The notes under the pieces are model-generated. The model was not told the DNA's origin, ran no database searches, and saw nothing but the letters and a program-made list of their open reading frames with translations. The translations under genes were made by a program, and so were the position numbers. Shown here piece after piece: positions 1 through 64,000 of a stretch of DNA of 64,000 nucleotides. The stretch comes from Pseudomonas alcaligenes (lineage in GTDB: Bacteria > Pseudomonadota > Gammaproteobacteria > Pseudomonadales > Pseudomonadaceae): positions 1,493,001 to 1,557,000 of the forward strand of contig NZ_CP154874.1 of the NCBI RefSeq assembly GCF_041729615.1. The letters are read 5' to 3'. Position 1 is the first letter of the stretch. The number at the start of each line of letters is the position of its first letter.

Positions 1-140
1 ACCCCTTTCCTCATTTCGTAGCTGGGCCGCCCTACCGGGGTGGCCGCGACGGGGCCGGGGCCCACAAGGCCCTCGCCGCAACACCCGATCCAAGCGCCCG
101 CCACGCGGCGGGCACCACCGCCCACCACAGGAGTTACAAG

Positions 141-914
141 ATGAACAAGATCGCTCTGCTCGGCGCCCTGGCCCTGTCCGCCTGCGCCACCCTGGCCCAG
201 GCCCAGGACACCCTGCGCATCGGCATCGAGGCGGCCTACCCGCCCTTCGCCTTCAAGACCCCGGAAGGCCAGATCAGCGGCTTCGACTACGACATCGGAA
301 ATGCCCTGTGCGCCGAGATGCAGGTCAAGTGCGAATGGGTCGAGCAGGCCTTCGACGGCCTGATTCCCTCGCTCAAGGTGCGCAAGGTCGACGCGGTACT
401 GTCGTCCATGTCGATCACCCCGGACCGCCTGAAGTCGGTCGACTTCACCAAGAAGTACTACCACACCCCGGGCAAGCTGGTGATGAAGGCCGGCAGCGAG
501 GTCAAGGACCCGCTGGTCGACCTGAAAGGCAAGAAGGTCGGCGTGCAGCGCGCCTCCACCTATGACCGCTACGCCAGCGACCGCTTCGCCGATGCCGGTA
601 TCGAAGTGGTGCGCTACGGCTCGCAGAACGAGGCCTTCCTCGACCTCGCTTCCGGCCGCATCGACGCCACCCTGGCCGACGTGGTGAACATCAGCGAAGG
701 CTTCCTCAAGACCGACTCCGGCAAGGGCTTCGCCCTGGTCGGCCCGGACTTCAACGATCCCAAGTACTTTGGCAACGGCGCCGGCATCGCCGTGCGCAAG
801 GGCGATAGCGCCACCGCCGACAAGTTCAGCGCGGCCATCGCCGCCCTGCGCGCCAACGGCAAGTACCAGGAAGTGCAAGGCAAGTACTTCGCCTACGACA
901 TCTACGGTCAGTAA
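141..914 (+). CDS. Polar amino-acid ABC transporter periplasmic binding protein (HisJ/AotJ type)
   Basis: A 257-residue family 3 solute-binding protein that would capture a cationic amino acid (histidine, lysine, arginine or ornithine class) in the periplasm for an ABC importer. The first 21 residues form a Sec signal peptide ending ALA-QAQ. The mature start (TLRIGIEAAYPPFAF) and the later SSMSITPDRLKSVDFTKKYY stretch are typical of HisJ/ArgT/AotJ proteins. The ATG follows GGAGTTACAAG, a good ribosome site. No permease or ATPase gene is adjacent: a strong terminator follows directly, so this is a single-gene unit or the end of an operon starting outside the window. Its nearness to the hut cluster makes histidine a reasonable substrate guess, but that is inference only. 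Confidence 0.9.
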   Translation: MNKIALLGALALSACATLAQAQDTLRIGIEAAYPPFAFKTPEGQISGFDYDIGNALCAEMQVKCEWVEQAFDGLIPSLKVRKVDAVLSSMSITPDRLKSVDFTKKYYHTPGKLVMKAGSEVKDPLVDLKGKKVGVQRASTYDRYASDRFADAGIEVVRYGSQNEAFLDLASGRIDATLADVVNISEGFLKTDSGKGFALVGPDFNDPKYFGNGAGIAVRKGDSATADKFSAAIAALRANGKYQEVQGKYFAYDIYGQ

Positions 915-929
915 GCGCCTGCCGCCGAA

Positions 930-965
930 GGGGGTATCCGCCAGCGTGCGGATACCCCCTTTTTC
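930..965 (+). terminator. Rho-independent terminator after the binding protein
   Basis: Perfect 12-bp inverted repeat (GGGGGTATCCGC, loop CAGCGT, then its complement) followed by five T residues, starting 15 bases after the stop codon. Confidence 0.9.
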
Positions 966-1040
966 ATTGGGCCGCGCGCGGGGACTCGCGCCGCGCCCAT
1001 CGGATACACTGCAGCCCTTCTCCAGCAGGACGCACCTACC

Positions 1041-1970
1041 ATGACGCCCGCCCCGAGCAATATCACGGTCTACGCCTCCCCGGTGATGCGCAAGCTCGCC
1101 GCTGTCGCCCCCGACCTGCAGCCCTCGCTGCGCAAGGTGGCCGACTTCATCCTGCGCCACCCGCTGAAGGCCGCGACCCTGACCATCGAGGAACTGGCCC
1201 AGGCCACCGGCACCTCGCCGGCGGCGGTCAACCGCCTGGCGCGCGCCATGCAGCTCGGCGGCTTCAGCGCGCTGAAGACGGCGCTGGTGGCGACCCTGCA
1301 GGACCTGGTCTCGCCGGTGGACAAGCTGCGCAACGAACTGGCCCAGCGCAGCGACGGCAGCTTCGGTCTGCACGAGCAGATGCGCATCGCCGGCAGCAAC
1401 CTGGGCAGCACCGCCAACGGCAACAGCCAGGACACCTTCGCCGCTGTCGTCGAGGTCCTGGCCAAGGCGCGCCGGGTGTACATCCTCGGCTTCGGCAACA
1501 GCGCCTACCTGGCCGGCCTGGCCGCCGCCAACCTGGTGCCCTACTGCGCCGACGCAGTGGCGGTGAGCATGGAAGGCGGCAACGAGAACGCCGCCTACCG
1601 CCTGGCCAGCATCACCGCCGAGGATGCCCTGCTGGCCATCTCCCTGCCGCGCTACTCGCTGGATACCCTGCAGCTGGCGCGCTACGCCCTGGAGCGCGGC
1701 GCCAAGGTGCTGGCCATCACCGACTCGCCGGCCTCGCCGCTGGCACCGATCGCCGACCACAGCCTGTTCGCCACCGCCGAGCATCCGGTGCTGATCAGCT
1801 CCAACATCGCCGTGCTGGCGCTGATCGAGAGCCTGGTGGCGGCGGTGATGACGCGCAACAAGGAAGCCGTGCGCCTGGCCGCCGAGCTGACCGAGAGCGT
1901 GCTGTCCTACCTGCACGTGCCGAACCAGGAGCCGCCACGGCGCAAGCGGCCGCGCAAGCGCGGCGACTGA
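1041..1970 (+). CDS. MurR/RpiR family transcriptional regulator
   Basis: A 309-residue cytoplasmic regulator with an N-terminal RpiR-type helix-turn-helix (about residues 20-100; the TIEELAQATGTSPAAVNRLARA stretch holds the recognition helices) and a C-terminal SIS sugar-phosphate-binding domain (about residues 130-260, containing VYILGFGNSAYLAGL). Members of this family sense phosphosugars or related metabolites and control neighbouring catabolic genes. The C-terminus ends in a basic tail (RRKRPRKRGD). No target operon is obvious: the gene stands alone between two terminators. Spacing from the preceding binding-protein gene is 126 bases. Confidence 0.9.
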   Translation: MTPAPSNITVYASPVMRKLAAVAPDLQPSLRKVADFILRHPLKAATLTIEELAQATGTSPAAVNRLARAMQLGGFSALKTALVATLQDLVSPVDKLRNELAQRSDGSFGLHEQMRIAGSNLGSTANGNSQDTFAAVVEVLAKARRVYILGFGNSAYLAGLAAANLVPYCADAVAVSMEGGNENAAYRLASITAEDALLAISLPRYSLDTLQLARYALERGAKVLAITDSPASPLAPIADHSLFATAEHPVLISSNIAVLALIESLVAAVMTRNKEAVRLAAELTESVLSYLHVPNQEPPRRKRPRKRGD

Positions 1971-1982
1971 CTGCCCAATGAA

Positions 1983-2009
1983 AACGGAGGCCTCGGCCTC
2001 CGTTCTTGT
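1983..2009. terminator. Bidirectional terminator between convergent genes
   Basis: Hairpin ACGGAGGC-CTCG-GCCTCCGT lies between the convergent RpiR-type gene and the ABC permease. The plus strand has TTCTTGT after it and the minus strand has TTTTC after it, so it can serve both. Confidence 0.75.
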
Positions 2010-2022
2010 CTGCGCCTGACGC

Positions 2023-2784
2023 TCAGTGACGCAGGCGATAACCGGTCCTGAAGATCCAGCTGACCACCAGCACGCAGGCCAGCAGGAAGCCGCCGATCAT
2101 GCCCAGGCTCAGCCCCAGGCTGACGTCGGCGACGCCGAAGAAGGCCCAGCGGAAGGCGCTGATCAGGTACACCACCGGGTTGAACAGGGTGATCTTCTGC
2201 CACAGTTCGGGGAGCATGCTGATCGAGTAGAAGCTGCCGCCGAGGAAGGCCAGCGGCGTGACGATCAGCGCCGGCACGATCTGCAGCTTCTCCCAGCCAT
2301 CGGCCCACACGCCGATGATGAAGCCGAACAGGCAGAAGGTGATGGCGGTGAGGATCAGCAGGGCCAGGGCCCAGAACGGGTGGGCCAGCTCGAAATCGAC
2401 GAACAGCATCGAGGTGGCGAAGATGATCAGGCCGAGGATCACCGACTTGGTCGCCGCCGCGCCGACGTAGCCGACCAGGATCTCGAAGTAGGACACCGGC
2501 GCCGAGAGGATCTCGTAGATGGTCCCCGAGTACTTGGGCATGTAGATGCCGAACGAGGCGTTGCCGATGCTCTCGGTGAGCAGCGCCAGCATGATCAGGC
2601 CGGGCACGATGAAGGCGCCGTAGCTGACGCCGTGCACCTCGGTCATGCTGCTGCCGATGGCCGAGCCGAACACCACGAAGTACAGCGACGTGGAAATCAC
2701 CGGGGTGGCGATGCTCTGCAGCAGGGTGCGCCAGGTGCGGGCCAGTTCGAACAGGTAGATGGCCTTGATGGCATAGAGGTTCAT
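2023..2784 (-). CDS. ABC-2 type transporter permease (YadH-like)
   Basis: A 253-residue inner-membrane permease with about six hydrophobic segments and the ABC-2 layout, close in length to E. coli YadH (256). The start ATG overlaps the stop of the upstream ATPase gene by four bases (ATGA), so the two are translationally coupled and form one exporter. The conserved region around [21 protein letters not shown] is the cytoplasmic loop typical of this subfamily. The substrate is unknown; YadGH-type exporters remain poorly characterised. Confidence 0.9.
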
Positions 2785-3713
2785 GCGCGCTCCTTGTCGT
2801 GCACCAGGCTGACGAAGATGTCCTCCAGCGAGCTCTCGCTGGACTGCAGGTCCTTGAAGTCGATGCCGTGCTGGGCCAGGTCCTTGAGCAGCTCGGCGAT
2901 GCCGGTGTGCTCGCGCTGGGCGTCGAAGGTGAACAGCAGGGCGTGGCCCTCATCGACCAGCTCCAGGCCGTAGCTGGCCAGCTCCGCCGGCACGCTGGCC
3001 AGCGGATGCTTGAGCTGCAGGGTGAGCTGCTTCTTGCCGAGCTTGTGCATCAGCACCTGCTTGTCCTCCACCAGGATGATCTCGCCCTTGCGGATCACCC
3101 CGATGCGGTCGGCCATCTCCTCGGCTTCCTCGATGTAGTGGGTGGTGAGGATGATGGTCACGCCGCGCTCGCGCAGGCGCCGCACCATGTTCCACATGTC
3201 GCGGCGCAGCTCCACGTCGACCCCGGCGGTGGGCTCGTCGAGGAACAGGATCGACGGCTCGTGGCTCAATGCCTTGGCGATCATCACCCGGCGCTTCATG
3301 CCGCCGGACAGCTCGAAGATCTTGGCGTCGCGCTTGTCCCACAGCGACAGGTCCTTGAGCAGCTGCTCCAGGTACTGCGGGTCGGGCTTCTTGCCGAACA
3401 GGCCGCGGCTGAACCTGACCGTGGCCCAAACGGTTTCGAACACGTCGTTGACCAGCTCCTGGGGCACCAGGCCGATGGCCGAGCGCGCCGCGCGGTAGTC
3501 GGCCTTGATATCAAAGCCGGCGACCCGCACCCGGCCCGCGCCGGGATTGACGATGCCGCAGATGATGCTGATCAGGGTGGTCTTGCCGGCGCCGTTGGGG
3601 CCCAGCAGGGCGAAGATCTCGCCTTTGCGGATCTCCAGATTGATGTTCTGCAGGGCCGGATGGCCGGACTTGTAGGTCTTGCTCAGGTTCTCGACCGCGA
3701 TTACCGATTCCAC
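2781..3713 (-). CDS. ABC transporter ATP-binding protein (YadG-like)
   Basis: A 310-residue ATPase partner of the adjacent YadH-like permease. It shows Walker A GPNGAGKT (about residue 36), signature LSGGMKRR (about residue 137), Walker [13 protein letters not shown] and the switch histidine in [12 protein letters not shown]. The chosen start is a GTG at 3713 preceded by AAGGAGCCGCC; reading further upstream is open but has no homology. The C-terminal 80 residues form the accessory domain common in ABC-2 exporters. The upstream SRPBCC gene is 80 bases away, so they may share a transcript. Confidence 0.92.
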
Positions 3714-3793
3714 GGCGGCTCCTTGGTCTGACGGGAAAACGCCGATTGTAGAGCAGGAGCCGCCGCGGCGGTGGGCAAAGCTTGGCGCCGGGG

Positions 3794-4324
3794 TCAGGTT
3801 CGCTCGGCCTCGGCCAGGGCCTTGAGGCTGGCCAGGCCCTGCTCGAAGTCGCCGCCGACCATCTTGTCCATGTCGAACAGCAGACCCATGGCCTTGCCGA
3901 TGAAGCCGTTGCGCCCGCTCATGCTCCAGGTCACGCGGGTGCCGCCAGCCTCGGGGGTGAAGCGGAACTCGGCCAGGTTGCTGGCGCGGAAGGGTTCGAG
4001 GAACTCCAGCTGGATCAGTACCCGCTGGCCCGGCTCGCTCTCGATAATGGTCGCGCTGCCCTTGCCCACCCCCTTGTTGCCGGCCCAGCGCTGGATGGCG
4101 CCAACGCCGCGTTCGGCACCCGCGTAGTCCACCTGCATAGCCGGGTCGCGCCTGGCCCAGGGCGACCAGTGCGGCCACTGGTGGAAGTCCTCGATCTGCG
4201 CCTGCAGTGCGGCGGGCCGCGCCTGGATCAGCGCCGAACGCTCGACGCGAAACTGGTCCGAGCGGCTGGCGACGAACACCGCCAGGCCGGCCACCAGCAG
4301 TACGACGACGATCAGAATGCTCAT
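3794..4324 (-). CDS. SRPBCC / polyketide-cyclase-like membrane-anchored protein
   Basis: A 176-residue protein with one N-terminal membrane segment ([18 protein letters not shown]) and a START/SRPBCC ligand-binding fold afterwards ([12 protein letters not shown] near the start, [15 protein letters not shown] near the end). Such proteins bind hydrophobic ligands; the exact role here is unknown. The start at 4324 is chosen because AAGGAAG lies six bases upstream; an in-frame extension exists but would run through a palindromic repeat. It lies on the same strand between the SnoaL-like gene and the YadGH exporter. Confidence 0.8.
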
Positions 4325-4380
4325 GCTCTTCCTTCCTTGCATCGGGGTTGTCTCCAAGGTGGCATCCAGCCTGGTCCTGC

Positions 4381-4406
4381 CCCCTCTCCCGTTCACGGGA
4401 GAGGGG
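4381..4406. repeat. Palindromic CCCTCTCCC repeat, copy 1
   Basis: Perfect inverted repeat CCCCTCTCCCG-TTCA-CGGGAGAGGGG in the gap between two minus-strand genes. The same element occurs twice more between hutC and hutH. Confidence 0.8.
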
Positions 4407-4416
4407 TGCGCCCGGT

Positions 4417-4845
4417 TCACGGCTGCAGTTCGAACAGCGCCTGGCCATTCTCCGGATTGAACGGCGCCGAGAAGTGGTCGTGGACGATGCGCCATTGCCC
4501 ACCAATGCGCCGGTAGCCCTGGGTCACGCGCATCCAGCAGCTATGGGCGTTGCCCTCGGCATCGGTACCGCCGCAATGGCAGAGGAAGTGGCCGAAGCCG
4601 ACGTCGCCCTCGCCCCACTGCTGCAGCTGGTGCACCGCGAAGGTCATGGGGCCGCCACACATCTCCAGGCAGGCCTTCCAGTGCGCCTTGTAGGCCTCGC
4701 GGCCCTTGAACTGCAGCTGCAGGATGGCATCGAAGGCGACCAGCTCCTCGGCGTAGTGGCCGAGGATGGCCTCGACGTCGCCGGCGCGGTTGGCGGCTTC
4801 CCAGCTGTCGACCAGGGCGTTCAGTTCACTCGATATAGTGCTCAT
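4417..4845 (-). CDS. SnoaL-like / nuclear transport factor 2 fold protein
   Basis: A 142-residue small alpha-beta barrel protein of the SnoaL/SgcJ type (begins [28 protein letters not shown], carries [20 protein letters not shown] near the end). The family includes isomerases and stress-associated proteins of unknown substrate. It begins 18 bases after the DUF899 gene and is therefore part of the ECF sigma/DGPF gene run. A role linked to that sigma factor is inferred from position only. Confidence 0.8.
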
Positions 4846-4863
4846 GGATTTGTTTCCTCGCGT

Positions 4864-5637
4864 TCAGGCGCAGCAGTCGTGCTGGGCGGCCGGTGCACCG
4901 TCGTACTGGTCGTGCAGGCGGGTCCAGTTGAGGCCCTTGCCGTCCAGGTTGGCCATGCCGCCCCAGCCCTCGCCACGGCCGAAGGGCGTGAGGTCGAGGT
5001 AGTGGTAGGCGTTCATCAGCATGTCCAGGCCACGGGCGTAGGTGGAGTAGGTGTGGAATACCCGCGCGCCGTCGCGCAGGAACACGCTGGCGCCGGGCAG
5101 CTCGCCCTTGATCATGTCCAGCTGGCCCATGCGTTTCAGCTCGGCCTCGCCCTGGTAGTTGTATTCCACCGGAGCCTGGCTGGCGTCGATGGTCACGTGG
5201 AAGTCGTAGTTGAAGCGGCTGCCGAACGAGGAGTACCAGGGCAGGTCCCAGCCCATGCGCTTCCTGAACGCCTGCAGCTCCGCCAGCGGCGCGTTGGAGA
5301 CCAGCACCAGGCTGGTGTCGCGGGCATGCAGGTGGGCCAGGTGGCCGATATTGTCGGCGAGGAAGGAGCAGCCGGGGCAGCCTTCGCCTTTGTCGCGGTG
5401 GTACATGAAGTGGTAGACGATCAGCTGGCGCCGGCCGGCGAACAACTCGGCCAGGCCGACCTCGCCCTCGGGGCCGTTGAAGCGGTAGTCCGCCTCGATC
5501 TCCACCATCGGCAGGGCACGGCGCCGGGCGTTGAGCGCGTCGCGCTGGCGGGTCAGGGCCTTCTCCTCGGCCAGCAGCTGCAGGCGGGCGGCCAGCCACT
5601 CTTCGCGGCTGGCGACTTGCGGATACTCAGGATGCAT
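4864..5637 (-). CDS. DUF899 thioredoxin-like protein
   Basis: A 257-residue cytoplasmic protein of the DUF899 family, which has a thioredoxin-like fold. The redox-type motif GCPGCSF (a CxxC) lies about residue 90, followed by LADNIGHLAHLHARDTSLV, and a second half with YSTYARGLDMLMNAYHYLDL. The start ATG at 5637 has GGAGGAAC just upstream; it lies inside the end of the 40-residue CPLC gene, an 11-base overlap suggesting translational coupling. It ends in a cysteine-rich tail (DCCA). The function is unknown; family members are often next to ECF sigma/DGPF genes. Confidence 0.88.
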   Translation of the reverse strand: MHPEYPQVASREEWLAARLQLLAEEKALTRQRDALNARRRALPMVEIEADYRFNGPEGEVGLAELFAGRRQLIVYHFMYHRDKGEGCPGCSFLADNIGHLAHLHARDTSLVLVSNAPLAELQAFRKRMGWDLPWYSSFGSRFNYDFHVTIDASQAPVEYNYQGEAELKRMGQLDMIKGELPGASVFLRDGARVFHTYSTYARGLDMLMNAYHYLDLTPFGRGEGWGGMANLDGKGLNWTRLHDQYDGAPAAQHDCCA

Positions 5638-5749
5638 CGTTGTTCCTCCTCGTGGCGGCGCGGCGGCAGCCGAGCCACAGGCCGATGCTGCCGGCACCGG
5701 CGACGCTGGCGCCGCCCAGGGCCAGGGCGGCCAGACAGAGCGGGCACAC
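5627..5749 (-). CDS. Small 40-residue CPLC membrane protein
   Basis: Short gene with a GTG start placed five bases after the stop codon of the DGPF/YciI gene and overlapping the DUF899 start by 11 bases. The product begins VCPLCLAALALGG, contains one hydrophobic helix (about residues 5-28) and a basic tail (CRRAATRRNN). I recall similar tiny proteins starting MCPLC next to DUF899/YciI genes in other Pseudomonas genomes, but could not verify this. The CxxC pair next to a CxxC-bearing DUF899 protein hints at a redox or metal role, which is inference. Confidence 0.6.
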   Translation of the reverse strand: MCPLCLAALALGGASVAGAGSIGLWLGCRRAATRRNNDAS

Positions 5750-5753
5750 GGCC

Positions 5754-6104
5754 TCAGCCCTCGAGCTGCAGCTGGCGTACCGGCCGCACTTCGACGCTGC
5801 CGACCCGCGCGGCGGGAATGCCGCCGGCGATCTGCAATGCCTCGTTGAGGTCACGCGCCTCGATCAGGTAGAAGCCGGCCAGCTGCTCCTTGGTCTCGGC
5901 GAAGGGGCCGTCGGTGATGCTCAGCTTGCCGCCGCGCACGCGCACCGTGGTGGCGGTGGCCACCGGCTCCAGCGGCTCGGCGGCGAGCATGCGACCGCTC
6001 TGCTGGACGCTCTGGAAGTAGTCGTAGCACTCGCCGTCGCGCGGGCTGTCCGGCGAGTTGTGCAGGACGCTTTCGTCGCTGTAGATCAGGCACAGGTATT
6101 TCAT
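5754..6104 (-). CDS. YciI-related DGPF-domain protein
   Basis: A 116-residue ferredoxin-like protein of the YCII/DGPF family. It starts MKYLCLIYSDE and carries the diagnostic TDGPFAETKEQLAGFYLIEA motif region near residues 65-85. DGPF proteins are characteristically encoded beside ECF sigma factors of the ECF42 group, exactly as here, where the sigma gene lies 88 bases upstream on the same strand. The biochemical activity is unproven. The stop codon lies five bases before the next small gene. Confidence 0.9.
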   Translation of the reverse strand: MKYLCLIYSDESVLHNSPDSPRDGECYDYFQSVQQSGRMLAAEPLEPVATATTVRVRGGKLSITDGPFAETKEQLAGFYLIEARDLNEALQIAGGIPAARVGSVEVRPVRQLQLEG

Positions 6105-6192
6105 CGCTCTCCTCCCTGGCAGCGGAAATCGCTGCTGTCATCCTCTGGTCGAACGGCGCATCGACATTTCGACAGGGCCGCGAAAAAAGTTT

Positions 6193-7440
6193 TCAGCCGC
6201 CCGGCAGCTCGGCCAGGCGGCGCTCGAGGAACTGCCGGTCCATGCCCTGCTGGCTCAGCTGCAGGGCGCGCCGGTAGGCGGCGCGGGCCTCCTCCCAGCG
6301 GCCCAGGCGGCGGTTGAGGTCGGCGCGCGCGGCATGGGCCAGGTGATAGTCGGCCAGCTCGCCACGGCCGAGAATCGCCTCCACCTGGCGCAGCCCGGCC
6401 TCGGCACCGTCGCGCATGGCCAGGGCCACGGCGCGGTTGAGCTCGATCACCGGCGACGGGTTGGCGGCCAGCAGTACCTCGTACAGCCCGACGATCTGCG
6501 CCCAGTCGGTGGACTCGATGTCCGCCGCCTCGGCATGCAGGGCGGAGATGGCCGCCTGCAGGCAGTAGGGGCCGACCTCGCCGGAAGCGAAGGCCGCCTG
6601 CACCTGCTGTTGGCCCTCGGCGATCAGCGCGCGGTCCCACAGGCCGCGGTCCTGCTCCTCGAGCAGCACCGGCAGGCCCTCGGCGTCGCTGCGCGCGGCG
6701 CGCCGCGACTCGTGCAGCAGCATCAGCGCCAGCAGGCCGCGCACCTCGGACTCCGGCAGCAGCTCGCACAGCAGGCGGCCGAGACGGATGGCCTCGGCAC
6801 TCAGGTGCTGGCGGGTCAGCGCATCGCCGGAACTGGCGAAGTAACCTTCGTTGAACACCAGGTAGACCACCCGCAGCACCGCCTCCAGGCGCTCGGGCAG
6901 CTCGCGCCGGCCAGGCACTTCATAAGGAATGTGCGCATCGCGGATCTTGTTCTTGGCCCGCACGATGCGCTGGGCGATGGTCGGCGGCGAAGCCAGGAAG
7001 GCGCTGGCGATCTCCTCGGTGGTGAGGTCGCAAACTTCGCGCAGGGTCAGCGCCACCTGGGCGTCGGACGCCAGGGCCGGGTGGCAGCAGGTGAAGATCA
7101 GGCGCAGACGGTCGTCTTCCAGGTGCTCGCCATACTGATCCAGGTTCTGGGCCTCGCCGCCGACCGGCTCCTCGACCTCGTCAAGGGCCTGGAAGCGCTT
7201 GCCGCGACGCAATTGGTCGATGGCCTTGAAGCGTCCGGCGGACACCAGCCAGGCGCGCGGGTTGGCCGGCACGCCCTGTTCCGGCCACTGCTCCAGGGCG
7301 GCGCGGAAGGCCTCGTGCAGCGCCTCCTCGGCCAGGTCGAAGTCGCCCAGCAGGCGAATCAGGGTGGCCAGCACCCGGCGCGATTCCTCGCGGTAAAGGC
7401 GCTCCAGCGCTCGTTCGATCGTCTCTTGTTGTTGGTCCAT
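6193..7440 (-). CDS. ECF sigma factor with long C-terminal extension (ECF42 type)
   Basis: A 415-residue sigma-70 family protein, about twice the usual ECF length. Region 2 lies near the N-terminus (LIRLLGDFDLAEEALHEAF), region 4 about residues 110-165 (LTLREVCDLTTEEIASAF), and residues 180-415 form the helical extension typical of ECF42 (PYEVPGRRELPERLEAVLRVVYLVFNEGY region). The ATG at 7440 (MDQQQETIERALERLYREE) is chosen over an upstream in-frame ATG that lacks homology. No anti-sigma gene is adjacent, as expected for this group, where control is thought to act through the extension. Targets probably include the following DGPF operon. Confidence 0.88.
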   Translation of the reverse strand: MDQQQETIERALERLYREESRRVLATLIRLLGDFDLAEEALHEAFRAALEQWPEQGVPANPRAWLVSAGRFKAIDQLRRGKRFQALDEVEEPVGGEAQNLDQYGEHLEDDRLRLIFTCCHPALASDAQVALTLREVCDLTTEEIASAFLASPPTIAQRIVRAKNKIRDAHIPYEVPGRRELPERLEAVLRVVYLVFNEGYFASSGDALTRQHLSAEAIRLGRLLCELLPESEVRGLLALMLLHESRRAARSDAEGLPVLLEEQDRGLWDRALIAEGQQQVQAAFASGEVGPYCLQAAISALHAEAADIESTDWAQIVGLYEVLLAANPSPVIELNRAVALAMRDGAEAGLRQVEAILGRGELADYHLAHAARADLNRRLGRWEEARAAYRRALQLSQQGMDRQFLERRLAELPGG

Positions 7441-7533
7441 CGGCCCTGTCCCTGCTAATGCCAGACCCAAGAGCCTAACCAGTGAGGCGCCGACGTGCAC
7501 CCGCCGCGACGGATGGCTACCGGCACAGCGCCA

Positions 7534-8244
7534 TCAGCGGCGCTTGGTATGGGAACGCAGCTTGTAGCGGTCGCCGGGGTGGATCAGGCGGGCGTAGCTG
7601 ACCAGGTGCTCGTCCGACCAGGTGCGGCGGATCATCGACAGGCAGGGCGTGGCCGGGTCGATGTCCAGCCAGGCGGCGGTCTGCGCGTCCACCAGCACCG
7701 CCTCGACCACGTGCTCGACGTCGGAGATCGGGCAGCTGGCCACCAGCACCTCGTTGGGCGTCTGCTGGCTGAAATCGCTGTCCAGGTAGTGCGGCACCCA
7801 GCGCGGGTTGACGAAGCGGTCTTCCAGCTGGATCGGCACGCCATCCTCGCGGTGCACCAGGATGCTGTGGAACACCTGGGCGCCCAGGCGCAGGCCGAGG
7901 CGCAGGGCCACCTCGTCGTCGGCCGCCAGCGCCTCGCAGCGCAGCACGTCGTTGCTGTAGGCATGGCCACGGCCGCGCACCTCGGCGGCGATGTTCATCA
8001 CCTCGTGCAGCGAGGATTCGGCCTTGCGATCGGTGACGAAGGTGCCGAGGCCGGCCTGGCGCACCAGGTAGCCCTGCTGCACCAGGTTGTTGATGGCCTT
8101 GTTGGCGGTCATGCGGCTGACGGCGAAGTCACGCGCCAGCTGCTCTTCCGGGGGAATCTGGTGGTGAACCGGGTAGGCGCCGCCGCGGATGCGTTCGAGC
8201 AGGAAGTCCTCGATGGCCTTGTAGCGCGGGGTGCTGCTGGTCAC
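7534..8244 (-). CDS. hutC: Histidine utilisation repressor HutC (GntR family)
   Basis: A 236-residue GntR/HutC repressor. It has an N-terminal winged helix (IPPEEQLARDFAVSRMTANKAINNL about residues 30-54) and a C-terminal UTRA effector domain that binds urocanate (from about residue 85). The GTG start at 8244 follows AAGGAGCCACC. It lies downstream of hutH on the same strand, separated by palindromic repeats, and would bind the two TGTATATACA operators between hutI and hutD. Urocanate, the product of HutH, is the known inducer of this family. Confidence 0.93.
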   Translation of the reverse strand: MTSSTPRYKAIEDFLLERIRGGAYPVHHQIPPEEQLARDFAVSRMTANKAINNLVQQGYLVRQAGLGTFVTDRKAESSLHEVMNIAAEVRGRGHAYSNDVLRCEALAADDEVALRLGLRLGAQVFHSILVHREDGVPIQLEDRFVNPRWVPHYLDSDFSQQTPNEVLVASCPISDVEHVVEAVLVDAQTAAWLDIDPATPCLSMIRRTWSDEHLVSYARLIHPGDRYKLRSHTKRR

Positions 8245-8295
8245 GGTGGCTCCTTGGAAATGCCCGGTTGCGGCGGATGATAGCGGAGCTTGGCG

Positions 8296-8394
8296 CCCCT
8301 CTCCCACTGGTGGGAGAGGGGACGGGGCAGCCCGCGTAGGGAGAGGGTACTGGCCCAGCCCTCTCCCCAACCCTCTCCCGTGAACGGGAGAGGG
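8296..8394. repeat. Cluster of CCCTCTCCC palindromes between hutC and hutH
   Basis: Two near-perfect palindromes: CCCCTCTCCCA-CTGG-TGGGAGAGGGG at 8296-8321 and CCCTCTCCCG-TGAA-CGGGAGAGGG at 8371-8394, separated by degenerate GGGAGAGGG and CCCTCTCCCC halves. They match the copy at 4381-4406. They probably form stable mRNA hairpins between hutH and hutC. Confidence 0.85.
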
Positions 8395-8440
8395 GGCGGC
8401 CCGTATGTCCCTTCAGTCCGTAGCCCGCTTCTTTAGTACA

Positions 8441-9976
8441 TCAGCCCACCGACGGCAGCAGTCCGGCCGGCAGCAGCGGCGTCAGCACGCGCTCGGCCAG
8501 CAGGGCGTCGGCGGCGGCGATGTCCGGGGCGAAGAAGCGGTCCTCGACGTAGTAGGGCACCCTGGCGCGCAGGAGCTCACGGGCCTGCTCCAGGGCCGGC
8601 GAGCTGTGCAGGCCCTCGCGGAAGTCCAGGCCCTGGCAGGCGCCCAGCCATTCCACGGCGAGCACGCCACGGGTGTTGGCGGCCATGTCCCAGAGGCGCT
8701 TGCCGGCGTTCGGCGCCATCGACACATGGTCTTCCTGGTTGGCCGAAGTGGGTAGGCTGTCGACGCTGTGCGGGTGAGCCAGGGCCTTGTTGTCGCTGGC
8801 AAGGGCCGCGGCCGTGACCTGGGCGATCATGAAGCCGGAATTCACGCCCCCGTTCGCCACCAAAAACGGGGGTAATTGCGACATATGCTTGTCCATCATC
8901 AGCGAGATACGGCGCTCGGACAGCGAGCCCATCTCCGCAATCGCCAGGGCGATATTGTCGGCGGCCATGGCCACCGGCTCGGCGTGGAAGTTGCCACCGG
9001 AAATCACCTCGCCCTCGGCGGCGAACACCAGCGGGTTGTCCGACACCGCGTTGGCCTCCACCGCCAGCACCTCGGCGGCCTGGCGCAGCTGGGTCAGGCA
9101 GGCGCCCATCACCTGCGGCTGGCAGCGCAGCGAATAGGGGTCCTGTACCTTGTCGCAGGCGGCGTGGGAGCGGCCGACTTCGCTGCTGGCGCCGAGCAGG
9201 TGTCGGTAGGCGGCAGCCGCGTCGATCTGGCCTTTCTGCCCTCGGGCGGCATGGATGCGCGCATCGAAGGGCGCCCGCGAGCCCAGCGCCGCTTCCACGG
9301 TGAGGGCGCCGCAGACGCTGGCGGCGGCGTACAGGTCTTCGGCCTCGAACAGCCCGCGCAGGGCGTAGGCGGTGGACACCTGGGTGCCGTTGAGCAGGGC
9401 CAGGCCCTCCTTGGCGGCCAGGGTCATCGGCTCCAGGCCGGCGATGGCCAGCGCCTCGGTGGCCGGCAGCCACTCTCCTTTATAGCGAGCCTGGCTTTCG
9501 CCGAGCAGCACCAGCGACATATGCGCCAGCGGCGCCAGGTCGCCGGAGGCACCCACCGAGCCCTTCAGCGGGATATGCGGATAGACCTCGGCGTTGACCA
9601 GGGCGATCAGCGCCTCGATCACCTTGCGCCGGATGCCGGAGAAGCCGCGTGCCAGGCTGTTGATCTTGAGCAGCATGATCAGCCGCACCATGGCATCACT
9701 CAGCGGCTCGCCGATGCCGGCGGCGTGCGACAGCACCAGCGAGCGTTGCAGCTTCTCCAGGTCGGCGTTGGCGATGCGGGTCGAGGCCAGCAGGCCGAAG
9801 CCGGTGTTGATGCCGTAGGCGGTGCGGCCCTCGGCGATGATCTGGTTGACGCAGGCGACGCTGGCGTCGATGGCCTCATGGGCGCTCGCGTCCAGGGTCA
9901 GGTGCACGGGGGCCTGGTAGGCGGCGCGCAGGTGGGCCAGGGTCAGCTGGCCGGGTTTCAGGTTCAGCGTATTCAT
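8441..9976 (-). CDS. hutH: Histidine ammonia-lyase HutH
   Basis: A 511-residue enzyme that deaminates L-histidine to trans-urocanate, the first step of the pathway. The MIO-cofactor triad Ala-Ser-Gly is visible in [15 protein letters not shown] (about residues 139-153). Length matches the family (about 510). The ATG at 9976 ([13 protein letters not shown]) is chosen over an in-frame upstream ATG that would overlap hutU. It begins 13 bases after hutU, so the two are cotranscribed. Confidence 0.97.
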
Positions 9977-9989
9977 GGAATCTCTTTCC

Positions 9990-11654
<1,665 letters not shown>

Positions 11655-11680
11655 AGCGGTTTCCTCTTGTTGTTCGGCGC

Positions 11681-12616
11681 TCAGAGGCTGAGCAGGTGGA
11701 TGAGGCGCGCCGCCGCCTTGGCGGTGCGGCTATCGATGTCGTGTTCGGGGTTGAGCTCGGCGAAGTCGACCAGGCGCAGCTTGCCGCTGGCCTTGAGCCG
11801 TTCGATCAAGGGTTCCAGCAGCTCCAGGCGCACCCCGCGGGCGGCCGGGGCGCTGACCCCGGGGGCCTCGCAGGCCGGCAGCACGTCGATGTCGAAGGTC
11901 AGGTAGAGGGCGTCGCAGCCGGCGGCGAAGGCGTCCAGCTCGGCGCCGATGGCGTCCAGGGTCGACTCGCGGATCTCGCGGTCCTCGCGCACCAGTACGC
12001 CCAGCTCGGCGGCGCGGGCGAACAGCGCGCGGGTATTGCTGGCACGGCTGACGCCGAGGCAGGCATAGCGGAACGGCCAGCCGCGCGCGGCGCTGGCCTC
12101 GGCGATCTGGGCGAAGGGGGTGCCGGAGGAATGCACATGGGCCGGGTCGCGCAGATCGAAATGGGCGTCGAAATTGACGATGCCGATCTTTGGGGACGGA
12201 GTGCCGGAGAGATGCTCGGCCAGGCCCGACCAGCTGCCGAAGGCCACCTCGTGGCCGCCACCGAGGACGATGGGCAAGTGGCCGGCATCCAGCAGCGCGC
12301 AGACGTTGCGCCCCAGGCGCGCCTGCGCGCCTTCCAGGTCGCCGTCTTCGCAGGCCACGTCGCCGGCGTCATAGGCCGGCGCCTGGCGATGCCAGGCCAG
12401 GTTGGCCAGGGCCTTGCGCAGGGCCTGCGGTCCGCCGGCGGCGCCGGCGCGGCCGTGGTTGCGGCGCACGCCCTCGTCGCAGGCGAAGCCGAGCAGGGCC
12501 AGGCCCGGCTGGCTGTCTTCGCTCAGCGCGCGAATGCGCTGGTGCCAGCGCGGGCTGTCCGGCTCGGGGTCGATGCGCCCGCTCCAGCAGGCCATGGAAA
12601 GGCGGTCAGCTTGCAT
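11681..12616 (-). CDS. hutG: Formimidoylglutamase HutG (arginase fold)
   Basis: A 311-residue ureohydrolase-family enzyme that splits N-formimidoylglutamate to glutamate and formamide, completing a four-step histidine pathway. Binuclear manganese ligands are visible in [14 protein letters not shown] and TFDIDVLP, and the SAPAARG segment matches formimidoylglutamases rather than arginases or agmatinases. This differs from the HutF plus N-formylglutamate amidohydrolase route. Its start overlaps the hutI stop by 11 bases, indicating coupling. Confidence 0.9.
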
Positions 12617-13823
12617 GGGTAATCTCTCCGCAGAAGATGCGCTGGCGCAGGCGCCCGGCCTGCACCGCGTAGGCCAGCTCGGCGGGCTGGCGGATATCCC
12701 ACAGGCACAGGTCGGCGGGCGCGCCGACGGCGATGCGACCCAGCTCCGGCCGGCCCAGGGCGCGGGCGGCGTGGGCGGTCATGCCGGCCAGGGCCTCGCG
12801 CGGGGTGAGGCGGAACAGGGTGCAGGCCAGGTGGGCCATCAGGGTGGGCAGGCAGATAGGCGAGGTGCCGGGGTTGGCGTCGCTGGCCACGGCCATCGGC
12901 ACCTGGTACTGGCGCAGCAGCTCGATGGGCGGCAGCTGGGTCTCGCGTAGCACCTGGAAGGCGCCGGGCAACAGCACCGCCACCGTGCCGGCTTCGGCCA
13001 TGGCGCGCACACCGGCCTCGTCGAGGTATTCGACATGGTCGGCGGACAGTGCGCCGTAGCGCGCGGCCAGGGCGCTGCCACCGAGATTGGACAGCTGCTC
13101 GGCATGCGCCTTGATCGCCAGGCCATGCTCGCGCGCGGCCTGGAAGATGCGCTCGCACTGCGCCGGGGAGAAGCCGATGCCCTCGCAGAACACGTCCACC
13201 GCGTCGGCCAGGCTTTCACTGGCAGCCGCCGGGATCATCTCGTCGCAGACCAGGCTCACATAGTCGTCGGCGCGCCCGGCGTATTCCGGCGGCAAGGCAT
13301 GGGCGCCGAGCAGCGTGGTCACCACCCGCACCGGGCGCAGCTCGCCGAGCTGGCGGGCCACGCGCAGCATCTTCAGCTCGTCGGCGACGGTCAGGCCGTA
13401 GCCGGACTTGATCTCCACCGTGGTCACGCCATCGGCCAGCAGCGCATCGAGGCGCGGCAGGCTGGCGGCGACCAGCTGGTCCTCGCTGGCCGCGCGGGTG
13501 GCGCGCACGCTGCTGAGGATGCCGCCGCCGGCGCGGGCGATTTCCTCGTAGCTGACGCCTTCCAGGCGCTGCTCGAACTCGCCGGCACGGTCGCCGGCGT
13601 ACACCAGATGGGTGTGGCAGTCGACCAGGCCCGGCGTCATCACCCCGCCGCGCCCGGCCTTTTCGGCACCGATGGCCAGGGCCGGGTCGAACTCGCGCTC
13701 GGGCCACAGGCCGGCGATGTGGTCGCCCTCCACCAGCACGGCCATGGGCTCGGGCAGCACCTGCAGGCCATCGAAGAGGGTCAGGTCGCGCCAGAGCAGG
13801 CGCTTGCGGGAAGACTGGGACAT
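12606..13823 (-). CDS. hutI: Imidazolonepropionase HutI
   Basis: A 405-residue metal-dependent amidohydrolase opening the imidazolone ring to give N-formimidoylglutamate. Metal-site motifs are [38 protein letters not shown] and [10 protein letters not shown]. The ATG at 13823 ([11 protein letters not shown]) is chosen; further upstream the frame runs into the promoter and operator. It is the first gene of the hutI-hutG-hutU-hutH transcript, with hutC placed after the repeats. Confidence 0.96.
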
Positions 13824-13846
13824 TGCGGAGCTATCCTCGGCGTTAA

Positions 13847-13856
13847 TGTATATACA
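13847..13856. promoter_or_regulatory. HutC operator upstream of hutI
   Basis: TGTATATACA is a perfect TGTA-N2-TACA palindrome, the HutC site described in Pseudomonas fluorescens; flanking bases extend the dyad to AATGTATATACATT (13845-13858). It overlaps the -10 of the predicted hutI promoter. Confidence 0.85.
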
Positions 13857-13883
13857 TTTAAACCGTGACCAGCGAGTCGTCAA
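13855..13883 (-). promoter_or_regulatory. Candidate sigma-70 promoter of hutIGUH
   Basis: Minus strand: -35 TTGACG (13878-13883), 17-base spacer, -10 TAAATG (13855-13860). The -35 is strong, the -10 weak. The -10 overlaps the operator, which fits direct repression by HutC. The predicted transcript would have a leader of about 25 bases. Confidence 0.5.
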
Positions 13884-13976
13884 CCCCCACACTGCAATCC
13901 AGGCAGCCAAACTTGCATAAATACATATTGAAAACCGCACCACGGGATGGACGGGGAGCCGTCTTTTGCTCAAATA

Positions 13977-13986
13977 TGTATATACA
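13977..13986. promoter_or_regulatory. HutC operator upstream of hutD
   Basis: Second identical TGTATATACA palindrome (extended ATGTATATACAT, 13976-13987), ending 16 bases before the hutD start codon, so a bound repressor would block hutD transcription. Confidence 0.85.
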
Positions 13987-14002
13987 TTAAGGGGAGAAAA
14001 AC

Positions 14003-14584
14003 ATGCCCATCCAGCTCATCGACCTCGACTGTCTGCCCGCCAGCCCCTGGAAGAACGGCGGTGGCAGCACCCGCCAGCTGGCCATCGCCCCGGCCGCGGC
14101 CGGGCTGGATGACTTCGCCTGGCGCATCAGCTGCGCGCGGGTGAGCGGCGCCGGCCCCTTCTCCGCCTTCCCCGGCATCCAGCGCAGCCTGGCGCTGCTG
14201 GAGGGCGAACTGCTGCTGCAACGGCAGAGCGGTACCACGACCTTGCGCGCCGGCGGCGAAGCGCTGGACTTTCCCGGCGAAGAGGCGATCAGCGCCACGC
14301 CGCTGGCCGGCGAGGTGTTCGATCTGAACCTGATGAGTCGGCGCGACGAGTGGCAGCAGGTGCTGCGCTCTCTGCAGCTGCATGGGGAAATGCCACTGGC
14401 CGAGCTCGCCGAGGTGCGTCTGCTGCTGTGCAGTGCCGGCATGCTGAGGGTGCGCCTGCAGGACGGCCGCGAGTTCGCCCTGCGCCCCCACCAGGCCTTG
14501 CTGCTGAACGACGAGCCGGGCGAGCTGCACCTGCACGGCCAGCACGCACACTGCTATCTGGGCCTGCTGCGCCGGCTGAGCTGA
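14003..14584 (+). CDS. hutD: HutD / Ves family cupin
   Basis: A 193-residue bicupin of the HutD family, thought to tune induction of the hut genes, possibly by binding formylglutamate or urocanate. It carries the signature [13 protein letters not shown] at residues 15-27 and [21 protein letters not shown]. The ribosome site is AGGGGAGAAAAAC. It is divergent from hutI, with one HutC operator between the promoter region and its start codon. Confidence 0.92.
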
Positions 14585-14590
14585 GGGCAG

Positions 14591-14650
14591 GTAGCCCGGA
14601 TGCAATCCGGGGAGGCAGGCGGCCCCGTTCCCGGATTGCAGCCGGGCTAC
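14591..14650. repeat. REP-like inverted pair (GTAGCCCGGATGCAATCCGG)
   Basis: The left unit GTAGCCCGGATGCAATCCGG (14591-14610) faces a right unit CCGGATTGCAGCCGGGCTAC (14631-14650), forming an imperfect inverted pair just after hutD. GTAGCCCGGAT...CCGGGCTAC units are common dispersed REP elements in Pseudomonas. Confidence 0.8.
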
Positions 14651-14706
14651 ATCAGGCCGGGCCTGTGCATGCCCTCTCCCCCTATGCCGAATTGCCGGCC
14701 GCAACG

Positions 14707-14735
14707 AAAAGACCCCGCCGAGGCGGGGTCTTGTC
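14707..14735. terminator. Bidirectional terminator between hutD and symporter
   Basis: Hairpin GACCCCGC-CGAG-GCGGGGTC (14711-14730) with TTGT on the plus side and TTTTC on the minus side, placed between convergent hutD and the symporter gene. Confidence 0.85.
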
Positions 14736-14751
14736 TGTCAGCACCTGACGC

Positions 14752-16212
14752 TTACTGCGGCTGGGCCGCCAGCAGGTCGTTGTCGTTGCGCTTGAACTGC
14801 GGCAGCAGGGAACCGATGACCATGCCGGCCAGGCTGAACAGCAGGCCGGCCAGTTGCGGCGGCCAGAACGCCTCCTCGGTCCAGGTGAACTCCAGGTAGA
14901 TCCAGGACACCAGGCCGAAGGCGATGGAAACCAGGGCGCCCTGGGTGGTGGCGCGCTTCCAGAACAGGCCGGCGAACAGCGGCACCACGGCGGCGACCAG
15001 CGTCACGCAGTAGGCGCTGCCGACCATCTCGTAGATGCTGGCATCGGAGTTCAGGGCGAAGGTCAGGGTGGCGGCGGCGCAGGCCAGGATGGTGCAACGC
15101 ATCAGCAGCAGGAACTGCTTGTCGTTGAGTTCCGGCAGGAAGCGCTTGAACACGTTCTCGGCCAGGGTCACCGAGGGTGCCAGCAGGGTGCCGGAGGCGG
15201 TCGACATGATGGCCGACAGCAGCGCGCCGAAGAACATGATCTGGGCGAACAGCGGGGTCTTCTCCAGGATCATCAGCGGCAGGATCATCTGCGAGTCCTC
15301 GGCCAGCCACTTCTGCACCAGAGCCGGGTCGATCATCGAGGCGGCGTACACCAGGAAGATCGGCAGCATGCAGAAGCCCAGGTAGAACACGGCGCCGGCC
15401 ATGGAGGCGCGGGCGGCGACGTTTTCGTTCTTGGCCGACATCACCCGCTGGTACACGTCCTGCTGCGGAATGGAGCCGAGCATCATGGTCACCGCCGCGC
15501 CGATGAAGGCGACTATGTCCTTCGGCTCGAAGCTGTGCATGAAGGTGAACTTGCCCTCGCTGGCCGCCTGGCTGATCACCACATCGGCGCCGCCGGCCAT
15601 GTCGCTGAACAGCCAGACCAGGTAGACCAGGCCGACCACGATGATGATCATCTGGAAGAAGTCGGTCAGGGCGATCGACCACATGCCGCCGAACAGGGTG
15701 TACAGCAGCACGATGAAGGTGCCGAGCAGCATGCCCTGGGTGGTGCTGATGGAACCGTCGGAGATGACGTTGAACACCACGCCGAGGGCGATCAGCTGCG
15801 CGGCGATCCAGCCCAGGTAGGACATGACGATGACCAGACTGACGATCAGCTCGACCTGCGAGCCATAGCGCTTCTTGAAGTAGTCACCGATGGTCAGCAG
15901 GTTCAGGCGGTAAAGCGGGCGAGCGATGATCGCGCCGACGATGAACAGGCACCAGAAGGAACCGAAGGGGTCCTCGACGATGCCGGCGAAGCCTTCCTCG
16001 AGGAAGGTGGCGGGAATGCCCAGCACCGCCTCGGAACCGAACCAGGTGGCGAACACCATGGCCGCGACGATGGGGAAGCCCATGCTGCGACCGCCGGCGG
16101 CGAAGTCACGGGTGTTGTGCACCCGAGTGGAGGCATAGAAACCGATGGCGACTGTGGCCAGCAGGTACAGCGCGACGAACCAGATCAGCATGTTTTCCCG
16201 TTCCAGTGACAT
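14752..16212 (-). CDS. Sodium:solute symporter (SSS family)
   Basis: A 486-residue inner-membrane transporter with about 13 hydrophobic segments and SSS motifs (DFAAGGRSMGF near the N-terminus; the long GGMWSIALTDFFQMIIIVVG helix about residue 175; ASGTLLAPSVTLAENVFKRF about residue 330). The substrate cannot be read from the sequence; placement beside hut genes allows uptake of histidine, urocanate or an unrelated organic acid. Two starts are possible: ATG 16212 (used here, MSLERENML) or ATG 16191 (MLIWFVALY); neither has a strong ribosome site. Confidence 0.88.
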   Translation of the reverse strand: MSLERENMLIWFVALYLLATVAIGFYASTRVHNTRDFAAGGRSMGFPIVAAMVFATWFGSEAVLGIPATFLEEGFAGIVEDPFGSFWCLFIVGAIIARPLYRLNLLTIGDYFKKRYGSQVELIVSLVIVMSYLGWIAAQLIALGVVFNVISDGSISTTQGMLLGTFIVLLYTLFGGMWSIALTDFFQMIIIVVGLVYLVWLFSDMAGGADVVISQAASEGKFTFMHSFEPKDIVAFIGAAVTMMLGSIPQQDVYQRVMSAKNENVAARASMAGAVFYLGFCMLPIFLVYAASMIDPALVQKWLAEDSQMILPLMILEKTPLFAQIMFFGALLSAIMSTASGTLLAPSVTLAENVFKRFLPELNDKQFLLLMRCTILACAAATLTFALNSDASIYEMVGSAYCVTLVAAVVPLFAGLFWKRATTQGALVSIAFGLVSWIYLEFTWTEEAFWPPQLAGLLFSLAGMVIGSLLPQFKRNDNDLLAAQPQ

Positions 16213-16745
16213 CGGTCCGCCGCATGCTGCCCCGCAAGGCGGAGGGGCTGGGACGGCGGACAACAGGTTTTTGTTATGGCCGTCCTGGCCTGTACCGAGC
16301 CCGAGGCTCGACCAGCCCGACAGGCTCGGCCGCGCAGTCTGGCAAAACCGTAAAATATGTCAAACAAAAATGACGAAATGCCTGCACATTTTTCCCGACA
16401 CTGATCGGGCAAGCCAGATAAGCCGATGACCAGCCGGTCTTTTTCCCGAGAGCGGCAAGCCAGCCAGTTTTATATTTTTGACACTCCGACGAATGGACAA
16501 CCCGGCCAGCGGCTCACCTCGCCCCCAGTTCCGCCGCGCCTAACGGCGCCCGCCCGCCTGTAACAGCCGGTTACGCCCACCCGCGCGGTGCAACTTGAGC
16601 CCGGCGCCCGGCTCCGGGATACTGCACGGCGATTTGCGCGCCGCATTGCCTGCCAAGCCCGTTGTACTCCGCGGTCAGCGCCCTCCCCGAAGGCCAAGGG
16701 ATTTGCCGGCGCCGGGAGCGTGACGGGTTCAAGGAGTCATCCCCG
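16213..16745. other. Long divergent intergenic region
   Basis: About 530 bases between the symporter and the YbhN-like gene. A/T-rich patches (16340-16400 and 16465-16485) stand out from the GC-rich surroundings and probably hold the promoters. I found no convincing -35/-10 pair, sigma-54 site, hairpin or small gene in it. Confidence 0.5.
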
Positions 16746-17687
16746 ATGATGAAAAGAAGCGACTGGATCTGGACCCTCATCGGTTTGGCCGCAGTCGTGT
16801 TTTCCTGCTTCCTGCTCTACAAGGAGATCCGCACCATCTCCCTCGACGAGCTGCAGGACAGCCTCCACGCCATTTCTCTGCACAACTGGCTGCTGGCCGC
16901 CGGCGCGACCCTCGGCGCCTATTTCGCCCTGGCCTGGTACGACCGCATCGCCATCGCCCACCTGGGCAAGAAGATTCCCTGGCGCTTCATCACCCTCTGC
17001 TCCTTCACCACCTATGCCCTGGCCCACAATATCGGCGCCTCGGTGTTCTCCGGCGCCGTGGTGCGCTTTCGCGCCTACAGCAGCAAGGGCCTGACGCCGT
17101 CGGAGATCGGCATCCTGATCTTCTTCTGCTCCTTCACCTTCGCCCTCGGCACCCTGCTGTCCGGCGGCGCCGTGCTGGTCTGCCAGCCGGACCTGATCAA
17201 GCGCGTGGCCGATGTCAGCCCCTGGCTGTCGGTGGCCATCGGCCTGCTCATGCTCGGCCTGGTGGCGCTCTACGTGCTCGGCTCCTGGCGCCACTTCAAG
17301 CCCTGGAAGTGGGGCAAGCTGCACGTCGAGTACCCGCGCCTGGGCATAGTCGCCCGCCAGCTGCTGGCCGGCCCGCTGGAACTGCTGTGCGCGGCGGCGA
17401 TCATCTATTTCGCCCTGCCGGCCGAGGGCAACCCCGGCTATCTGGTGGTGCTCGGCGTGTTCCTCGCCTCCTTCTCCCTGGCCCTGCTGTCCCACGCCCC
17501 GGGTGGCCTCGGCGTGCTGGAGGTGACCTTCCTCGCCGCCCTGCCCGAACTGGCCACCGCCGACGTGCTGGCGGCGCTGATCGTGTTCCGCGTCTTCTAC
17601 CTGCTGCTACCCTTCGCCCTGTCGCTGCTGGTGGTGCTCGGCTTCGAGTGGAGCCAGTGGCGACAGAAGCGCCAACGCCTGGGCTGA
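16746..17687 (+). CDS. YbhN/UPF0104 (lysylphosphatidylglycerol synthase TM-like) membrane protein
   Basis: A 313-residue inner-membrane protein with about eight hydrophobic segments, of the YbhN/UPF0104 family related to the flippase domain of MprF. It has the family motif NIGASVFSGAVVRFRAYSSKGL (read at about residues 99-120) and SHAPGGLGVLE near residue 255. The ATG at 16746 is preceded by AAGGAG; reading further upstream is open but unlikely to be coding. The methyltransferase follows closely, so the two may be cotranscribed. Substrate unknown. Confidence 0.85.
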   Translation: MMKRSDWIWTLIGLAAVVFSCFLLYKEIRTISLDELQDSLHAISLHNWLLAAGATLGAYFALAWYDRIAIAHLGKKIPWRFITLCSFTTYALAHNIGASVFSGAVVRFRAYSSKGLTPSEIGILIFFCSFTFALGTLLSGGAVLVCQPDLIKRVADVSPWLSVAIGLLMLGLVALYVLGSWRHFKPWKWGKLHVEYPRLGIVARQLLAGPLELLCAAAIIYFALPAEGNPGYLVVLGVFLASFSLALLSHAPGGLGVLEVTFLAALPELATADVLAALIVFRVFYLLLPFALSLLVVLGFEWSQWRQKRQRLG

Positions 17688-17742
17688 ACGCATGGCGCCG
17701 CCCGGCGCCCGAGCATCCGGGCCACTGCACAGGATGGGCAGC

Positions 17743-18477
17743 ATGCACAGCATCGAACGGATCTACCCGAAGGACCTGGACCCGTACAGCGCGGCCGACA
17801 GCGAGACGCTGCGCATCCACCTCGAGCGCTACGCCTTCGCCGCCGAGCACCTGAGCGGCGAGCGGGTGCTGGACATGGCCTGCGGCTGCGGCTACGGCAC
17901 CGCCCTGCTGGCCGAGCGCCACCCGGACAAGCAGGTCACCGGGGTGGACATCGACCCGGAGGCCATCGCCTATGCCCGCCAGCACTATCGCTTGCCCAAC
18001 CTGCGCTATGTCTGCGCCGACGCCGAATGCTTCGAGGCCGAGGACGACTTCGACAGCATCGTCAGCCTGGAAACCATCGAGCACCTGCCGCATCCGTCGC
18101 GCCTGATCGCCAACTACGCGCGCCTGCTGACCGAGCGCGGCCGGGTGATCGCCTCGGTGCCGATCACCCCTACCCTGGATGGCAACCCCCACCACCTGCA
18201 CGACTTCAGCCGGCGCAGTTTCCTCGCCCTGTTCCGCGGCCAGCGCCTGTGTGCCGTGCAGCAGCTCGAACAGGTGCAGCCCTGGCAGTTCAAGGGGCTG
18301 TTCTCGCGGAGCCGCGACCACGCCAAGCGCCACCGCAGCGAAGGCGTCGGCAATGCCGTGCTGAGCTACTACCGCGCACACCCCTGGTACCTGTTCGCGC
18401 GCCTGGCGGCGATGCTGCGCTACGGCTTCAGCAACCGCTACCTGACCTGTCTGTTCGCCCGCGAGCAGGCCCGCTAG
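17743..18477 (+). CDS. Class I SAM-dependent methyltransferase
   Basis: A 244-residue methyltransferase with SAM-binding motif I VLDMACGCGYGTALLAE (about residue 43), the acidic motif II VTGVDIDPEA, and the post-motif SIVSLETIEHLPHPSRLI. The methyl acceptor is unknown. The ATG at 17743 (MHSIERIYPKDLDPYS) is favoured because AGGA lies eight bases upstream; ATG 17734 and ATG 17692, the latter almost touching the YbhN stop, remain possible. It likely forms a two-gene operon with the YbhN-like gene. Confidence 0.85.
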   Translation: MHSIERIYPKDLDPYSAADSETLRIHLERYAFAAEHLSGERVLDMACGCGYGTALLAERHPDKQVTGVDIDPEAIAYARQHYRLPNLRYVCADAECFEAEDDFDSIVSLETIEHLPHPSRLIANYARLLTERGRVIASVPITPTLDGNPHHLHDFSRRSFLALFRGQRLCAVQQLEQVQPWQFKGLFSRSRDHAKRHRSEGVGNAVLSYYRAHPWYLFARLAAMLRYGFSNRYLTCLFAREQAR

Positions 18478-18516
18478 AGCGCGTCCCAGAGCGCCTCGCC
18501 ACCTCCATCGAGGGCA

Positions 18517-18533
18517 CTGATGGTTACTATCAG
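18517..18533. promoter_or_regulatory. Short inverted repeat upstream of tandem-repeat gene
   Basis: CTGAT-GGTTACT-ATCAG, 78 bases before the start codon. A weak promoter (TTGTCT, 17 bases, TATGGC) follows it. It could be an operator, but is short enough to be chance. Confidence 0.25.
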
Positions 18534-18610
18534 GAGGGTCAACTTTTGTCTTGGCGCGGCGCCGGTAGTATGGCCCCCGTACTCACTGACGCCCCCACGA
18601 GGAGCCCAAG

Positions 18611-19222
18611 ATGAAAAAGCACATTCTCGCCAGCCTGATCCTGGCCACCCTGACCACCAGCGCCTTCGCCCTGCCGGGTGACGAACAACCGCCGCTGACC
18701 GAACTGCAGCACATCAGCACCCCGGCTACCGTCGCCGAAGGTGGTTCCGACCGTCTCATCGAAGACCGCAACGTGGCCGAGAACGGCAGCGAGCGCACCA
18801 AGGCCTTCCGCATCGCCGAAGGTGGCTCCGACCGCCTGATCGAGGGCCGCGACCTGGCCGAGAACGGCAGCGAGCGCACCAAGGCCTTCCGCGTCGCCGA
18901 AGGCGGCTCCGACCGCCTGATCAAGGGCCGCAACGTAGCCGAGAACGGCAGCGAGCGCACCAAGGCCTTCCGCATCGCCGAAGGTGGCTCCGACCGCCTG
19001 ATCGAAGGCCGCGACCTGGCCGAAAATGGCAGCGAGCGCACCAAGGTCTTCCGCATCGCCGAAAGTGGCTCCGACCGCCTGATCGAGGGCCGCGACGTAG
19101 CCGAGAACGGCAGCGAACGCACCAAGGCCTTCCGCATTGCCGAGGGCGGTTCCGACCGCCTGATCGAAGGCCGCGACCTGGCCGAGAACGGCAGCGAGCG
19201 CGTCGGCCGCCATACCGCCTGA
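18611..19222 (+). CDS. Secreted tandem-repeat protein of unknown function
   Basis: A 203-residue protein with a clear Sec signal peptide (MKKHILASLILATLTTSAFA, cleavage after SAFA) and about 35 non-repetitive residues, followed by about five and a half copies of a 27-residue unit. Each unit is two related halves: AENGSERTKAFR and AEGGSDRLIEGRDL. The mature protein is hydrophilic, highly charged, without cysteine or a membrane segment, and probably periplasmic or extracellular. AGGAG-like GAGGAGCCCAAG precedes the ATG. I recognise no characterised domain. Similar VAEGGSDR-type repeats occur, from memory, in uncharacterised Pseudomonas proteins sometimes labelled phage infection protein; that label has no support here. 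Confidence 0.85.
   Translation: MKKHILASLILATLTTSAFALPGDEQPPLTELQHISTPATVAEGGSDRLIEDRNVAENGSERTKAFRIAEGGSDRLIEGRDLAENGSERTKAFRVAEGGSDRLIKGRNVAENGSERTKAFRIAEGGSDRLIEGRDLAENGSERTKVFRIAESGSDRLIEGRDVAENGSERTKAFRIAEGGSDRLIEGRDLAENGSERVGRHTA
18776..19216 (+). repeat. In-frame 81-bp tandem repeats within the secreted protein gene
   Basis: Near-identical 81-base units with GCCGAGAACGGCAGCGA starting at 18776, 18857, 18938, (degenerate) 19019, 19100 and 19181. Third-position bases are also conserved between units, pointing to recent duplication or gene-internal homogenisation. Confidence 0.9.
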
Positions 19223-19241
19223 GATCGGCAACACCCACCCA

Positions 19242-19266
19242 GCCCGGCATCCGCCGGGCTTTTTTA
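19242..19266 (+). terminator. Terminator of the tandem-repeat gene
   Basis: Hairpin GCCCGGC-ATCC-GCCGGGC followed by six T residues. The T-run contains the stop codon of the convergent desaturase gene (TTA at 19264-19266). Confidence 0.9.
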
Positions 19267-20343
19267 TGGCGTCGCCGCGAGCGCCGGCAGGCGATGGATC
19301 CAGATGCGCCGCAGCACGCTGGCGAACTGCGCAGAGAGCCGGCCGCTGTTGTAGACCTGGCCGTAGCGCGCGGCGATCTCGCGCACGCGCGGCGCCAGCT
19401 CGGCATAGCGCCGAGCCGGCAGGTCGGGGAACAGGTGGTGCTCGATCTGGTGGCTGAGATTGCCGGTGAGGATGTGGAACAGGCGGCCACCCTCCAGATT
19501 GCTGGAGCCACGCAGCTGGCGCAGGTACCAGTGGCCACGGCTCTCGCCGGCCACCGATTCCTTGGCGAACACCGCGGCGCGCTCGGTGAAGTGGCCGCAG
19601 AAGATCACCAGGAAGGTCCACAGGTTGCGCAGCAGGTTGGCCAGCGCGTTGCCGGCCAGCACCGCCAGGGCGTTGGCACCGAGCAGCAGCGCCAGCAACG
19701 GGAACAGCAGGTAGTCCTTGCCCCACTGGCGCAGCAGCTTGGCGCCCAGCTGGCGCAGCAGCGGGTGCACCTCGGCCGCGCCGATGCGGCCCTTGTACCA
19801 CTGGTCCAGGCGCAGGTGCTGGATGGCCACGGCGTACTGGAACAGCAGCGCCTGCAGCGTCACCCACAGCGGCTGCCAGCGGTAGAAGGGCTTCCAGCGC
19901 TGCTCGGGGAACAGCCGCACCAGGCCGTAGCCGACGTCGTCGTCCATGCCGATGACATTGGTCCAGGTGTGATGCAGGTGGTTGTGGGTGTGCCGCCAGA
20001 AATCGGCCGGCCCGGCGATATCCCACTCGTAGCGGGTGCCGGCCAGTTCGGGATCGTTCATCCAGTCGTACTGGCCGTGCATCACGTTGTGGCCCAGCTC
20101 CATGTTCTCGAGGATCTTGCCCAGGCCCAGCAACAGGCTGCCGAGCAGCCAGGTGGGCGGGAACCAGCCGCACATCAGCAGCGCCCGGCCGCTCCAGCAG
20201 CACAGGCGCACGGCGCCGCGCACGCGGCGGATGTAGCGCGCGTCGGCGGCACCGAGATCGGCCAGGGTGTGCCGGCGCAACTCGTCCAGTTCACTGGCGA
20301 AGGCCTGCAGTTCGGCGGCATTCAATTCACGATCCACACGCAT
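19264..20343 (-). CDS. desB: Acyl-CoA delta-9 desaturase DesB
   Basis: A 359-residue membrane fatty-acid desaturase with the three histidine boxes of the di-iron site: HNVMH, HTHNHLHH and HQIEHH, in the correct order, and hydrophobic stretches between them. In P. aeruginosa the desCB operon desaturates exogenous saturated acyl-CoA to adjust membrane fluidity and is repressed by DesT. Here it lies 10 bases after the oxidoreductase gene. The ATG at 20343 (MRVDRELNAAELQAF) is used; longer reading overlaps the oxidoreductase. Confidence 0.92.
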   Translation of the reverse strand: MRVDRELNAAELQAFASELDELRRHTLADLGAADARYIRRVRGAVRLCCWSGRALLMCGWFPPTWLLGSLLLGLGKILENMELGHNVMHGQYDWMNDPELAGTRYEWDIAGPADFWRHTHNHLHHTWTNVIGMDDDVGYGLVRLFPEQRWKPFYRWQPLWVTLQALLFQYAVAIQHLRLDQWYKGRIGAAEVHPLLRQLGAKLLRQWGKDYLLFPLLALLLGANALAVLAGNALANLLRNLWTFLVIFCGHFTERAAVFAKESVAGESRGHWYLRQLRGSSNLEGGRLFHILTGNLSHQIEHHLFPDLPARRYAELAPRVREIAARYGQVYNSGRLSAQFASVLRRIWIHRLPALAATP

Positions 20344-20353
20344 GACGGTTTCC

Positions 20354-21421
20354 TCACAGATCGATTTGCACATCGCCCAGCGGCACGCTGACACACAGGC
20401 GGATTGCCTGGCCGGGCTCGGCGAACGGCGTGCCGCTGCGCAGGTCGCGCACCGCCCCCGCCAGCAGGGTGCAGGTGCAGCTGGCACAGATGCCCTGGCG
20501 GCAACCGTGGGCCGGGCGCAGGCCGGCGGCCTCGGCCAGCTCCAGCAGGCTGCGGTTGCTGTCACCCAGCGCCTCGACGCGGCTGCGCACGAAGCCCAGG
20601 CGCACCGCTCGCCCCGGATCGGCGTCGCGCACCGGGGCACTGAAGGCCTCGGCCTGCAGCGCCTCGCCGTAGCGCCCGCGCAGGTCCGCGACGAACCCCG
20701 CCGGCCCGCAGGCCAGCAGCGCCAGGCCGTGCATGTCGGCCAGGTGCTGCGGCTGCAGGCGTCCGTTCTGCCCGCTGAGCAGCCAGCGCACCTCAAGGTT
20801 GGGGTGGCGTCGCATCAGTTGCTGCAGCTCTTCCACGTAGGCGCGCTGGCCGGCCCGGCGCACGCAGTGCAGCAGCCGGATCGGCGCCGCGTACCCGCGG
20901 GCCAGGGCCTCGCGCAGCAGGCCGAGCAGCGCGGTGATGCCACTGCCGGCGGCCAGCAGCCCGACACCGGCGCTGCCCTGTGGCCAGTGCAGCTCGCCCT
21001 GGGCCTGGCCCAGCTCCACCAGCGCCCCCACCGGCAGGTGATCGAGGATGCGGTTGGACAGGCGCCCGCCAGGCTGACGACGGACCCCCAGCTCGACCCG
21101 CCCGCCGGCGCGGACCCGGGTCAAGCTGTAGCTGCGCCCGTGGCGCACCCCGTCGATCTCCAGGTACAGCTGCACATGCTGGCCGGCATGCCAGCCGCGG
21201 GCATTGCCGTTACAGCGCAAGCGCAGGGCGAGCAGGTCGTCGCTGACCCACTCGCGCCCCTCGACCTGGGCGAATACCCGGTTCAGGCGCCAGGCCGGAT
21301 GCAGCCAGGCGAGCACGACGTCCACCTCCGCTTCGCGCAGCCAGCCCCCTGCCACCAGGGCCCGCAGCGGCCGCAGCAGGAACGTCAGGCGACGAACGAG
21401 AAACAGCGGCAACAGGGACAT
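20354..21421 (-). CDS. desC: Ferredoxin-reductase-type electron donor DesC
   Basis: A 355-residue oxidoreductase supplying electrons to the desaturase. The FAD-binding RSYSLT motif lies about residue 95, the NAD(P)H-binding GVGLLAAGSGITALLGLL region about residue 150, and the C-terminal plant-type [2Fe-2S] motif CRQGICASCTCTLL about residue 312, with the fourth cysteine near the end (LCVSV). It is the first gene of the desCB operon, behind two DesT-like operators. Confidence 0.9.
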   Translation of the reverse strand: MSLLPLFLVRRLTFLLRPLRALVAGGWLREAEVDVVLAWLHPAWRLNRVFAQVEGREWVSDDLLALRLRCNGNARGWHAGQHVQLYLEIDGVRHGRSYSLTRVRAGGRVELGVRRQPGGRLSNRILDHLPVGALVELGQAQGELHWPQGSAGVGLLAAGSGITALLGLLREALARGYAAPIRLLHCVRRAGQRAYVEELQQLMRRHPNLEVRWLLSGQNGRLQPQHLADMHGLALLACGPAGFVADLRGRYGEALQAEAFSAPVRDADPGRAVRLGFVRSRVEALGDSNRSLLELAEAAGLRPAHGCRQGICASCTCTLLAGAVRDLRSGTPFAEPGQAIRLCVSVPLGDVQIDL

Positions 21422-21432
21422 GGCGACACTCT

Positions 21433-21450
21433 AGTGAACACTTGTACACA
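21433..21450. promoter_or_regulatory. DesT-like operator 1
   Basis: AGTGAACACTTGTACACA, an imperfect dyad resembling the AGTGAAC...GTTGACT operator recalled for DesT. It covers the region between the predicted -10 and the desC start codon. Confidence 0.7.
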
Positions 21451-21479
21451 GAATGGCAAACCACTCGTCGCTCAGTCAA
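21450..21479 (-). promoter_or_regulatory. Candidate desCB promoter
   Basis: Minus strand: -35 TTGACT (21474-21479, inside operator 2), 18-base spacer, weak -10 CATTCT (21450-21455, at the edge of operator 1). Both hexamers touch DesT-like sites. Confidence 0.45.
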
Positions 21480-21491
21480 CACTTGTTCACC
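21474..21491. promoter_or_regulatory. DesT-like operator 2
   Basis: AGTCAACACTTGTTCACC, or GGTGAACAAGTGTTGACT on the other strand. It starts 41 bases from operator 1, about four helical turns, so both lie on the same DNA face. Confidence 0.75.
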
Positions 21492-21561
21492 GAGTCCGGT
21501 TCGACGCCGCCGGAGGGCTTTTGCTAGAGTGCGGCGCAATTTCCGCTGCCAACCTAACGCC

Positions 21562-22197
21562 ATGTCGCCACGCGCCGAACAGAAACAGCAGACCCGCCAG
21601 GCCCTGATGGATGCCGCGCGCGGCCTGATGGACAGCGGGCGCGGCTTCGGCAGCCTGAGCCTGCGCGAGGTCAGCCGCACCGCCGGTATCGTGCCGACCG
21701 GCTTCTACCGGCACTTCCAGGACATGGACGAGCTGGGCCTGGCGCTGGTCGCCGAGGTCGACGCCACCTTCCGCAGCACCCTGCGCGAAGTGCGCCGCAG
21801 CCAGTTCGAGATGGGCAGCATCATCGAGGCCAGCGCACGCATCTTCCTCGATGCGGTGAGCGCCAACCGCAACCAGTTCCTCTTCCTCGCCCGCGAGCAG
21901 TACGGCGGCTCGCAGCCGGTGCGCCAGGCCATCGGCCGCCTGCGCCAGCAGATCACCGATGACCTGGCCGCCGACCTCAAGCTGATGAACCGCACCCCGC
22001 ACCTGGACGACGCCGCGCTGGACGTGGTCTCCGACCTGGTGGTGAAGACCGTGTTCGCCACCCTGCCGGAGCTGATCGACCCGCCCAGCGCCAGCCTGCC
22101 GGCGCACCTGACCCCGGAAGCCAAGATGATCCAGCAGCTGCGCTTCATCTTCATCGGCGCCAAGCACTGGCACGGTCTGGGCCAGGGCCGCGACTAG
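21562..22197 (+). CDS. desT: TetR-family fatty-acid regulator DesT
   Basis: A 211-residue TetR repressor with an N-terminal helix-turn-helix (LREVSRTAGIVPTGFYRHFQDMDELG about residues 34-59) and an acyl-CoA-binding C-terminal domain. DesT senses the saturated/unsaturated acyl-CoA ratio and represses desCB. It is divergent from desC with 140 bases between, containing both operators, so autoregulation is plausible. The ATG at 21562 is chosen because reading upstream crosses the operators. Confidence 0.9.
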   Translation: MSPRAEQKQQTRQALMDAARGLMDSGRGFGSLSLREVSRTAGIVPTGFYRHFQDMDELGLALVAEVDATFRSTLREVRRSQFEMGSIIEASARIFLDAVSANRNQFLFLAREQYGGSQPVRQAIGRLRQQITDDLAADLKLMNRTPHLDDAALDVVSDLVVKTVFATLPELIDPPSASLPAHLTPEAKMIQQLRFIFIGAKHWHGLGQGRD

Positions 22198-22299
22198 ACG
22201 CACCAGAACAGCCCGCGCACAGCACTCGCGCACCACAACAAGGCACGACCAAGCCCCAACTTCAGGCACGACACCGCCAACCACGGGCCGCGCCGGGCT

Positions 22300-22315
22300 T
22301 GGCAAGGCCCTTGCT
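22300..22315 (+). promoter_or_regulatory. Sigma-54 promoter candidate for ureEFG
   Basis: TGGCAAG-GCCC-TTGCT matches the RpoN consensus TGGCACG-N4-TTGCW with one mismatch and exact GG-N10-GC spacing. The start of transcription would be near 22326, giving a leader of about 27 bases before ureE. Confidence 0.65.
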
Positions 22316-22352
22316 CTGCCGACAGGTAACTTCCTGGCCGGACTAGCCCAGC

Positions 22353-22853
22353 ATGCTGGTGATTCACCACCGCCTCGCCCCCCAACCCTACTGGGACGAA
22401 GAACTGCACCTCAGCCACGAGGCGCGCAGCAAGAGCCGCCTGCGCTGCTTCAGCGCCGCCGGCGAGGACGTCGGCCTGTTCCTCGAGCGCGGCCAGCCGC
22501 CGCTGCGCGACGGCGACTACCTGCGCGCCGAGGATGGCCGCATCGTGCGCGTCTGCGCGCGCCCGGAACCGCTGCTGCACGTCACCTGCGCCAGCCCCTT
22601 CGAGCTGATGCGCGCCGCCTACCACCTGGGTAACCGCCACGTCGCCCTGCAACTGGGCGACGGCTGGCTGCGCCTGCTCGACGACCACGTGCTCAGGGCC
22701 ATGCTCGACCAGCTCGGCGCCAGCACCTGCACGGTCGAGGCGCCCTTCCAGCCCGAACATGGCGCCTACGGCGGCGGCCACCACCATTCGCACCACGGCG
22801 ACGCCGAGTTCAACTACGGCCCGCGCCTGCACCAGTTCGGCGTGCGCCTGTGA
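22353..22853 (+). CDS. ureE: Urease accessory nickel metallochaperone UreE
   Basis: A 166-residue protein that delivers nickel to the urease active site. It has the N-terminal peptide-binding domain, a metal-binding domain (about residues 75-140) and a histidine-rich C-terminal segment (GGGHHHSHHGDAEF). It overlaps ureF by four bases (GTGA). Confidence 0.95.
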   Translation: MLVIHHRLAPQPYWDEELHLSHEARSKSRLRCFSAAGEDVGLFLERGQPPLRDGDYLRAEDGRIVRVCARPEPLLHVTCASPFELMRAAYHLGNRHVALQLGDGWLRLLDDHVLRAMLDQLGASTCTVEAPFQPEHGAYGGGHHHSHHGDAEFNYGPRLHQFGVRL

Positions 22854-23524
22854 ATCCGGCCTGGCAACTGCTGCGCCTGGCCAGCCCGCAGCTGCCGATC
22901 GGCGGCTACAGCTACTCCCAGGGTCTGGAAATGGCGGTGGATAGCGGTCTGGTGCGCGACCCGGAGAGCGCCCGGCGCTGGATCGCCGACCAGTTGCTGC
23001 TCAATCTGGCGCGCTTCGAGGCGCCGTTGCTGCTGGCCCACTGCCGCGCCGCCGCGGCAGGCGACTGGGCCAGCCTGGCCGACCTCGCCGAGCGCCAGCG
23101 CGCCAGCCGCGAGACCCGCGAACTGGCCCTGGAGAGCCGGCAGATGGGCTACTCGCTGAAGCAGCTGCTGGAGGGCCTGCCGGAACTGGATGCGCCGGCC
23201 CGTGCCTTCCTCGCCGCGCAGCCGGAGCTCGGCCTGGCGCCGGCCTGGGCCCTGGCCGCGCGCGCCTGGGCCATCGACGCCGAGGATGCCCTGGCCGCCT
23301 GGCTGTGGGGCTGGCTGGAGAACCAGCTGGCGGTGCAGATGAAAACCCTGCCGCTGGGCCAGCAGGCCGCCCAGCGCCTGACCTCGGCACTGCTGCCGCT
23401 GCTGGAGCAGGCGCAGCGCGAGGCCCGCGACCGGCCCACCGAACACTGGGGCAGCGCCGCCTTCGGCCTGGCCCTGACCAGCATGGCGCACGAGCGCCAG
23501 TACAGCCGTCTCTTCCGCTCATGA
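22850..23524 (+). CDS. ureF: Urease accessory protein UreF
   Basis: A 224-residue helical protein that activates urease as part of the UreDFG complex, gating GTP hydrolysis by UreG. It begins [22 protein letters not shown], the conserved UreF N-terminus. The start is GTG in the overlap with ureE; the end is 16 bases before ureG. Confidence 0.95.
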
Positions 23525-23540
23525 AAAAAGGAAACACCCC

Positions 23541-24155
23541 ATGAACAGCCAACCCCTGCGCGTCGGCATTGGCGGCCCGGTCGGTTCCGGCAAGACCGCC
23601 CTGACCCTGGCCCTGTGCCGTGCCCTGCGCGAGCGCTACAACATCGCCGTGGTGACCAACGATATCTACACCCAGGAAGACGCCCAGTTCCTGGTGCGCA
23701 ACGAGGCCCTGGCGCCCGAACGGATCATCGGCGTGGAAACCGGCGGCTGCCCGCACACGGCGATCCGCGAGGACGCCTCGATCAACCTGGAGGCGGTCGA
23801 GCAGCTCAACCGGCGCTTCCCCGGCCTCGACCTGATCCTCGTCGAGTCCGGCGGCGACAACCTCTCGGCCACCTTCAGCCCCGAGCTGTCGGACCTGACC
23901 CTGTACGTGATCGACGTGTCGGCCGGCGACAAGCTGCCGCGCAAGGGCGGCCCGGGCATCTGCAAGTCCGACCTGCTGGTGATCAACAAGATCGACCTGG
24001 CGCCCATGGTCGGTGCCTCGCTGGAGGTGATGGAGCGCGACACCCTGAAGATGCGCGGCGACAAGCCCTTCGTCTTCAGCAACCAGAAGATCGGCCAGGG
24101 CCTGGAGCAGATCATCGCCTTCATCGAACGCCAGGGCATGCTCGGCGCCGCCTGA
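23541..24155 (+). CDS. ureG: Urease accessory GTPase UreG
   Basis: A 204-residue SIMIBI GTPase that drives nickel insertion. P-loop GGPVGSGKT at residues 10-18, the nickel-binding Cys-Pro-His in [13 protein letters not shown] (about residue 73), and the NKID guanine motif (about residue 148) are all intact. AAGGAAAC precedes the ATG. Confidence 0.97.
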
Positions 24156-24184
24156 GCCCCACCACCCGAGTCAAGGAGACCTCC

Positions 24185-24757
24185 ATGAAGTTGCGCCAAA
24201 GCCTCTACGCCCTCGCCCTGTTCTGTACCCCGGGCCTGGCCTTCGCCCACGCCGGCCACGACCACGCCGGCTTGCTGGCCGGCCTGGCCCACCCGCTGCT
24301 GGGCCTCGATCACCTGCTGGCGATGCTCGCCGTCGGCCTGTGGGCAGCGCAGCAGTCCGGCGCGGCGCGCTGGGCGCTGCCGCTGACCTTCGTCGCCAGC
24401 ATGCTGCTCGGCGGCCTGCTCGGCTTCGCCGGGCTGACACTGCCGCTGCTGGAGACCGGCATCGCCAGCTCGGTGCTGGCACTCGGCCTGCTGGTGGCGG
24501 TAGCCGCGCGCCTGCCGCTGGCCGCAGCGCTGAGCCTGACCGCGCTGTTCGCCCTTGGCCACGGCCTGGCCCACGGCCTGGAGCTGCCGGCACTGGCCAG
24601 CCCCTGGGGCTACGCCGCCGGTTTCCTCGCCGCCACCGCCGCCCTGCACGCGGCCGGCTACGCCCTGGTGCGCAGCCTGCCGCGCGCCGCCGCGCCGCTG
24701 GTGCGCCTGGCCGGCGCCTCGGCGGCGGGCACCGGCGCCTGGCTGCTGGCCGGCTGA
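24185..24757 (+). CDS. HupE/UreJ family membrane protein, probable nickel permease
   Basis: A 190-residue protein with a cleavable or membrane-inserted N-terminus (ALALFCTPGLAFA) followed by HAGHDHAG and HPLLGLDHLLAMLAVG, the metal-binding HX5DH signature of HupE/UreJ, and about six membrane helices. It follows ureG by 29 bases with AAGGAGAC as ribosome site, so it probably supplies nickel to the UreEFG system. Confidence 0.88.
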   Translation: MKLRQSLYALALFCTPGLAFAHAGHDHAGLLAGLAHPLLGLDHLLAMLAVGLWAAQQSGAARWALPLTFVASMLLGGLLGFAGLTLPLLETGIASSVLALGLLVAVAARLPLAAALSLTALFALGHGLAHGLELPALASPWGYAAGFLAATAALHAAGYALVRSLPRAAAPLVRLAGASAAGTGAWLLAG

Positions 24758-24826
24758 AGCCGGGGACCGCGCAGCCGGGCGGCAGCCGACTAGACTGCAC
24801 AGAACCCTGCTGCTGCGGTCCCCTCC

Positions 24827-25720
24827 ATGCGCCCTCGCCTGCCCGCCGTGCTGTTCGGCCTGTCACTGCTCTGTGCATGGCCGGCCGCCCACGCCCAGGA
24901 TCGCCCGACCGTAACCTGGGGCATGAGCCCCTGGCCGGGCCTGGTCGATGCCCGCGACGGTCAGCCGCAGGGCGGCATCATCGTCGAGCTGCTGCAGCAG
25001 ATCACCACGCGCCTGCCCGCCTACGAGCATCGCTACAGCCTGATCAACCTCAGCCGCGGCCTGGAGCACCTGCAGCGCGGCGAGCTGAACTGCCTGCTGC
25101 CGACCTTCCGTACCGCCGAGCGCGATCGCCTCGGCCACTATGTCGGCCTGTTCGTCGGCATGCCGCACCAGCTGGTGGTGCGTCGCAGCGACCGCGCCGC
25201 CTTCCTCGCCGGTCGCGACGAGGTGTCGCTGCGCCAGCTGCTCGGCGACACGGCCTGGCGCGGCGGCCTGCTCAAGGACCGCAGCTACGGCCCGATGCTC
25301 GACCCGCTGCTGCGCGCCCCGGCGGCGCAGGCGCGGCTGCTGCAGATCCAGAGCAGCGACGCCGGGCACAACCTGCTGCGCATGCTCGAACACGGGCGCA
25401 TCGACTACCTGCTGGAGTACGCCGAGGTGCTGCAGCACGTGCAGGGTCGCGGCGAGGCGCAGCAACTCGTCCTGCTGCCGCTGCACGAGGCTGGCCAGCC
25501 GGCCCTCAGCGGCATCTACTGCACGCGCAGCGCCGCCGGTGCCGAGCTGGTCCGCGCGGTAGATCGGGTGGCGCGCCAGGCGGACGTCCTGCAGGCCTTC
25601 CGCGACGCCCAGCGCAGCTACCTGCCACCTGCCACCCGCGCCCACTACCGGGCCTGGCTGGAGCGCTTCTTCGCCGAGCGTGCCACCCAGGACCTGACCT
25701 CGCTGGGCGAATCGCTATGA
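24827..25720 (+). CDS. Periplasmic family 3 solute-binding-like protein
   Basis: A 297-residue secreted protein with signal peptide (RLPAVLFGLSLLCAWPAAHAQ) and a two-lobe binding fold (VTWGMSPWPGLVDARDG at the mature N-terminus; NCLLPTFRTAERD about residue 90; LLEYAEVLQHV about residue 195). It resembles the uncharacterised family I know as TIGR02285. There is no transporter nearby. It may sense rather than import its ligand. Confidence 0.78.
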   Translation: MRPRLPAVLFGLSLLCAWPAAHAQDRPTVTWGMSPWPGLVDARDGQPQGGIIVELLQQITTRLPAYEHRYSLINLSRGLEHLQRGELNCLLPTFRTAERDRLGHYVGLFVGMPHQLVVRRSDRAAFLAGRDEVSLRQLLGDTAWRGGLLKDRSYGPMLDPLLRAPAAQARLLQIQSSDAGHNLLRMLEHGRIDYLLEYAEVLQHVQGRGEAQQLVLLPLHEAGQPALSGIYCTRSAAGAELVRAVDRVARQADVLQAFRDAQRSYLPPATRAHYRAWLERFFAERATQDLTSLGESL

Positions 25721-25797
25721 CGGCCATCGAAACTATCAACCGGCCCGGTCGCACCGGCCGGTCTAGGCTGTACAGCACCACCCGCGAGGATCACCCC

Positions 25798-25881
25798 ATG
25801 CCCATACACGACTTCCTCCGCTGCCTGCTGGCCGCCTATGCCGCCGGCGCCAGCGGCAGCTGCCCGCAAGAACTCGCCTGA
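25798..25881 (+). CDS. Possible 27-residue peptide
   Basis: Short open frame (MPIHDFLRCLLAAYAAG... ending CPQELA) with GAGGA placed seven bases before the ATG. Two cysteines flank a hydrophobic stretch. No homology is known to me; it lies in a 212-base gap between plus-strand genes and could be chance. Confidence 0.3.
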   Translation: MPIHDFLRCLLAAYAAGASGSCPQELA

Positions 25882-25932
25882 CCGATCGGACAGGGTTACC
25901 CTGTGCGCCCTGCAGCCAAGGGAGCACCGTGC

Positions 25933-26520
25933 ATGAGCCTGAAGTCCGTCTGCGTATTCTGTGGCGCCAGCCCCGGCGCCCGCCCGATCTATCGAGAAGC
26001 GGCCGAGCAGCTCGGCCGCAGTCTGGCCGAGCAGGGCCTGACCCTGGTCTATGGCGGTGGCGCGGTCGGCCTCATGGGCCTGGTGGCCGATGCCGCCCTG
26101 GCTGCCGGCGGCGAGGTGATCGGCATCATCCCGCAGAGCCTGGAGCGCGCCGAGATCGGCCACCGCGGCCTGACCCGCCTGGAGGTGGTCGACGGCATGC
26201 ACGCGCGCAAGGCGCGCATGGCCGAGCTGGCCGACGCCTTCATCGCCCTGCCCGGCGGCCTGGGCACCCTGGAGGAACTGTTCGAGGTGTGGACCTGGGG
26301 CCAGCTCGGCTATCACGCCAAGCCGCTCGGCCTGCTCGAAGTGGACGGCTTCTATGCGCGCCTGACCGCCTTCCTCGACCATCTGGTGGCCGAGCGCTTC
26401 GTCCGCGAGCAACACCGCGCCATCCTGCAGATCAGCGAATCGCCGGCCGAGCTGCTGCAGCGGCTCGACGCCTGGCAGCCCACGGCCGCGCCCAAGTGGG
26501 TCGACCGCGAGCCGCAGTGA
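25933..26520 (+). CDS. LOG family nucleoside 5'-monophosphate phosphoribohydrolase
   Basis: A 195-residue LOG/TIGR00730 enzyme that hydrolyses nucleoside (cytokinin-type) 5'-monophosphates to base plus ribose-5-phosphate. It has [10 protein letters not shown] at the N-terminus, [12 protein letters not shown] for phosphate binding, and the PGGLGTLEE catalytic motif about residue 112. The ATG at 25933 follows GGGAGCACC. Its physiological substrate in bacteria is not settled. Confidence 0.9.
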
Positions 26521-26529
26521 CCGGCGGCT

Positions 26530-27378
26530 TCAGCCGGCCTGCTGGACGATCACCGTCTGCGCCGGCATCGGCGCCGGGAAGCCGGCCTCGCCGAGGGCGT
26601 CCTTGATCACCTTGTTGGTGTCGAAATACACATGCCAGTAATGGTCGGTGTGGCAGTAGGGGCGCACCGCCAATACCGGGCCGACCAGGTTGAACTCGAG
26701 GATCTCCACCTCCACCGCCGGGCTCGCCAGCACGTTGTCGATGGCCGCGATGCGCTGCCTGAGCAGTGCAGCGGCGGCCTTCCAGTCGGTCGCGCCGGCC
26801 AGCTGGGCCTTCAGATCGACGCGGCGGAAGGCGTTGTGCGAGAAGTTCTGGATGTTGTCGGCGAAGATCTTGTTGTTGCCCACCAGGGTCAGCACGTTGT
26901 CCGGCGTGTTGATCGCGGTGACGAACAGGCCGATCTCGGTGACCGTACCGGTGACCCCGCCGGCGCAGATGAAGTCGCCGACCTTGAACGGCCGCAGGAC
27001 GATGATGAAGCCGCCCGCCGCCAGGTTGGCCAGCAGCCCCGACCAGGCCATGCCGATGGCCAGGCCGACCGCGGCGATCAAGGCGGCGAAGGTGGTGGTC
27101 TGCACCCCGAAGTAGCCGAGGATGCCGATCACCAGCAGGATGTTGAGGGTGACGGTGATGAAGTTGCCGAGGTAGCGCAGCACGGTCGGGTCGACCTTCT
27201 GCTGGCCCAGGCCTCTCTGCACCAGGCCGACGGCGAAGCCGATCAGCCAGCGCCCGACTACCCAGAAGGCGATGGCGGCGAGGATTTTCACGGCGAAGGC
27301 GGCACCGTAGTCGGTCACCAGCTGCAGCAGCTGGTTGGCCTTGGCGGTGCCGACGGTGATCAGGGTGTTCTCTTCCAT
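26530..27378 (-). CDS. MscS-family small-conductance mechanosensitive channel
   Basis: A 282-residue inner-membrane channel, close to E. coli MscS (286). Three N-terminal helices are visible, the pore-lining third rich in Gly/Ala (AALIAAVGLAIGMAWSGLLA), followed by the beta domain (PFKVGDFICAGGVTGTVTEIG) and the C-terminal alpha-beta domain. It releases solutes on osmotic downshock. The ATG at 27378 is chosen; a longer in-frame reading exists. It ends 10 bases from the convergent LOG gene. Confidence 0.92.
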   Translation of the reverse strand: MEENTLITVGTAKANQLLQLVTDYGAAFAVKILAAIAFWVVGRWLIGFAVGLVQRGLGQQKVDPTVLRYLGNFITVTLNILLVIGILGYFGVQTTTFAALIAAVGLAIGMAWSGLLANLAAGGFIIVLRPFKVGDFICAGGVTGTVTEIGLFVTAINTPDNVLTLVGNNKIFADNIQNFSHNAFRRVDLKAQLAGATDWKAAAALLRQRIAAIDNVLASPAVEVEILEFNLVGPVLAVRPYCHTDHYWHVYFDTNKVIKDALGEAGFPAPMPAQTVIVQQAG

Positions 27379-27526
27379 GACGGCGGACCTGCACGAAGTG
27401 GGGGATGACCCGAAAAACCCTAGCACGCAGCGCCTAACCTGCCCGTTCTTGCCCTGGATCAAGCACCCGGCAAGGCGATTTGCCATCGTATACACTCCAT
27501 GAGCGCCTTCGCTAACGGCCTGGTCC

Positions 27527-28573
27527 ATGACGTTCCCACGCCTGCTCCCACTGTTTTCCGCCGCCCTGCTCAGCGTCCTGGCCCCCGTTGCCGGTGGCGC
27601 GGAACGGGTACTGCGCGTGCTCGCCTGGCCCGGCTACGCCGACGCCGACCTGGTGGAGCAGTTCGAGCAGCGCCACGACGTGCGGGTGGAAGTCACCCTG
27701 GTCGGCAGCGACGACGTGCTGCGGCGCCGCCTGACCCGCAACAAGGGTGCCGACTTCGACCTGATCGCCGCCAACACTGCGGAGATCGAGCACTATGTCG
27801 CCGAACAGCTGCTGCAGCCGCTACAGCCGACTCAGATCATCAATACCACGCGCCAGCTCTGGCGCTTCCGCGACTACCCGAAGATTCCCGGCATCACCCG
27901 GGACGGCAAGGTCTACGCCATCCCCTACACCTACTCGGAAATGGGCCTGATCTACGACCGCCGCCAGTTCGCCACCCCGCCCAACTCCATCACCAGTCTG
28001 TGGGACCCGCGCCTGCAGGGCCGGGTGCTGTCCTTCAACGGCAGCAGCCACAACTTCTCCCTGGCCAGCCAGGCGCGCGGCCGCGACCCCTTCCGCATCG
28101 CCGCCGAGGACTTCCCGCAGATCGGTGAACAGCTGATCGCCCTGCGCCGCAACGTGCTGACCTTCTATTCGCTGCCCGAGGAAGCCGCCAGCCTGTTCCG
28201 CGAACACCAGGTGGCGCTGCTGTTCGCCAACTACGGGCGCCAGCAGCTCAAGCAACTGCGCGATGCCGGCGCCGACGTGGGCTACGTGATTCCCCGCGAG
28301 GGGGCGCTGGCCTGGCTCGACTGCTGGGCCATCAGCCGCGGTGCCCGCGACCTGCAGCTGGCCGAGGCGTGGATCGACTTCACCCTGGAGCCGCCGATGA
28401 GCCAGGCCCTGGTGGAGCGCCAGGGCCTGTCCAACACCCTGGAGGAGCCGGCCGGTGCCGATGTGCCGGGCCGGCTGGTCTGGCTGCGCCCGGTGGAGGA
28501 CGCCGAACGCCGCGCGCGCCTGTGGGAGCGCATCCTTTCCGGCGAGCGCCCGCCGCTGGCGGAGGCGCCATGA
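27527..28573 (+). CDS. Extracellular solute-binding protein (spermidine/putrescine-like fold)
   Basis: A 348-residue periplasmic binding protein with signal peptide (LLPLFSAALLSVLAPVAGGA) and PotD/PotF-type fold (VLRVLAWPGYADADLVEQF; YAIPYTYSEMGLIYDR; LLFANYG). Its stop overlaps the start of the following diguanylate cyclase gene by four bases, with no transport genes near. This suggests it presents a ligand to that sensor instead of to a permease. Confidence 0.85.
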   Translation: MTFPRLLPLFSAALLSVLAPVAGGAERVLRVLAWPGYADADLVEQFEQRHDVRVEVTLVGSDDVLRRRLTRNKGADFDLIAANTAEIEHYVAEQLLQPLQPTQIINTTRQLWRFRDYPKIPGITRDGKVYAIPYTYSEMGLIYDRRQFATPPNSITSLWDPRLQGRVLSFNGSSHNFSLASQARGRDPFRIAAEDFPQIGEQLIALRRNVLTFYSLPEEAASLFREHQVALLFANYGRQQLKQLRDAGADVGYVIPREGALAWLDCWAISRGARDLQLAEAWIDFTLEPPMSQALVERQGLSNTLEEPAGADVPGRLVWLRPVEDAERRARLWERILSGERPPLAEAP

Positions 28574-30291
28574 GATTCGGCATCGCCTTCAAGCTGGCCT
28601 GCCTGCTCGGCCTGTTCGGCGTCCTGGCCTGCGGCCTGACCGGCTACTACTCCTACTCCAGCAGCCGCAGCCTGGTGCTCAAGGCCGCCGAGCGCGACCT
28701 GCTGACCGCCACCCAGGTGCTCGGCCGCAACCTGCTCGGCAGCATCGACGGCGCCGCCCGCGACGCCCGCCTGCTGGCCGCGGTGACCAGCGAGCGCGAC
28801 CTGCCGCAGGCCGCCGGCGAGCCGGCGCGCAGCGACATCGAACGCGACCTGGCCGAAGTGTTCCGCGCGCTGATGCTGGTCCATCCCGAGTACCTGCAGG
28901 TGCGCCTGATCAGCGCCGCCGGGCACGGCCTGGAACAGGTCAGGGTGGATCGCGACGGCGAGCGCCTGGTCCAGGTGCAGAGCGCGGACCTGCAGGAGAA
29001 GGGGCACTACGCCTACGTCTTCGACACCCTGAAGATGAAGCCGGGCAGCGTGCGCCTGTCATCCATCGTCATCAACCACGAGCTGGGCGCACATTCCGGT
29101 CTGGGCAAGCCGACCCTGCACGTGTCCACCCCGGTGGCCGGCAGCGACGGCCAGGTGTTCGGCCTGATCGTGGTGAACATCGACCTGGAGCGCCTGTTCG
29201 GCCAGCTCAGGAGCGACCTGCCCGAGCACTACCAGGTGTACCTGAGCAACCGCTGGGGCGACCTGCTGATCCACCCGGATCCGAACCGCACCTTCGGCTT
29301 CGACCAAGGCCGCCGGCTGTTCATCCAGGAAGAGTTCGCCGAGGTCGCCAGCCTGCTCGACATCAGCAAACCGGCCAGCCTGGTCAGCCGTGGCGGCCTG
29401 CAACGCGAGGAGCTGATCGCCGCCTTCGTGCGCCTGGGCATCAGCAACGGCAGCCCCGAGCGTTTCGTCGTCCTCGGCCTGGCCCAGCCGGAGCGCCAGG
29501 TGCTGGCCGAGATCTCGCGCCTCGGCCAGCGCATCGCCCAGGTGGTGCTGCTGGCCAGCCTGCTGGCCCTGCTGGTCGCGGCCATCGCCTCGCGGGCCAT
29601 GACCCGCTCGCTGAAGAGCATCAACCTGGCCGTGCAGCAATTCGCCAGCGAGCGCAAGAGCAGCCCCCTGCCGCTGGAGCGCCAGGACGAACTGGGCCAG
29701 CTGGCGCGCAGCTTCGCGCAGATGCAGGAGGACATCCTCGACCAGCTGGAGGCGCTTAACCAGAGCCGCAGTGCCCTGGAGCACCTGGCCCGGCACGATC
29801 CGCTGACCGGCCTGCCGAACCGGCGCATGTTCTTCGAGCGCCTGGAGCATGCCCTGGCCAGCGCACGGCGCAATGCCCACCCGCTGGCGGTGCTGTTCGT
29901 CGACCTGGACCATTTCAAGGAACTCAACGACAGCCTCGGCCACAGCATCGGCGACCGCGTGCTGCAGGCGGTGGCCAACCTGCTGCGCTCGGCCACCCGC
30001 GAGAGCGACACGGTGGCGCGCCTGGGCGGCGACGAGTTTGTCGTGCTGATCGAGCAGCTGGACGACCCGCATCAGGTGATCGCGGTGCTGCACAAGCTGC
30101 ACGAGCGCTTCCAGCTGCCCATGCTGCTCGACGGCCACGAGGTACAGGTCCAGGCCAGCATGGGCGTCAGCCTGTTCCCGCGCGACGGCGACGACATCGA
30201 GTCGCTGCTGCAGCAGGCCGACCGCGCCATGTATGCGGCCAAGAACGCCGGGCGCAACACCTACAACTTCGAGGCCAGCGAACCGCGCTGA
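28570..30291 (+). CDS. Membrane diguanylate cyclase with periplasmic sensor and HAMP domain
   Basis: A 573-residue protein: membrane helix at residues 7-28, a periplasmic dCache-like sensor about residues 30-315, second helix about 320-340, HAMP about 340-395, then a GGDEF domain from about residue 405 (RHDPLTGLPNRRMFFERLEHA). The active-site GGDEF is intact (LGGDEFVVLIEQ), so it should make c-di-GMP. No EAL domain. The ATG overlaps the upstream binding-protein stop (ATGA), so it is translationally coupled to it. Confidence 0.92.
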   Translation: MRFGIAFKLACLLGLFGVLACGLTGYYSYSSSRSLVLKAAERDLLTATQVLGRNLLGSIDGAARDARLLAAVTSERDLPQAAGEPARSDIERDLAEVFRALMLVHPEYLQVRLISAAGHGLEQVRVDRDGERLVQVQSADLQEKGHYAYVFDTLKMKPGSVRLSSIVINHELGAHSGLGKPTLHVSTPVAGSDGQVFGLIVVNIDLERLFGQLRSDLPEHYQVYLSNRWGDLLIHPDPNRTFGFDQGRRLFIQEEFAEVASLLDISKPASLVSRGGLQREELIAAFVRLGISNGSPERFVVLGLAQPERQVLAEISRLGQRIAQVVLLASLLALLVAAIASRAMTRSLKSINLAVQQFASERKSSPLPLERQDELGQLARSFAQMQEDILDQLEALNQSRSALEHLARHDPLTGLPNRRMFFERLEHALASARRNAHPLAVLFVDLDHFKELNDSLGHSIGDRVLQAVANLLRSATRESDTVARLGGDEFVVLIEQLDDPHQVIAVLHKLHERFQLPMLLDGHEVQVQASMGVSLFPRDGDDIESLLQQADRAMYAAKNAGRNTYNFEASEPR

Positions 30292-30374
30292 GCCGACTCA
30301 GCGATTGCCTGATCGCGCCCCGGTTGCAGCGCCGTCTATGCTTGGCCTATCGCCCCCAACCCCAGGTGAACCCG

Positions 30375-31376
30375 GTGCTCCCACTGCTGGTCTGCGACGA
30401 CTCCGCGATGGCGCGCAAGCAGCTGATCCGCGCCCTGCCCCCCGACTGGCCGGTGAGCATCACCCAGGCCAGCCACGGCGAGGAGGCCATGGCCGCGATC
30501 CGCCAGGGTCTGGGCGAAGTGGTGCTGCTGGACCTGACCATGCCGGTGATGGATGGCTATCAGGTGCTCGCGCGGGTGCGCGAAGAGGGCCTGGACTGCC
30601 GCATCCTGGTGGTCTCCGGCGACGTCCAGGACGAGGCCCAGCGCCGGGTCGCCGAGCTCGGCGCCCTGGGCTTCCTGCGCAAGCCGGCGCCGGCCGAGGA
30701 GCTGCGCGCCACCCTGCTGCGCCTGGGCCTGTTCCAGCCGGCGGCGAGCGCGGCGGCGCCACCGGCACGCCAGGAGCCGGCCTTCCGGGTCGGCTTCCGC
30801 GACGCCCTGCGCGAGGTCAGCAACGTCGCCATGGGCCGCGCCGCCGCCCTGCTGGCGGAGGAACTCGGGGTCTTCGTGCAGCTGCCGATCCCGGCGGTGG
30901 AGCTGTTCGAAGCCAGCGAGCTGCACATGGCCCTGCAGGACGCCAACCGTGGCGAGCGCCTCAGCGCGGTGTGCCAGGGCTTCGTCGGCGAGGCCATCGC
31001 CGGCGAGGCGCTGCTGCTGTTCCACGACTCGGAGGTGGCCGATATCGCCCACCTGCTCGGCCTGCGCCCGGGTGGCGACGCGGCCACCTCGGAGATGCTC
31101 CTGGACCTGGCCAGCATCCTCATCGGCGCCTGCCTGGCCGGCATCGCCGAGCAGCTCGACATCCGCTTCTCCCAGGGCCACCCGCAACTGCTCGGCCAGC
31201 ACGCACGCAGCATCGACGAGCTGATCCAGTTCAACCGGGCGCGCTGGCGCCAGACCCTGGCGGTGGAGATCAGCTACGGCCTGGAGGAGCACGCGGTGCA
31301 CTTCGACCTGCTGCTGCTGTTCACCGAGGCCTCGGTACCGCGCCTGACCGCCAAGATCCAGTACCTGATGGAGTAG
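30375..31376 (+). CDS. Response regulator with CheC/CheX-like output domain
   Basis: A 333-residue protein with an N-terminal receiver (LLVCDDSAMARKQL, phosphoacceptor Asp in VVLLDLTMPVMDG, Lys in FLRKPAP) and a C-terminal domain (about residues 130-333) with CheC/CheX phosphatase features (ALREVSNVAMGRAAALLAEE and SEMLLDLASILIGACLAGIAEQL). This implies control of receiver phosphorylation, as in chemotaxis adaptation. GTG at 30375 is chosen because AGGTG precedes it; GTG 30366 or ATG 30324 are alternatives. It ends three bases before the PAS gene. Confidence 0.85.
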   Translation: MLPLLVCDDSAMARKQLIRALPPDWPVSITQASHGEEAMAAIRQGLGEVVLLDLTMPVMDGYQVLARVREEGLDCRILVVSGDVQDEAQRRVAELGALGFLRKPAPAEELRATLLRLGLFQPAASAAAPPARQEPAFRVGFRDALREVSNVAMGRAAALLAEELGVFVQLPIPAVELFEASELHMALQDANRGERLSAVCQGFVGEAIAGEALLLFHDSEVADIAHLLGLRPGGDAATSEMLLDLASILIGACLAGIAEQLDIRFSQGHPQLLGQHARSIDELIQFNRARWRQTLAVEISYGLEEHAVHFDLLLLFTEASVPRLTAKIQYLME

Positions 31377-31379
31377 AAC

Positions 31380-31826
31380 ATGGCCGGCCAAGCCCAGATC
31401 GACCTGCGCGAACTGCACTGGCTGCTCGACATCGTGCAGTGCCTGGATGTCGGCGTGCTGGTGATGGACCGCAACTTCCGCATCGAGGTGTGGAACAGCT
31501 TCATGGAGAACCACTCGGGCCTGGGCGCCGACCAGGTGCAGGGACAGAGCCTGTTCCAGCTGTTCCCGGACATCGACCGCGTCTGGCTGGAGCGCAAGGT
31601 CGGCAGCGTGCTGCGCCTGGGCACCCGCGCCTTCAGCCTGTGGCAGCAGCGCCCCTACCTGCTGCGTTTCGAAACCTACCGGCCGATCACCGGGCAGTCC
31701 GACTTCATGTACCAGAACCTCACCATCCTGCCGCTGGCCGCCACCGCCGGCCAGGTCGAGCACGTCTGCCTGGTGATCTACGACGCCACCGAGGCCGCCG
31801 AGGCGCAGCTGCGCCAGGCGCCCTAG
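31380..31826 (+). CDS. Single PAS-domain sensor protein
   Basis: A 148-residue soluble protein consisting of one PAS domain (LDVGVLVMDRNFRIEVWNSFMENHSGLGADQ) with no output domain. It starts three bases after the response-regulator stop, so it probably acts as sensor or adaptor for that regulator. Ligand or cofactor unknown. Confidence 0.85.
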   Translation: MAGQAQIDLRELHWLLDIVQCLDVGVLVMDRNFRIEVWNSFMENHSGLGADQVQGQSLFQLFPDIDRVWLERKVGSVLRLGTRAFSLWQQRPYLLRFETYRPITGQSDFMYQNLTILPLAATAGQVEHVCLVIYDATEAAEAQLRQAP

Positions 31827-31831
31827 GCCGG

Positions 31832-33163
31832 CTACTTCTTCTTCGGCCTTGGCTTCTCGCCGAACTTGGGCACCGCGCGCACGGCCTTGACCTTGGGCTT
31901 GGCCGGCTCCTCCTCGAACCAGTTGCCGAGGTGGATCTTGCCCTTGCCGGCACCGGGTACCAGCTTGACCTTGGGTTTCTTCGGCTTCTTCAGCACCGCG
32001 CCACCGGGCGCGGTCTGCGGCACCCGGTGGTCCGGCTCGAAGCCCGGCTCGTCCTGGCGGCGGATGACCTGGCCGATCAGCGTCTCGATGGCCGCCAGCA
32101 GCTCCACCTCGTCGGCGCACACCAGCGACACCGCCTCGCCGCTGGCGCCTGCGCGGCCGGTGCGGCCGATGCGGTGCACGTAGTCCTCGGCGACGATCGG
32201 CAGGTCGAGGTTGACCACCCGCGGCAGCTCGCTGATGTCCAGGCCGCGCGCGGCCACGTCGGTGGCCGCCAGCACACGCACCTCCCCGGCCTTGAACCGC
32301 TGCAGGGCGCGCAGGCGCGCCGGCTGCGGCTTGTCACCGTGGATCGAGTCGGCGGCGATGCCCTCGGCCAGCAGCAGCTGCTCCAGCTCGTCGACGCCCT
32401 TGCGGGTCTTGGCGAACACCAGCAGCTGGTCCCAGCCGCGCTCGCGGTACAGGTGCAGCAGCAGCTCGCTCTTGCGCTTCTTGTCCACCGTCACCAGCCA
32501 CTGCTTGACCCCCTTGGCCGTGGTGTTGCGCGGGCTGACCTCGATGGACAGCGGGTCGCGCAGCAGCTCCTTGGCCATCAGGCGGATGGCGTCGGAGAAG
32601 GTGGCGGAGAACAGCAGGGTCTGGCGCTTGCGCGGCAGCGCACTGAACAGTTCGTCCAGCTCCCTGGCGAAGCCCAGGTCGAGCATGCGGTCGGCCTCGT
32701 CCAGCACCAGCGCCTGCAGCTGGTCGAAACGCACCGCGTTCTGCCGGTACAGGTCGAGCAGGCGCCCGGGGGTGGCCACCAGCAGGTCGATGCCCTTGCG
32801 CAGCTTCATCATCTGCGGGTTGATGCTGACCCCGCCGTACACCGAGTAGGTGCGCAGCGGCAGGTTCTGCGCGTACTGCTGCACCGCCTGCTGCACCTGC
32901 TCGGCCAGCTCGCGGGTGGGCACCAGCACCAGCGCGCGCAGCGAGTTGGCCGCCACCTGACCACCTTCCATGGTCAGCTTCTGCAGCAGCGGCAGGGCGA
33001 AACCGGCGGTCTTGCCGGTGCCGGTCTGCGCCGCGGCGAGCACGTCGCGGCCCTTGAGCACGGCGGGGATGGCCTGCTTCTGCACCGGCGTGGGCTCGCG
33101 GTAGTCGAGCGCCTCGAGGGTACGCAGGATGGGGTCGATCAGGCCGAGGGTGGCGAAGGTCAT
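31832..33163 (-). CDS. rhlE: DEAD-box ATP-dependent RNA helicase RhlE
   Basis: A 443-residue RNA helicase. Motifs in order: Q (EPTPVQKQAIP), I (AAQTGTGKT), Ia (VPTRELA), II (DEAD), III (SAT), V (ATDVAARGLD), VI (HRIGRTGR). The C-terminal 70 residues are lysine- and proline-rich (KKPKKPKVK; GEKPRPKKK), as in RhlE, and probably bind RNA. It remodels rRNA and mRNA structures, mainly in the cold. Confidence 0.92.
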   Translation of the reverse strand: MTFATLGLIDPILRTLEALDYREPTPVQKQAIPAVLKGRDVLAAAQTGTGKTAGFALPLLQKLTMEGGQVAANSLRALVLVPTRELAEQVQQAVQQYAQNLPLRTYSVYGGVSINPQMMKLRKGIDLLVATPGRLLDLYRQNAVRFDQLQALVLDEADRMLDLGFARELDELFSALPRKRQTLLFSATFSDAIRLMAKELLRDPLSIEVSPRNTTAKGVKQWLVTVDKKRKSELLLHLYRERGWDQLLVFAKTRKGVDELEQLLLAEGIAADSIHGDKPQPARLRALQRFKAGEVRVLAATDVAARGLDISELPRVVNLDLPIVAEDYVHRIGRTGRAGASGEAVSLVCADEVELLAAIETLIGQVIRRQDEPGFEPDHRVPQTAPGGAVLKKPKKPKVKLVPGAGKGKIHLGNWFEEEPAKPKVKAVRAVPKFGEKPRPKKK

Positions 33164-33225
33164 GATGCGGCAACCGGATGAAGACGAGGCGCACAGTTTA
33201 CCTGCCCCGGGCTTATGATGCGTCC

Positions 33226-34008
33226 ATGCAGCTGATCGATACCCACACCCACCTGGACTTCCCCGACTTCGATGCCGACCGCAGCGAGCTGCTGGAGCGC
33301 AGCCGCGCCGCCGGCATGGAGCGCCTGGTGGTGCTCGGCGTGTACCAGGGCAACTGGCAACGGCTGTGGGACCTGGCCCTGGCGGAGGACGGCATCCATG
33401 CCGCCTTCGGCCTGCACCCGGTCTATTTGGACCAGCACCGCACCGAGGACCTGGACGCGCTGCGCGACTGGCTGCAGCGCCTGGCCGGCCACCCGAAGCT
33501 GTGCGCGGTGGGCGAGTTCGGCCTGGACTACTTCATCGAGAGCCTCGACCGCCAGCGCCAGCAGGCGCTGTTCGAGGCCCAGCTGGCGTTGGCCGTCGAG
33601 TTCGGCTTGCCCGCCCTGCTGCATGTGCGCCGCGCCCATGCGGCCACCATCGCCACCCTCAAGCGTTTCCGGCTGCCGCGCGGCGGCATCGTCCACGCCT
33701 TCGCCGGCAGCTACGAGGAGGCCCGCGAATACCTGCGCCTCGGCTTCAGGCTGGGCCTGGGCGGGGCGCCGACCTGGCCGCAGGCGCTGCGCCTGCGCAA
33801 GGTGGTGGCGCAGCTGCCGCTGGAGGCCATAGTGCTGGAGACCGACGCCCCGGACATGGCACCGGCCATGTATGCGGGCCTGCGCAACAGCCCGGAGCAC
33901 CTGCCGGCCATCTGCACGGCACTGGCCGAACTGCGCGGCGAGACGCCCGAGGCACTGGCCGCGGCCAGCAGCCGCAACGCCGCCGAACTGTTCGGCTGGA
34001 GCACTTAA
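33226..34008 (+). CDS. TatD family metal-dependent hydrolase
   Basis: A 260-residue TIM-barrel hydrolase. The metal ligands are visible: IDTHTHLDF at residues 4-12, GEFGLDY about residue 97, LLHVRRAH about residue 132, VHAFAGSYEEA and LETDAPDM near residue 205. TatD-family enzymes are often 3'-5' exonucleases, but the substrate of this member is not certain. The ATG at 33226 is chosen to start at the barrel. It is divergent from rhlE. Confidence 0.9.
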   Translation: MQLIDTHTHLDFPDFDADRSELLERSRAAGMERLVVLGVYQGNWQRLWDLALAEDGIHAAFGLHPVYLDQHRTEDLDALRDWLQRLAGHPKLCAVGEFGLDYFIESLDRQRQQALFEAQLALAVEFGLPALLHVRRAHAATIATLKRFRLPRGGIVHAFAGSYEEAREYLRLGFRLGLGGAPTWPQALRLRKVVAQLPLEAIVLETDAPDMAPAMYAGLRNSPEHLPAICTALAELRGETPEALAAASSRNAAELFGWST

Positions 34009-34011
34009 ACG

Positions 34012-34039
34012 ACAAGGCCCGCCGGATGGCGGGCCTTGT
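34012..34039. terminator. Hairpin between tatD and chemoreceptor genes
   Basis: Twelve-base perfect inverted repeat ACAAGGCCCGCC-GGAT-complement, between convergent genes. The T-tracts are poor (CCTTGT), so efficiency is uncertain. Confidence 0.6.
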
Positions 34040-34056
34040 GCACTGCGCAGGACGGA

Positions 34057-36087
34057 TCAGACGCGGAAGGCGCTGATCAGCTCCTTGAGCCGCGCCACCT
34101 GATCGGACAGCTCGCGGCTGGCCTGTTCGGTCTGTACCGCGCCTTCGGCGGTACGCTCGCCGGCCTGGTTGATCTCGACGATGTTCATGTCGATGTCGTG
34201 GGCCACGGCGGTCTGCTGCTCGGCGGCGGCGGCGATCTGCTGGTTCTGGTCGACGATCATGCCGACCGCGCCGAGGATGTTTTCCAGCGCCTGCTGCACC
34301 TGCGCCGACTGGCTGACGGTGCTCTCGACCATCTGGTGGCTGCCGTTCATGGCGGTCACGGTGGCGCCCACACCGCCCTGCAGGCGACCGATCATCTGCT
34401 CGATCTCCTCGGTGGACTGGTGAGTACGCTTGGCCAGGTTGCGCACCTCGTCGGCCACCACGGCGAAGCCACGCCCCTGTTCGCCGGCGCGCGCCGCCTC
34501 GATGGCGGCGTTGAGGGCGAGCAGGTTGGTCTGCCCGGCGATGCCCTTGATCACGTCCAGCACCTGGCTGATCGAGGCGCTGTCGGCGGCCAGCTGGTTG
34601 ATCACGTTCACCGACTGCTCGATCTCGCTGGCCAGGCGCTGGATGCTGCCGACCTGCGCCTCGACCATGGCACGGCCGCTGACCGTCTCGTCGTTGACGC
34701 TCTGTGCGCTGCCCACCGCGGCGGCGGCGCTGCGCGCCACTTCCTGGGCGGTGGCGGACATCTGGTTCATCGCCGTGGCCACCTGCTCGATCTGCCCGCG
34801 CTGGGCGCTGACCGCCTGGCTGCTCTCGCCGGACACCAGCTCGACGCGATCGGCCTGGCGCTCGACCTCGGTGACGGTCTGGCCGACCAGCTCGATCAGG
34901 TCGCGAATCTTCGCCACGGTGCCGTTGAACACCTCGCCCAGCTCGCCCAGCTCGTCGCGGCTGCGCACGTTGACGCGCACGGTCATGTCGCCGGCGGCGA
35001 CCTGGCCGAGGGTCTGGCCGAAGCCCTTGAGGGTGGCGCGGGTCGAGACGTAGAAGCCGCCGTAGAGATAGCCGATGGCGAGGAAGATGCCGACCAGGGC
35101 GACCACCAGCAGGATCATCTGCACGCGCTTCTGCTCCAGGCGCACGCTCAGTTCCTCGCCGAGAAAGCCGAGCACCGCCTCGTTGAGGGCATAGGTCTTG
35201 TCGATGGCCGCCGTGGTCTGGTCATAGAAGCCCTGCCAGGGCGCATCCAGGGTGTCGGCCATGAGCAGCTGCTCTTCCAGCACCACGCTGCTCTCGTTCA
35301 GGGTGTTGCGGCTGGCCTCGGCCAGCTGGCCCAGGCTACGCTGTGCCTGAGCATTGCCCTGCAGCGCGCTCTGCAGCTTGAAACCGTATTCCGCGTGCAG
35401 CTTTTCCAGCTCCAGCAGGAGTTCGTCGAGCTTGGTGCTGTCGGAGGAACCGAGGATGCCCTGGCCCAGGGAATAGGAGCCCAGCGCCCGGCCCTGGCTT
35501 AGGGCCTTGGTCACCGGCAGGCTGGCGCTGGTCAGCAGTTCGGTCATCTGACGCACGGTCAGCTCGCTGTCCTGGCTCAAGCCGGACTGGCTGGCGACAA
35601 ACTTGATGAACACCTCGGCATTGTCCAGCGCCTTGGTCACCAGGCCGGCCTTGCTGCGCAGCGAACTCTCGGCCGCCACCGCATCGAGGGCGGTCTTGAT
35701 GGCGTCGCGCTGGGCGTTGAATTCCTCGACCTTCTGCGCGTCGCTGCTGCTCGGCGCCAGGCCGCCGAGAATCGCGGCGACACTGGTTTCCAGCTCGCCT
35801 ATCATCCCGGCCAGCTTCTCCGACTCGCCGGACTGCCCGAGTACGGCATTGATCTCGTAGAGGTCATTGAGCCGTTCCAGCTGCTGGCGCATGGTCAGGC
35901 TCTGCTTGAGCAGCTCCAGGCTCTGCAGCTCGGTACGGGTGTCGACGAAGGCATCATAGGACTCGCGCACCAGGAAATAGTTGGTGACGAGCATGGGCAG
36001 GAAGAACAGTACGCTGATGAGGCTGAACTTCATGCCGAAGCTCAGGCGGTTCATCAGGGCGATGGCAGGGTACAACACGCTATTCAC
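34057..36087 (-). CDS. Methyl-accepting chemotaxis protein
   Basis: A 676-residue chemoreceptor: membrane helix near residues 21-40 ([16 protein letters not shown]), a large helical periplasmic domain (about 45-325), second helix (about 330-350), HAMP (about 350-405), then a long coiled signalling domain with the invariant hairpin [19 protein letters not shown]. The start is GTG at 36087 with AGGAG eight bases upstream, giving [21 protein letters not shown]; the earlier in-frame ATG in the leader lacks such a site. Ligand unknown. It is probably in the flagellar regulon through the upstream FliA-type promoter. Confidence 0.92.
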
Positions 36088-36228
36088 TAGAACGTCTCCT
36101 GTTGCCATTATTGTTTTATGCCAGCCGGGAGCGGGCTGATCTATTGAACGGCAAGGTAGCGGTATCACTGGGATTCTAGCGGGAGTGGCCACTGGCCAGA
36201 CGCACTCCCCCGACGGCTTGTATACCGG

Positions 36229-36255
36229 ATATCGGCCCTGGCCTCTGTAACTTAA
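36229..36255 (-). promoter_or_regulatory. FliA (sigma-28) promoter of the chemoreceptor gene
   Basis: Minus strand: TTAAGTTA (36248-36255), 11-base spacer, GCCGATAT (36229-36236), against the consensus TAAAGTTT-N11-GCCGATAA (6/8 and 7/8 matches, exact spacing). The leader would be about 130 bases. It sits just before the divergent ROK gene. Confidence 0.7.
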
Positions 36256-36263
36256 GGTTAAGA

Positions 36264-37154
36264 ATGCGCACATCCCTCCGCTTCGGCATTGATCTGGGTG
36301 GCACCAAGACTGAAATCATCGCACTGGATGGTTCCGACGAACGGTTACGTCGGCGCCTGCCGACCCCGCAGGGCGATTACCCCGCCACCGTGCAGACCAT
36401 AGTCCGCCTGGTGCAGGAAGCCGAGCAGCAGTTGGGCGCGCGCGGCAGCGTCGGCATCGGCATCCCCGGCACCCGCTCGCCGGACCACGGGCGAATCAAG
36501 AACGCCAACTCCACCTGCCTGATCGGCCAGGACCTGCAGGGCGATCTGCAGCACCTGTTGCAGCGCCCGGTGCGCCTGGCCAACGATGCCGACTGCTTCG
36601 CCCTGTCCGAGGCCAGCGATGGTGCCGGCGCCGGCGCCGCCAGCGTATTCGGGGTGATACTCGGCACCGGCGTCGGCGGCGGCATCGTCATCCACGGCAG
36701 ACTGCTGGCGGGGCCGAATGCCATCGCCGGCGAGTGGGGGCACAACGCCCTGCCCTGGCGCACTCCCGCCGACGGGCCGGCGCGGCGCTGCTACTGCGGC
36801 CTGGACGACTGCATCGAGACTTTCCTCAGCGGCCCCGGCTGGGCCGCCCGCAGCGCCCTGGGCCTGAACGCCGCGGACCTGGCCAGACTGGCGCAAGACG
36901 GCGAGCCGGCCGCCGCACAGGCGCTGGACACCTACTGCGAGCAGCTGGCCAGGGCGCTGGCCTCGGTAATCAACGTCATCGACCCGCAGGTGATAGTGCT
37001 CGGCGGCGGCCTGTCGAACATCCCCGCACTCTACCAGCGGGTGCCACCGCTGCTGGTCCGCCACGTGTTCTCGGACCAGGTGAACACCCGCCTGGTACAG
37101 GCCCGCCACGGCGACTCCAGCGGCGTGCGCGGAGCCGCCTGGCTGTGGCCCTGA
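36264..37154 (+). CDS. ROK family sugar kinase
   Basis: A 296-residue kinase with ATP-binding [11 protein letters not shown] at the N-terminus, ROK signature ([19 protein letters not shown], then GEWGHN) and the zinc-binding cysteines of [17 protein letters not shown] about residue 173. The pattern fits fructokinase/Mak-type ROK enzymes phosphorylating fructose or another hexose; the substrate is inferred. It has no HTH, so it is a kinase and not a NagC-type repressor. Confidence 0.88.
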
Positions 37155-37164
37155 GGCGGGTAGG

Positions 37165-37986
37165 CTATAGCAGCAGAATCCACACGGCGAAGGCGGCATA
37201 CCAGAGTACCGCGGCACGGATCAGCAGCTGCCACAGCTCGTCCAGGCTGTCGACGCCGGCCTCGCCCGCCTGCGGCTCGGGCAGCTCGCCGGCGGCGCGC
37301 CCGGCACTGGCCACCAGCTGCGCGGCGGCGACGTCCCAGGCCAGCAGGTCGTGCAGGACGGCGCGGCTGACGGCGGCGAAGTTGCCGACCAGGGCGAAGC
37401 TGGCCGCCAGCACCCGCACCGGCAGCCAGTCCAGGGCATGGCGCAGCTGCGCCGCGCGCTCGGCCACCGCCGGCTGGGCGGAGTGCTCGGCGGCCAGGGC
37501 CAGCAGGCGATAGGCCAGCGCCGGTAACGGCCCGAGCAGGGCGTACCAGAAAATCACCGCGAAGAAGCCCTGATAGGCCTGCCACAGCTCGTAATCCTGC
37601 ACCCGCTGCAACAGCTCGGCCTCGCCATCCGCCGCCACGCCCAGGTCACGCTCGGCCACGTGCAGCGCGGCCTGGTCGTCGCCACGCCGCCAGGCATCGC
37701 GGAACGGCCCGAGCGCCGCCAGCACATCGCCGCGCCCCAGGCTGTAGACCAGCACCAGCAAGTGTACGGGCAACGCCAGCCAGCCATAGGCCAGCGGCTC
37801 CAGGGCCAGCAGCAGCAGGCCGAGCAGCAGCACCGGCAGCAGCACCACGAGCAGCAGGGCGCGCCAGGGCACACCGCCCTCCACGCTGGCCAGCCAGCGC
37901 AGCCAGGGTCCGTCCTGCTGAATGCGTGCGCGCCCGGCGGAGAACTTCTCCACCCAGAGCACCAACAGAAGCACGAGGAAATTCAT
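37165..37986 (-). CDS. ampE: AmpE regulatory membrane protein
   Basis: A 273-residue inner-membrane protein with four predicted helices, starting MNFLVLLLVLWVEKFSAGR. AmpE accompanies AmpD and influences beta-lactamase induction and peptidoglycan-fragment signalling. Its ATG follows the ampD stop codon directly (TAGATG), so the two are coupled. The histidine-poor, Leu-rich composition is normal for the family. Confidence 0.9.
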   Translation of the reverse strand: MNFLVLLLVLWVEKFSAGRARIQQDGPWLRWLASVEGGVPWRALLLVVLLPVLLLGLLLLALEPLAYGWLALPVHLLVLVYSLGRGDVLAALGPFRDAWRRGDDQAALHVAERDLGVAADGEAELLQRVQDYELWQAYQGFFAVIFWYALLGPLPALAYRLLALAAEHSAQPAVAERAAQLRHALDWLPVRVLAASFALVGNFAAVSRAVLHDLLAWDVAAAQLVASAGRAAGELPEPQAGEAGVDSLDELWQLLIRAAVLWYAAFAVWILLL

Positions 37987-38541
37987 CTACCGCTCTCCTT
38001 GCAGGGCCGCGCGCAGGCGTGCCCAGTCGAAACAGGGGCCCGGATCGGTCTTGCGTCCGGGGGCGATGTCGCTGTGACCACAGATGCGTTCGACGCTCAG
38101 CTGAGGATAGGCGTCCAGCAGCTGGCGGGTCAGCCCGATCAGGGCCTGGTACTGGGCGTTGCTGAACGGCAGCTCGTCGGTGCCCTCCAGCTCGATGCCC
38201 ACGGAGAAATCATTGCAGTTCTCGCGACCGGCGAAACTCGACACGCCGGCATGCCAGGCGCGCGCGTTGCAGGACACGAACTGGGTGACGGCGCCGTCAC
38301 GCTCGATGAGGAAATGCGCGGAGACCGTCAGCTGGGCGATGCCGGCGAAGTAGGGATGCTCGTCGACCGGCAGGCGGTTCTGGAAGAACTGCTGCACCTT
38401 GCCCGTGCCGAACTGTCCCGGCGGCAGGCTGATGTTGTGGATGACCAGCAGGGAAACCTCTCCCTGCGGGCGCGCATTGAAATTCGGCGAGGGGCAGTGA
38501 CGGATGCCGTCACACCAGCCGCTGGCAGGGTCCAGCTGCAT
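37987..38541 (-). CDS. ampD: 1,6-anhydro-N-acetylmuramyl-L-alanine amidase AmpD
   Basis: A 184-residue cytosolic zinc amidase of the peptidoglycan recycling pathway. Zinc ligands appear in LVIHNISLPPG (His), NARAWHAGVSSF (His) and GHSDIAPGRKTDPGPCFDW (Asp). Loss of AmpD leaves anhydromuropeptides that activate AmpR and beta-lactamase. It is cotranscribed with ampE. Confidence 0.95.
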   Translation of the reverse strand: MQLDPASGWCDGIRHCPSPNFNARPQGEVSLLVIHNISLPPGQFGTGKVQQFFQNRLPVDEHPYFAGIAQLTVSAHFLIERDGAVTQFVSCNARAWHAGVSSFAGRENCNDFSVGIELEGTDELPFSNAQYQALIGLTRQLLDAYPQLSVERICGHSDIAPGRKTDPGPCFDWARLRAALQGER

Positions 38542-38616
38542 AGAGGCTCCTTGATGACTGGCGCCACTCTAGCAGAACTGCACCCGCGGGAATGCCTGCG
38601 GCGCCCCCCCGGGAAA

Positions 38617-40944
38617 TCAGGCGCCCTTGAGCCGGCGCAGGTTGCCGATCACAGACTCCAGCGCCCGGTCGAACAACAGGGCATCGTCGAGCAGGCGCAC
38701 GGCACCGCGGCGGAACTCCACTGCCAGGCCCATGCGGGTCTTCTCCATGACCTTCATGCCGGTGCGGTTGACGAAGATGAACTTGCCGGTGGGCTTGATG
38801 ATGGCCGCCAGTTTGCAGCGCAGCTTGTGCTCTTCGTCTTCCTGTATTTCCACCCAGCTGCCGACGCGCAGGCTGTCGACCTGCTGCAGCGCCTCGTCGT
38901 CGTCCGGCAGGCTGAGCTCAGGCTCCTGCGGCCGACTCTCGCCCGGCGCCAGCAGGATGATCTCTTCGACCACCTCGACCATCGCCGGCGCTTCGACTTC
39001 CGGCTCGGCCGGCGGCAGCTCCAGCAGCGGGGCCTCGCCGAGCCCCGGCAGGAGGTCAGCGGCAGGGGCCGACAGCGGTTCGCCGGCAGCGGCCGGCTCT
39101 TCCGGCATGACCCGCTTGAAACGCTGGAAGGCCTGCACATGCACGGCTTCCAGCTGGCTGAAGAACTCGCTGGTGACGAACGGGTCGATGGCCGCGCCCG
39201 CCAGGCCGTCACGCAGGGCCTTGAGCAGGCTGGGTACCAGCTCCAGCAGATGCAGGCGATCCTCGGCCGACTCGTGGGGCTCGACGCTCCACACCAGATC
39301 GTCCATCACCGCCAGTGCTGCACGCCACTCCTCGGACTCGGCACCATGCTTGAGGCAGGTCAGCTGCAGCACCTTGCTCCAGCCCTCCTGCAGCAGGCGC
39401 ACCACCACTTCCGGCAGGGTCTTGCCGAGCAGGCGGGCATTGAGCGCCTGCTCGACCTGCTGGCGTGCCAGCTCGGCCTTGGCCCGGCCCTCCTCGGCAT
39501 CGCGGGTGCGCTGCTCGAGCAGCTCGCTGCGCCGCTTCTCGTCGCCAGTGAAGGCAATGAACTCGGCGAGCACGTCGGAGAAGATCGCCGGATCATCGGT
39601 GAAGTCATTGAGCAGGCGCTGCACCACCTGCTCGATGCGCTGGTAAAGGGCATCACGCTGTGCATCGCCCTGGGCGTTCCAACCCAGGGCAGCGGAGGCG
39701 ATCTCGTTGAGCAGGCGCCGCGCCGGGTGGCTGCCACGACTGAAGAAGGTCTTGTCCAGTACCGCGACCTTGAGCATGGGAATCTGCAGACGGCCGATCA
39801 GGGCCTTGAGCGAATCCGGCAGGCTGCGGTCGTCGAGGATGAACTCGAACAGCATGGCCACCAGATTGATCACATCCTCGTCGACTTCACCCACCACCCG
39901 GGCCTTGCCGCTCTTGGCACTGGCGCGGACCAGCAGATTCTCCAGCTGGTTGCGCAGATCGAAGTCGTCCCCCGCACCCTGCTCGCCAGCCGGCAGGCGC
40001 TGCTGCAGGTGCGACAGCAGGCGCATCAGGTCGCCGCTGGAGATGGGCACGGCATCGGCAGGCACCTCGCGACGCGGCAGCAGTGGACTGCCACGCACCT
40101 GCGACAGCAGCTCCTGCAATGCCCCGAATACTTCCTGTGCGCCTTCGTCGGCGTACCCCTGCGCGCTCCCGGATTGCCCGTCGCCCGTCTCGCGAGCGCT
40201 CCTCGCGACCTGCGGCGAGTGCCCAGGCTGGCGGCGCAACGGCGGCGTGGATTTAAGTTCCGGCAACACACCGGCCTCGACCAGCTGCTGGTTAGCCGTG
40301 GCATACAGCTGGTCGAGTTCAGCCAGCACGTATTTCTCGAACAACTTGAGGATGATCAGCTTGACGCGGATCTCAACGCCCAGCACCTCGCAGGCCCCCA
40401 GAAACTGCTCGCACAGTACCCGCGGCCCCAGCGGATTGGTCTTGTCCTCCAGCTTCTGGCTGATCATCGCGTTGAGGCGGGTGGTCAGGTGTCCCAGCGC
40501 CACCCCGGCGCGGGTCATGACCCGCGACACCATGGCCTCCACGGCCACCGACTCTTCCAGCACGTCGTCCTGGACCAGCGACAGGCTCTCGAAGGACACG
40601 CCGGGCTGCAGGGCCGGCGGTTTGCCTATCTCATACTGATTGAGGGTGTTGAAGCCCTCGAAGACCTTCTGCAGGAAGCCGCGCTCGATGCTCTTGCGCT
40701 TCAGGCGCAGGTCGCGCATGGCCTCGAAGAAGGCATTCTGCTCGGCATTGCTGGACGCACGATCGGCCATCTCGAACAGCGTGTCATCCGCATTGTCGAA
40801 CAGCCCCTGCAATGCCTGCTTGAGCTGCTGGGCAGCCTTGTCGCGCACTTGGATGAGGGCCACGGGAAGCCTTCCTGCCGGAGAAGTTGGCGAGTGATCG
40901 GGGGCGACCTTGCTCAGGCGCACCACATTCGCGTCGGTCTTCAT
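38617..40944 (-). CDS. DUF1631 domain-containing protein (paralogue 1)
   Basis: A 775-residue mainly helical protein of the DUF1631 family, often mislabelled thymidine phosphorylase. The N-terminus (LFDNADDTLFEMADRASSNAEQNAFFEAMRDLR; residues about 42-74) and a C-terminal beta-rich part (GSWVEIQEDE...IFVNRTGMKV) are the most recognisable. The role is unknown. The ATG at 40944 has GGGAGACACTCA upstream. A clearly related gene lies at 56064-58436. The C-terminal part reminds me of PilZ/YcgR-type barrels, an untested impression. Confidence 0.85.
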   Translation of the reverse strand: MKTDANVVRLSKVAPDHSPTSPAGRLPVALIQVRDKAAQQLKQALQGLFDNADDTLFEMADRASSNAEQNAFFEAMRDLRLKRKSIERGFLQKVFEGFNTLNQYEIGKPPALQPGVSFESLSLVQDDVLEESVAVEAMVSRVMTRAGVALGHLTTRLNAMISQKLEDKTNPLGPRVLCEQFLGACEVLGVEIRVKLIILKLFEKYVLAELDQLYATANQQLVEAGVLPELKSTPPLRRQPGHSPQVARSARETGDGQSGSAQGYADEGAQEVFGALQELLSQVRGSPLLPRREVPADAVPISSGDLMRLLSHLQQRLPAGEQGAGDDFDLRNQLENLLVRASAKSGKARVVGEVDEDVINLVAMLFEFILDDRSLPDSLKALIGRLQIPMLKVAVLDKTFFSRGSHPARRLLNEIASAALGWNAQGDAQRDALYQRIEQVVQRLLNDFTDDPAIFSDVLAEFIAFTGDEKRRSELLEQRTRDAEEGRAKAELARQQVEQALNARLLGKTLPEVVVRLLQEGWSKVLQLTCLKHGAESEEWRAALAVMDDLVWSVEPHESAEDRLHLLELVPSLLKALRDGLAGAAIDPFVTSEFFSQLEAVHVQAFQRFKRVMPEEPAAAGEPLSAPAADLLPGLGEAPLLELPPAEPEVEAPAMVEVVEEIILLAPGESRPQEPELSLPDDDEALQQVDSLRVGSWVEIQEDEEHKLRCKLAAIIKPTGKFIFVNRTGMKVMEKTRMGLAVEFRRGAVRLLDDALLFDRALESVIGNLRRLKGA

Positions 40945-41248
40945 TGAGTGTCTCCCGCCGGCCGCCTGATCAGGGCGGCCCGCATGCGATTCGGCTGAAG
41001 GCCATTCTAACGTCAAGCAGACGGCGTCAAAATAACCACATGCCGCCAGTATAGGGGGATGCGAAGCATGACCAAATCCTCCCTGATACAGACATGATCC
41101 AGATCACATAGCTGCAGGTCCAACTTACAGACGGTCGCAGAAAACAGACGCACGTATGGGTCTAGCAGAAAGGCCGGACATTCTCCTGCCCCGCTGCACC
41201 AGCCGTCGGCTGCCCCTATAATCGCGCCACCTGACTGCGGAGGCCACC

Positions 41249-42097
41249 ATGCCTAACCTGACCCTCGCCGACCTCGGCGCCGAAATAGATGCCAATGTGC
41301 GCTGCGCGCTGCGTGAGGACATCGGCAGTGGCGACATCACGGCGCAACTGATTCCCGCCGAGCGCCTGGCCCGTGCCACGGTGATTACCCGCGAGCCGGC
41401 GGTGGTCTGCGGCACCGCCTGGGTCGACGCCGTGTTCCGCCAACTCGACCCGCGCGTTGCCGTGCACTGGCAGGTGGCCGATAGCGAGCGGGCCGACGCC
41501 AACCAGGCACTCTTCCACTTGGAAGGACCAGCCCGTGCCCTGCTCAGCGGCGAGCGCAGCGCCCTGAACTTCCTGCAGACTTTGTCTGCCGTCGCCACGC
41601 GCTGCCGCCACTTCGCCGACCTGGTCGCGGGCACCCGGGTCAAGCTGCTGGACACCCGCAAGACCCTGCCCGGCCTGCGCCTGGCGCAGAAATACGCCGT
41701 CACCCAGGGCGGCTGCCACAACCACCGCATCGGCCTGTACGACGCCTTCCTGATCAAGGAAAACCATATCGCCGCCTGCGGCGGTATCGCCCAGGCCGTC
41801 ACCGCCGCCCATCGCATCGCCCCCGGCAAGCTGGTGGAAGTGGAAGTGGAAAACCTGGACGAATTGCGCGAGGCCCTGGAGGCCGGTGCCGACATCGTCA
41901 TGCTCGACGAACTGAGCCTCGACGACATGCGCACCGCCGTCACCCTCACCGCCGGCCGCGCCAAGCTGGAAGCCTCCGGCGGCATCAACGAAAGCACCCT
42001 TCGCAGCATCGCCGAGACCGGCGTGGACTACATCTCCATCGGCAGCCTGACCAAGGACGTCAAAGCCATCGACCTGTCGATGCGACTGAGTCTGTAA
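41249..42097 (+). CDS. nadC: Nicotinate-nucleotide pyrophosphorylase NadC
   Basis: A 282-residue quinolinate phosphoribosyltransferase, the step making nicotinate mononucleotide in NAD synthesis. Key segments: [59 protein letters not shown] and ASGGI. Complete, and followed by a terminator. Confidence 0.97.
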
Positions 42098-42100
42098 ATG

Positions 42101-42129
42101 AAAAGGCCCACCTAAGTTGGGCCTTTCTG
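42101..42129. terminator. Bidirectional terminator of nadC and tRNA-Thr
   Basis: AAAGGCCCA-CCTAAGT-TGGGCCTTT with TCT on the plus side and TTTTC on the minus side; it starts three bases after nadC and ends three bases from the tRNA 3' end. Confidence 0.85.
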
Positions 42130-42131
42130 AA

Positions 42132-42207
42132 TGGTGCCGGAGACAGGAGTCGAACCTGCGACCTTCGCATTACGAATGCGCTGCTCTACCAGCTGAGCTA
42201 CACCGGC
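42132..42207 (-). tRNA. tRNA-Thr (anticodon CGT)
   Basis: A 76-base cloverleaf with encoded CCA. Acceptor stem GCCGGTG/CTCCGGC pairing region, D-arm AGCTCAGCTGGTAGAGC, anticodon stem GCATT-CGT-AATGC, T-arm CAGGTTCGACTCCTG. It marks the edge of the variable pilin locus, as in P. aeruginosa. Confidence 0.97.
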
Positions 42208-42240
42208 GCGGAGCCCTTATAGCAACCCGCAATGGACAAC

Positions 42241-43272
42241 TCAACAACCTGTTACAGAGGCTTTCGACCAACGCCGCTCTCGACACCTCCGCGCCCAGGC
42301 CTCGACGCTATGGAAGCTCAACAAGGCCAAGCCATATGCCAGCAGACCACCAGTAGATATCACCACAAGCCAGTGCTGGCGGCTCTCCACCATATACAGC
42401 ATGATCGGGTAGTGAAAGAGATAGAGACCGTAAGACATTCGACCGATGTGCACCGGCAGCTTGTCGGAAAAACCTGCCTGCCGGCCCGACAGAATAGCCA
42501 TGATCAAAAAGGTCGTTCCGACTTCGGCCAAAGGGATGTAAAGCAAAAGGTGCATGAACTCGGTCTGCTCCGCAACGAGAGCGACCAGAATCGCCAGCCA
42601 GCCCAGCCAGCCAAGAGAGGCCGGTACAGGCCTAGCGCTACGCTCTTGCCACCAAGCACCAAGGGCCGCCCCCAACACCAAACCACCTGCATGAAGATCA
42701 GGACGGTAGTAGGCCAAGCTCACGACAATCTCGGGACGATGAAGACACCACACACGCCAGGCATACAGCCCTAGATAGAGCAGCAAGAGGAAAACCCATA
42801 AAGGCGGCCTACGCAAAAACCTTAAATACGCAAGTAAAGCAAGCGGCCAGAGCAGATAAAACTGCTCTTCCAGGCCAAGAGACCACGTATGCAGCAGTTT
42901 CTCCGGCAAAGTCCCAACGGAAGCAGCCAGATTGCTTATGTACAGCAGAGCGATCAGTAGATCACGTAGATGAAAGAAGTAGTCGGGCCAGAACAGGGGT
43001 GCCAGGACTACATAGAGCAACAGCATCAGCAGCAATGCCGGCATGAGGCGCCAAGCGCGGCGCATATAAAAACGCCACAGCTCGATACCACCACAAGTGC
43101 GCCACTCCTCCAACAGCAGAGAAGTGATCAGAAAACCACTGAGCACAAGAAAAAGATCTACGCCGATATTGCCGCCAGGCAGCCCGGGGGCATTGGCATG
43201 AAATAGCAGCACCAGCACAATGGCCAGTGCGCGCAAGCCATCAAGCCCCGCCACATAGCCGATAGGCGTCAC
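42241..43272 (-). CDS. Acyltransferase family 3 (OafA-like) membrane protein
   Basis: A 343-residue inner-membrane acyltransferase with about ten hydrophobic segments. It has the family motifs near the N-terminus: GLDGLRALAIVLVLLFHA, FLVLSGFLI, and the RRAWRLMPALL arginine pair. Such proteins O-acetylate or acylate surface glycans and, in some bacteria, pilin-linked sugars. It is the last gene of a four-gene operon and overlaps the ABC ATPase by four bases. The location next to pilin genes suggests pilin or glycan modification, which is inference. Confidence 0.85.
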   Translation of the reverse strand: MTPIGYVAGLDGLRALAIVLVLLFHANAPGLPGGNIGVDLFLVLSGFLITSLLLEEWRTCGGIELWRFYMRRAWRLMPALLLMLLLYVVLAPLFWPDYFFHLRDLLIALLYISNLAASVGTLPEKLLHTWSLGLEEQFYLLWPLALLAYLRFLRRPPLWVFLLLLYLGLYAWRVWCLHRPEIVVSLAYYRPDLHAGGLVLGAALGAWWQERSARPVPASLGWLGWLAILVALVAEQTEFMHLLLYIPLAEVGTTFLIMAILSGRQAGFSDKLPVHIGRMSYGLYLFHYPIMLYMVESRQHWLVVISTGGLLAYGLALLSFHSVEAWARRCRERRWSKASVTGC

Positions 43273-44162
43273 CCCAGCACAGCCTCACCCACAACGCTAT
43301 CGAACAACTCCTCCAGGGAGTTCTGCGGATGTATGTTGAGTAGAACGCCCTGCATAATCTCGATCTGCATCAGTACCTCCGCCAGCGCACGCCGTGGCAA
43401 CAACCCCTTCCAGACCTGCCCGGCATCGCGCTCGAACCCCGGCAGAGCCTCTGTCCCGAGATAACGCACGACCATGTTGCCTTGACTGGCCAGCAGCTCG
43501 GCTACGCCTTGCTGAGCGCGCACCCTCCCGCGGTCAATCATGACAAAGCGGTCGGCGAGACGCTCCACGTCATGCAAAATGTGTGTGCAGAAGAACAGCG
43601 TACCTCCCGCTAGACGATACTCCTGCATCAGATCCGCCACCTGGCGACGACCAACAGGATCGAGCCCCGACATGGGCTCATCCAGCACCAACACCTTGGG
43701 CTGAATAGCAAACGCGTGAGCCAGCGCCGTACGCTGCGTCATGCCCTTGGACAGATTGCGAATGCGTTTGTCGGCCGCATAGGCGATACCCAGCTTCTCC
43801 AACCAGAGCTCGGTGCGCCGCTCACACTCGGCGCCACGCACACCGTGAAGGCGCAGACCACTGCTCACCACCTCGCGCGGGGTGAGCTGCTCATACAGAT
43901 AGGGATTCTCCGGCACATAGCCCACACCCAGCCGCGACAGAGCATCCTCAGCCGGACGCCCCATCAGACGAGCCTCACCAGCATCGGCGCGCAGGGCGCC
44001 AAAGAGGATTTTGATAGTCGTGCTCTTCCCAGCCCCGTTCTGCCCGATAAAGCCAACGGACTGCCCCATATCAACGGAAAAGCCCACATCATCCAGAGCC
44101 TTGATGGACTTGCCCTTGAGCTTGAAGGCCTTATGCAGGCCATTGACCTCGATTACCTTCAT
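43269..44162 (-). CDS. ABC transporter ATP-binding protein of pilin-adjacent cassette
   Basis: A 297-residue ATPase with Walker A GQNGAGKSTT (about residue 37), signature LSKGMTQR, Walker B VLVLDEPMSGLDP, and switch histidine in FFCTHILHDVERL. The C-terminal 80 residues form an accessory domain. It pairs with the permease at 44992-45789 but is separated from it by the membrane-anchored accessory gene; all are joined by four-base overlaps. It resembles the CcmA/NatA/PilH type of exporter ATPase. Confidence 0.9.
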   Translation of the reverse strand: MKVIEVNGLHKAFKLKGKSIKALDDVGFSVDMGQSVGFIGQNGAGKSTTIKILFGALRADAGEARLMGRPAEDALSRLGVGYVPENPYLYEQLTPREVVSSGLRLHGVRGAECERRTELWLEKLGIAYAADKRIRNLSKGMTQRTALAHAFAIQPKVLVLDEPMSGLDPVGRRQVADLMQEYRLAGGTLFFCTHILHDVERLADRFVMIDRGRVRAQQGVAELLASQGNMVVRYLGTEALPGFERDAGQVWKGLLPRRALAEVLMQIEIMQGVLLNIHPQNSLEELFDSVVGEAVLG

Positions 44163-44995
44163 TGAGAATCCTGTCCACGGGTTAGGTGATCCGCCAGCTG
44201 CGGCTGCCCCTGTTGGTCGAGACTGTAGCCTATTGCCAGCGGGTCTTGCGGCAGCGCCTCCAGCCCGGCATAGCCCAGCAACTGTTCCAGGCTGGTCGGC
44301 GGGCGAGCATGCTGCTGGCGATAGGCAACGGCCGCCTGGCGCAACGCCGACAACCCCGCCAGGCGCTGCATGCGCGCCTGCAACAGGGCGCGGAAATTTT
44401 CATCCGTACTCTGATCATGCATGGCCTGCAGAATGCCCATGGCATCACGCGGGTCATCCCCGCGCTCATACCAGGCCGCCGCCATGCTGCGCAGCGCCGG
44501 CGCATTGCGCGGATGGCGCTGCGCCGCCACTTCCGCCCAGTGCCCGGCACGCGCCATGTCGCGCTCGAAGTACATGGCATTGAAGGCATAGTAGAACGCC
44601 GGCCACATGTCCCAGTCGCGCAACCTGGCGGCGCTCAGCAGCACGAACTGCCCGGCCTCGACCTGGCCGTTCCACGGCAGAATCGCCGCCCCCACATAAT
44701 AGTTGTCCTCGTGCCGGGGATTGAAACGCGCGGCATCCACCTGCAACTGCCCCTGAATGCGGTAGGTTTCGCCCTCAGTGATCTTGGCGTCCACCATCAG
44801 GCTGCGAAAAACATTGGTATTGGCTGCCAGAAAGGGGTCTCCGCCGGAATAGGCCAACTGCACCAGTAACGGCAGACGAACGCGCAGATGCTCGCTCTGC
44901 ACCTCAAGGCGCGGCTGCTCACGCAGACTGTAGCCCGCGCCGGCGAAGACCACCCAGGCCAAGCCGGCAGCAAGGAAGCCGGTCCACAGCCTCAT
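44159..44995 (-). CDS. Membrane-anchored accessory protein of the ABC cassette, TPR-like
   Basis: A 278-residue protein with one N-terminal membrane helix (LWTGFLAAGLAWVVFAGAGYSL), then a region without recognisable domain (VRLPLLVQLAYSGGDPFLAANTNVFRSLM) and a helical second half with TPR-like pairs (AFYYAFNAMYFERDMARAG, LRSMAAAWYERGDDPRDAM). It lies between the permease and ATPase with ATGA overlaps at both ends. Probably a periplasm-facing partner of the transporter, comparable in position to Myxococcus PilG. I do not recognise the family. Confidence 0.7.
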   Translation of the reverse strand: MRLWTGFLAAGLAWVVFAGAGYSLREQPRLEVQSEHLRVRLPLLVQLAYSGGDPFLAANTNVFRSLMVDAKITEGETYRIQGQLQVDAARFNPRHEDNYYVGAAILPWNGQVEAGQFVLLSAARLRDWDMWPAFYYAFNAMYFERDMARAGHWAEVAAQRHPRNAPALRSMAAAWYERGDDPRDAMGILQAMHDQSTDENFRALLQARMQRLAGLSALRQAAVAYRQQHARPPTSLEQLLGYAGLEALPQDPLAIGYSLDQQGQPQLADHLTRGQDSQ

Positions 44996-45789
44996 ACGAA
45001 ATTGCGCCGCTGGAAGATCAGGCCGGCCAGAGCCAGCATCAGGCCCAGGAAACCCAGCGCACTGAGCACAGCTAACCCCAACCCAGCCCAAGGCACTGGC
45101 AGGTCATACAGCGCCAGCGGCCGCCAGTCGAGGCGGGACAGATCCGGTAGCCAAACATAGGAATATTCCAGAACAGGCCCGAATATAGATACGTGCACCG
45201 GGTCCGAGCGTGCACTGCGCAGAAAATCCAAGGCCGGCCCCAAGCCTCGCGCTGCAATGCCAAAGGCGAAACCCAGCAGTAGCGGCAGAAAAGGGGTGGT
45301 CGAAAGACTGGCCAACAAGAGTGCAAAGGCGGCGATTACCAGAGCATCCAACCATATCGCCAAAATCACTAGCAGGTACTTGTAGCCCAACCCAACTGGC
45401 TGAGCCTGGACATAGCTCATGTCGCGCTGAAGAGACAGCCACAACACCACCCCAATCAGACACAGCGCCAGCAGCGCCAGCAGCGCCACAGTCAAAAAGC
45501 GCGACAACAAATACTGCCAGCGCGTAATGGGGTAGGCCAGCATGAAGTAGACCGTCTTGCGCTCAATATCCCGAGCGAACAGATCCTGTACCCAGAGCAG
45601 CACCAGGATCAGCATCACGAAACGCAGGCCGCTCAATCCCACATCCAGGGCAACAGTGACTGGTTGGCGCCCGGAAAAGCCTGACGCCAGGAGACTGACA
45701 GCCAGCACCAAGGCAGCCACCATCAGCAACACTCGCAGCCCCACACCACGAATGCCGGCTTTAACACCTAGCAGCACTAGCTCAGCCAT
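44992..45789 (-). CDS. ABC-2 type permease of pilin-adjacent cassette
   Basis: A 265-residue permease with about six helices, ABC-2 type (FARDIERKTVYFMLAYPITRWQYLLSRF is the conserved coupling region). Start ATG at 45789 with GGGGGTGGA upstream; a longer in-frame reading begins inside the upstream terminator and is rejected. It is the first gene of the permease/accessory/ATPase/acyltransferase operon, transcribed in the same direction as the pilin genes. Confidence 0.85.
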   Translation of the reverse strand: MAELVLLGVKAGIRGVGLRVLLMVAALVLAVSLLASGFSGRQPVTVALDVGLSGLRFVMLILVLLWVQDLFARDIERKTVYFMLAYPITRWQYLLSRFLTVALLALLALCLIGVVLWLSLQRDMSYVQAQPVGLGYKYLLVILAIWLDALVIAAFALLLASLSTTPFLPLLLGFAFGIAARGLGPALDFLRSARSDPVHVSIFGPVLEYSYVWLPDLSRLDWRPLALYDLPVPWAGLGLAVLSALGFLGLMLALAGLIFQRRNFV

Positions 45790-45810
45790 TCCACCCCCAT
45801 AAAATCCGGA

Positions 45811-45841
45811 CAAAAAAAGACAGGCCACCAGGGCCTGTCTT
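45811..45841 (-). terminator. Terminator after the split-pilin pair
   Basis: Minus strand: AGACAGGCC-CTGGT-GGCCTGTCT followed by a run of seven T residues. It separates the two pilin genes from the ABC cassette, whose start codon is only 21 bases further on. Confidence 0.9.
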
Positions 45842-45860
45842 TCAACCTACGAAACGCTTA

Positions 45861-46301
45861 TTAGCGACCGCAACCATTGGCTTCATCGAGATCGATGCTA
45901 CCTTCGACGACTGCACTGGCGGCGAGATTCTCAACAGTCTTTTCCAACTGATCGCCGCACTGGGAAATGCTGCCACCAACGGAAGAGCCAGTGAACACAT
46001 TGTAACCTTTGTTGGAACCGGCGATGGCACCGAAACGGCTGTTGTCACCATCATCGATCACACCGAGCACCACGTTTGCGGAGATGGTGAAGTCAAAATT
46101 GTTCTTCACAAAACCTGCGCGGCTGGCAATTGCAGTCATAGTGCCGGCTTGAGCCAAATTGATCTCACGATCAAGCCCTGCAATTTCGTTGTAACCATCG
46201 GCCAGGGTCACATCCAGTCTTGGAGTACCGGCAGAGGCGGCAAACGCGGTGGAGCTCATCAGACCTGCGACGGCCAGGGAGGCAACGATAATCTTTTTCA
46301 T
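45861..46301 (-). CDS. Secreted pilin-head-like protein (candidate PilA-C subunit)
   Basis: A 146-residue protein with a Sec signal peptide (MKKIIVASLAVAGLMSSTAFA, cleavage before ASAG) and no class III prepilin signal. The mature part (125 residues) is small, Gly/Ala/Ser/Asn-rich and beta-like, with GSNKGYNVFTGSSVGGSISQC followed by a cysteine near the end (ANGCGR). The pair of cysteines 34 residues apart at the C-terminus resembles the disulfide loop of type IV pilin heads. It starts 19 bases after pilA-N, in another frame, with its own AAGGG site. I infer it is the globular half of a split pilin. It could instead be an unrelated periplasmic protein. Confidence 0.7.
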   Translation of the reverse strand: MKKIIVASLAVAGLMSSTAFAASAGTPRLDVTLADGYNEIAGLDREINLAQAGTMTAIASRAGFVKNNFDFTISANVVLGVIDDGDNSRFGAIAGSNKGYNVFTGSSVGGSISQCGDQLEKTVENLAASAVVEGSIDLDEANGCGR

Positions 46302-46320
46302 CTTGTTAGCCCTTCTCTAA

Positions 46321-46503
46321 TCAGTTCGAGTTGGCGATGGCGCCGGTCAGGATGTTACGAGCATCGGACTGAGCCGACTTGTCATAGCCTTTAGCCTGAT
46401 AGTCCTGGAACTGCGGAATGGCAACGGCCGCGAGAATACCGATGATCGCAACCACGATCATCAGTTCGATGAGGGTAAAGCCCTTCTGAACTTTCTTCGA
46501 CAT
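46321..46503 (-). CDS. pilA: Short type IV pilin, N-terminal helix only (PilA-N-like)
   Basis: A 60-residue prepilin: leader MSKKVQKG, PilD cleavage before Phe, and mature helix [20 protein letters not shown] with Glu5 intact. The mature protein has just 52 residues and ends in [11 protein letters not shown], so there is no globular head or D-loop; normal Pseudomonas PilA has about 150. The region after Pro22 ([20 protein letters not shown]) lines up closely with Geobacter PilA-N, including Phe24, Tyr27 and Tyr32. ATG at 46503 with AGGAG 12 bases upstream. A sigma-54 promoter candidate lies upstream. The stop is unambiguous and the frame does not continue. Confidence 0.88.
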
Positions 46504-46563
46504 TTGAGATGGTCTCCTGGTGACATGGGGAGCGAGGCTTAACACCTCGTCTGACGTAACACA

Positions 46564-46579
46564 TACAAAGCGCGTGCCA
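46564..46579 (-). promoter_or_regulatory. Sigma-54 promoter candidate for the pilin genes
   Basis: Minus strand TGGCACG-CGCT-TTGTA: perfect -24 half, -12 has TTGT in place of TTGC. Start would be near 46552, about 49 bases before the pilin ATG. P. aeruginosa pilA is RpoN-dependent through PilR. Confidence 0.65.
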
Positions 46580-46652
46580 ATCTCGCGAGCGCCTCACTAG
46601 AGGAGCTGTTGTAGCCGCCAGCACCAGCAAGCCAACCCCATTCAGCCCAAAA

Positions 46653-46669
46653 GTGACAATAAGCGTCAC
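46653..46669. promoter_or_regulatory. Inverted repeat upstream of pilin promoter (possible PilR site)
   Basis: GTGAC-AATAAGC-GTCAC, about 100-117 bases upstream of the predicted pilin start of transcription, the distance range reported for PilR binding in P. aeruginosa. Confidence 0.4.
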
Positions 46670-46742
46670 ACGTACTCCTTCAAGTAGCAGCCCCAAAGCT
46701 TCTCGGTTATAAGTCTATTCATTTGCATCCGAGCCACGCGGC

Positions 46743-48455
46743 ATGACCATGAGCAACTCTCCCGTCCTGACCGGCCTTGCCAGGCAACTGGTGCTGGCCG
46801 AACTGATCGATGAAACGACCGCCGGCCGGGCGGTTCAACAAGCCCAGCGCAACCAGATCCCACTGGTCACCTATTTGGTACAAAACAAACTGGTCAACAG
46901 CACCGCATTGGCCAGCCAGGCTGCCGAGCAGTTCGGCGTCCCCTACTTTGACCTGAGCGCACTGGATAAAGATCAACAACCAAAAGACCTGATCAGCGAG
47001 AAGCTGGCGCGCCAGCATCGCGCCTTGCCACTGTGGAAGCGTGGCAACAAGCTGTATATAGGCATGTCAGACCCGACCCTGCAGCAGGCGGTAACAGACA
47101 TCCAGTTCAGCACCGGGCTCAACACCGAATTGGTACTGGTGCAGGATGACCGCCTGGATGCCGCCATTGATCGCTACTTCGAAAGCGACAACAAGACCAT
47201 GGAGGGTCTGGGCGACATCGATCTGGAAGACGGCCTGGAAATCGAGAGCGGGGATCAAGAACGGGAGGACAACTCTACCGGCGGCGATGCCGACGATGCC
47301 CCAGTGGTCAAATTCGTCAACAAGATGCTGCTGGATGCCATTAAAGGCGGGTCCTCGGATCTGCACTTCGAACCCTATGAAAAAGTGTATCGCGTACGTT
47401 TCCGTACCGACGGCGTCCTGCACGAGGTGGCCAAGCCCCCCATTCAACTGGCCTCCCGCATTTCGGCGCGCCTGAAGGTCATGGCCAGCATGGACATATC
47501 CGAACGGCGCAAGCCGCAAGACGGCCGAATCAAGATGAAAATCTCGAAGACCAAGGCCATCGACTTCCGCGTCAACACCTGCCCGACCCTCTGGGGTGAG
47601 AAAATCGTCATGCGTATTCTCGACCCCTCCAGCGCGCAGATGGGGATTGACGCACTGGGCTATGAGGAAGACCAGAAGCAACTCTACATGGATGCCCTGG
47701 CCAAACCCCAGGGGATGATTCTGGTCACCGGCCCCACCGGTTCGGGGAAGACGGTATCGCTCTATACCGGCCTGAACATTCTCAACACGGTGGACGTGAA
47801 CATCTCCACCGCCGAAGACCCAGTGGAGATCAACCTGGAAGGCATCAACCAGGTCAACGTCAACCCCAAGCAGGGTATGGACTTCGCCCAGGCGCTACGA
47901 GCTTTCCTGCGCCAGGACCCGGATGTGATCATGGTCGGCGAGATCCGCGACCTGGAAACCGCATCAATCGCCATCAAGGCAGCCCAGACTGGTCACATGG
48001 TGATGTCTACCCTTCACACCAACAGCGCAGCAGAAACCCTCACCCGCCTGCGCAATATGGGCGTCCCCTCCTTCAACATCGCCACCTCGGTCAACCTGAT
48101 CATCGCCCAACGACTGGCCCGCAAGCTATGTAGCAACTGCAAGAAAGAAGTGAGCATTCCACCCGAGGTACAGGTCGCAGAGGGATTTCCTGCTGAACGG
48201 GTTGGCACATTCAAGCTCTATGGCCCAGTTGGCTGCGATCACTGCAAAGGCGGCTACAAAGGGCGCGTAGGGATTTATGAAGTGGTTAAAAACACGCCAG
48301 CGCTTCAGCGGATTATCATGGAAGAAGGCAACTCCATAGATATCGCCGACCAGATGCGCAAAGACGGCTTCAACGACCTGCGCACCTCGGGCCTACTCAA
48401 GGCCATACAAGGCCTGACCAGCCTCGAGGAAATCAACCGCGTGACCAAGGATTAA
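46743..48455 (+). CDS. pilB: Type IV pilus assembly ATPase PilB
   Basis: A 570-residue extension motor of type IV pili. The N-terminal GspE-N/MshEN domain (about 1-150; MshEN folds can bind c-di-GMP) leads into the ATPase with Walker A GPTGSGKT (residue 330), Asp box (DPVEINLEG), Walker B MVGEIRD, His box (GHMVMSTLHTN) and the four-cysteine zinc site CSNC...CDHC (from about residue 463). ATG 46743 is used; MSNSPVL at 46749 aligns better with P. aeruginosa PilB as I recall it and may be the true start. Divergent from pilA. Confidence 0.95.
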   Translation: MTMSNSPVLTGLARQLVLAELIDETTAGRAVQQAQRNQIPLVTYLVQNKLVNSTALASQAAEQFGVPYFDLSALDKDQQPKDLISEKLARQHRALPLWKRGNKLYIGMSDPTLQQAVTDIQFSTGLNTELVLVQDDRLDAAIDRYFESDNKTMEGLGDIDLEDGLEIESGDQEREDNSTGGDADDAPVVKFVNKMLLDAIKGGSSDLHFEPYEKVYRVRFRTDGVLHEVAKPPIQLASRISARLKVMASMDISERRKPQDGRIKMKISKTKAIDFRVNTCPTLWGEKIVMRILDPSSAQMGIDALGYEEDQKQLYMDALAKPQGMILVTGPTGSGKTVSLYTGLNILNTVDVNISTAEDPVEINLEGINQVNVNPKQGMDFAQALRAFLRQDPDVIMVGEIRDLETASIAIKAAQTGHMVMSTLHTNSAAETLTRLRNMGVPSFNIATSVNLIIAQRLARKLCSNCKKEVSIPPEVQVAEGFPAERVGTFKLYGPVGCDHCKGGYKGRVGIYEVVKNTPALQRIIMEEGNSIDIADQMRKDGFNDLRTSGLLKAIQGLTSLEEINRVTKD

Positions 48456-48461
48456 AACAAA

Positions 48462-49685
48462 ATGGCGGATAAAGCGCTCAAGACCAGCACCTTCCAATGG
48501 GAGGGCAAGGACAAGAGAGGCAACAAGCTGAAGGGCGAGACCAACAGCACATCGATCGCGCTGGTGCGAGCGCAACTTCGCTCACAGGGCATCGCCGCCG
48601 AAAAGGTCAAGAAAAAACCCAAACCACTCTTTGGCGGCGCCGGCAAGAAAATCAAACCTATGGACATTTGCCTGTTCACTAGGCAGATGGCAACCATGAT
48701 GGGAGCAGGCGTTCCCTTGCTCCAATCCTTCGACATCATCGCCGATGGAGTCGAAAACGCCAACATGCGCACCCTGATCGAGAACATTAAACAGGAGGTA
48801 GCCGCTGGTAACAGCCTTGCCAATTCCCTGCGCAAGTTCCCGCTTTATTTCGACGATCTATATTGCAACCTGGTTGACTCAGGCGAGCAGTCAGGCTCTC
48901 TGGAACAGTTGCTGGACCGTATCGCCACCTATAAAGAAAAGACCGAAGCACTCAAGGCAAAGATAAAAAAGGCAATGACCTACCCGATCGCCGTGATAGT
49001 GGTTGCGGTGATTGTTACCGCAATTCTGCTGATCAAGGTTGTGCCGACATTCCAGGGTGTCTTTGCCGGCTTTGGTGCCGAGTTACCGGCCTTCACCATG
49101 ATGGTCATTCATATGTCCGAATTCCTACAGGCATGGTGGTTTGCATTCCTGATCGGCATTTTCGCCTTCGGCTTCGGCTTTAAGAAGCTTCACCAGAGCA
49201 GCGAAAAATTCCGCGACGGTATGGACAGGACACTTCTTAAACTTCCTATCTTCGGCGACATTCTCTACAAGTCTGTAGTGGCGCGCTTCGGTCGAACACT
49301 CGCAACCACCTTCTCTGCAGGCGTGCCGCTAGTCGACGCACTGGACTCTGTATCAGGCGCCACCGGCAACGTGGTATTCCGAAATGCGGTGAACAAGATC
49401 AAGCAGGATGTTTCCACAGGCATGCAGCTGAACTTTTCTATGCGCACTACAGGTGTATTCCCGGCAATGGCAACCCAGATGACTGCCATCGGCGAAGAGT
49501 CTGGTGCGCTCGATGAAATGCTAGATAAAGTCGCTTCTTACTATGAAGCAGAAGTCGACAATGCCGTGGACAACCTGACAACCCTACTAGAGCCCCTGAT
49601 TATGGCCGTGCTGGGCGTGCTGGTCGGCGGCCTGATCATCGCCATGTACCTGCCGATCTTCAGCCTGGGCGGTGTAATCGGCTGA
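48462..49685 (+). CDS. pilC: Type IV pilus inner-membrane platform protein PilC
   Basis: A 407-residue GspF-family platform protein: a leading soluble stretch, two GspF cytoplasmic domains (LFTRQMATMMGAGVPLLQS and ARFGRTLATTFSAGVPLVDAL repeats) and three membrane helices (about 170, 225 and 380). It links PilB with pilin insertion. It starts seven bases after pilB and overlaps pilD by one base (TGATG). Confidence 0.95.
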   Translation: MADKALKTSTFQWEGKDKRGNKLKGETNSTSIALVRAQLRSQGIAAEKVKKKPKPLFGGAGKKIKPMDICLFTRQMATMMGAGVPLLQSFDIIADGVENANMRTLIENIKQEVAAGNSLANSLRKFPLYFDDLYCNLVDSGEQSGSLEQLLDRIATYKEKTEALKAKIKKAMTYPIAVIVVAVIVTAILLIKVVPTFQGVFAGFGAELPAFTMMVIHMSEFLQAWWFAFLIGIFAFGFGFKKLHQSSEKFRDGMDRTLLKLPIFGDILYKSVVARFGRTLATTFSAGVPLVDALDSVSGATGNVVFRNAVNKIKQDVSTGMQLNFSMRTTGVFPAMATQMTAIGEESGALDEMLDKVASYYEAEVDNAVDNLTTLLEPLIMAVLGVLVGGLIIAMYLPIFSLGGVIG

Positions 49686-50557
49686 TGTCGCTACCTTCCT
49701 TCCTGGCCGGCAATCTGCCGGCCTTTGTTTTATCCGTCACCCTGCTCGGCCTGATCATCGGCAGCTTCCTCAACGTGGTGATCTATCGCCTGCCGGTGAT
49801 GATGCAGCGCGATTGGCGCCAGCAGGCGCGCGAGATCCTGGAACTGCCGGAAGAGCCGGCGCAGGGCACCTTCAACCTGCTCCTGCCGAACTCCTGCTGC
49901 CCCCACTGCGGCCACCAGATCCGCGCCTGGGAGAACATCCCGCTGCTCAGCTACCTGGCACTGCGCGGCAAGTGCGCAGGCTGCAAGGCGCCGATTAGCC
50001 CGCGCTACCCGCTGGTCGAGCTGGCCTGCGGGCTGCTGTCCGGCTATGTCGCCTTCCACTACGGTTTCGGCTGGCAGGCGGCCGGGGTGCTGGTGCTGAC
50101 CTGGGGCCTGTTGGCGATGAGCCTGATCGACTGCGATCACCAGCTGCTGCCGGACTCCCTGGTGCTGCCGCTGCTCTGGCTGGGGCTGATCGCCAACCAC
50201 TTCGGCCTGTTCGCCAGCCTGGAAGACGCCCTGTGGGGTGCCATCGGCGGTTATCTGAGCCTGTGGTCGGTGTACTGGCTGTTCAAGCTGGTGACCGGCA
50301 AGGAAGGCATGGGCTATGGCGACTTCAAGCTGCTGGCCATGCTCGGCGCCTGGGGGGGCTGGCAGATTCTGCCGCTGACCATCCTGCTGTCGTCGCTGGT
50401 CGGCGCCGTGCTCGGGGTGATGCTGCTGCGCCTGCGCAACCAGGAGACCAGCACGCCCATCCCCTTCGGCCCCTACCTGGCCATCGCCGGCTGGATCGCA
50501 TTGCTCTGGGGTGATCAAATAACCGGGACCTATCTGCAGTTCGCCGGTTTCAAATGA
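49685..50557 (+). CDS. pilD: Prepilin peptidase / N-methyltransferase PilD
   Basis: A 290-residue bifunctional membrane enzyme that cleaves and N-methylates prepilins and pseudopilins. The zinc-binding CxxC pairs (CPHCGHQ and CAGCKAP) and catalytic aspartates ([11 protein letters not shown], and [12 protein letters not shown]) are intact. It would process the short PilA here. Overlaps coaE by four bases. Confidence 0.96.
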
Positions 50558-51165
50558 ACAAACCCTGGATTCTCGGCCTCACAGGCGGCATCGGCAGCGG
50601 CAAGAGCGCCGTTGCCCAACATTTCATCGACCTCGGCGTGCACCTGGTAGACGCCGACCAGGCCGCCCGCTGGGTGGTGGAGCCGGGGCGTCCGGCCCTC
50701 GCGCGTATCGTCGAGCGTTTCGGCCCGCAGGTTCTGCAGGCCGACGGCACGCTCGACCGCGCCGCCCTGCGCCAACAGGTGTTCCAGGACGAGGCGCAGC
50801 GGCGCTGGCTAGAGAGCCTGCTGCATCCGCTGATCTTCCAGGAAATCGACCAGTACCTGAGCCGCGCCGAATCGCCCTACGCCATCCTGGTCTCGCCGCT
50901 GCTGGTGGAGTCCGGCCAGCACCGCATGACCCAGCGGGTGCTGGTGGTGGACGCCCCGGAGGAACTGCAGCTGCAGCGCAGCATGGCCCGCGACGCCAGC
51001 TCCGAGGAGCAGATCCGCGCCATCCTCAAGGCCCAGGCCAGCCGCGAAGAGCGCCTGCGCCACGCCCACGACGTGCTGCTCAACGACCGCGACCTGGCCT
51101 GGCTGAAACGCGAGGTCGAGCGCCTGCATGACTTCTACCTGACCCTGCGCGGAGGCCAGCCATGA
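50554..51165 (+). CDS. coaE: Dephospho-CoA kinase CoaE
   Basis: A 203-residue kinase for the last step of coenzyme A synthesis. P-loop GGIGSGKS at residues 10-17, DADQAAR and SPLLVES segments are present. It overlaps pilD upstream and yacG downstream, four bases each. Confidence 0.95.
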
Positions 51166-51356
51166 GCACTACCGTGGAATGCCCGACCTGCGGCGCGCCG
51201 GTGGAATGGGGGCCGCAGAGCCCCTTCCGGCCCTTCTGCAGCGAGCGCTGCAAGCTGATCGACCTGGGCGCCTGGGCCTCCGAGGCCCACGCCATCCCCG
51301 GCGATTCGCTGGAGGACTCGCCCTTCTCGGACGACCTGCCGCCACGCGAGCACTGA
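51162..51356 (+). CDS. yacG: DNA gyrase inhibitor YacG (zinc protein)
   Basis: A 64-residue zinc protein with CPTCG and CSERC ligand pairs; it binds GyrB and blocks gyrase activity. Short acidic C-terminus ([11 protein letters not shown]). Coupled to coaE by ATGA overlap. Confidence 0.93.
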
Positions 51357-51359
51357 GCC

Positions 51360-51575
51360 TCAGGGGCGCATGAAGGCGTAGTCGCGCTCCGGGTCGAGAT
51401 TGTCGGCAAGGAACTGCAGCTCCTGCGCCAGGTCGCCAGGCTCGCGCCCCAGGCGGTTCAGCTCCACCACCTCGCTGAGCAGCGCGCGCAGGCTCAGCAG
51501 CGGATCGAAGCCCCGCTCCTGCGCCCGCTGCAAGCTGGCCTCCAGCTCTTCCCGCGCCCATCGGTGCACCGTCAT
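51360..51575 (-). CDS. Small conserved hypothetical protein
   Basis: A 71-residue helical acidic protein (MTVHRWAREELEASLQRAQERG...PERDYAFMRP). The ATG at 51575 has GGAGG eight bases upstream; the ATG at 51590 is less likely. I recognise it as a small protein conserved beside yacG in Pseudomonas (PA4531 position), but no function is known. It converges with yacG, three bases apart. Confidence 0.75.
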   Translation of the reverse strand: MTVHRWAREELEASLQRAQERGFDPLLSLRALLSEVVELNRLGREPGDLAQELQFLADNLDPERDYAFMRP

Positions 51576-51680
51576 GCAGTTGTCCTCCATCCGTTTTCCC
51601 CCAGCGTGCCGGGTAGCAGCAACCGACGCTTGATCCAGGTCAGCCCGGGCGGCGACATCAGCGCCAGCGATGATCCGCCA

Positions 51681-52367
51681 TCACGGCGGATCGCTGTCCT
51701 TCCAGGGCGCGGACAGGTAGCGCGTGCGATTGAAAGTCTCCAGCCAGTCCGGGTAGAACACCACCAGGCCGGTGACCAGCATGCCGTTGATGAAGGCCTC
51801 GGGGAACATCACCAGCCACAGGTAGCCGACGGAGTCCTCCAGCCAGGGCGGCATCGCATATAGTCCGTCGTGCCAGAGCAGCGCCAGCCCACCGAGCAGG
51901 CAAGCAAGCGCCGTCAGCGCCGCGGGGAAGAAGCCGCAGCAGAAGATGTAGACGAACAGGTTGCGCGGCTGCCGACGCTCCACCTGCAAGGCACAGAATT
52001 CGGTGATCAGCACCGGCACGGCCACCAGCAGCAGGCCATTGACCCCCAGCGCGGCGAAATCCAGCCGACCCAGGGCCAGCAGGCCGAGCTGCGCAGCCAG
52101 GCCGCAGAGCACGGCCAGCGGCCAGTCGAGCAGCAGGGTCACCGCCGTCATGCCGATGAAATGGAAGGACAGGCCGGAGGCGAAGTCGCGGCGCACCAGC
52201 CACAGCAGGAACAGCGCCAGCATGGTGCCGAACAGGAGGTGCTGGCGGCGCTGGTCGCTGAGCAGCTCGACCCAGGGCGTGCGCCAGCACGCCCACAGCA
52301 GCACGCCCAGGTAGACCAGCCAGCCCAGCCACAGCGTGGCGGGCAGCAGCAGCTCGGCCGCGATCAT
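51681..52367 (-). CDS. CbiM-like energy-coupling-factor permease
   Basis: A 228-residue membrane protein with about seven helices, of the CbiM family ([20 protein letters not shown] is the conserved helix). CbiM-type proteins are the membrane/substrate-binding parts of cobalt or nickel ECF importers, but no ATPase or CbiQ gene is near, so the substrate is unknown. Coupled to the upstream GNAT gene by an ATGA overlap. Confidence 0.78.
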
Positions 52368-52789
52368 CCGGCGCCACCCTGCGTAGAGAAGACCTGGATA
52401 TCCCCGCGCTCGCCCCAGCCCCGCTGCGCCTGCCAGAAGGCCAGGGCCACGGGCGCATCGCGCAGGACGAAGACGTGGGACTTGCCCACGCCGAGCGCCG
52501 CCAGCCGGCTCAGCGCCTCGTCGAGCAGCGCCCGCGCCAGGCCGCGCCCGCGCCAGGGCATGTCGACCACCAGGTGCTGCAGGTAGCCGCGCCGACCGTC
52601 GTGGCCGACCAGCAGGCAGCCGGCCAGCTGCCCGTCGACCTCCGCCAGCAGGCTCAGCCCCGGGTTGCGCGCCAGGTAGCGGCAGAACGGCTCGTAGGCA
52701 TCCTCGGCGCGCACGCACAGCCCGGGCGTGCGACGCCACAGGTCGAGCAACGCGGCATGATCGGCGGGGCTGATGGCACGGATCTGCAT
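52364..52789 (-). CDS. GNAT family N-acetyltransferase
   Basis: A 141-residue GNAT enzyme with the acetyl-CoA-binding motif A ([20 protein letters not shown], about residue 74) and GYLQHLVV before it. The acceptor is unknown. GGGAG precedes the ATG at 52789. Cotranscribed with the CbiM-like gene. Confidence 0.88.
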
Positions 52790-52861
52790 GGAAACTCCCA
52801 GGGCTGGCCGCTGCAGTTTACACCGCCGGGATGCGCACGGCTTTTGCGCTATGCTGCGCCC

Positions 52862-53488
52862 ATGGACGACGCCGACTACCTGCGCCTGCTCACTCGCCAG
52901 GCCGAACAGGCCAACGCCTTTCTCTCCAACGCGCGCAAGTGGGAACGCGAGCGCTGGGTCTGCCAGCGCCTGTTGCTGGCGCTCAACCAGCGTCACCGGC
53001 AGGACGAATTCGCCGCCGGCCAGGAACCACCGGACGTGCTGTTCCGCGACGCCAACTTCGAGGTGTTCTTCGTCCTCGACCACGGCCGTCGGCTCAACGA
53101 CGAGTGGCGCGAAGAACTGCAACGCCGCCGCAGCGCCCTCTCCCTCAGCCAGCTGCTGCGCCGCGAGGCGCGCCCGCGGCGCATCCCGGCTGCCGAACTG
53201 CAGGCACGCCTGGCGCCGACCCTGCGCAAGAAGGCGCACAACTACCGCGAGCGCGGCCTCGACCTGGGCGAGCTGGACCTGCTGGCCTACGTCAACCTCA
53301 AGCGCGACATCCCCGACTTCAACAGCCCCTTCCCGCCTCCCGGGGAATACCTGCGCCAGGGCTGGCGCTCGCTGTCGCTGGTCGGCCCCAACTACGCCCG
53401 GGTGCTGTTCGCCCACCGCGATGCCCCGGACTTCCTGCGTCACAACCTGGGCCGCACCGTGCTGTTCGACGTGGGCATCAGCCTGTGA
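52862..53488 (+). CDS. DUF1780 domain-containing protein
   Basis: A 208-residue soluble protein ([38 protein letters not shown]). DUF1780 proteins are conserved in Pseudomonas next to MOSC genes and resemble nuclease-type folds, but no activity is known to me. It overlaps the MOSC gene by four bases (GTGA). Confidence 0.82.
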
Positions 53489-53967
53489 GCCCGCTGCAGG
53501 GGCTGCTCGCCGCGGTGCCGCAGCAGGGCCGGGTGCGCTGGCTCGGCGTACGCCCGCAGGCGCGCGGCGCGATGCTCGAGCTCGACGCCGTGGAGGCCAG
53601 GCGCGAGGCCGGACTGACCGGCGACCATGCCCGCCCGGGCCCACGCAACGCCAGGCAGGTGACGCTGATCCAGTGGGAGCACCTGGCGGTGGTCAGCGCC
53701 CTGCTCGGGCGCGAGATCGCCCCGGCCGACCTGCGCCGCAACATCGCCGTCAGCGGCATCAACCTGTTCAGCCTCAAGGGCCGGCGCTTCCATATCGGCC
53801 AGGCGCTGCTGGAAACCACCGGCTGGTGCCAGCCCTGCGCCCGCCTCGAAGAACGCCTGGGCCCCGGCACCTTCCAGGCCATGCGCGGCCACGGCGGCAT
53901 CACCGCCCGGGTCATCGCCGGCGGCGTCATTCGCCTGGACGACCACGTCCGCATTGAGCCCCTGTGA
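53485..53967 (+). CDS. MOSC domain protein
   Basis: A 160-residue molybdenum-cofactor sulfurase C-terminal (MOSC) domain protein. It has [26 protein letters not shown] at the start, NIAVSGINL, and the conserved cysteine in [16 protein letters not shown] proteins carry sulfur or molybdenum cofactor. The start is GTG, in the overlap with the DUF1780 gene, so the two are coupled. Confidence 0.87.
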
Positions 53968-54010
53968 GCCGCCCGTCTAGAATGGCCGCATCCTCGGAGA
54001 GAGAACCGCC

Positions 54011-54184
54011 ATGTCCAGCCGCCTCAGCCCGGAAGACCAGCAGCGCGTCGAGCAGTACCTCAGCGCTCCGCAGCATCAGGTGCAACGCAAGCCGTTCCGC
54101 CCCTGGTTTCTCCTGCTGCTGGTAATCGCCGTGACGATCGGCCTCGGCCTGCTCTCCCGCCTGCTCGCCGGACTGGTGCTGTGA
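54011..54184 (+). CDS. DUF3094 family small membrane protein
   Basis: A 57-residue protein (starts MSSRLSPEDQQRVEQYL) with a basic linker (QVQRKPFRPW) and one C-terminal membrane helix (FLLLLVIAVTIGLGLLS). GGAGAGAG precedes the ATG. It matches the DUF3094 pattern of small Pseudomonas inner-membrane proteins. It lies 43 bases after the MOSC gene and 60 before ndh. Function unknown. Confidence 0.82.
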   Translation: MSSRLSPEDQQRVEQYLSAPQHQVQRKPFRPWFLLLLVIAVTIGLGLLSRLLAGLVL

Positions 54185-54244
54185 GCTGCCTCGCGCTCGC
54201 CCAGCCGGGCCTACCGCTTTCCTCAAGCCTTGTGAGATATCCCC

Positions 54245-55540
54245 ATGACCCATCGCATCGTGATCGTCGGCGGCGGCGCCGGCGGCTTGGAGCTTGCTAC
54301 CCGCCTGGGTAGGACCCTGGGCAAACGCAAACGGGCCAGCATCGTGCTGGTCGACGCCAACCTCACCCACATCTGGAAGCCGCTGCTGCACGAAGTCGCT
54401 GCCGGCTCGCTGAACTCCTCCGAGGACGAGCTGAACTACGTGGCCCAGGGCAAATGGAACCACTTCGAGTTCCAGCTCGGGCGCATGAGCGGCCTGGATC
54501 GCGCGCGCCAGGTGATCCGCCTGGCCGCCACCCTCGACGAGGACGGCGGAGAGCTGCTGCCCGAACGCGAACTGGCCTACGACAGCCTGGTGGTCGCCGT
54601 CGGCAGCACCACCAACGACTTCGGTACCCCCGGTGCCGCCGAGCACTGCATCTTCCTCGATACCCGCGAGCAGGCCGAACGCTTCCACCGGCAGATGCTC
54701 AGCCACTACCTGCGCGCCCATGCCGGCAAGAGCGACGACAGCCGCATCAGCATCGCCATCGTCGGCGCCGGCGCCACCGGCGTGGAGCTGGCCGCCGAGC
54801 TGCACCACGCCGCCCACGAGCTGGCCGCCTACGGCCTGGACCGCATCCAGCCGCAGAACATGCGCATCACCCTGATCGAGGCCGGCCCGCGCGTGCTGCC
54901 GGCGCTGCCGGAGCGCATCAGCGGGCCGGTGCACAGGACCCTGGAGAAGCTCGGCGTGACCGTGCTGACCGGCACGGCGGTGAGCCAGGTCAACGCCGAG
55001 GCGCTGATCACCGCTCAGGGCATGGAGATTCCCGCCAGTCTCAAGGTGTGGGCCGCCGGCATTCGCGCACCGGCCTTCCTCGGCAGCCTGGATGGCCTGG
55101 AAAGCAATCGCATCAACCAGCTGCTGGTGCGCCCAACCCTGCAAACCACCCTGGACGACAACATCTTCGCCTTTGGCGACTGCGCCGCCTGCCCGCTCGG
55201 CGAAGGCGAACGCAACGTGCCGCCGCGCGCCCAGGCCGCGCACCAGCAGGCCTCACTGCTGGCCAAGGCACTCAAGCTGCGCCTGGACGGCCAGGCGCTG
55301 CCGGAATTCCGCTACCGCGACTACGGCTCGCTGATCTCACTGTCGCGCTTCTCGGCGGTGGGCAACCTGATGGGCAATCTGATGGGCAGCGTGAAGCTGG
55401 AGGGCTGGCTGGCGCGGATGTTCTACGTGTCGCTGTACCGCATGCACCAGATGGCGCTGTACGGCACGCTGCGCACCGCCCTGCTGATGCTCGGCGACCG
55501 CATCGGCCGCAGCACCGAGCCGCGCCTGAAGCTGCACTGA
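54245..55540 (+). CDS. ndh: Type II NADH:quinone dehydrogenase Ndh
   Basis: A 431-residue FAD enzyme passing electrons from NADH to quinone without pumping. The FAD motif VIVGGGAGGLELA is at residues 5-17, the NADH motif AIVGAGATGVELAAEL about residue 176, the second FAD motif (FAFGDCAACPL) about residue 310, and the C-terminal amphipathic membrane anchor (MFYVSLYRMHQMALYG). Complete. Confidence 0.94.
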   Translation: MTHRIVIVGGGAGGLELATRLGRTLGKRKRASIVLVDANLTHIWKPLLHEVAAGSLNSSEDELNYVAQGKWNHFEFQLGRMSGLDRARQVIRLAATLDEDGGELLPERELAYDSLVVAVGSTTNDFGTPGAAEHCIFLDTREQAERFHRQMLSHYLRAHAGKSDDSRISIAIVGAGATGVELAAELHHAAHELAAYGLDRIQPQNMRITLIEAGPRVLPALPERISGPVHRTLEKLGVTVLTGTAVSQVNAEALITAQGMEIPASLKVWAAGIRAPAFLGSLDGLESNRINQLLVRPTLQTTLDDNIFAFGDCAACPLGEGERNVPPRAQAAHQQASLLAKALKLRLDGQALPEFRYRDYGSLISLSRFSAVGNLMGNLMGSVKLEGWLARMFYVSLYRMHQMALYGTLRTALLMLGDRIGRSTEPRLKLH

Positions 55541-55586
55541 AACGGGAGGGGCGGCGCGCCGCCCCATTTCCCGACAAACAACAAAA

Positions 55587-55612
55587 AGCCCGCGCTAGGC
55601 GGGCTCTTTGTC
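55587..55612 (+). terminator. Terminator of ndh
   Basis: AGCCCGC-GCTAG-GCGGGCT followed by CTTTGT; the hairpin also carries an upstream A-run, so it can also stop the tRNA transcript from the other strand. Confidence 0.75.
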
Positions 55613-55620
55613 TTGAATCA

Positions 55621-55696
55621 TGGTGGGTCGTGTAGGATTCGAACCTACGACCAATTGGTTAAAAGCCAACTGCTCTACCGACTGAGCTAACGACCC
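55621..55696 (-). tRNA. tRNA-Lys (anticodon TTT)
   Basis: 76-base cloverleaf with encoded CCA: acceptor GGGTCGT, D-arm AGCTCAGTCGGTAGAGC, anticodon loop CTTTTAA, T-arm TAGGTTCGAATCCTA. Third gene of the Asn-Pro-Lys tRNA operon. Confidence 0.97.
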
Positions 55697-55700
55697 ATGA

Positions 55701-55777
55701 TGGTCGGGGTAGAGAGATTCGAACTCCCGACATCCTGCTCCCAAAGCAGGCGCGCTACCGGACTGCGCTATACCCCG
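55701..55777 (-). tRNA. tRNA-Pro (anticodon TGG)
   Basis: 77-base cloverleaf with CCA: acceptor CGGGGTA, anticodon stem CCTGC-TTTGGGA-GCAGG, T-arm GGGAGTTCGAATCTCTC. Middle gene of the three-tRNA operon. Confidence 0.97.
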
Positions 55778-55786
55778 CCTGGAAGT

Positions 55787-55862
<76 letters not shown>

Positions 55863-56063
55863 ACGACGAGCTTCCAATCTCTTCCTCGGAAGGCTTTCGC
55901 CTATTCCCGCATCAGAGGCGCGCCATTTTACGTAGCCACATGCTTATGTCAACCCTGACAACGACTTATTTGATTCGCACCGGCGTACCAATAACCGGCT
56001 AGGATATTCCTGACAGCATGAACGGCTTTACACGGCGCCCAATCGACGCCTCCAGGACAATCC

Positions 56064-58436
56064 ATGCCTCCCAAGGACACCCCACCGACTCCCCCCAGCA
56101 TCCCCGGCGTCGCCAGCCGCGCCATCCAGCCGCGTTTCGGCGAGCTGGTGCAAGACTGCCGCAAGCTGGTGATGAACAACCTGGCCGAACACCTCGGCGG
56201 GCTGTTCGCCCAGCTCGACGACACCCTCTTCGAAGGTGCGGAAAAGGCCGAGAACAACAAGGTGCAGAGCCTGTTCTTCGATGCCATGCGCGACCTGCGC
56301 AAGCTGCGCCCGCAGATCGAACGCAGCTATCACCAGCGCGTCGCGCAGAACTTCGCCGACTTCCTCGACGGCAAGCTCAAGACCAGGCCGCAGAACGCCG
56401 AACTGGATACCGACAGCCTCAGCCTGGTGCAGAACGAGGACTACGAGGAAAGCCTGCAGGTGACCAACATGGTCAGCCGGGTCAAGGCGCGCAGCACGCG
56501 CACCCTGTTCGCCCTGGAGCAGCGCCTGGCCCTGCTCAACAACGGTCAGAAACTGCTCGAGGACGCCAACCCCTTCGGTCCGCAGGCCCTGGCCGAGGCT
56601 TTCCGCCTGGCCCTGGCGCCACATCCGCTGCCGCTGCGCATCAAGCTGATCCTCTACACGCTGTTCGACCGCCACGTGATGCAGGGTCTGGACACCCTCT
56701 ACGAGATGCTCAACCAGCGCCTGATCAACGCCGGCATCCTGCCCAACCTCAAGTTCACTGCCCAGCGCACACCGTCCGCCACACCACCGGCGAAGCCCGA
56801 GGGCTCGGCGGCCAGCGCACCGCAGGCCAGCGCTACCGGCCCGGGCACCGCCCCCGTGAGCGGCGGCACGGCCGGCTCACCATCCATGCCCCAGCCGGCA
56901 CCGATCATCCAGGCACCGGCCGATCTCAGCGCGCCGCCACCGCAGGATCCCGGCCAGCTGCTCGGCGGCCTCACCGCCCTGCTCGGCGAACGCCGCCAGC
57001 AGGACCTCGATGCGCCCCTGCCCGGCGGCACCCGCAGCATCGCCAGCTTCGCCCCGCGCACGGCCACCAGCACCTACAGCGCCGGCGAGCTGCTGGAGGC
57101 GCTGACCCGCCTGCAGCAACAGTCCGCCAGCACCCTGGCCGAGCGCCTGCAGGGCCCGCAGCCGGTAGAAGAACTCAAGGTCAACCTGCAGCAGCAACTG
57201 GAAGCCCACAGCCGCCTGCCCGGCCAGCAGAAGCTGGCGGACCAGGAAGCCGACGTGATCGACCTGGTCGGCATGTTGTTCGACTTCATCCTCGATGACG
57301 ACAATCTACCCAACGCCTGCAAGACCGCCCTGTCTCACCTGCACACCCCCTATCTGAAGGTAGCCCTGCAGGACAAGGCGCTGTTCACCCAGCATCATCA
57401 CCCGGCGCGCCGCCTGCTCAACGCCATGGCCCAGGCCGGCGTGCTGTACGGCAGCGAAGGCGACGAGCGCGGGCTGCTGGCAAAGATCCACTGGGTGGTG
57501 GAACGGGTGATCCACGGTTTCGCCGGCGACCTGTTGTTGTTCGAGAGCCTGCTCGACGAGTTCAACGAGTTCGTCGCCACCCTCAAGCACAGGGTCGAGC
57601 TGCGCGAGCGCCGCGCGGTGGAGGCAGCCAAGGGCCGCGACAAGCTGCTCGGCGCCCGCCAGCTGGCGGTCGGAGTGATCCAGGGCGTACTCAAGGGGCG
57701 CCGGCTACCCAGCATCATCCACAACTTCCTCGAGCTGACCTGGGCCGACGTGCTGGTCTTCGTCCTGTTGCGTCATGGCGAACGCAGCGCCGAGTGGCAG
57801 CGCGCCGGCGAGGTGGCCGAGCAGCTGGCCTGGAGCGGCACCCCCCTGGACGAGGCCGGCCGCGCCCGCCTGCAGGGCCTGCGTGTGGCCCTGCTGGACG
57901 AGCTGCGCAAAGGCCTGGAGCTGCTCGGCGGCTACCACGAGGACGGCATCCGCCGGCTGCTGCAGGATATAGTCGCCTGCCAGCACGCGGTGCAGGCCCA
58001 GCAGCCGCAGCTGGCCGCGCAGATCAAGGCACAACTGCCGGAAAGCCCGCTGGGCGCCATGCTCGGCGAGGATGCTGCCCTGGCCGAGCCGGTCCGGCGC
58101 GAGACACCGCCATCACCGCGCGCGCAGGCGCTGATCAAGGAACTGCAGCAGCTGGAGTTCGGGACCTGGTTCGAGTTCGTCCAGGGCAAGGAAAGCGTGA
58201 CCCTCAAGCTATCCTGGTTCAGCCCGACCACGCACAACTACATGTTCGTCGATCACAGCGGCCAGCGCGTGGCGGTCAAGCCGATCCGCCAGCTGGCCGG
58301 CGAAATGGAACAGGGCCTGGCCCGCATCGTCACCCCGGAGCGCAGCGCGCCTCTGGTCGATCGCGCCCTCGGCGCCATCTATCGCGTCCTCCAGCGCTTC
58401 ACCGGACGCGCCCAAGAAGTCGGACAAGGAGCCTGA
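56064..58436 (+). CDS. DUF1631 domain-containing protein (paralogue 2)
   Basis: A 790-residue helical protein clearly related to the one at 38617-40944: the N-terminal segment LAEHLGGLFAQLDDTLFEGAEKAE, the middle VIDLVGMLFDFILDDDNLPN, and the C-terminal barrel-like GTWFEFVQGKE...MFVDHSGQRVAVK. A Pro/Ala/Ser-rich linker (about residues 235-320) separates the halves. The stop is adjacent to the PilZ gene start, implying a functional link with c-di-GMP signalling. Function unknown. Confidence 0.85.
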   Translation: MPPKDTPPTPPSIPGVASRAIQPRFGELVQDCRKLVMNNLAEHLGGLFAQLDDTLFEGAEKAENNKVQSLFFDAMRDLRKLRPQIERSYHQRVAQNFADFLDGKLKTRPQNAELDTDSLSLVQNEDYEESLQVTNMVSRVKARSTRTLFALEQRLALLNNGQKLLEDANPFGPQALAEAFRLALAPHPLPLRIKLILYTLFDRHVMQGLDTLYEMLNQRLINAGILPNLKFTAQRTPSATPPAKPEGSAASAPQASATGPGTAPVSGGTAGSPSMPQPAPIIQAPADLSAPPPQDPGQLLGGLTALLGERRQQDLDAPLPGGTRSIASFAPRTATSTYSAGELLEALTRLQQQSASTLAERLQGPQPVEELKVNLQQQLEAHSRLPGQQKLADQEADVIDLVGMLFDFILDDDNLPNACKTALSHLHTPYLKVALQDKALFTQHHHPARRLLNAMAQAGVLYGSEGDERGLLAKIHWVVERVIHGFAGDLLLFESLLDEFNEFVATLKHRVELRERRAVEAAKGRDKLLGARQLAVGVIQGVLKGRRLPSIIHNFLELTWADVLVFVLLRHGERSAEWQRAGEVAEQLAWSGTPLDEAGRARLQGLRVALLDELRKGLELLGGYHEDGIRRLLQDIVACQHAVQAQQPQLAAQIKAQLPESPLGAMLGEDAALAEPVRRETPPSPRAQALIKELQQLEFGTWFEFVQGKESVTLKLSWFSPTTHNYMFVDHSGQRVAVKPIRQLAGEMEQGLARIVTPERSAPLVDRALGAIYRVLQRFTGRAQEVGQGA

Positions 58437-58775
58437 ATGGACGACCGTCGCCAGCACAGCCGGCATAGCGCGCAACTCAACATCGAAGTCCTCGACCTGC
58501 ACAGCGGCCGACGCCTGGGACGGGTGGTCGACCTGTCCGAGGACGGTTTCATGCTGGTCAGCGAGACGCCGCCGGAGGCCGACTCGGTATGGGAATGCCG
58601 CCTGGTACTGGATCAGCCCCTGGAGGGTATCCACGAGATCCGTGTCGGCGCCGACTGCCTGTGGAGCCGGCCGGCGGAGCCCGGGCACAATGGCTGGTGC
58701 GGCTTCCATATCATCGACCTGGCCGATGACCAGGCCGCCGCCTTGGCCCTGCTGCTGCGCTACCTGCAGGCCTGA
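58437..58775 (+). CDS. PilZ domain protein (c-di-GMP receptor)
   Basis: A 112-residue single PilZ domain. The c-di-GMP-binding arginines are in DDRRQHSRHSA near the N-terminus, and the second motif DLSEDGF (D/NxSxxG) about residue 32. It starts at the base after the DUF1631 stop codon, so the pair is coupled. Probably an effector that acts with the DUF1631 protein. Confidence 0.9.
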   Translation: MDDRRQHSRHSAQLNIEVLDLHSGRRLGRVVDLSEDGFMLVSETPPEADSVWECRLVLDQPLEGIHEIRVGADCLWSRPAEPGHNGWCGFHIIDLADDQAAALALLLRYLQA

Positions 58776-58779
58776 ACGA

Positions 58780-58805
58780 AAAAGCCCCGGTCTACCGGGG
58801 CTTTT
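58780..58805. terminator. Bidirectional terminator between pilZ-type gene and clpB
   Basis: AAAAGCCCCGG-TCTA-CCGGGGCTTTT, perfect hairpin with A and T runs on both sides, between convergent genes. Confidence 0.92.
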
Positions 58806-58819
58806 CATAGGCACGGCAC

Positions 58820-61384
<2,565 letters not shown>

Positions 61385-61458
61385 GAATATGTCCTTCCTA
61401 CGATGAGCGGGCCGGAGCGCTGAACTGCTCCCGATAGTGAAGCCCGGAATTGCTCTCT

Positions 61459-61486
61459 AGATGAGGACAGTTTTTCCCGATTCAAG
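61459..61486 (-). promoter_or_regulatory. Heat-shock (sigma-32) promoter of clpB
   Basis: Minus strand: CTTGAA (61481-61486), 14-base spacer, CCTCATCT (61459-61466), versus CTTGAA-N13-15-CCCCATNT; one mismatch. The leader would be about 65 bases. Confidence 0.8.
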
Positions 61487-61506
61487 CGGCGGCGCGTTGA
61501 CGGAGA

Positions 61507-62241
61507 TCAGTCGGCCAGCCAGACCAGCGAGGCAAAGCGCCCGGTACGGGCGGCGCGGCGGTAGGAGAAGAAGCGCGGGTCGCTGAAGGTATCCAGCCCG
61601 CCACCATGCACGGCGGTGACGCCGATGGCCGCCAGGCGGATGCGCGCCAGGCTGTAGAGATCAGCCAGGTACTTGCCGGCATTGGCGCTCGGCACGAAGG
61701 CCCGCTCGGCCTCGGCGTGCTGTGCAACGAAGGCCTCGCGCACTTCCGCGCCGACCTCGAAGGACTGCGGGCCTATGGCCGGCCCCAGCCAGACCAGCAG
61801 CTCGTCCGGCTTGCCGCCGAGGGCGGCCACCGTATTTTCCAGCACGCCACCGGCCAGCCCGCGCCAGCCGGCATGCGCCGCCGCCACCCGGGTGCCGGCG
61901 CGGTCGCAGAACAGCGCCGGCAGGCAGTCGGCGGTCAGCACGGCGCAGGCGGTACCCGGCGTGGCCGTCCAGCTGGCATCGGCGGTCGGCACTTGTGCCG
62001 GATCAGCTGCGACCACATCCGGGCTGTGCACCTGCTTCAGCCAGGCCGGACGGCAGCCGAGGCGCTCGACCAGCAGGCGGCGGTTCTCAGTCACGGCTTG
62101 TGGCTCGTCCTCGACATGGTCGCCGAGGTTCAGGCCGTCGAAGGGTGCCTGGCTGACGCCGCCGGCCCGGGTGGTGACGCAGGCGCGTACGTTGGCCGGC
62201 GCCGGCCAGTCCGGCAGCAGCCAGTCAGACGAAGGATTCAT
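61507..62241 (-). CDS. pgeF: Peptidoglycan editing factor PgeF (YfiH laccase-domain protein)
   Basis: A 244-residue cytosolic protein of the YfiH/DUF152 family, once called a multicopper polyphenol oxidase; it removes miscoupled L-Ser from cell-wall precursors. It carries VLTADCLPALFCD and AAAHAGWRGLAGGVLE, holding zinc-site cysteine and histidine. Its start overlaps the rluD stop by 17 bases. Confidence 0.92.
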   Translation of the reverse strand: MNPSSDWLLPDWPAPANVRACVTTRAGGVSQAPFDGLNLGDHVEDEPQAVTENRRLLVERLGCRPAWLKQVHSPDVVAADPAQVPTADASWTATPGTACAVLTADCLPALFCDRAGTRVAAAHAGWRGLAGGVLENTVAALGGKPDELLVWLGPAIGPQSFEVGAEVREAFVAQHAEAERAFVPSANAGKYLADLYSLARIRLAAIGVTAVHGGGLDTFSDPRFFSYRRAARTGRFASLVWLAD

Positions 62242-63196
62242 TGTCCTGGCGCAGCAGCGACAGCAGCCAGACCAGATCCTCGGGCAGCGGCGAGGTCCAC
62301 TTCATGCGCTGCCCGGTCACCGGATGCTCCAGTTCGAGGAAGCGCGCGTGCAGGGCCTGGCGCGGGAATTCCTTGAGGGTCTGCACCAGGGTCGGGCTGG
62401 CCGCCGGCGGAATGCGGAAGCGCCCGGCGTACAGCGGGTCGCCCACCAGCGGGTAGCCGGCATGGGTCATGTGCACGCGGATCTGGTGGGTGCGCCCGGT
62501 CTCCAGCTTGACCCGCACGTGGGTGTGCGAGCGGAAGCGCTCCAGCACCCGATAGTGGGTCACGGCCGGCTTGCCGCCGTCGATCACCGCCATGCGCTGG
62601 CGGTTGGCCGAGCTGCGACCGATCGGCGCGTCGATGGTGGCGCCGGAAGTGATCACGCCGATGCAGATGCATTCGTAGATGCGGCTGACCGTGCGCTTCT
62701 GCAGCTGGTCGACCAGCCTGGTCTGCGCCTGCAGGGTCTTGGCCACCACCATCAGGCCGGTGGTGTCCTTGTCCAGGCGGTGGACGATGCCCGCGCGCGG
62801 CACGTTGATGATGTCCGGCACATGGTGCAGCAGGGCGTTGAGCAGGGTGCCGTCGGCATGCCCAGCGGCCGGATGGACCACCAGGCCGGCCGGCTTGTCG
62901 ATCACCAGCAGGTGCTCGTCCTCGTAGACGATGTTCAGCGGGATGTCCTGCGCCACCCATTCGCCCTGGGCCTCCTGCTCGGCCTGCAGGTCGAGCACGG
63001 CACCGCTGTGGACGACATCCTTCGGCCGTAGCAGGGCGCCGTCGACGGTAAGGCGGCCCTCCTTGATCCAGGCCGTCAGGCGCGAGCGCGAATACTCGTC
63101 GAACAGCTGGGCGGCGACCTGGTCGAGGCGCTGACCACCGAGGTCGGACGGCACTTCGGCGGTGAGTTGAATGAGCTGATCGGAGTCTTCGGACAT
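62225..63196 (-). CDS. rluD: 23S rRNA pseudouridine synthase RluD
   Basis: A 323-residue enzyme making pseudouridines 1911, 1915 and 1917 of 23S rRNA. N-terminal S4 domain (about residues 18-75), catalytic Asp in HRLDKDTTGLMVV (about residue 140), and LETGRTHQIRVHM. The ATG at 63196 (MSEDSDQLIQLTAE) is used; the longer reading frame upstream would run through the bamD gene on the other strand. Confidence 0.95.
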   Translation of the reverse strand: MSEDSDQLIQLTAEVPSDLGGQRLDQVAAQLFDEYSRSRLTAWIKEGRLTVDGALLRPKDVVHSGAVLDLQAEQEAQGEWVAQDIPLNIVYEDEHLLVIDKPAGLVVHPAAGHADGTLLNALLHHVPDIINVPRAGIVHRLDKDTTGLMVVAKTLQAQTRLVDQLQKRTVSRIYECICIGVITSGATIDAPIGRSSANRQRMAVIDGGKPAVTHYRVLERFRSHTHVRVKLETGRTHQIRVHMTHAGYPLVGDPLYAGRFRIPPAASPTLVQTLKEFPRQALHARFLELEHPVTGQRMKWTSPLPEDLVWLLSLLRQDNESFV

Positions 63197-63343
63197 GGGC
63201 TGCTGCGGAGGGCGGTGCGGCTTTTGGTTTCGGCGGCACGCTGTGGTTAAATACGACGTCTTTGTCCCGGCCATTTCCGGGGCGCTCATCATAACAGGAC
63301 GGCCGAGGCCTAGACAGCCGCCGTCACAGGGACGCAAGCCACC

Positions 63344-64000
63344 ATGCAAGTGAAACACCTGCTGCTGATCGCCACCCTCGCCCTCACCGCCGCCTGCTCG
63401 TCCAACAAGCCGGAAGTGGACGAAAACCTCAGCGAGACCGAGCTGTACCAGCAGGCCCAGGACGATCTCGACAGCAACAGCTACAACAACGCCATCGCCA
63501 AGCTCAAGGCCTTGGAATCGCGCTACCCCTTCGGCCGCTATGCCGAGCAGGCGCAGCTGGAGCTGATCTACGCCTACTACAAAAATGTCGAGCCGGAAGC
63601 CGCCAAGGCCTCCGCCGAGCGTTTCATCCGCCTGCACCCGCAACATGCCAACGTCGACTACGCCTACTACCTCAAGGGCCTGGCCTCCTTTGACCAGGAC
63701 CGCGGCCTGGTGGCCCGCTTCCTGCCGCTGGACCTGACCAAGCGTGACCCGGGCGCCGCCCGCGACTCGTTCAACGAATTCGCCCAGCTCACCAGCCGCT
63801 TCCCCAACAGCCGCTACGCGCCGGACGCCAAGGCGCGCATGGTCTACCTGCGCAACCTGCTGGCCGCCTACGAGATCCACGCCGGCCGCTACTACCTGAC
63901 CCGCCAGGCCTACGTCGCCGCCGCCAACCGTGGCCGCTACGTGGTGGAGAACTTCCAGGAGACCCCGGCCGTGGGCGATGGCCTGGCCCTGATGGTCGAG
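63344..64000 (+). CDS. bamD: Outer-membrane assembly lipoprotein BamD (partial, 3' end outside window)
   Basis: The first 219 codons of BamD (ComL), an essential lipoprotein of the BAM complex. Signal peptide with lipobox LTAAC at about residues 14-18 (Cys18 lipidated), then TPR units ([57 protein letters not shown]). The frame stays open to the end of the window. Divergent from rluD. Confidence 0.95.

Follow-up and report, generated by a model that had tools for sequence, protein, structure and literature searches.

What does a set of ABC-type genes do beside a type IV pilin that is encoded in two pieces? No account of how a two-piece pilin is assembled is known to us. In the window, i.e., the whole stretch of 64,000 nucleotides of Pseudomonas alcaligenes DNA that was analyzed, genes for a permease, a TPR protein and an ABC ATPase adjoin such a split pilin. 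With moderate confidence, this trio is considered an ATP-driven, PilGHI-like pilin-maturation machine, here travelling with the split pilin. The cassette comprises the following features:

44992..45789, minus strand: core gene for a NosY-like ABC-2 permease of 265 aa (PF12679, ABC2_membrane_2; profile and fold)
44159..44995, minus strand: core gene for a TPR protein of 278 aa with an N-terminal membrane helix (family profile, AlphaFold model)
44195..44383, bounds approximate, minus strand: GspG-like segment at the C-terminus of the TPR protein (profile positions 212-270 against GspG chains)
43269..44162, minus strand: core gene for an ABC ATPase of 297 aa (PF00005, ABC_tran, E 1.4e-28)
42241..43272, minus strand: accessory gene with a GTG start for an acyltransferase-3 family membrane protein of 343 aa (PF01757, Acyl_transf_3, E 3e-28)

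The Pfam cut-offs were exceeded by ABC2_membrane_2, ABC_tran and Acyl_transf_3 in these proteins. The coordinates bear out the order given in an earlier note on this DNA (permease, TPR protein, ATPase and acyltransferase), with three exact four-base overlaps. The description of all of them as ATGA overlaps holds at the permease/TPR (44992-44995) and TPR/ATPase (44159-44162) junctions, where TCAT is ATGA on the coding strand, and fails at the ATPase/acyltransferase junction (43269-43272), where TCAC reads GTGA. Four-base overlaps are frequent in bacterial operons and constitute weak proof when taken alone; conservation is more telling. In all 30 related Pseudomonadaceae loci, the permease, TPR and ATPase genes were found in this order, overlapping or at most 2 bases apart, while the acyltransferase was present in just six and its 4-base overlap was seen only within the species of the window. 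Thus, the conserved unit comprises three genes and not four, and the acyltransferase, which the earlier note had included in the unit, was rejected as a core gene.

The surroundings of the cassette are delimited as follows:

46321..46503, minus strand: PilA-N, a short type IV pilin of 60 aa consisting of the stem only (N_methyl Pfam E 2.6e-11, translation)
45861..46301, minus strand: PilA-C, a separately secreted pilin head of 146 aa with an N-terminal Sec-type signal (translation)
45815..45843, minus strand: intrinsic-terminator-like hairpin with a U-run, separating PilA-C from the permease gene (RNA fold z = -3.39)
42132..42207, minus strand: tRNA-Thr, which bounds the pilin slot on the far side (ARAGORN)
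46743..50557, plus strand: divergent genes presumed to be pilB, pilC and pilD, near border of the slot (ORFs 46743-48455, 48462-49685 and 49685-50557)

The names pilB, pilC and pilD were assigned by family and by gene order; the three genes served as tblastn markers at the related loci. The interval between pilB and tRNA-Thr is a variable slot, and the position of the cassette within it supports the proposal that it lies where P. aeruginosa has pilin accessory genes. The tRNA-Thr border was found also at loci L033, L049, L055 and L080. The pilin itself is of the split type, with a ~60 aa protein ending past the stem helix and then a gene for a separately secreted head; a PilA-C counterpart of 141-161 aa follows PilA-N in nearly all of the 30 relatives, and a sequence search of PilA-C against the PDB returned no match. 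The Geobacter split pilin is likewise encoded by two genes, a short one for the stem and then another for the head (PMC5174107), with sizes of 61 aa and 104 aa (PMC11046646); at 146 aa before its signal is removed, the head in Pseudomonas is the larger one. A hairpin comparable to the one upstream of the permease gene occurs in 14 of the 30 relatives; in the window this element is clear by RNA folding and was missed by the terminator scan.

Strong association between cassette and pilin was found within Pseudomonadaceae. Out of 248 genomes surveyed, 31 carry the cassette, and in all 31 the split pilin (PilA-N stem of ~60 aa plus Sec-secreted PilA-C head) lies beside it, next to pilB. The comparison of cassette presence with short pilins, which had been suggested earlier and has now been run, therefore upholds the link in this family. 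Cassette distances track the pilin and not PilB (partial Mantel 0.79 and 0.65, 0/2000 permutations). Inheritance couples the cassette to the pilin as a single unit that is independent of PilB (r 0.79). One genome, G124, has a split pilin and PilQ without the permease or the TPR protein, which counts against the reading of the trio as a pilin machine.

Outside Pseudomonas, the trio adjoins pilin genes in Desulfobacterota-type genomes, Nitrospiria, WOR-3, Mariprofundaceae and others, and it is present at 18 of 20 Geobacterales split-pilin loci. Three cyclic gene orders were found beside pilins: permease-TPR-ATPase with split pilins only (Geobacterales included), ATPase-permease-TPR mostly with full-length pilins, and TPR-ATPase-permease with Myxococcus-like pilins, as in pilG-pilH-pilI. 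Function does not depend on the gene order of the trio. In a TPR-led sample from a single phylum (37 loci), pilins of 153-246 aa adjoin 18 cassettes and split pilins adjoin eight; 11 loci have no pilin within 7 kb, which counts against a pilin machine. Full-length neighbors hence outnumber split ones in this sample from outside Pseudomonadaceae, the very pattern named in advance as contradicting a general specificity for split pilins, and exclusiveness to them was rejected. Since the trio lies beside split, full-length and Myxococcus-like pilins, it is a general pilin-linked ABC system and not a split-pilin device. These data also bear on the view that the trio is an unrelated passenger of a pilin hot spot, for instance an efflux or immunity system hitch-hiking with pilin alleles. 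The slot between pilB and tRNA-Thr is indeed variable and holds a real passenger, the acyltransferase, and G124 carries a split pilin without the trio; however, the presence of the trio next to pilin genes across several phyla, with three gene orders and differing flanks, is not what hot-spot hitch-hiking predicts, and this view is regarded as highly improbable.

The likeness to the Myxococcus PilG/PilH/PilI system proposed in the earlier note is sustained at the level of genes and neighborhood. In both cases an ABC ATPase, a permease and a third protein are encoded beside the major pilin gene, pilA, but in the window the pilin is split and the order permease-TPR-ATPase is a cyclic rotation of TPR-ATPase-permease, provided that PilG corresponds to the TPR protein and PilI to the permease. 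To our knowledge, the mode of action of PilG/H/I has been unclear since 1998. Pilins of the TPR-ATPase-permease clade scored 78-129 bits with the Myxococcus PilA model, versus 52-57 for the other pilins tested; no match exceeded the cut-off of this model in 14 genomes reached through loci or in a phylum sample. The TPR proteins of the permease-TPR-ATPase and TPR-ATPase-permease clades share ~20% identity. In M. xanthus, pili depend on PilG/H/I, proteins believed to function in the transfer of pilin through the inner membrane, a step for which they were stated to be essential (PMC3724824). Deletion phenotypes of pilG/H/I have been described (PMC5544727), and pilGHI homologues sit in the pilus clusters of Geobacter and Geoalkalibacter (PMC6060248).

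By sequence and fold, the permease is closest to NosY of NosDFY and not to polysaccharide exporters. Its profile matched NosY over the full length (E 1.1e-11), and the 11 best matches in the fold search were NosY chains. PF12679 was matched by 40 of 49 permeases and PF01061 by two. No polysaccharide permease appeared among the PDB hits of the permease profile up to E 1 or among the 50 best fold matches, and the cassette shows neither the PF01061 (ABC2_membrane) permease nor the polysaccharide gene context of a Wzm/Wzt exporter. The ATPase, whose Walker A, signature and Walker B motifs are intact, with invariant motif residues, is close to NosF and likewise to ABCA domains. The cassette thus resembles NosDFY in its permease, in its ATPase and in a third protein presumed to be periplasmic, but the TPR protein replaces NosD, and pil genes are found instead of nos or copper genes. 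It is not a member of NosDFY, though it may work like it.

The designation as an exporter consequently became doubtful, the permease being nearest to part of a periplasmic assembly machine and PilA-C having its own Sec-type signal. The same two observations weigh against the notion that a pilin itself, be it PilA-N or an adhesin-like partner, is exported or translocated over the inner membrane by the cassette, either instead of Sec or in support of it. The statement on M. xanthus pilin and the second-best fold match of the permease, the peptide exporter PmtCD, speak for it, whereas NosY is nearer than PmtD and prepilins in general follow the signal recognition particle/Sec route; this notion is judged quite unlikely.

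Single-sequence searches of the TPR protein against Pfam, NCBIfam and the PDB assigned no family and retrieved designed TPR proteins only, whereas its family profile matched TPR structures with E 3.5e-20, and the AlphaFold model of the 278-aa protein has a TPR fold (pLDDT 91.9). A fold search gave generic TPR matches only (best, the adaptor NlpI, E 0.02) and no specific relative. The C-terminal positions 212-270 of the profile match GspG chains (best E 6.4e-4), a weak similarity of a kind of C-terminal motif that may occur elsewhere. A disulfide was rejected as a general feature: two cysteines occur together in eight of 60 aligned members and both are absent in 52, the pair being a clade trait only.

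For the pilin-maturation machine, the following sequence of events is envisaged. Two permeases and two ATPases would assemble in the inner membrane as a NosFY-like core, and the TPR protein would be anchored by its single N-terminal helix, its body lying in the periplasm. There it could hold the pilin at the membrane's outer face, possibly via the GspG-like tail, and ATP-driven movement of the core might mature the pilin or release it to the PilB/PilC assembly platform. Where the pilin is split, the Sec-exported PilA-C head would be brought to the membrane-held PilA-N stem. Such a NosDFY-like mechanism replaces the label "exporter" with a specific model that is open to testing.

The Geobacter literature provides a second point of comparison. 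GSU1501 (xapD) has been reported to export polysaccharide, with phenotypes that affect polysaccharide, biofilm and current (PMC5585712, PMC4974642, PMC8683041). In close relatives of G. sulfurreducens, the cassette ATPase is the sixth gene counting from PilA-N, the position of GSU1501 counted from GSU1496, after pilA-N and pilA-C. By this synteny, XapD is probably the ATPase of the machine, with a split pilin as in the window but a different published role. A search with the GSU1496 sequence gave a best identity of 87%. Pili were hard to observe in GSU1501-deletion co-cultures (PMC9244359), in favor of a pilin machine. Against it, polysaccharide stays normal in a Geobacter pilB mutant (PMC4974642), so that pilus loss alone does not explain the published xapD polysaccharide defect.

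The polysaccharide, biofilm and current phenotypes reported for xapD favor export of a polysaccharide or lipid-linked glycan that decorates the pilus or anchors cells, with the acyltransferase, which adjoins the trio in the window, acylating the glycan; in Geobacterales, the downstream neighbors are often sugar-gene regions or large polytopic membrane proteins (540-640 aa). Nevertheless, polysaccharide permeases are absent from the matches described above, the Pseudomonadaceae unit lacks glycan genes except for the accessory acyltransferase, and some Geobacterales loci have a separate Wzt-like ABC ATPase farther downstream. Glycan export is therefore viewed as unlikely. A broader proposal, advanced tentatively, is that PilGHI, the Pseudomonas split-pilin cassette and XapD with two neighbors form one family of NosDFY-like chaperones powered by ATP. 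Such a chaperone would load pilins that are bulky or come in two pieces onto the assembly platform and, in split systems, mate the secreted head to the stem; the published function of XapD in polysaccharide export would then be a secondary or polar effect. The data suggest that the Myxococcus PilGHI and Geobacter XapD literatures describe the same machine, for which Pseudomonas is a third host that should be genetically easier, and the NosDFY-like model is relevant to whether pilus defects account in part for the impaired electron transfer and biofilms of xapD mutants.

GldAFG, the gliding-motility ABC system of Bacteroidota, is also motility-associated, but it serves a different motility system and the cassette has no GldG-like gene. 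GldA was the second-best NCBIfam match of the ATPase, far under the curated cut-off, and GldF was weakly matched by three of the 49 permeases.

All four genes of the cassette, encoding permease, TPR protein, ATPase and acyltransferase, were found where an earlier note had placed them, every one on the minus strand. Their three junctions, described there as ATGA overlaps, do each overlap by 4 bases, but the sequences are ATGA, ATGA and GTGA, so only two are ATGA. The accompanying features are as follows.

Upstream of the cassette: PilA-C, the separately encoded pilin head, 146 aa with a Sec-type signal
Upstream of the cassette: PilA-N, 60 aa, the N_methyl pilin stem
Upstream side, beyond PilA-C and PilA-N, divergent: pilB, pilC and pilD
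45815-45843, minus strand: intrinsic-terminator-like hairpin and U-run in the PilA-C/permease interval (RNA folding z = -3.39)
Downstream of the cassette: tRNA-Thr and nadC

In 14 of 30 relatives the permease gene is likewise preceded by a comparable element. Pilin and cassette, although adjacent, thus probably differ in expression level, and the hairpin may hold cassette expression far below that of the pilin. The same genome carries a further pilin-like gene about 12 kb past the window end (G000:C1:1568822-1569091), which scores 62.6 bits with a Myxococcus PilA model versus 51.7 bits for PilA-N.

A genome search detected the TPR protein in 31 of 248 Pseudomonadaceae genomes, and the surroundings of the other 30 cassette loci were inspected over 20 kb each. 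In all 30, permease-TPR-ATPase adjoins a short pilin gene (product 56-63 aa) that is accompanied by a gene of its own for the secreted head, next to pilB-pilC-pilD, and the trio junctions overlap or lie at most 2 bases apart. The acyltransferase, which the earlier note counted as a member of the unit, is present in only 6 of the 30 and is a passenger; its 4-base overlap with the ATPase is restricted to the species of the window. Two cassette types, with about 31-41% identity between the TPR proteins of one type and those of the other, occur both in the genus of the window and in one more genus. When the same genomes were searched with PilA-N, the top ranks were 30 cassette-bearing genomes; the matches listed below them comprise G201, which also bears the cassette, G124, which does not, and otherwise hits that fall either in reading frames of more than 100 aa or in a second copy where the genome has the cassette. 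Among 20 cassette-free loci read, 19 have longer pilins, the exception being that of G124, and none has the cassette. Eight loci (L040, L044, L048, L051, L052, L054, L056 and L134) have, close to the major split pilin, another short ORF (59-91 aa) that is pilin-like but diverged, possibly an extra stem or a minor pilin.

Cassette protein distances across the 30 loci correlate with those of PilA-N (r 0.74-0.78) and PilA-C (r 0.57-0.62) above those of PilB (r 0.40-0.48), and PilA-N and PilB distances correlate at just 0.17. With PilB controlled, partial Mantel values were 0.79 for cassette-PilA-N and 0.65 for cassette-PilA-C (each 0 of 2000 permutations). Pilin and cassette enter the slot between pilB and tRNA-Thr jointly, as one block; the tRNA-Thr border was detected at cassette-bearing L033, L049 and L055 and at cassette-free L080. 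Genome G124 has PilA-N and PilA-C (L062, 7665-8318) and retains PilQ, and a whole-genome search found neither permease nor TPR protein; it is either a natural counter-case to a strict need for the cassette or a strain that stopped making pili.

Profiles of all three proteins and TPR-led searches of two genome samples reveal a broad family outside Pseudomonas (9 of 369 genomes in a gammaproteobacterial class sample, 48 of 297 in a phylum sample around a deltaproteobacterial genome). The trio occurs in three cyclic gene orders, in a set biased by having been partly gathered with a short-pilin query: permease-TPR-ATPase has a short pilin (56-87 aa) in every one of the 47 loci where a pilin lies nearby; ATPase-permease-TPR goes with long pilins (168-246 aa) in 22 cases and, in 6, with short ones, which a head-like gene also adjoins; TPR-ATPase-permease has long pilins only (134-175 aa). 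TPR-only retrieval in one phylum yielded 37 loci, 26 with a pilin nearby; since 18 of these pilins are long and 8 short, the proposed tie to split pilins is refuted outside Pseudomonadaceae by the earlier note's own criterion and was drawn too narrowly. In a concatenated tree, every permease-first cassette (gammaproteobacteria, Geobacterales) falls on the same side of one split, and TPR-first cassettes form a single clade.

The TPR-first order equals pilG-pilH-pilI, provided that PilG corresponds to the TPR protein and PilI to the permease; the ABC ATPase homologue is PilH (Wu 1998, as cited in PMC3724824). With the Myxococcus PilA model, four pilins next to TPR-first cassettes reach 108-129 bits and one reaches 78 bits, versus 52-57 bits for the other pilins tested. 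The suggested kinship with Myxococcus PilG/PilH/PilI was judged right, as was the suggested pilin slot, here the interval between pilB and tRNA-Thr.

The permease profile matches NosY across its full length (E 1.1e-11), followed by the peptide exporter PmtD, and no polysaccharide permease appears among its matches at E up to 1. The best 11 fold matches of its AlphaFold model (pLDDT 92.7) are all NosY chains, followed by PmtD, ABCA, ABCG and CcmB. Being nearest NosY and lacking polysaccharide permease matches, the permease lends little weight to the export role first proposed. In the ATPase family, which is near ABCA domains and NosF, the residues of the Walker A, signature and Walker B motifs are invariant. 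The TPR protein combines a single N-terminal hydrophobic helix, TPR helices by profile (model pLDDT 91.9) and a GspG-like C-terminal segment (29jd, E 6e-4; several further GspG chains score below). Two cysteines, residues 94 and 125 in the TPR protein of the window (alignment A2), are co-present in one clade and co-absent elsewhere, a pattern that would agree with a disulphide and with a periplasmic protein.

NosDFY acts on client proteins in the periplasm, and the PDB title of 7qba, the complex with its client NosZ, supports this. By analogy, the best reading of the cassette is an ATP-driven machine acting on a pilin that the TPR protein would hold at the periplasmic face of the inner membrane; with split pilins, it could unite head and stem. 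We infer the pilin as client, as well as the orientation and mechanics. In total size, split pilins (a 60-aa stem and a head that, once the signal is removed, has roughly 125 aa) are large, and so are most of the full-length pilins next to the cassette, at about 160-250 aa; a hypothesis is that bulky pilins are what the cassette serves. The overall reading provides a concrete mechanistic model for a poorly understood system, and possibly merges two literatures.

Among 20 Geobacterales loci whose pilin resembles GSU1496, 18 have the trio downstream within 16 kb; for one of the remaining two, in G726, the cassette lies at another site of that genome (L235). Several loci show exactly the order PilA-N, PilA-C, a ~580 aa membrane protein, permease, TPR, ATPase, and by counting, gene six from GSU1496 is GSU1501. 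This gene has been published as xapD and described as exporting biofilm polysaccharide in an ATP-dependent manner (PMC4974642, PMC5585712). In GSU1501-deletion co-cultures, pili were difficult to observe and expression of pilus genes was reduced (PMC9244359). A simple reading is countered by a pilB mutant whose polysaccharide stays normal (PMC4974642): the polysaccharide defect of xapD mutants is not accounted for by loss of pili alone. Some Geobacterales loci have an additional Wzt-like ABC ATPase farther along, within a sugar region. A polytopic membrane protein of 540-640 aa recurs beside pilin or cassette (L270, L274, L275, L276, L280, L285, L091, L175, L176, L239); some resemble O-antigen ligases and may take part in pilin glycosylation. 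At L283, a 3732-aa open reading frame lies downstream of the split pilin, at the usual Geobacterales cassette position.
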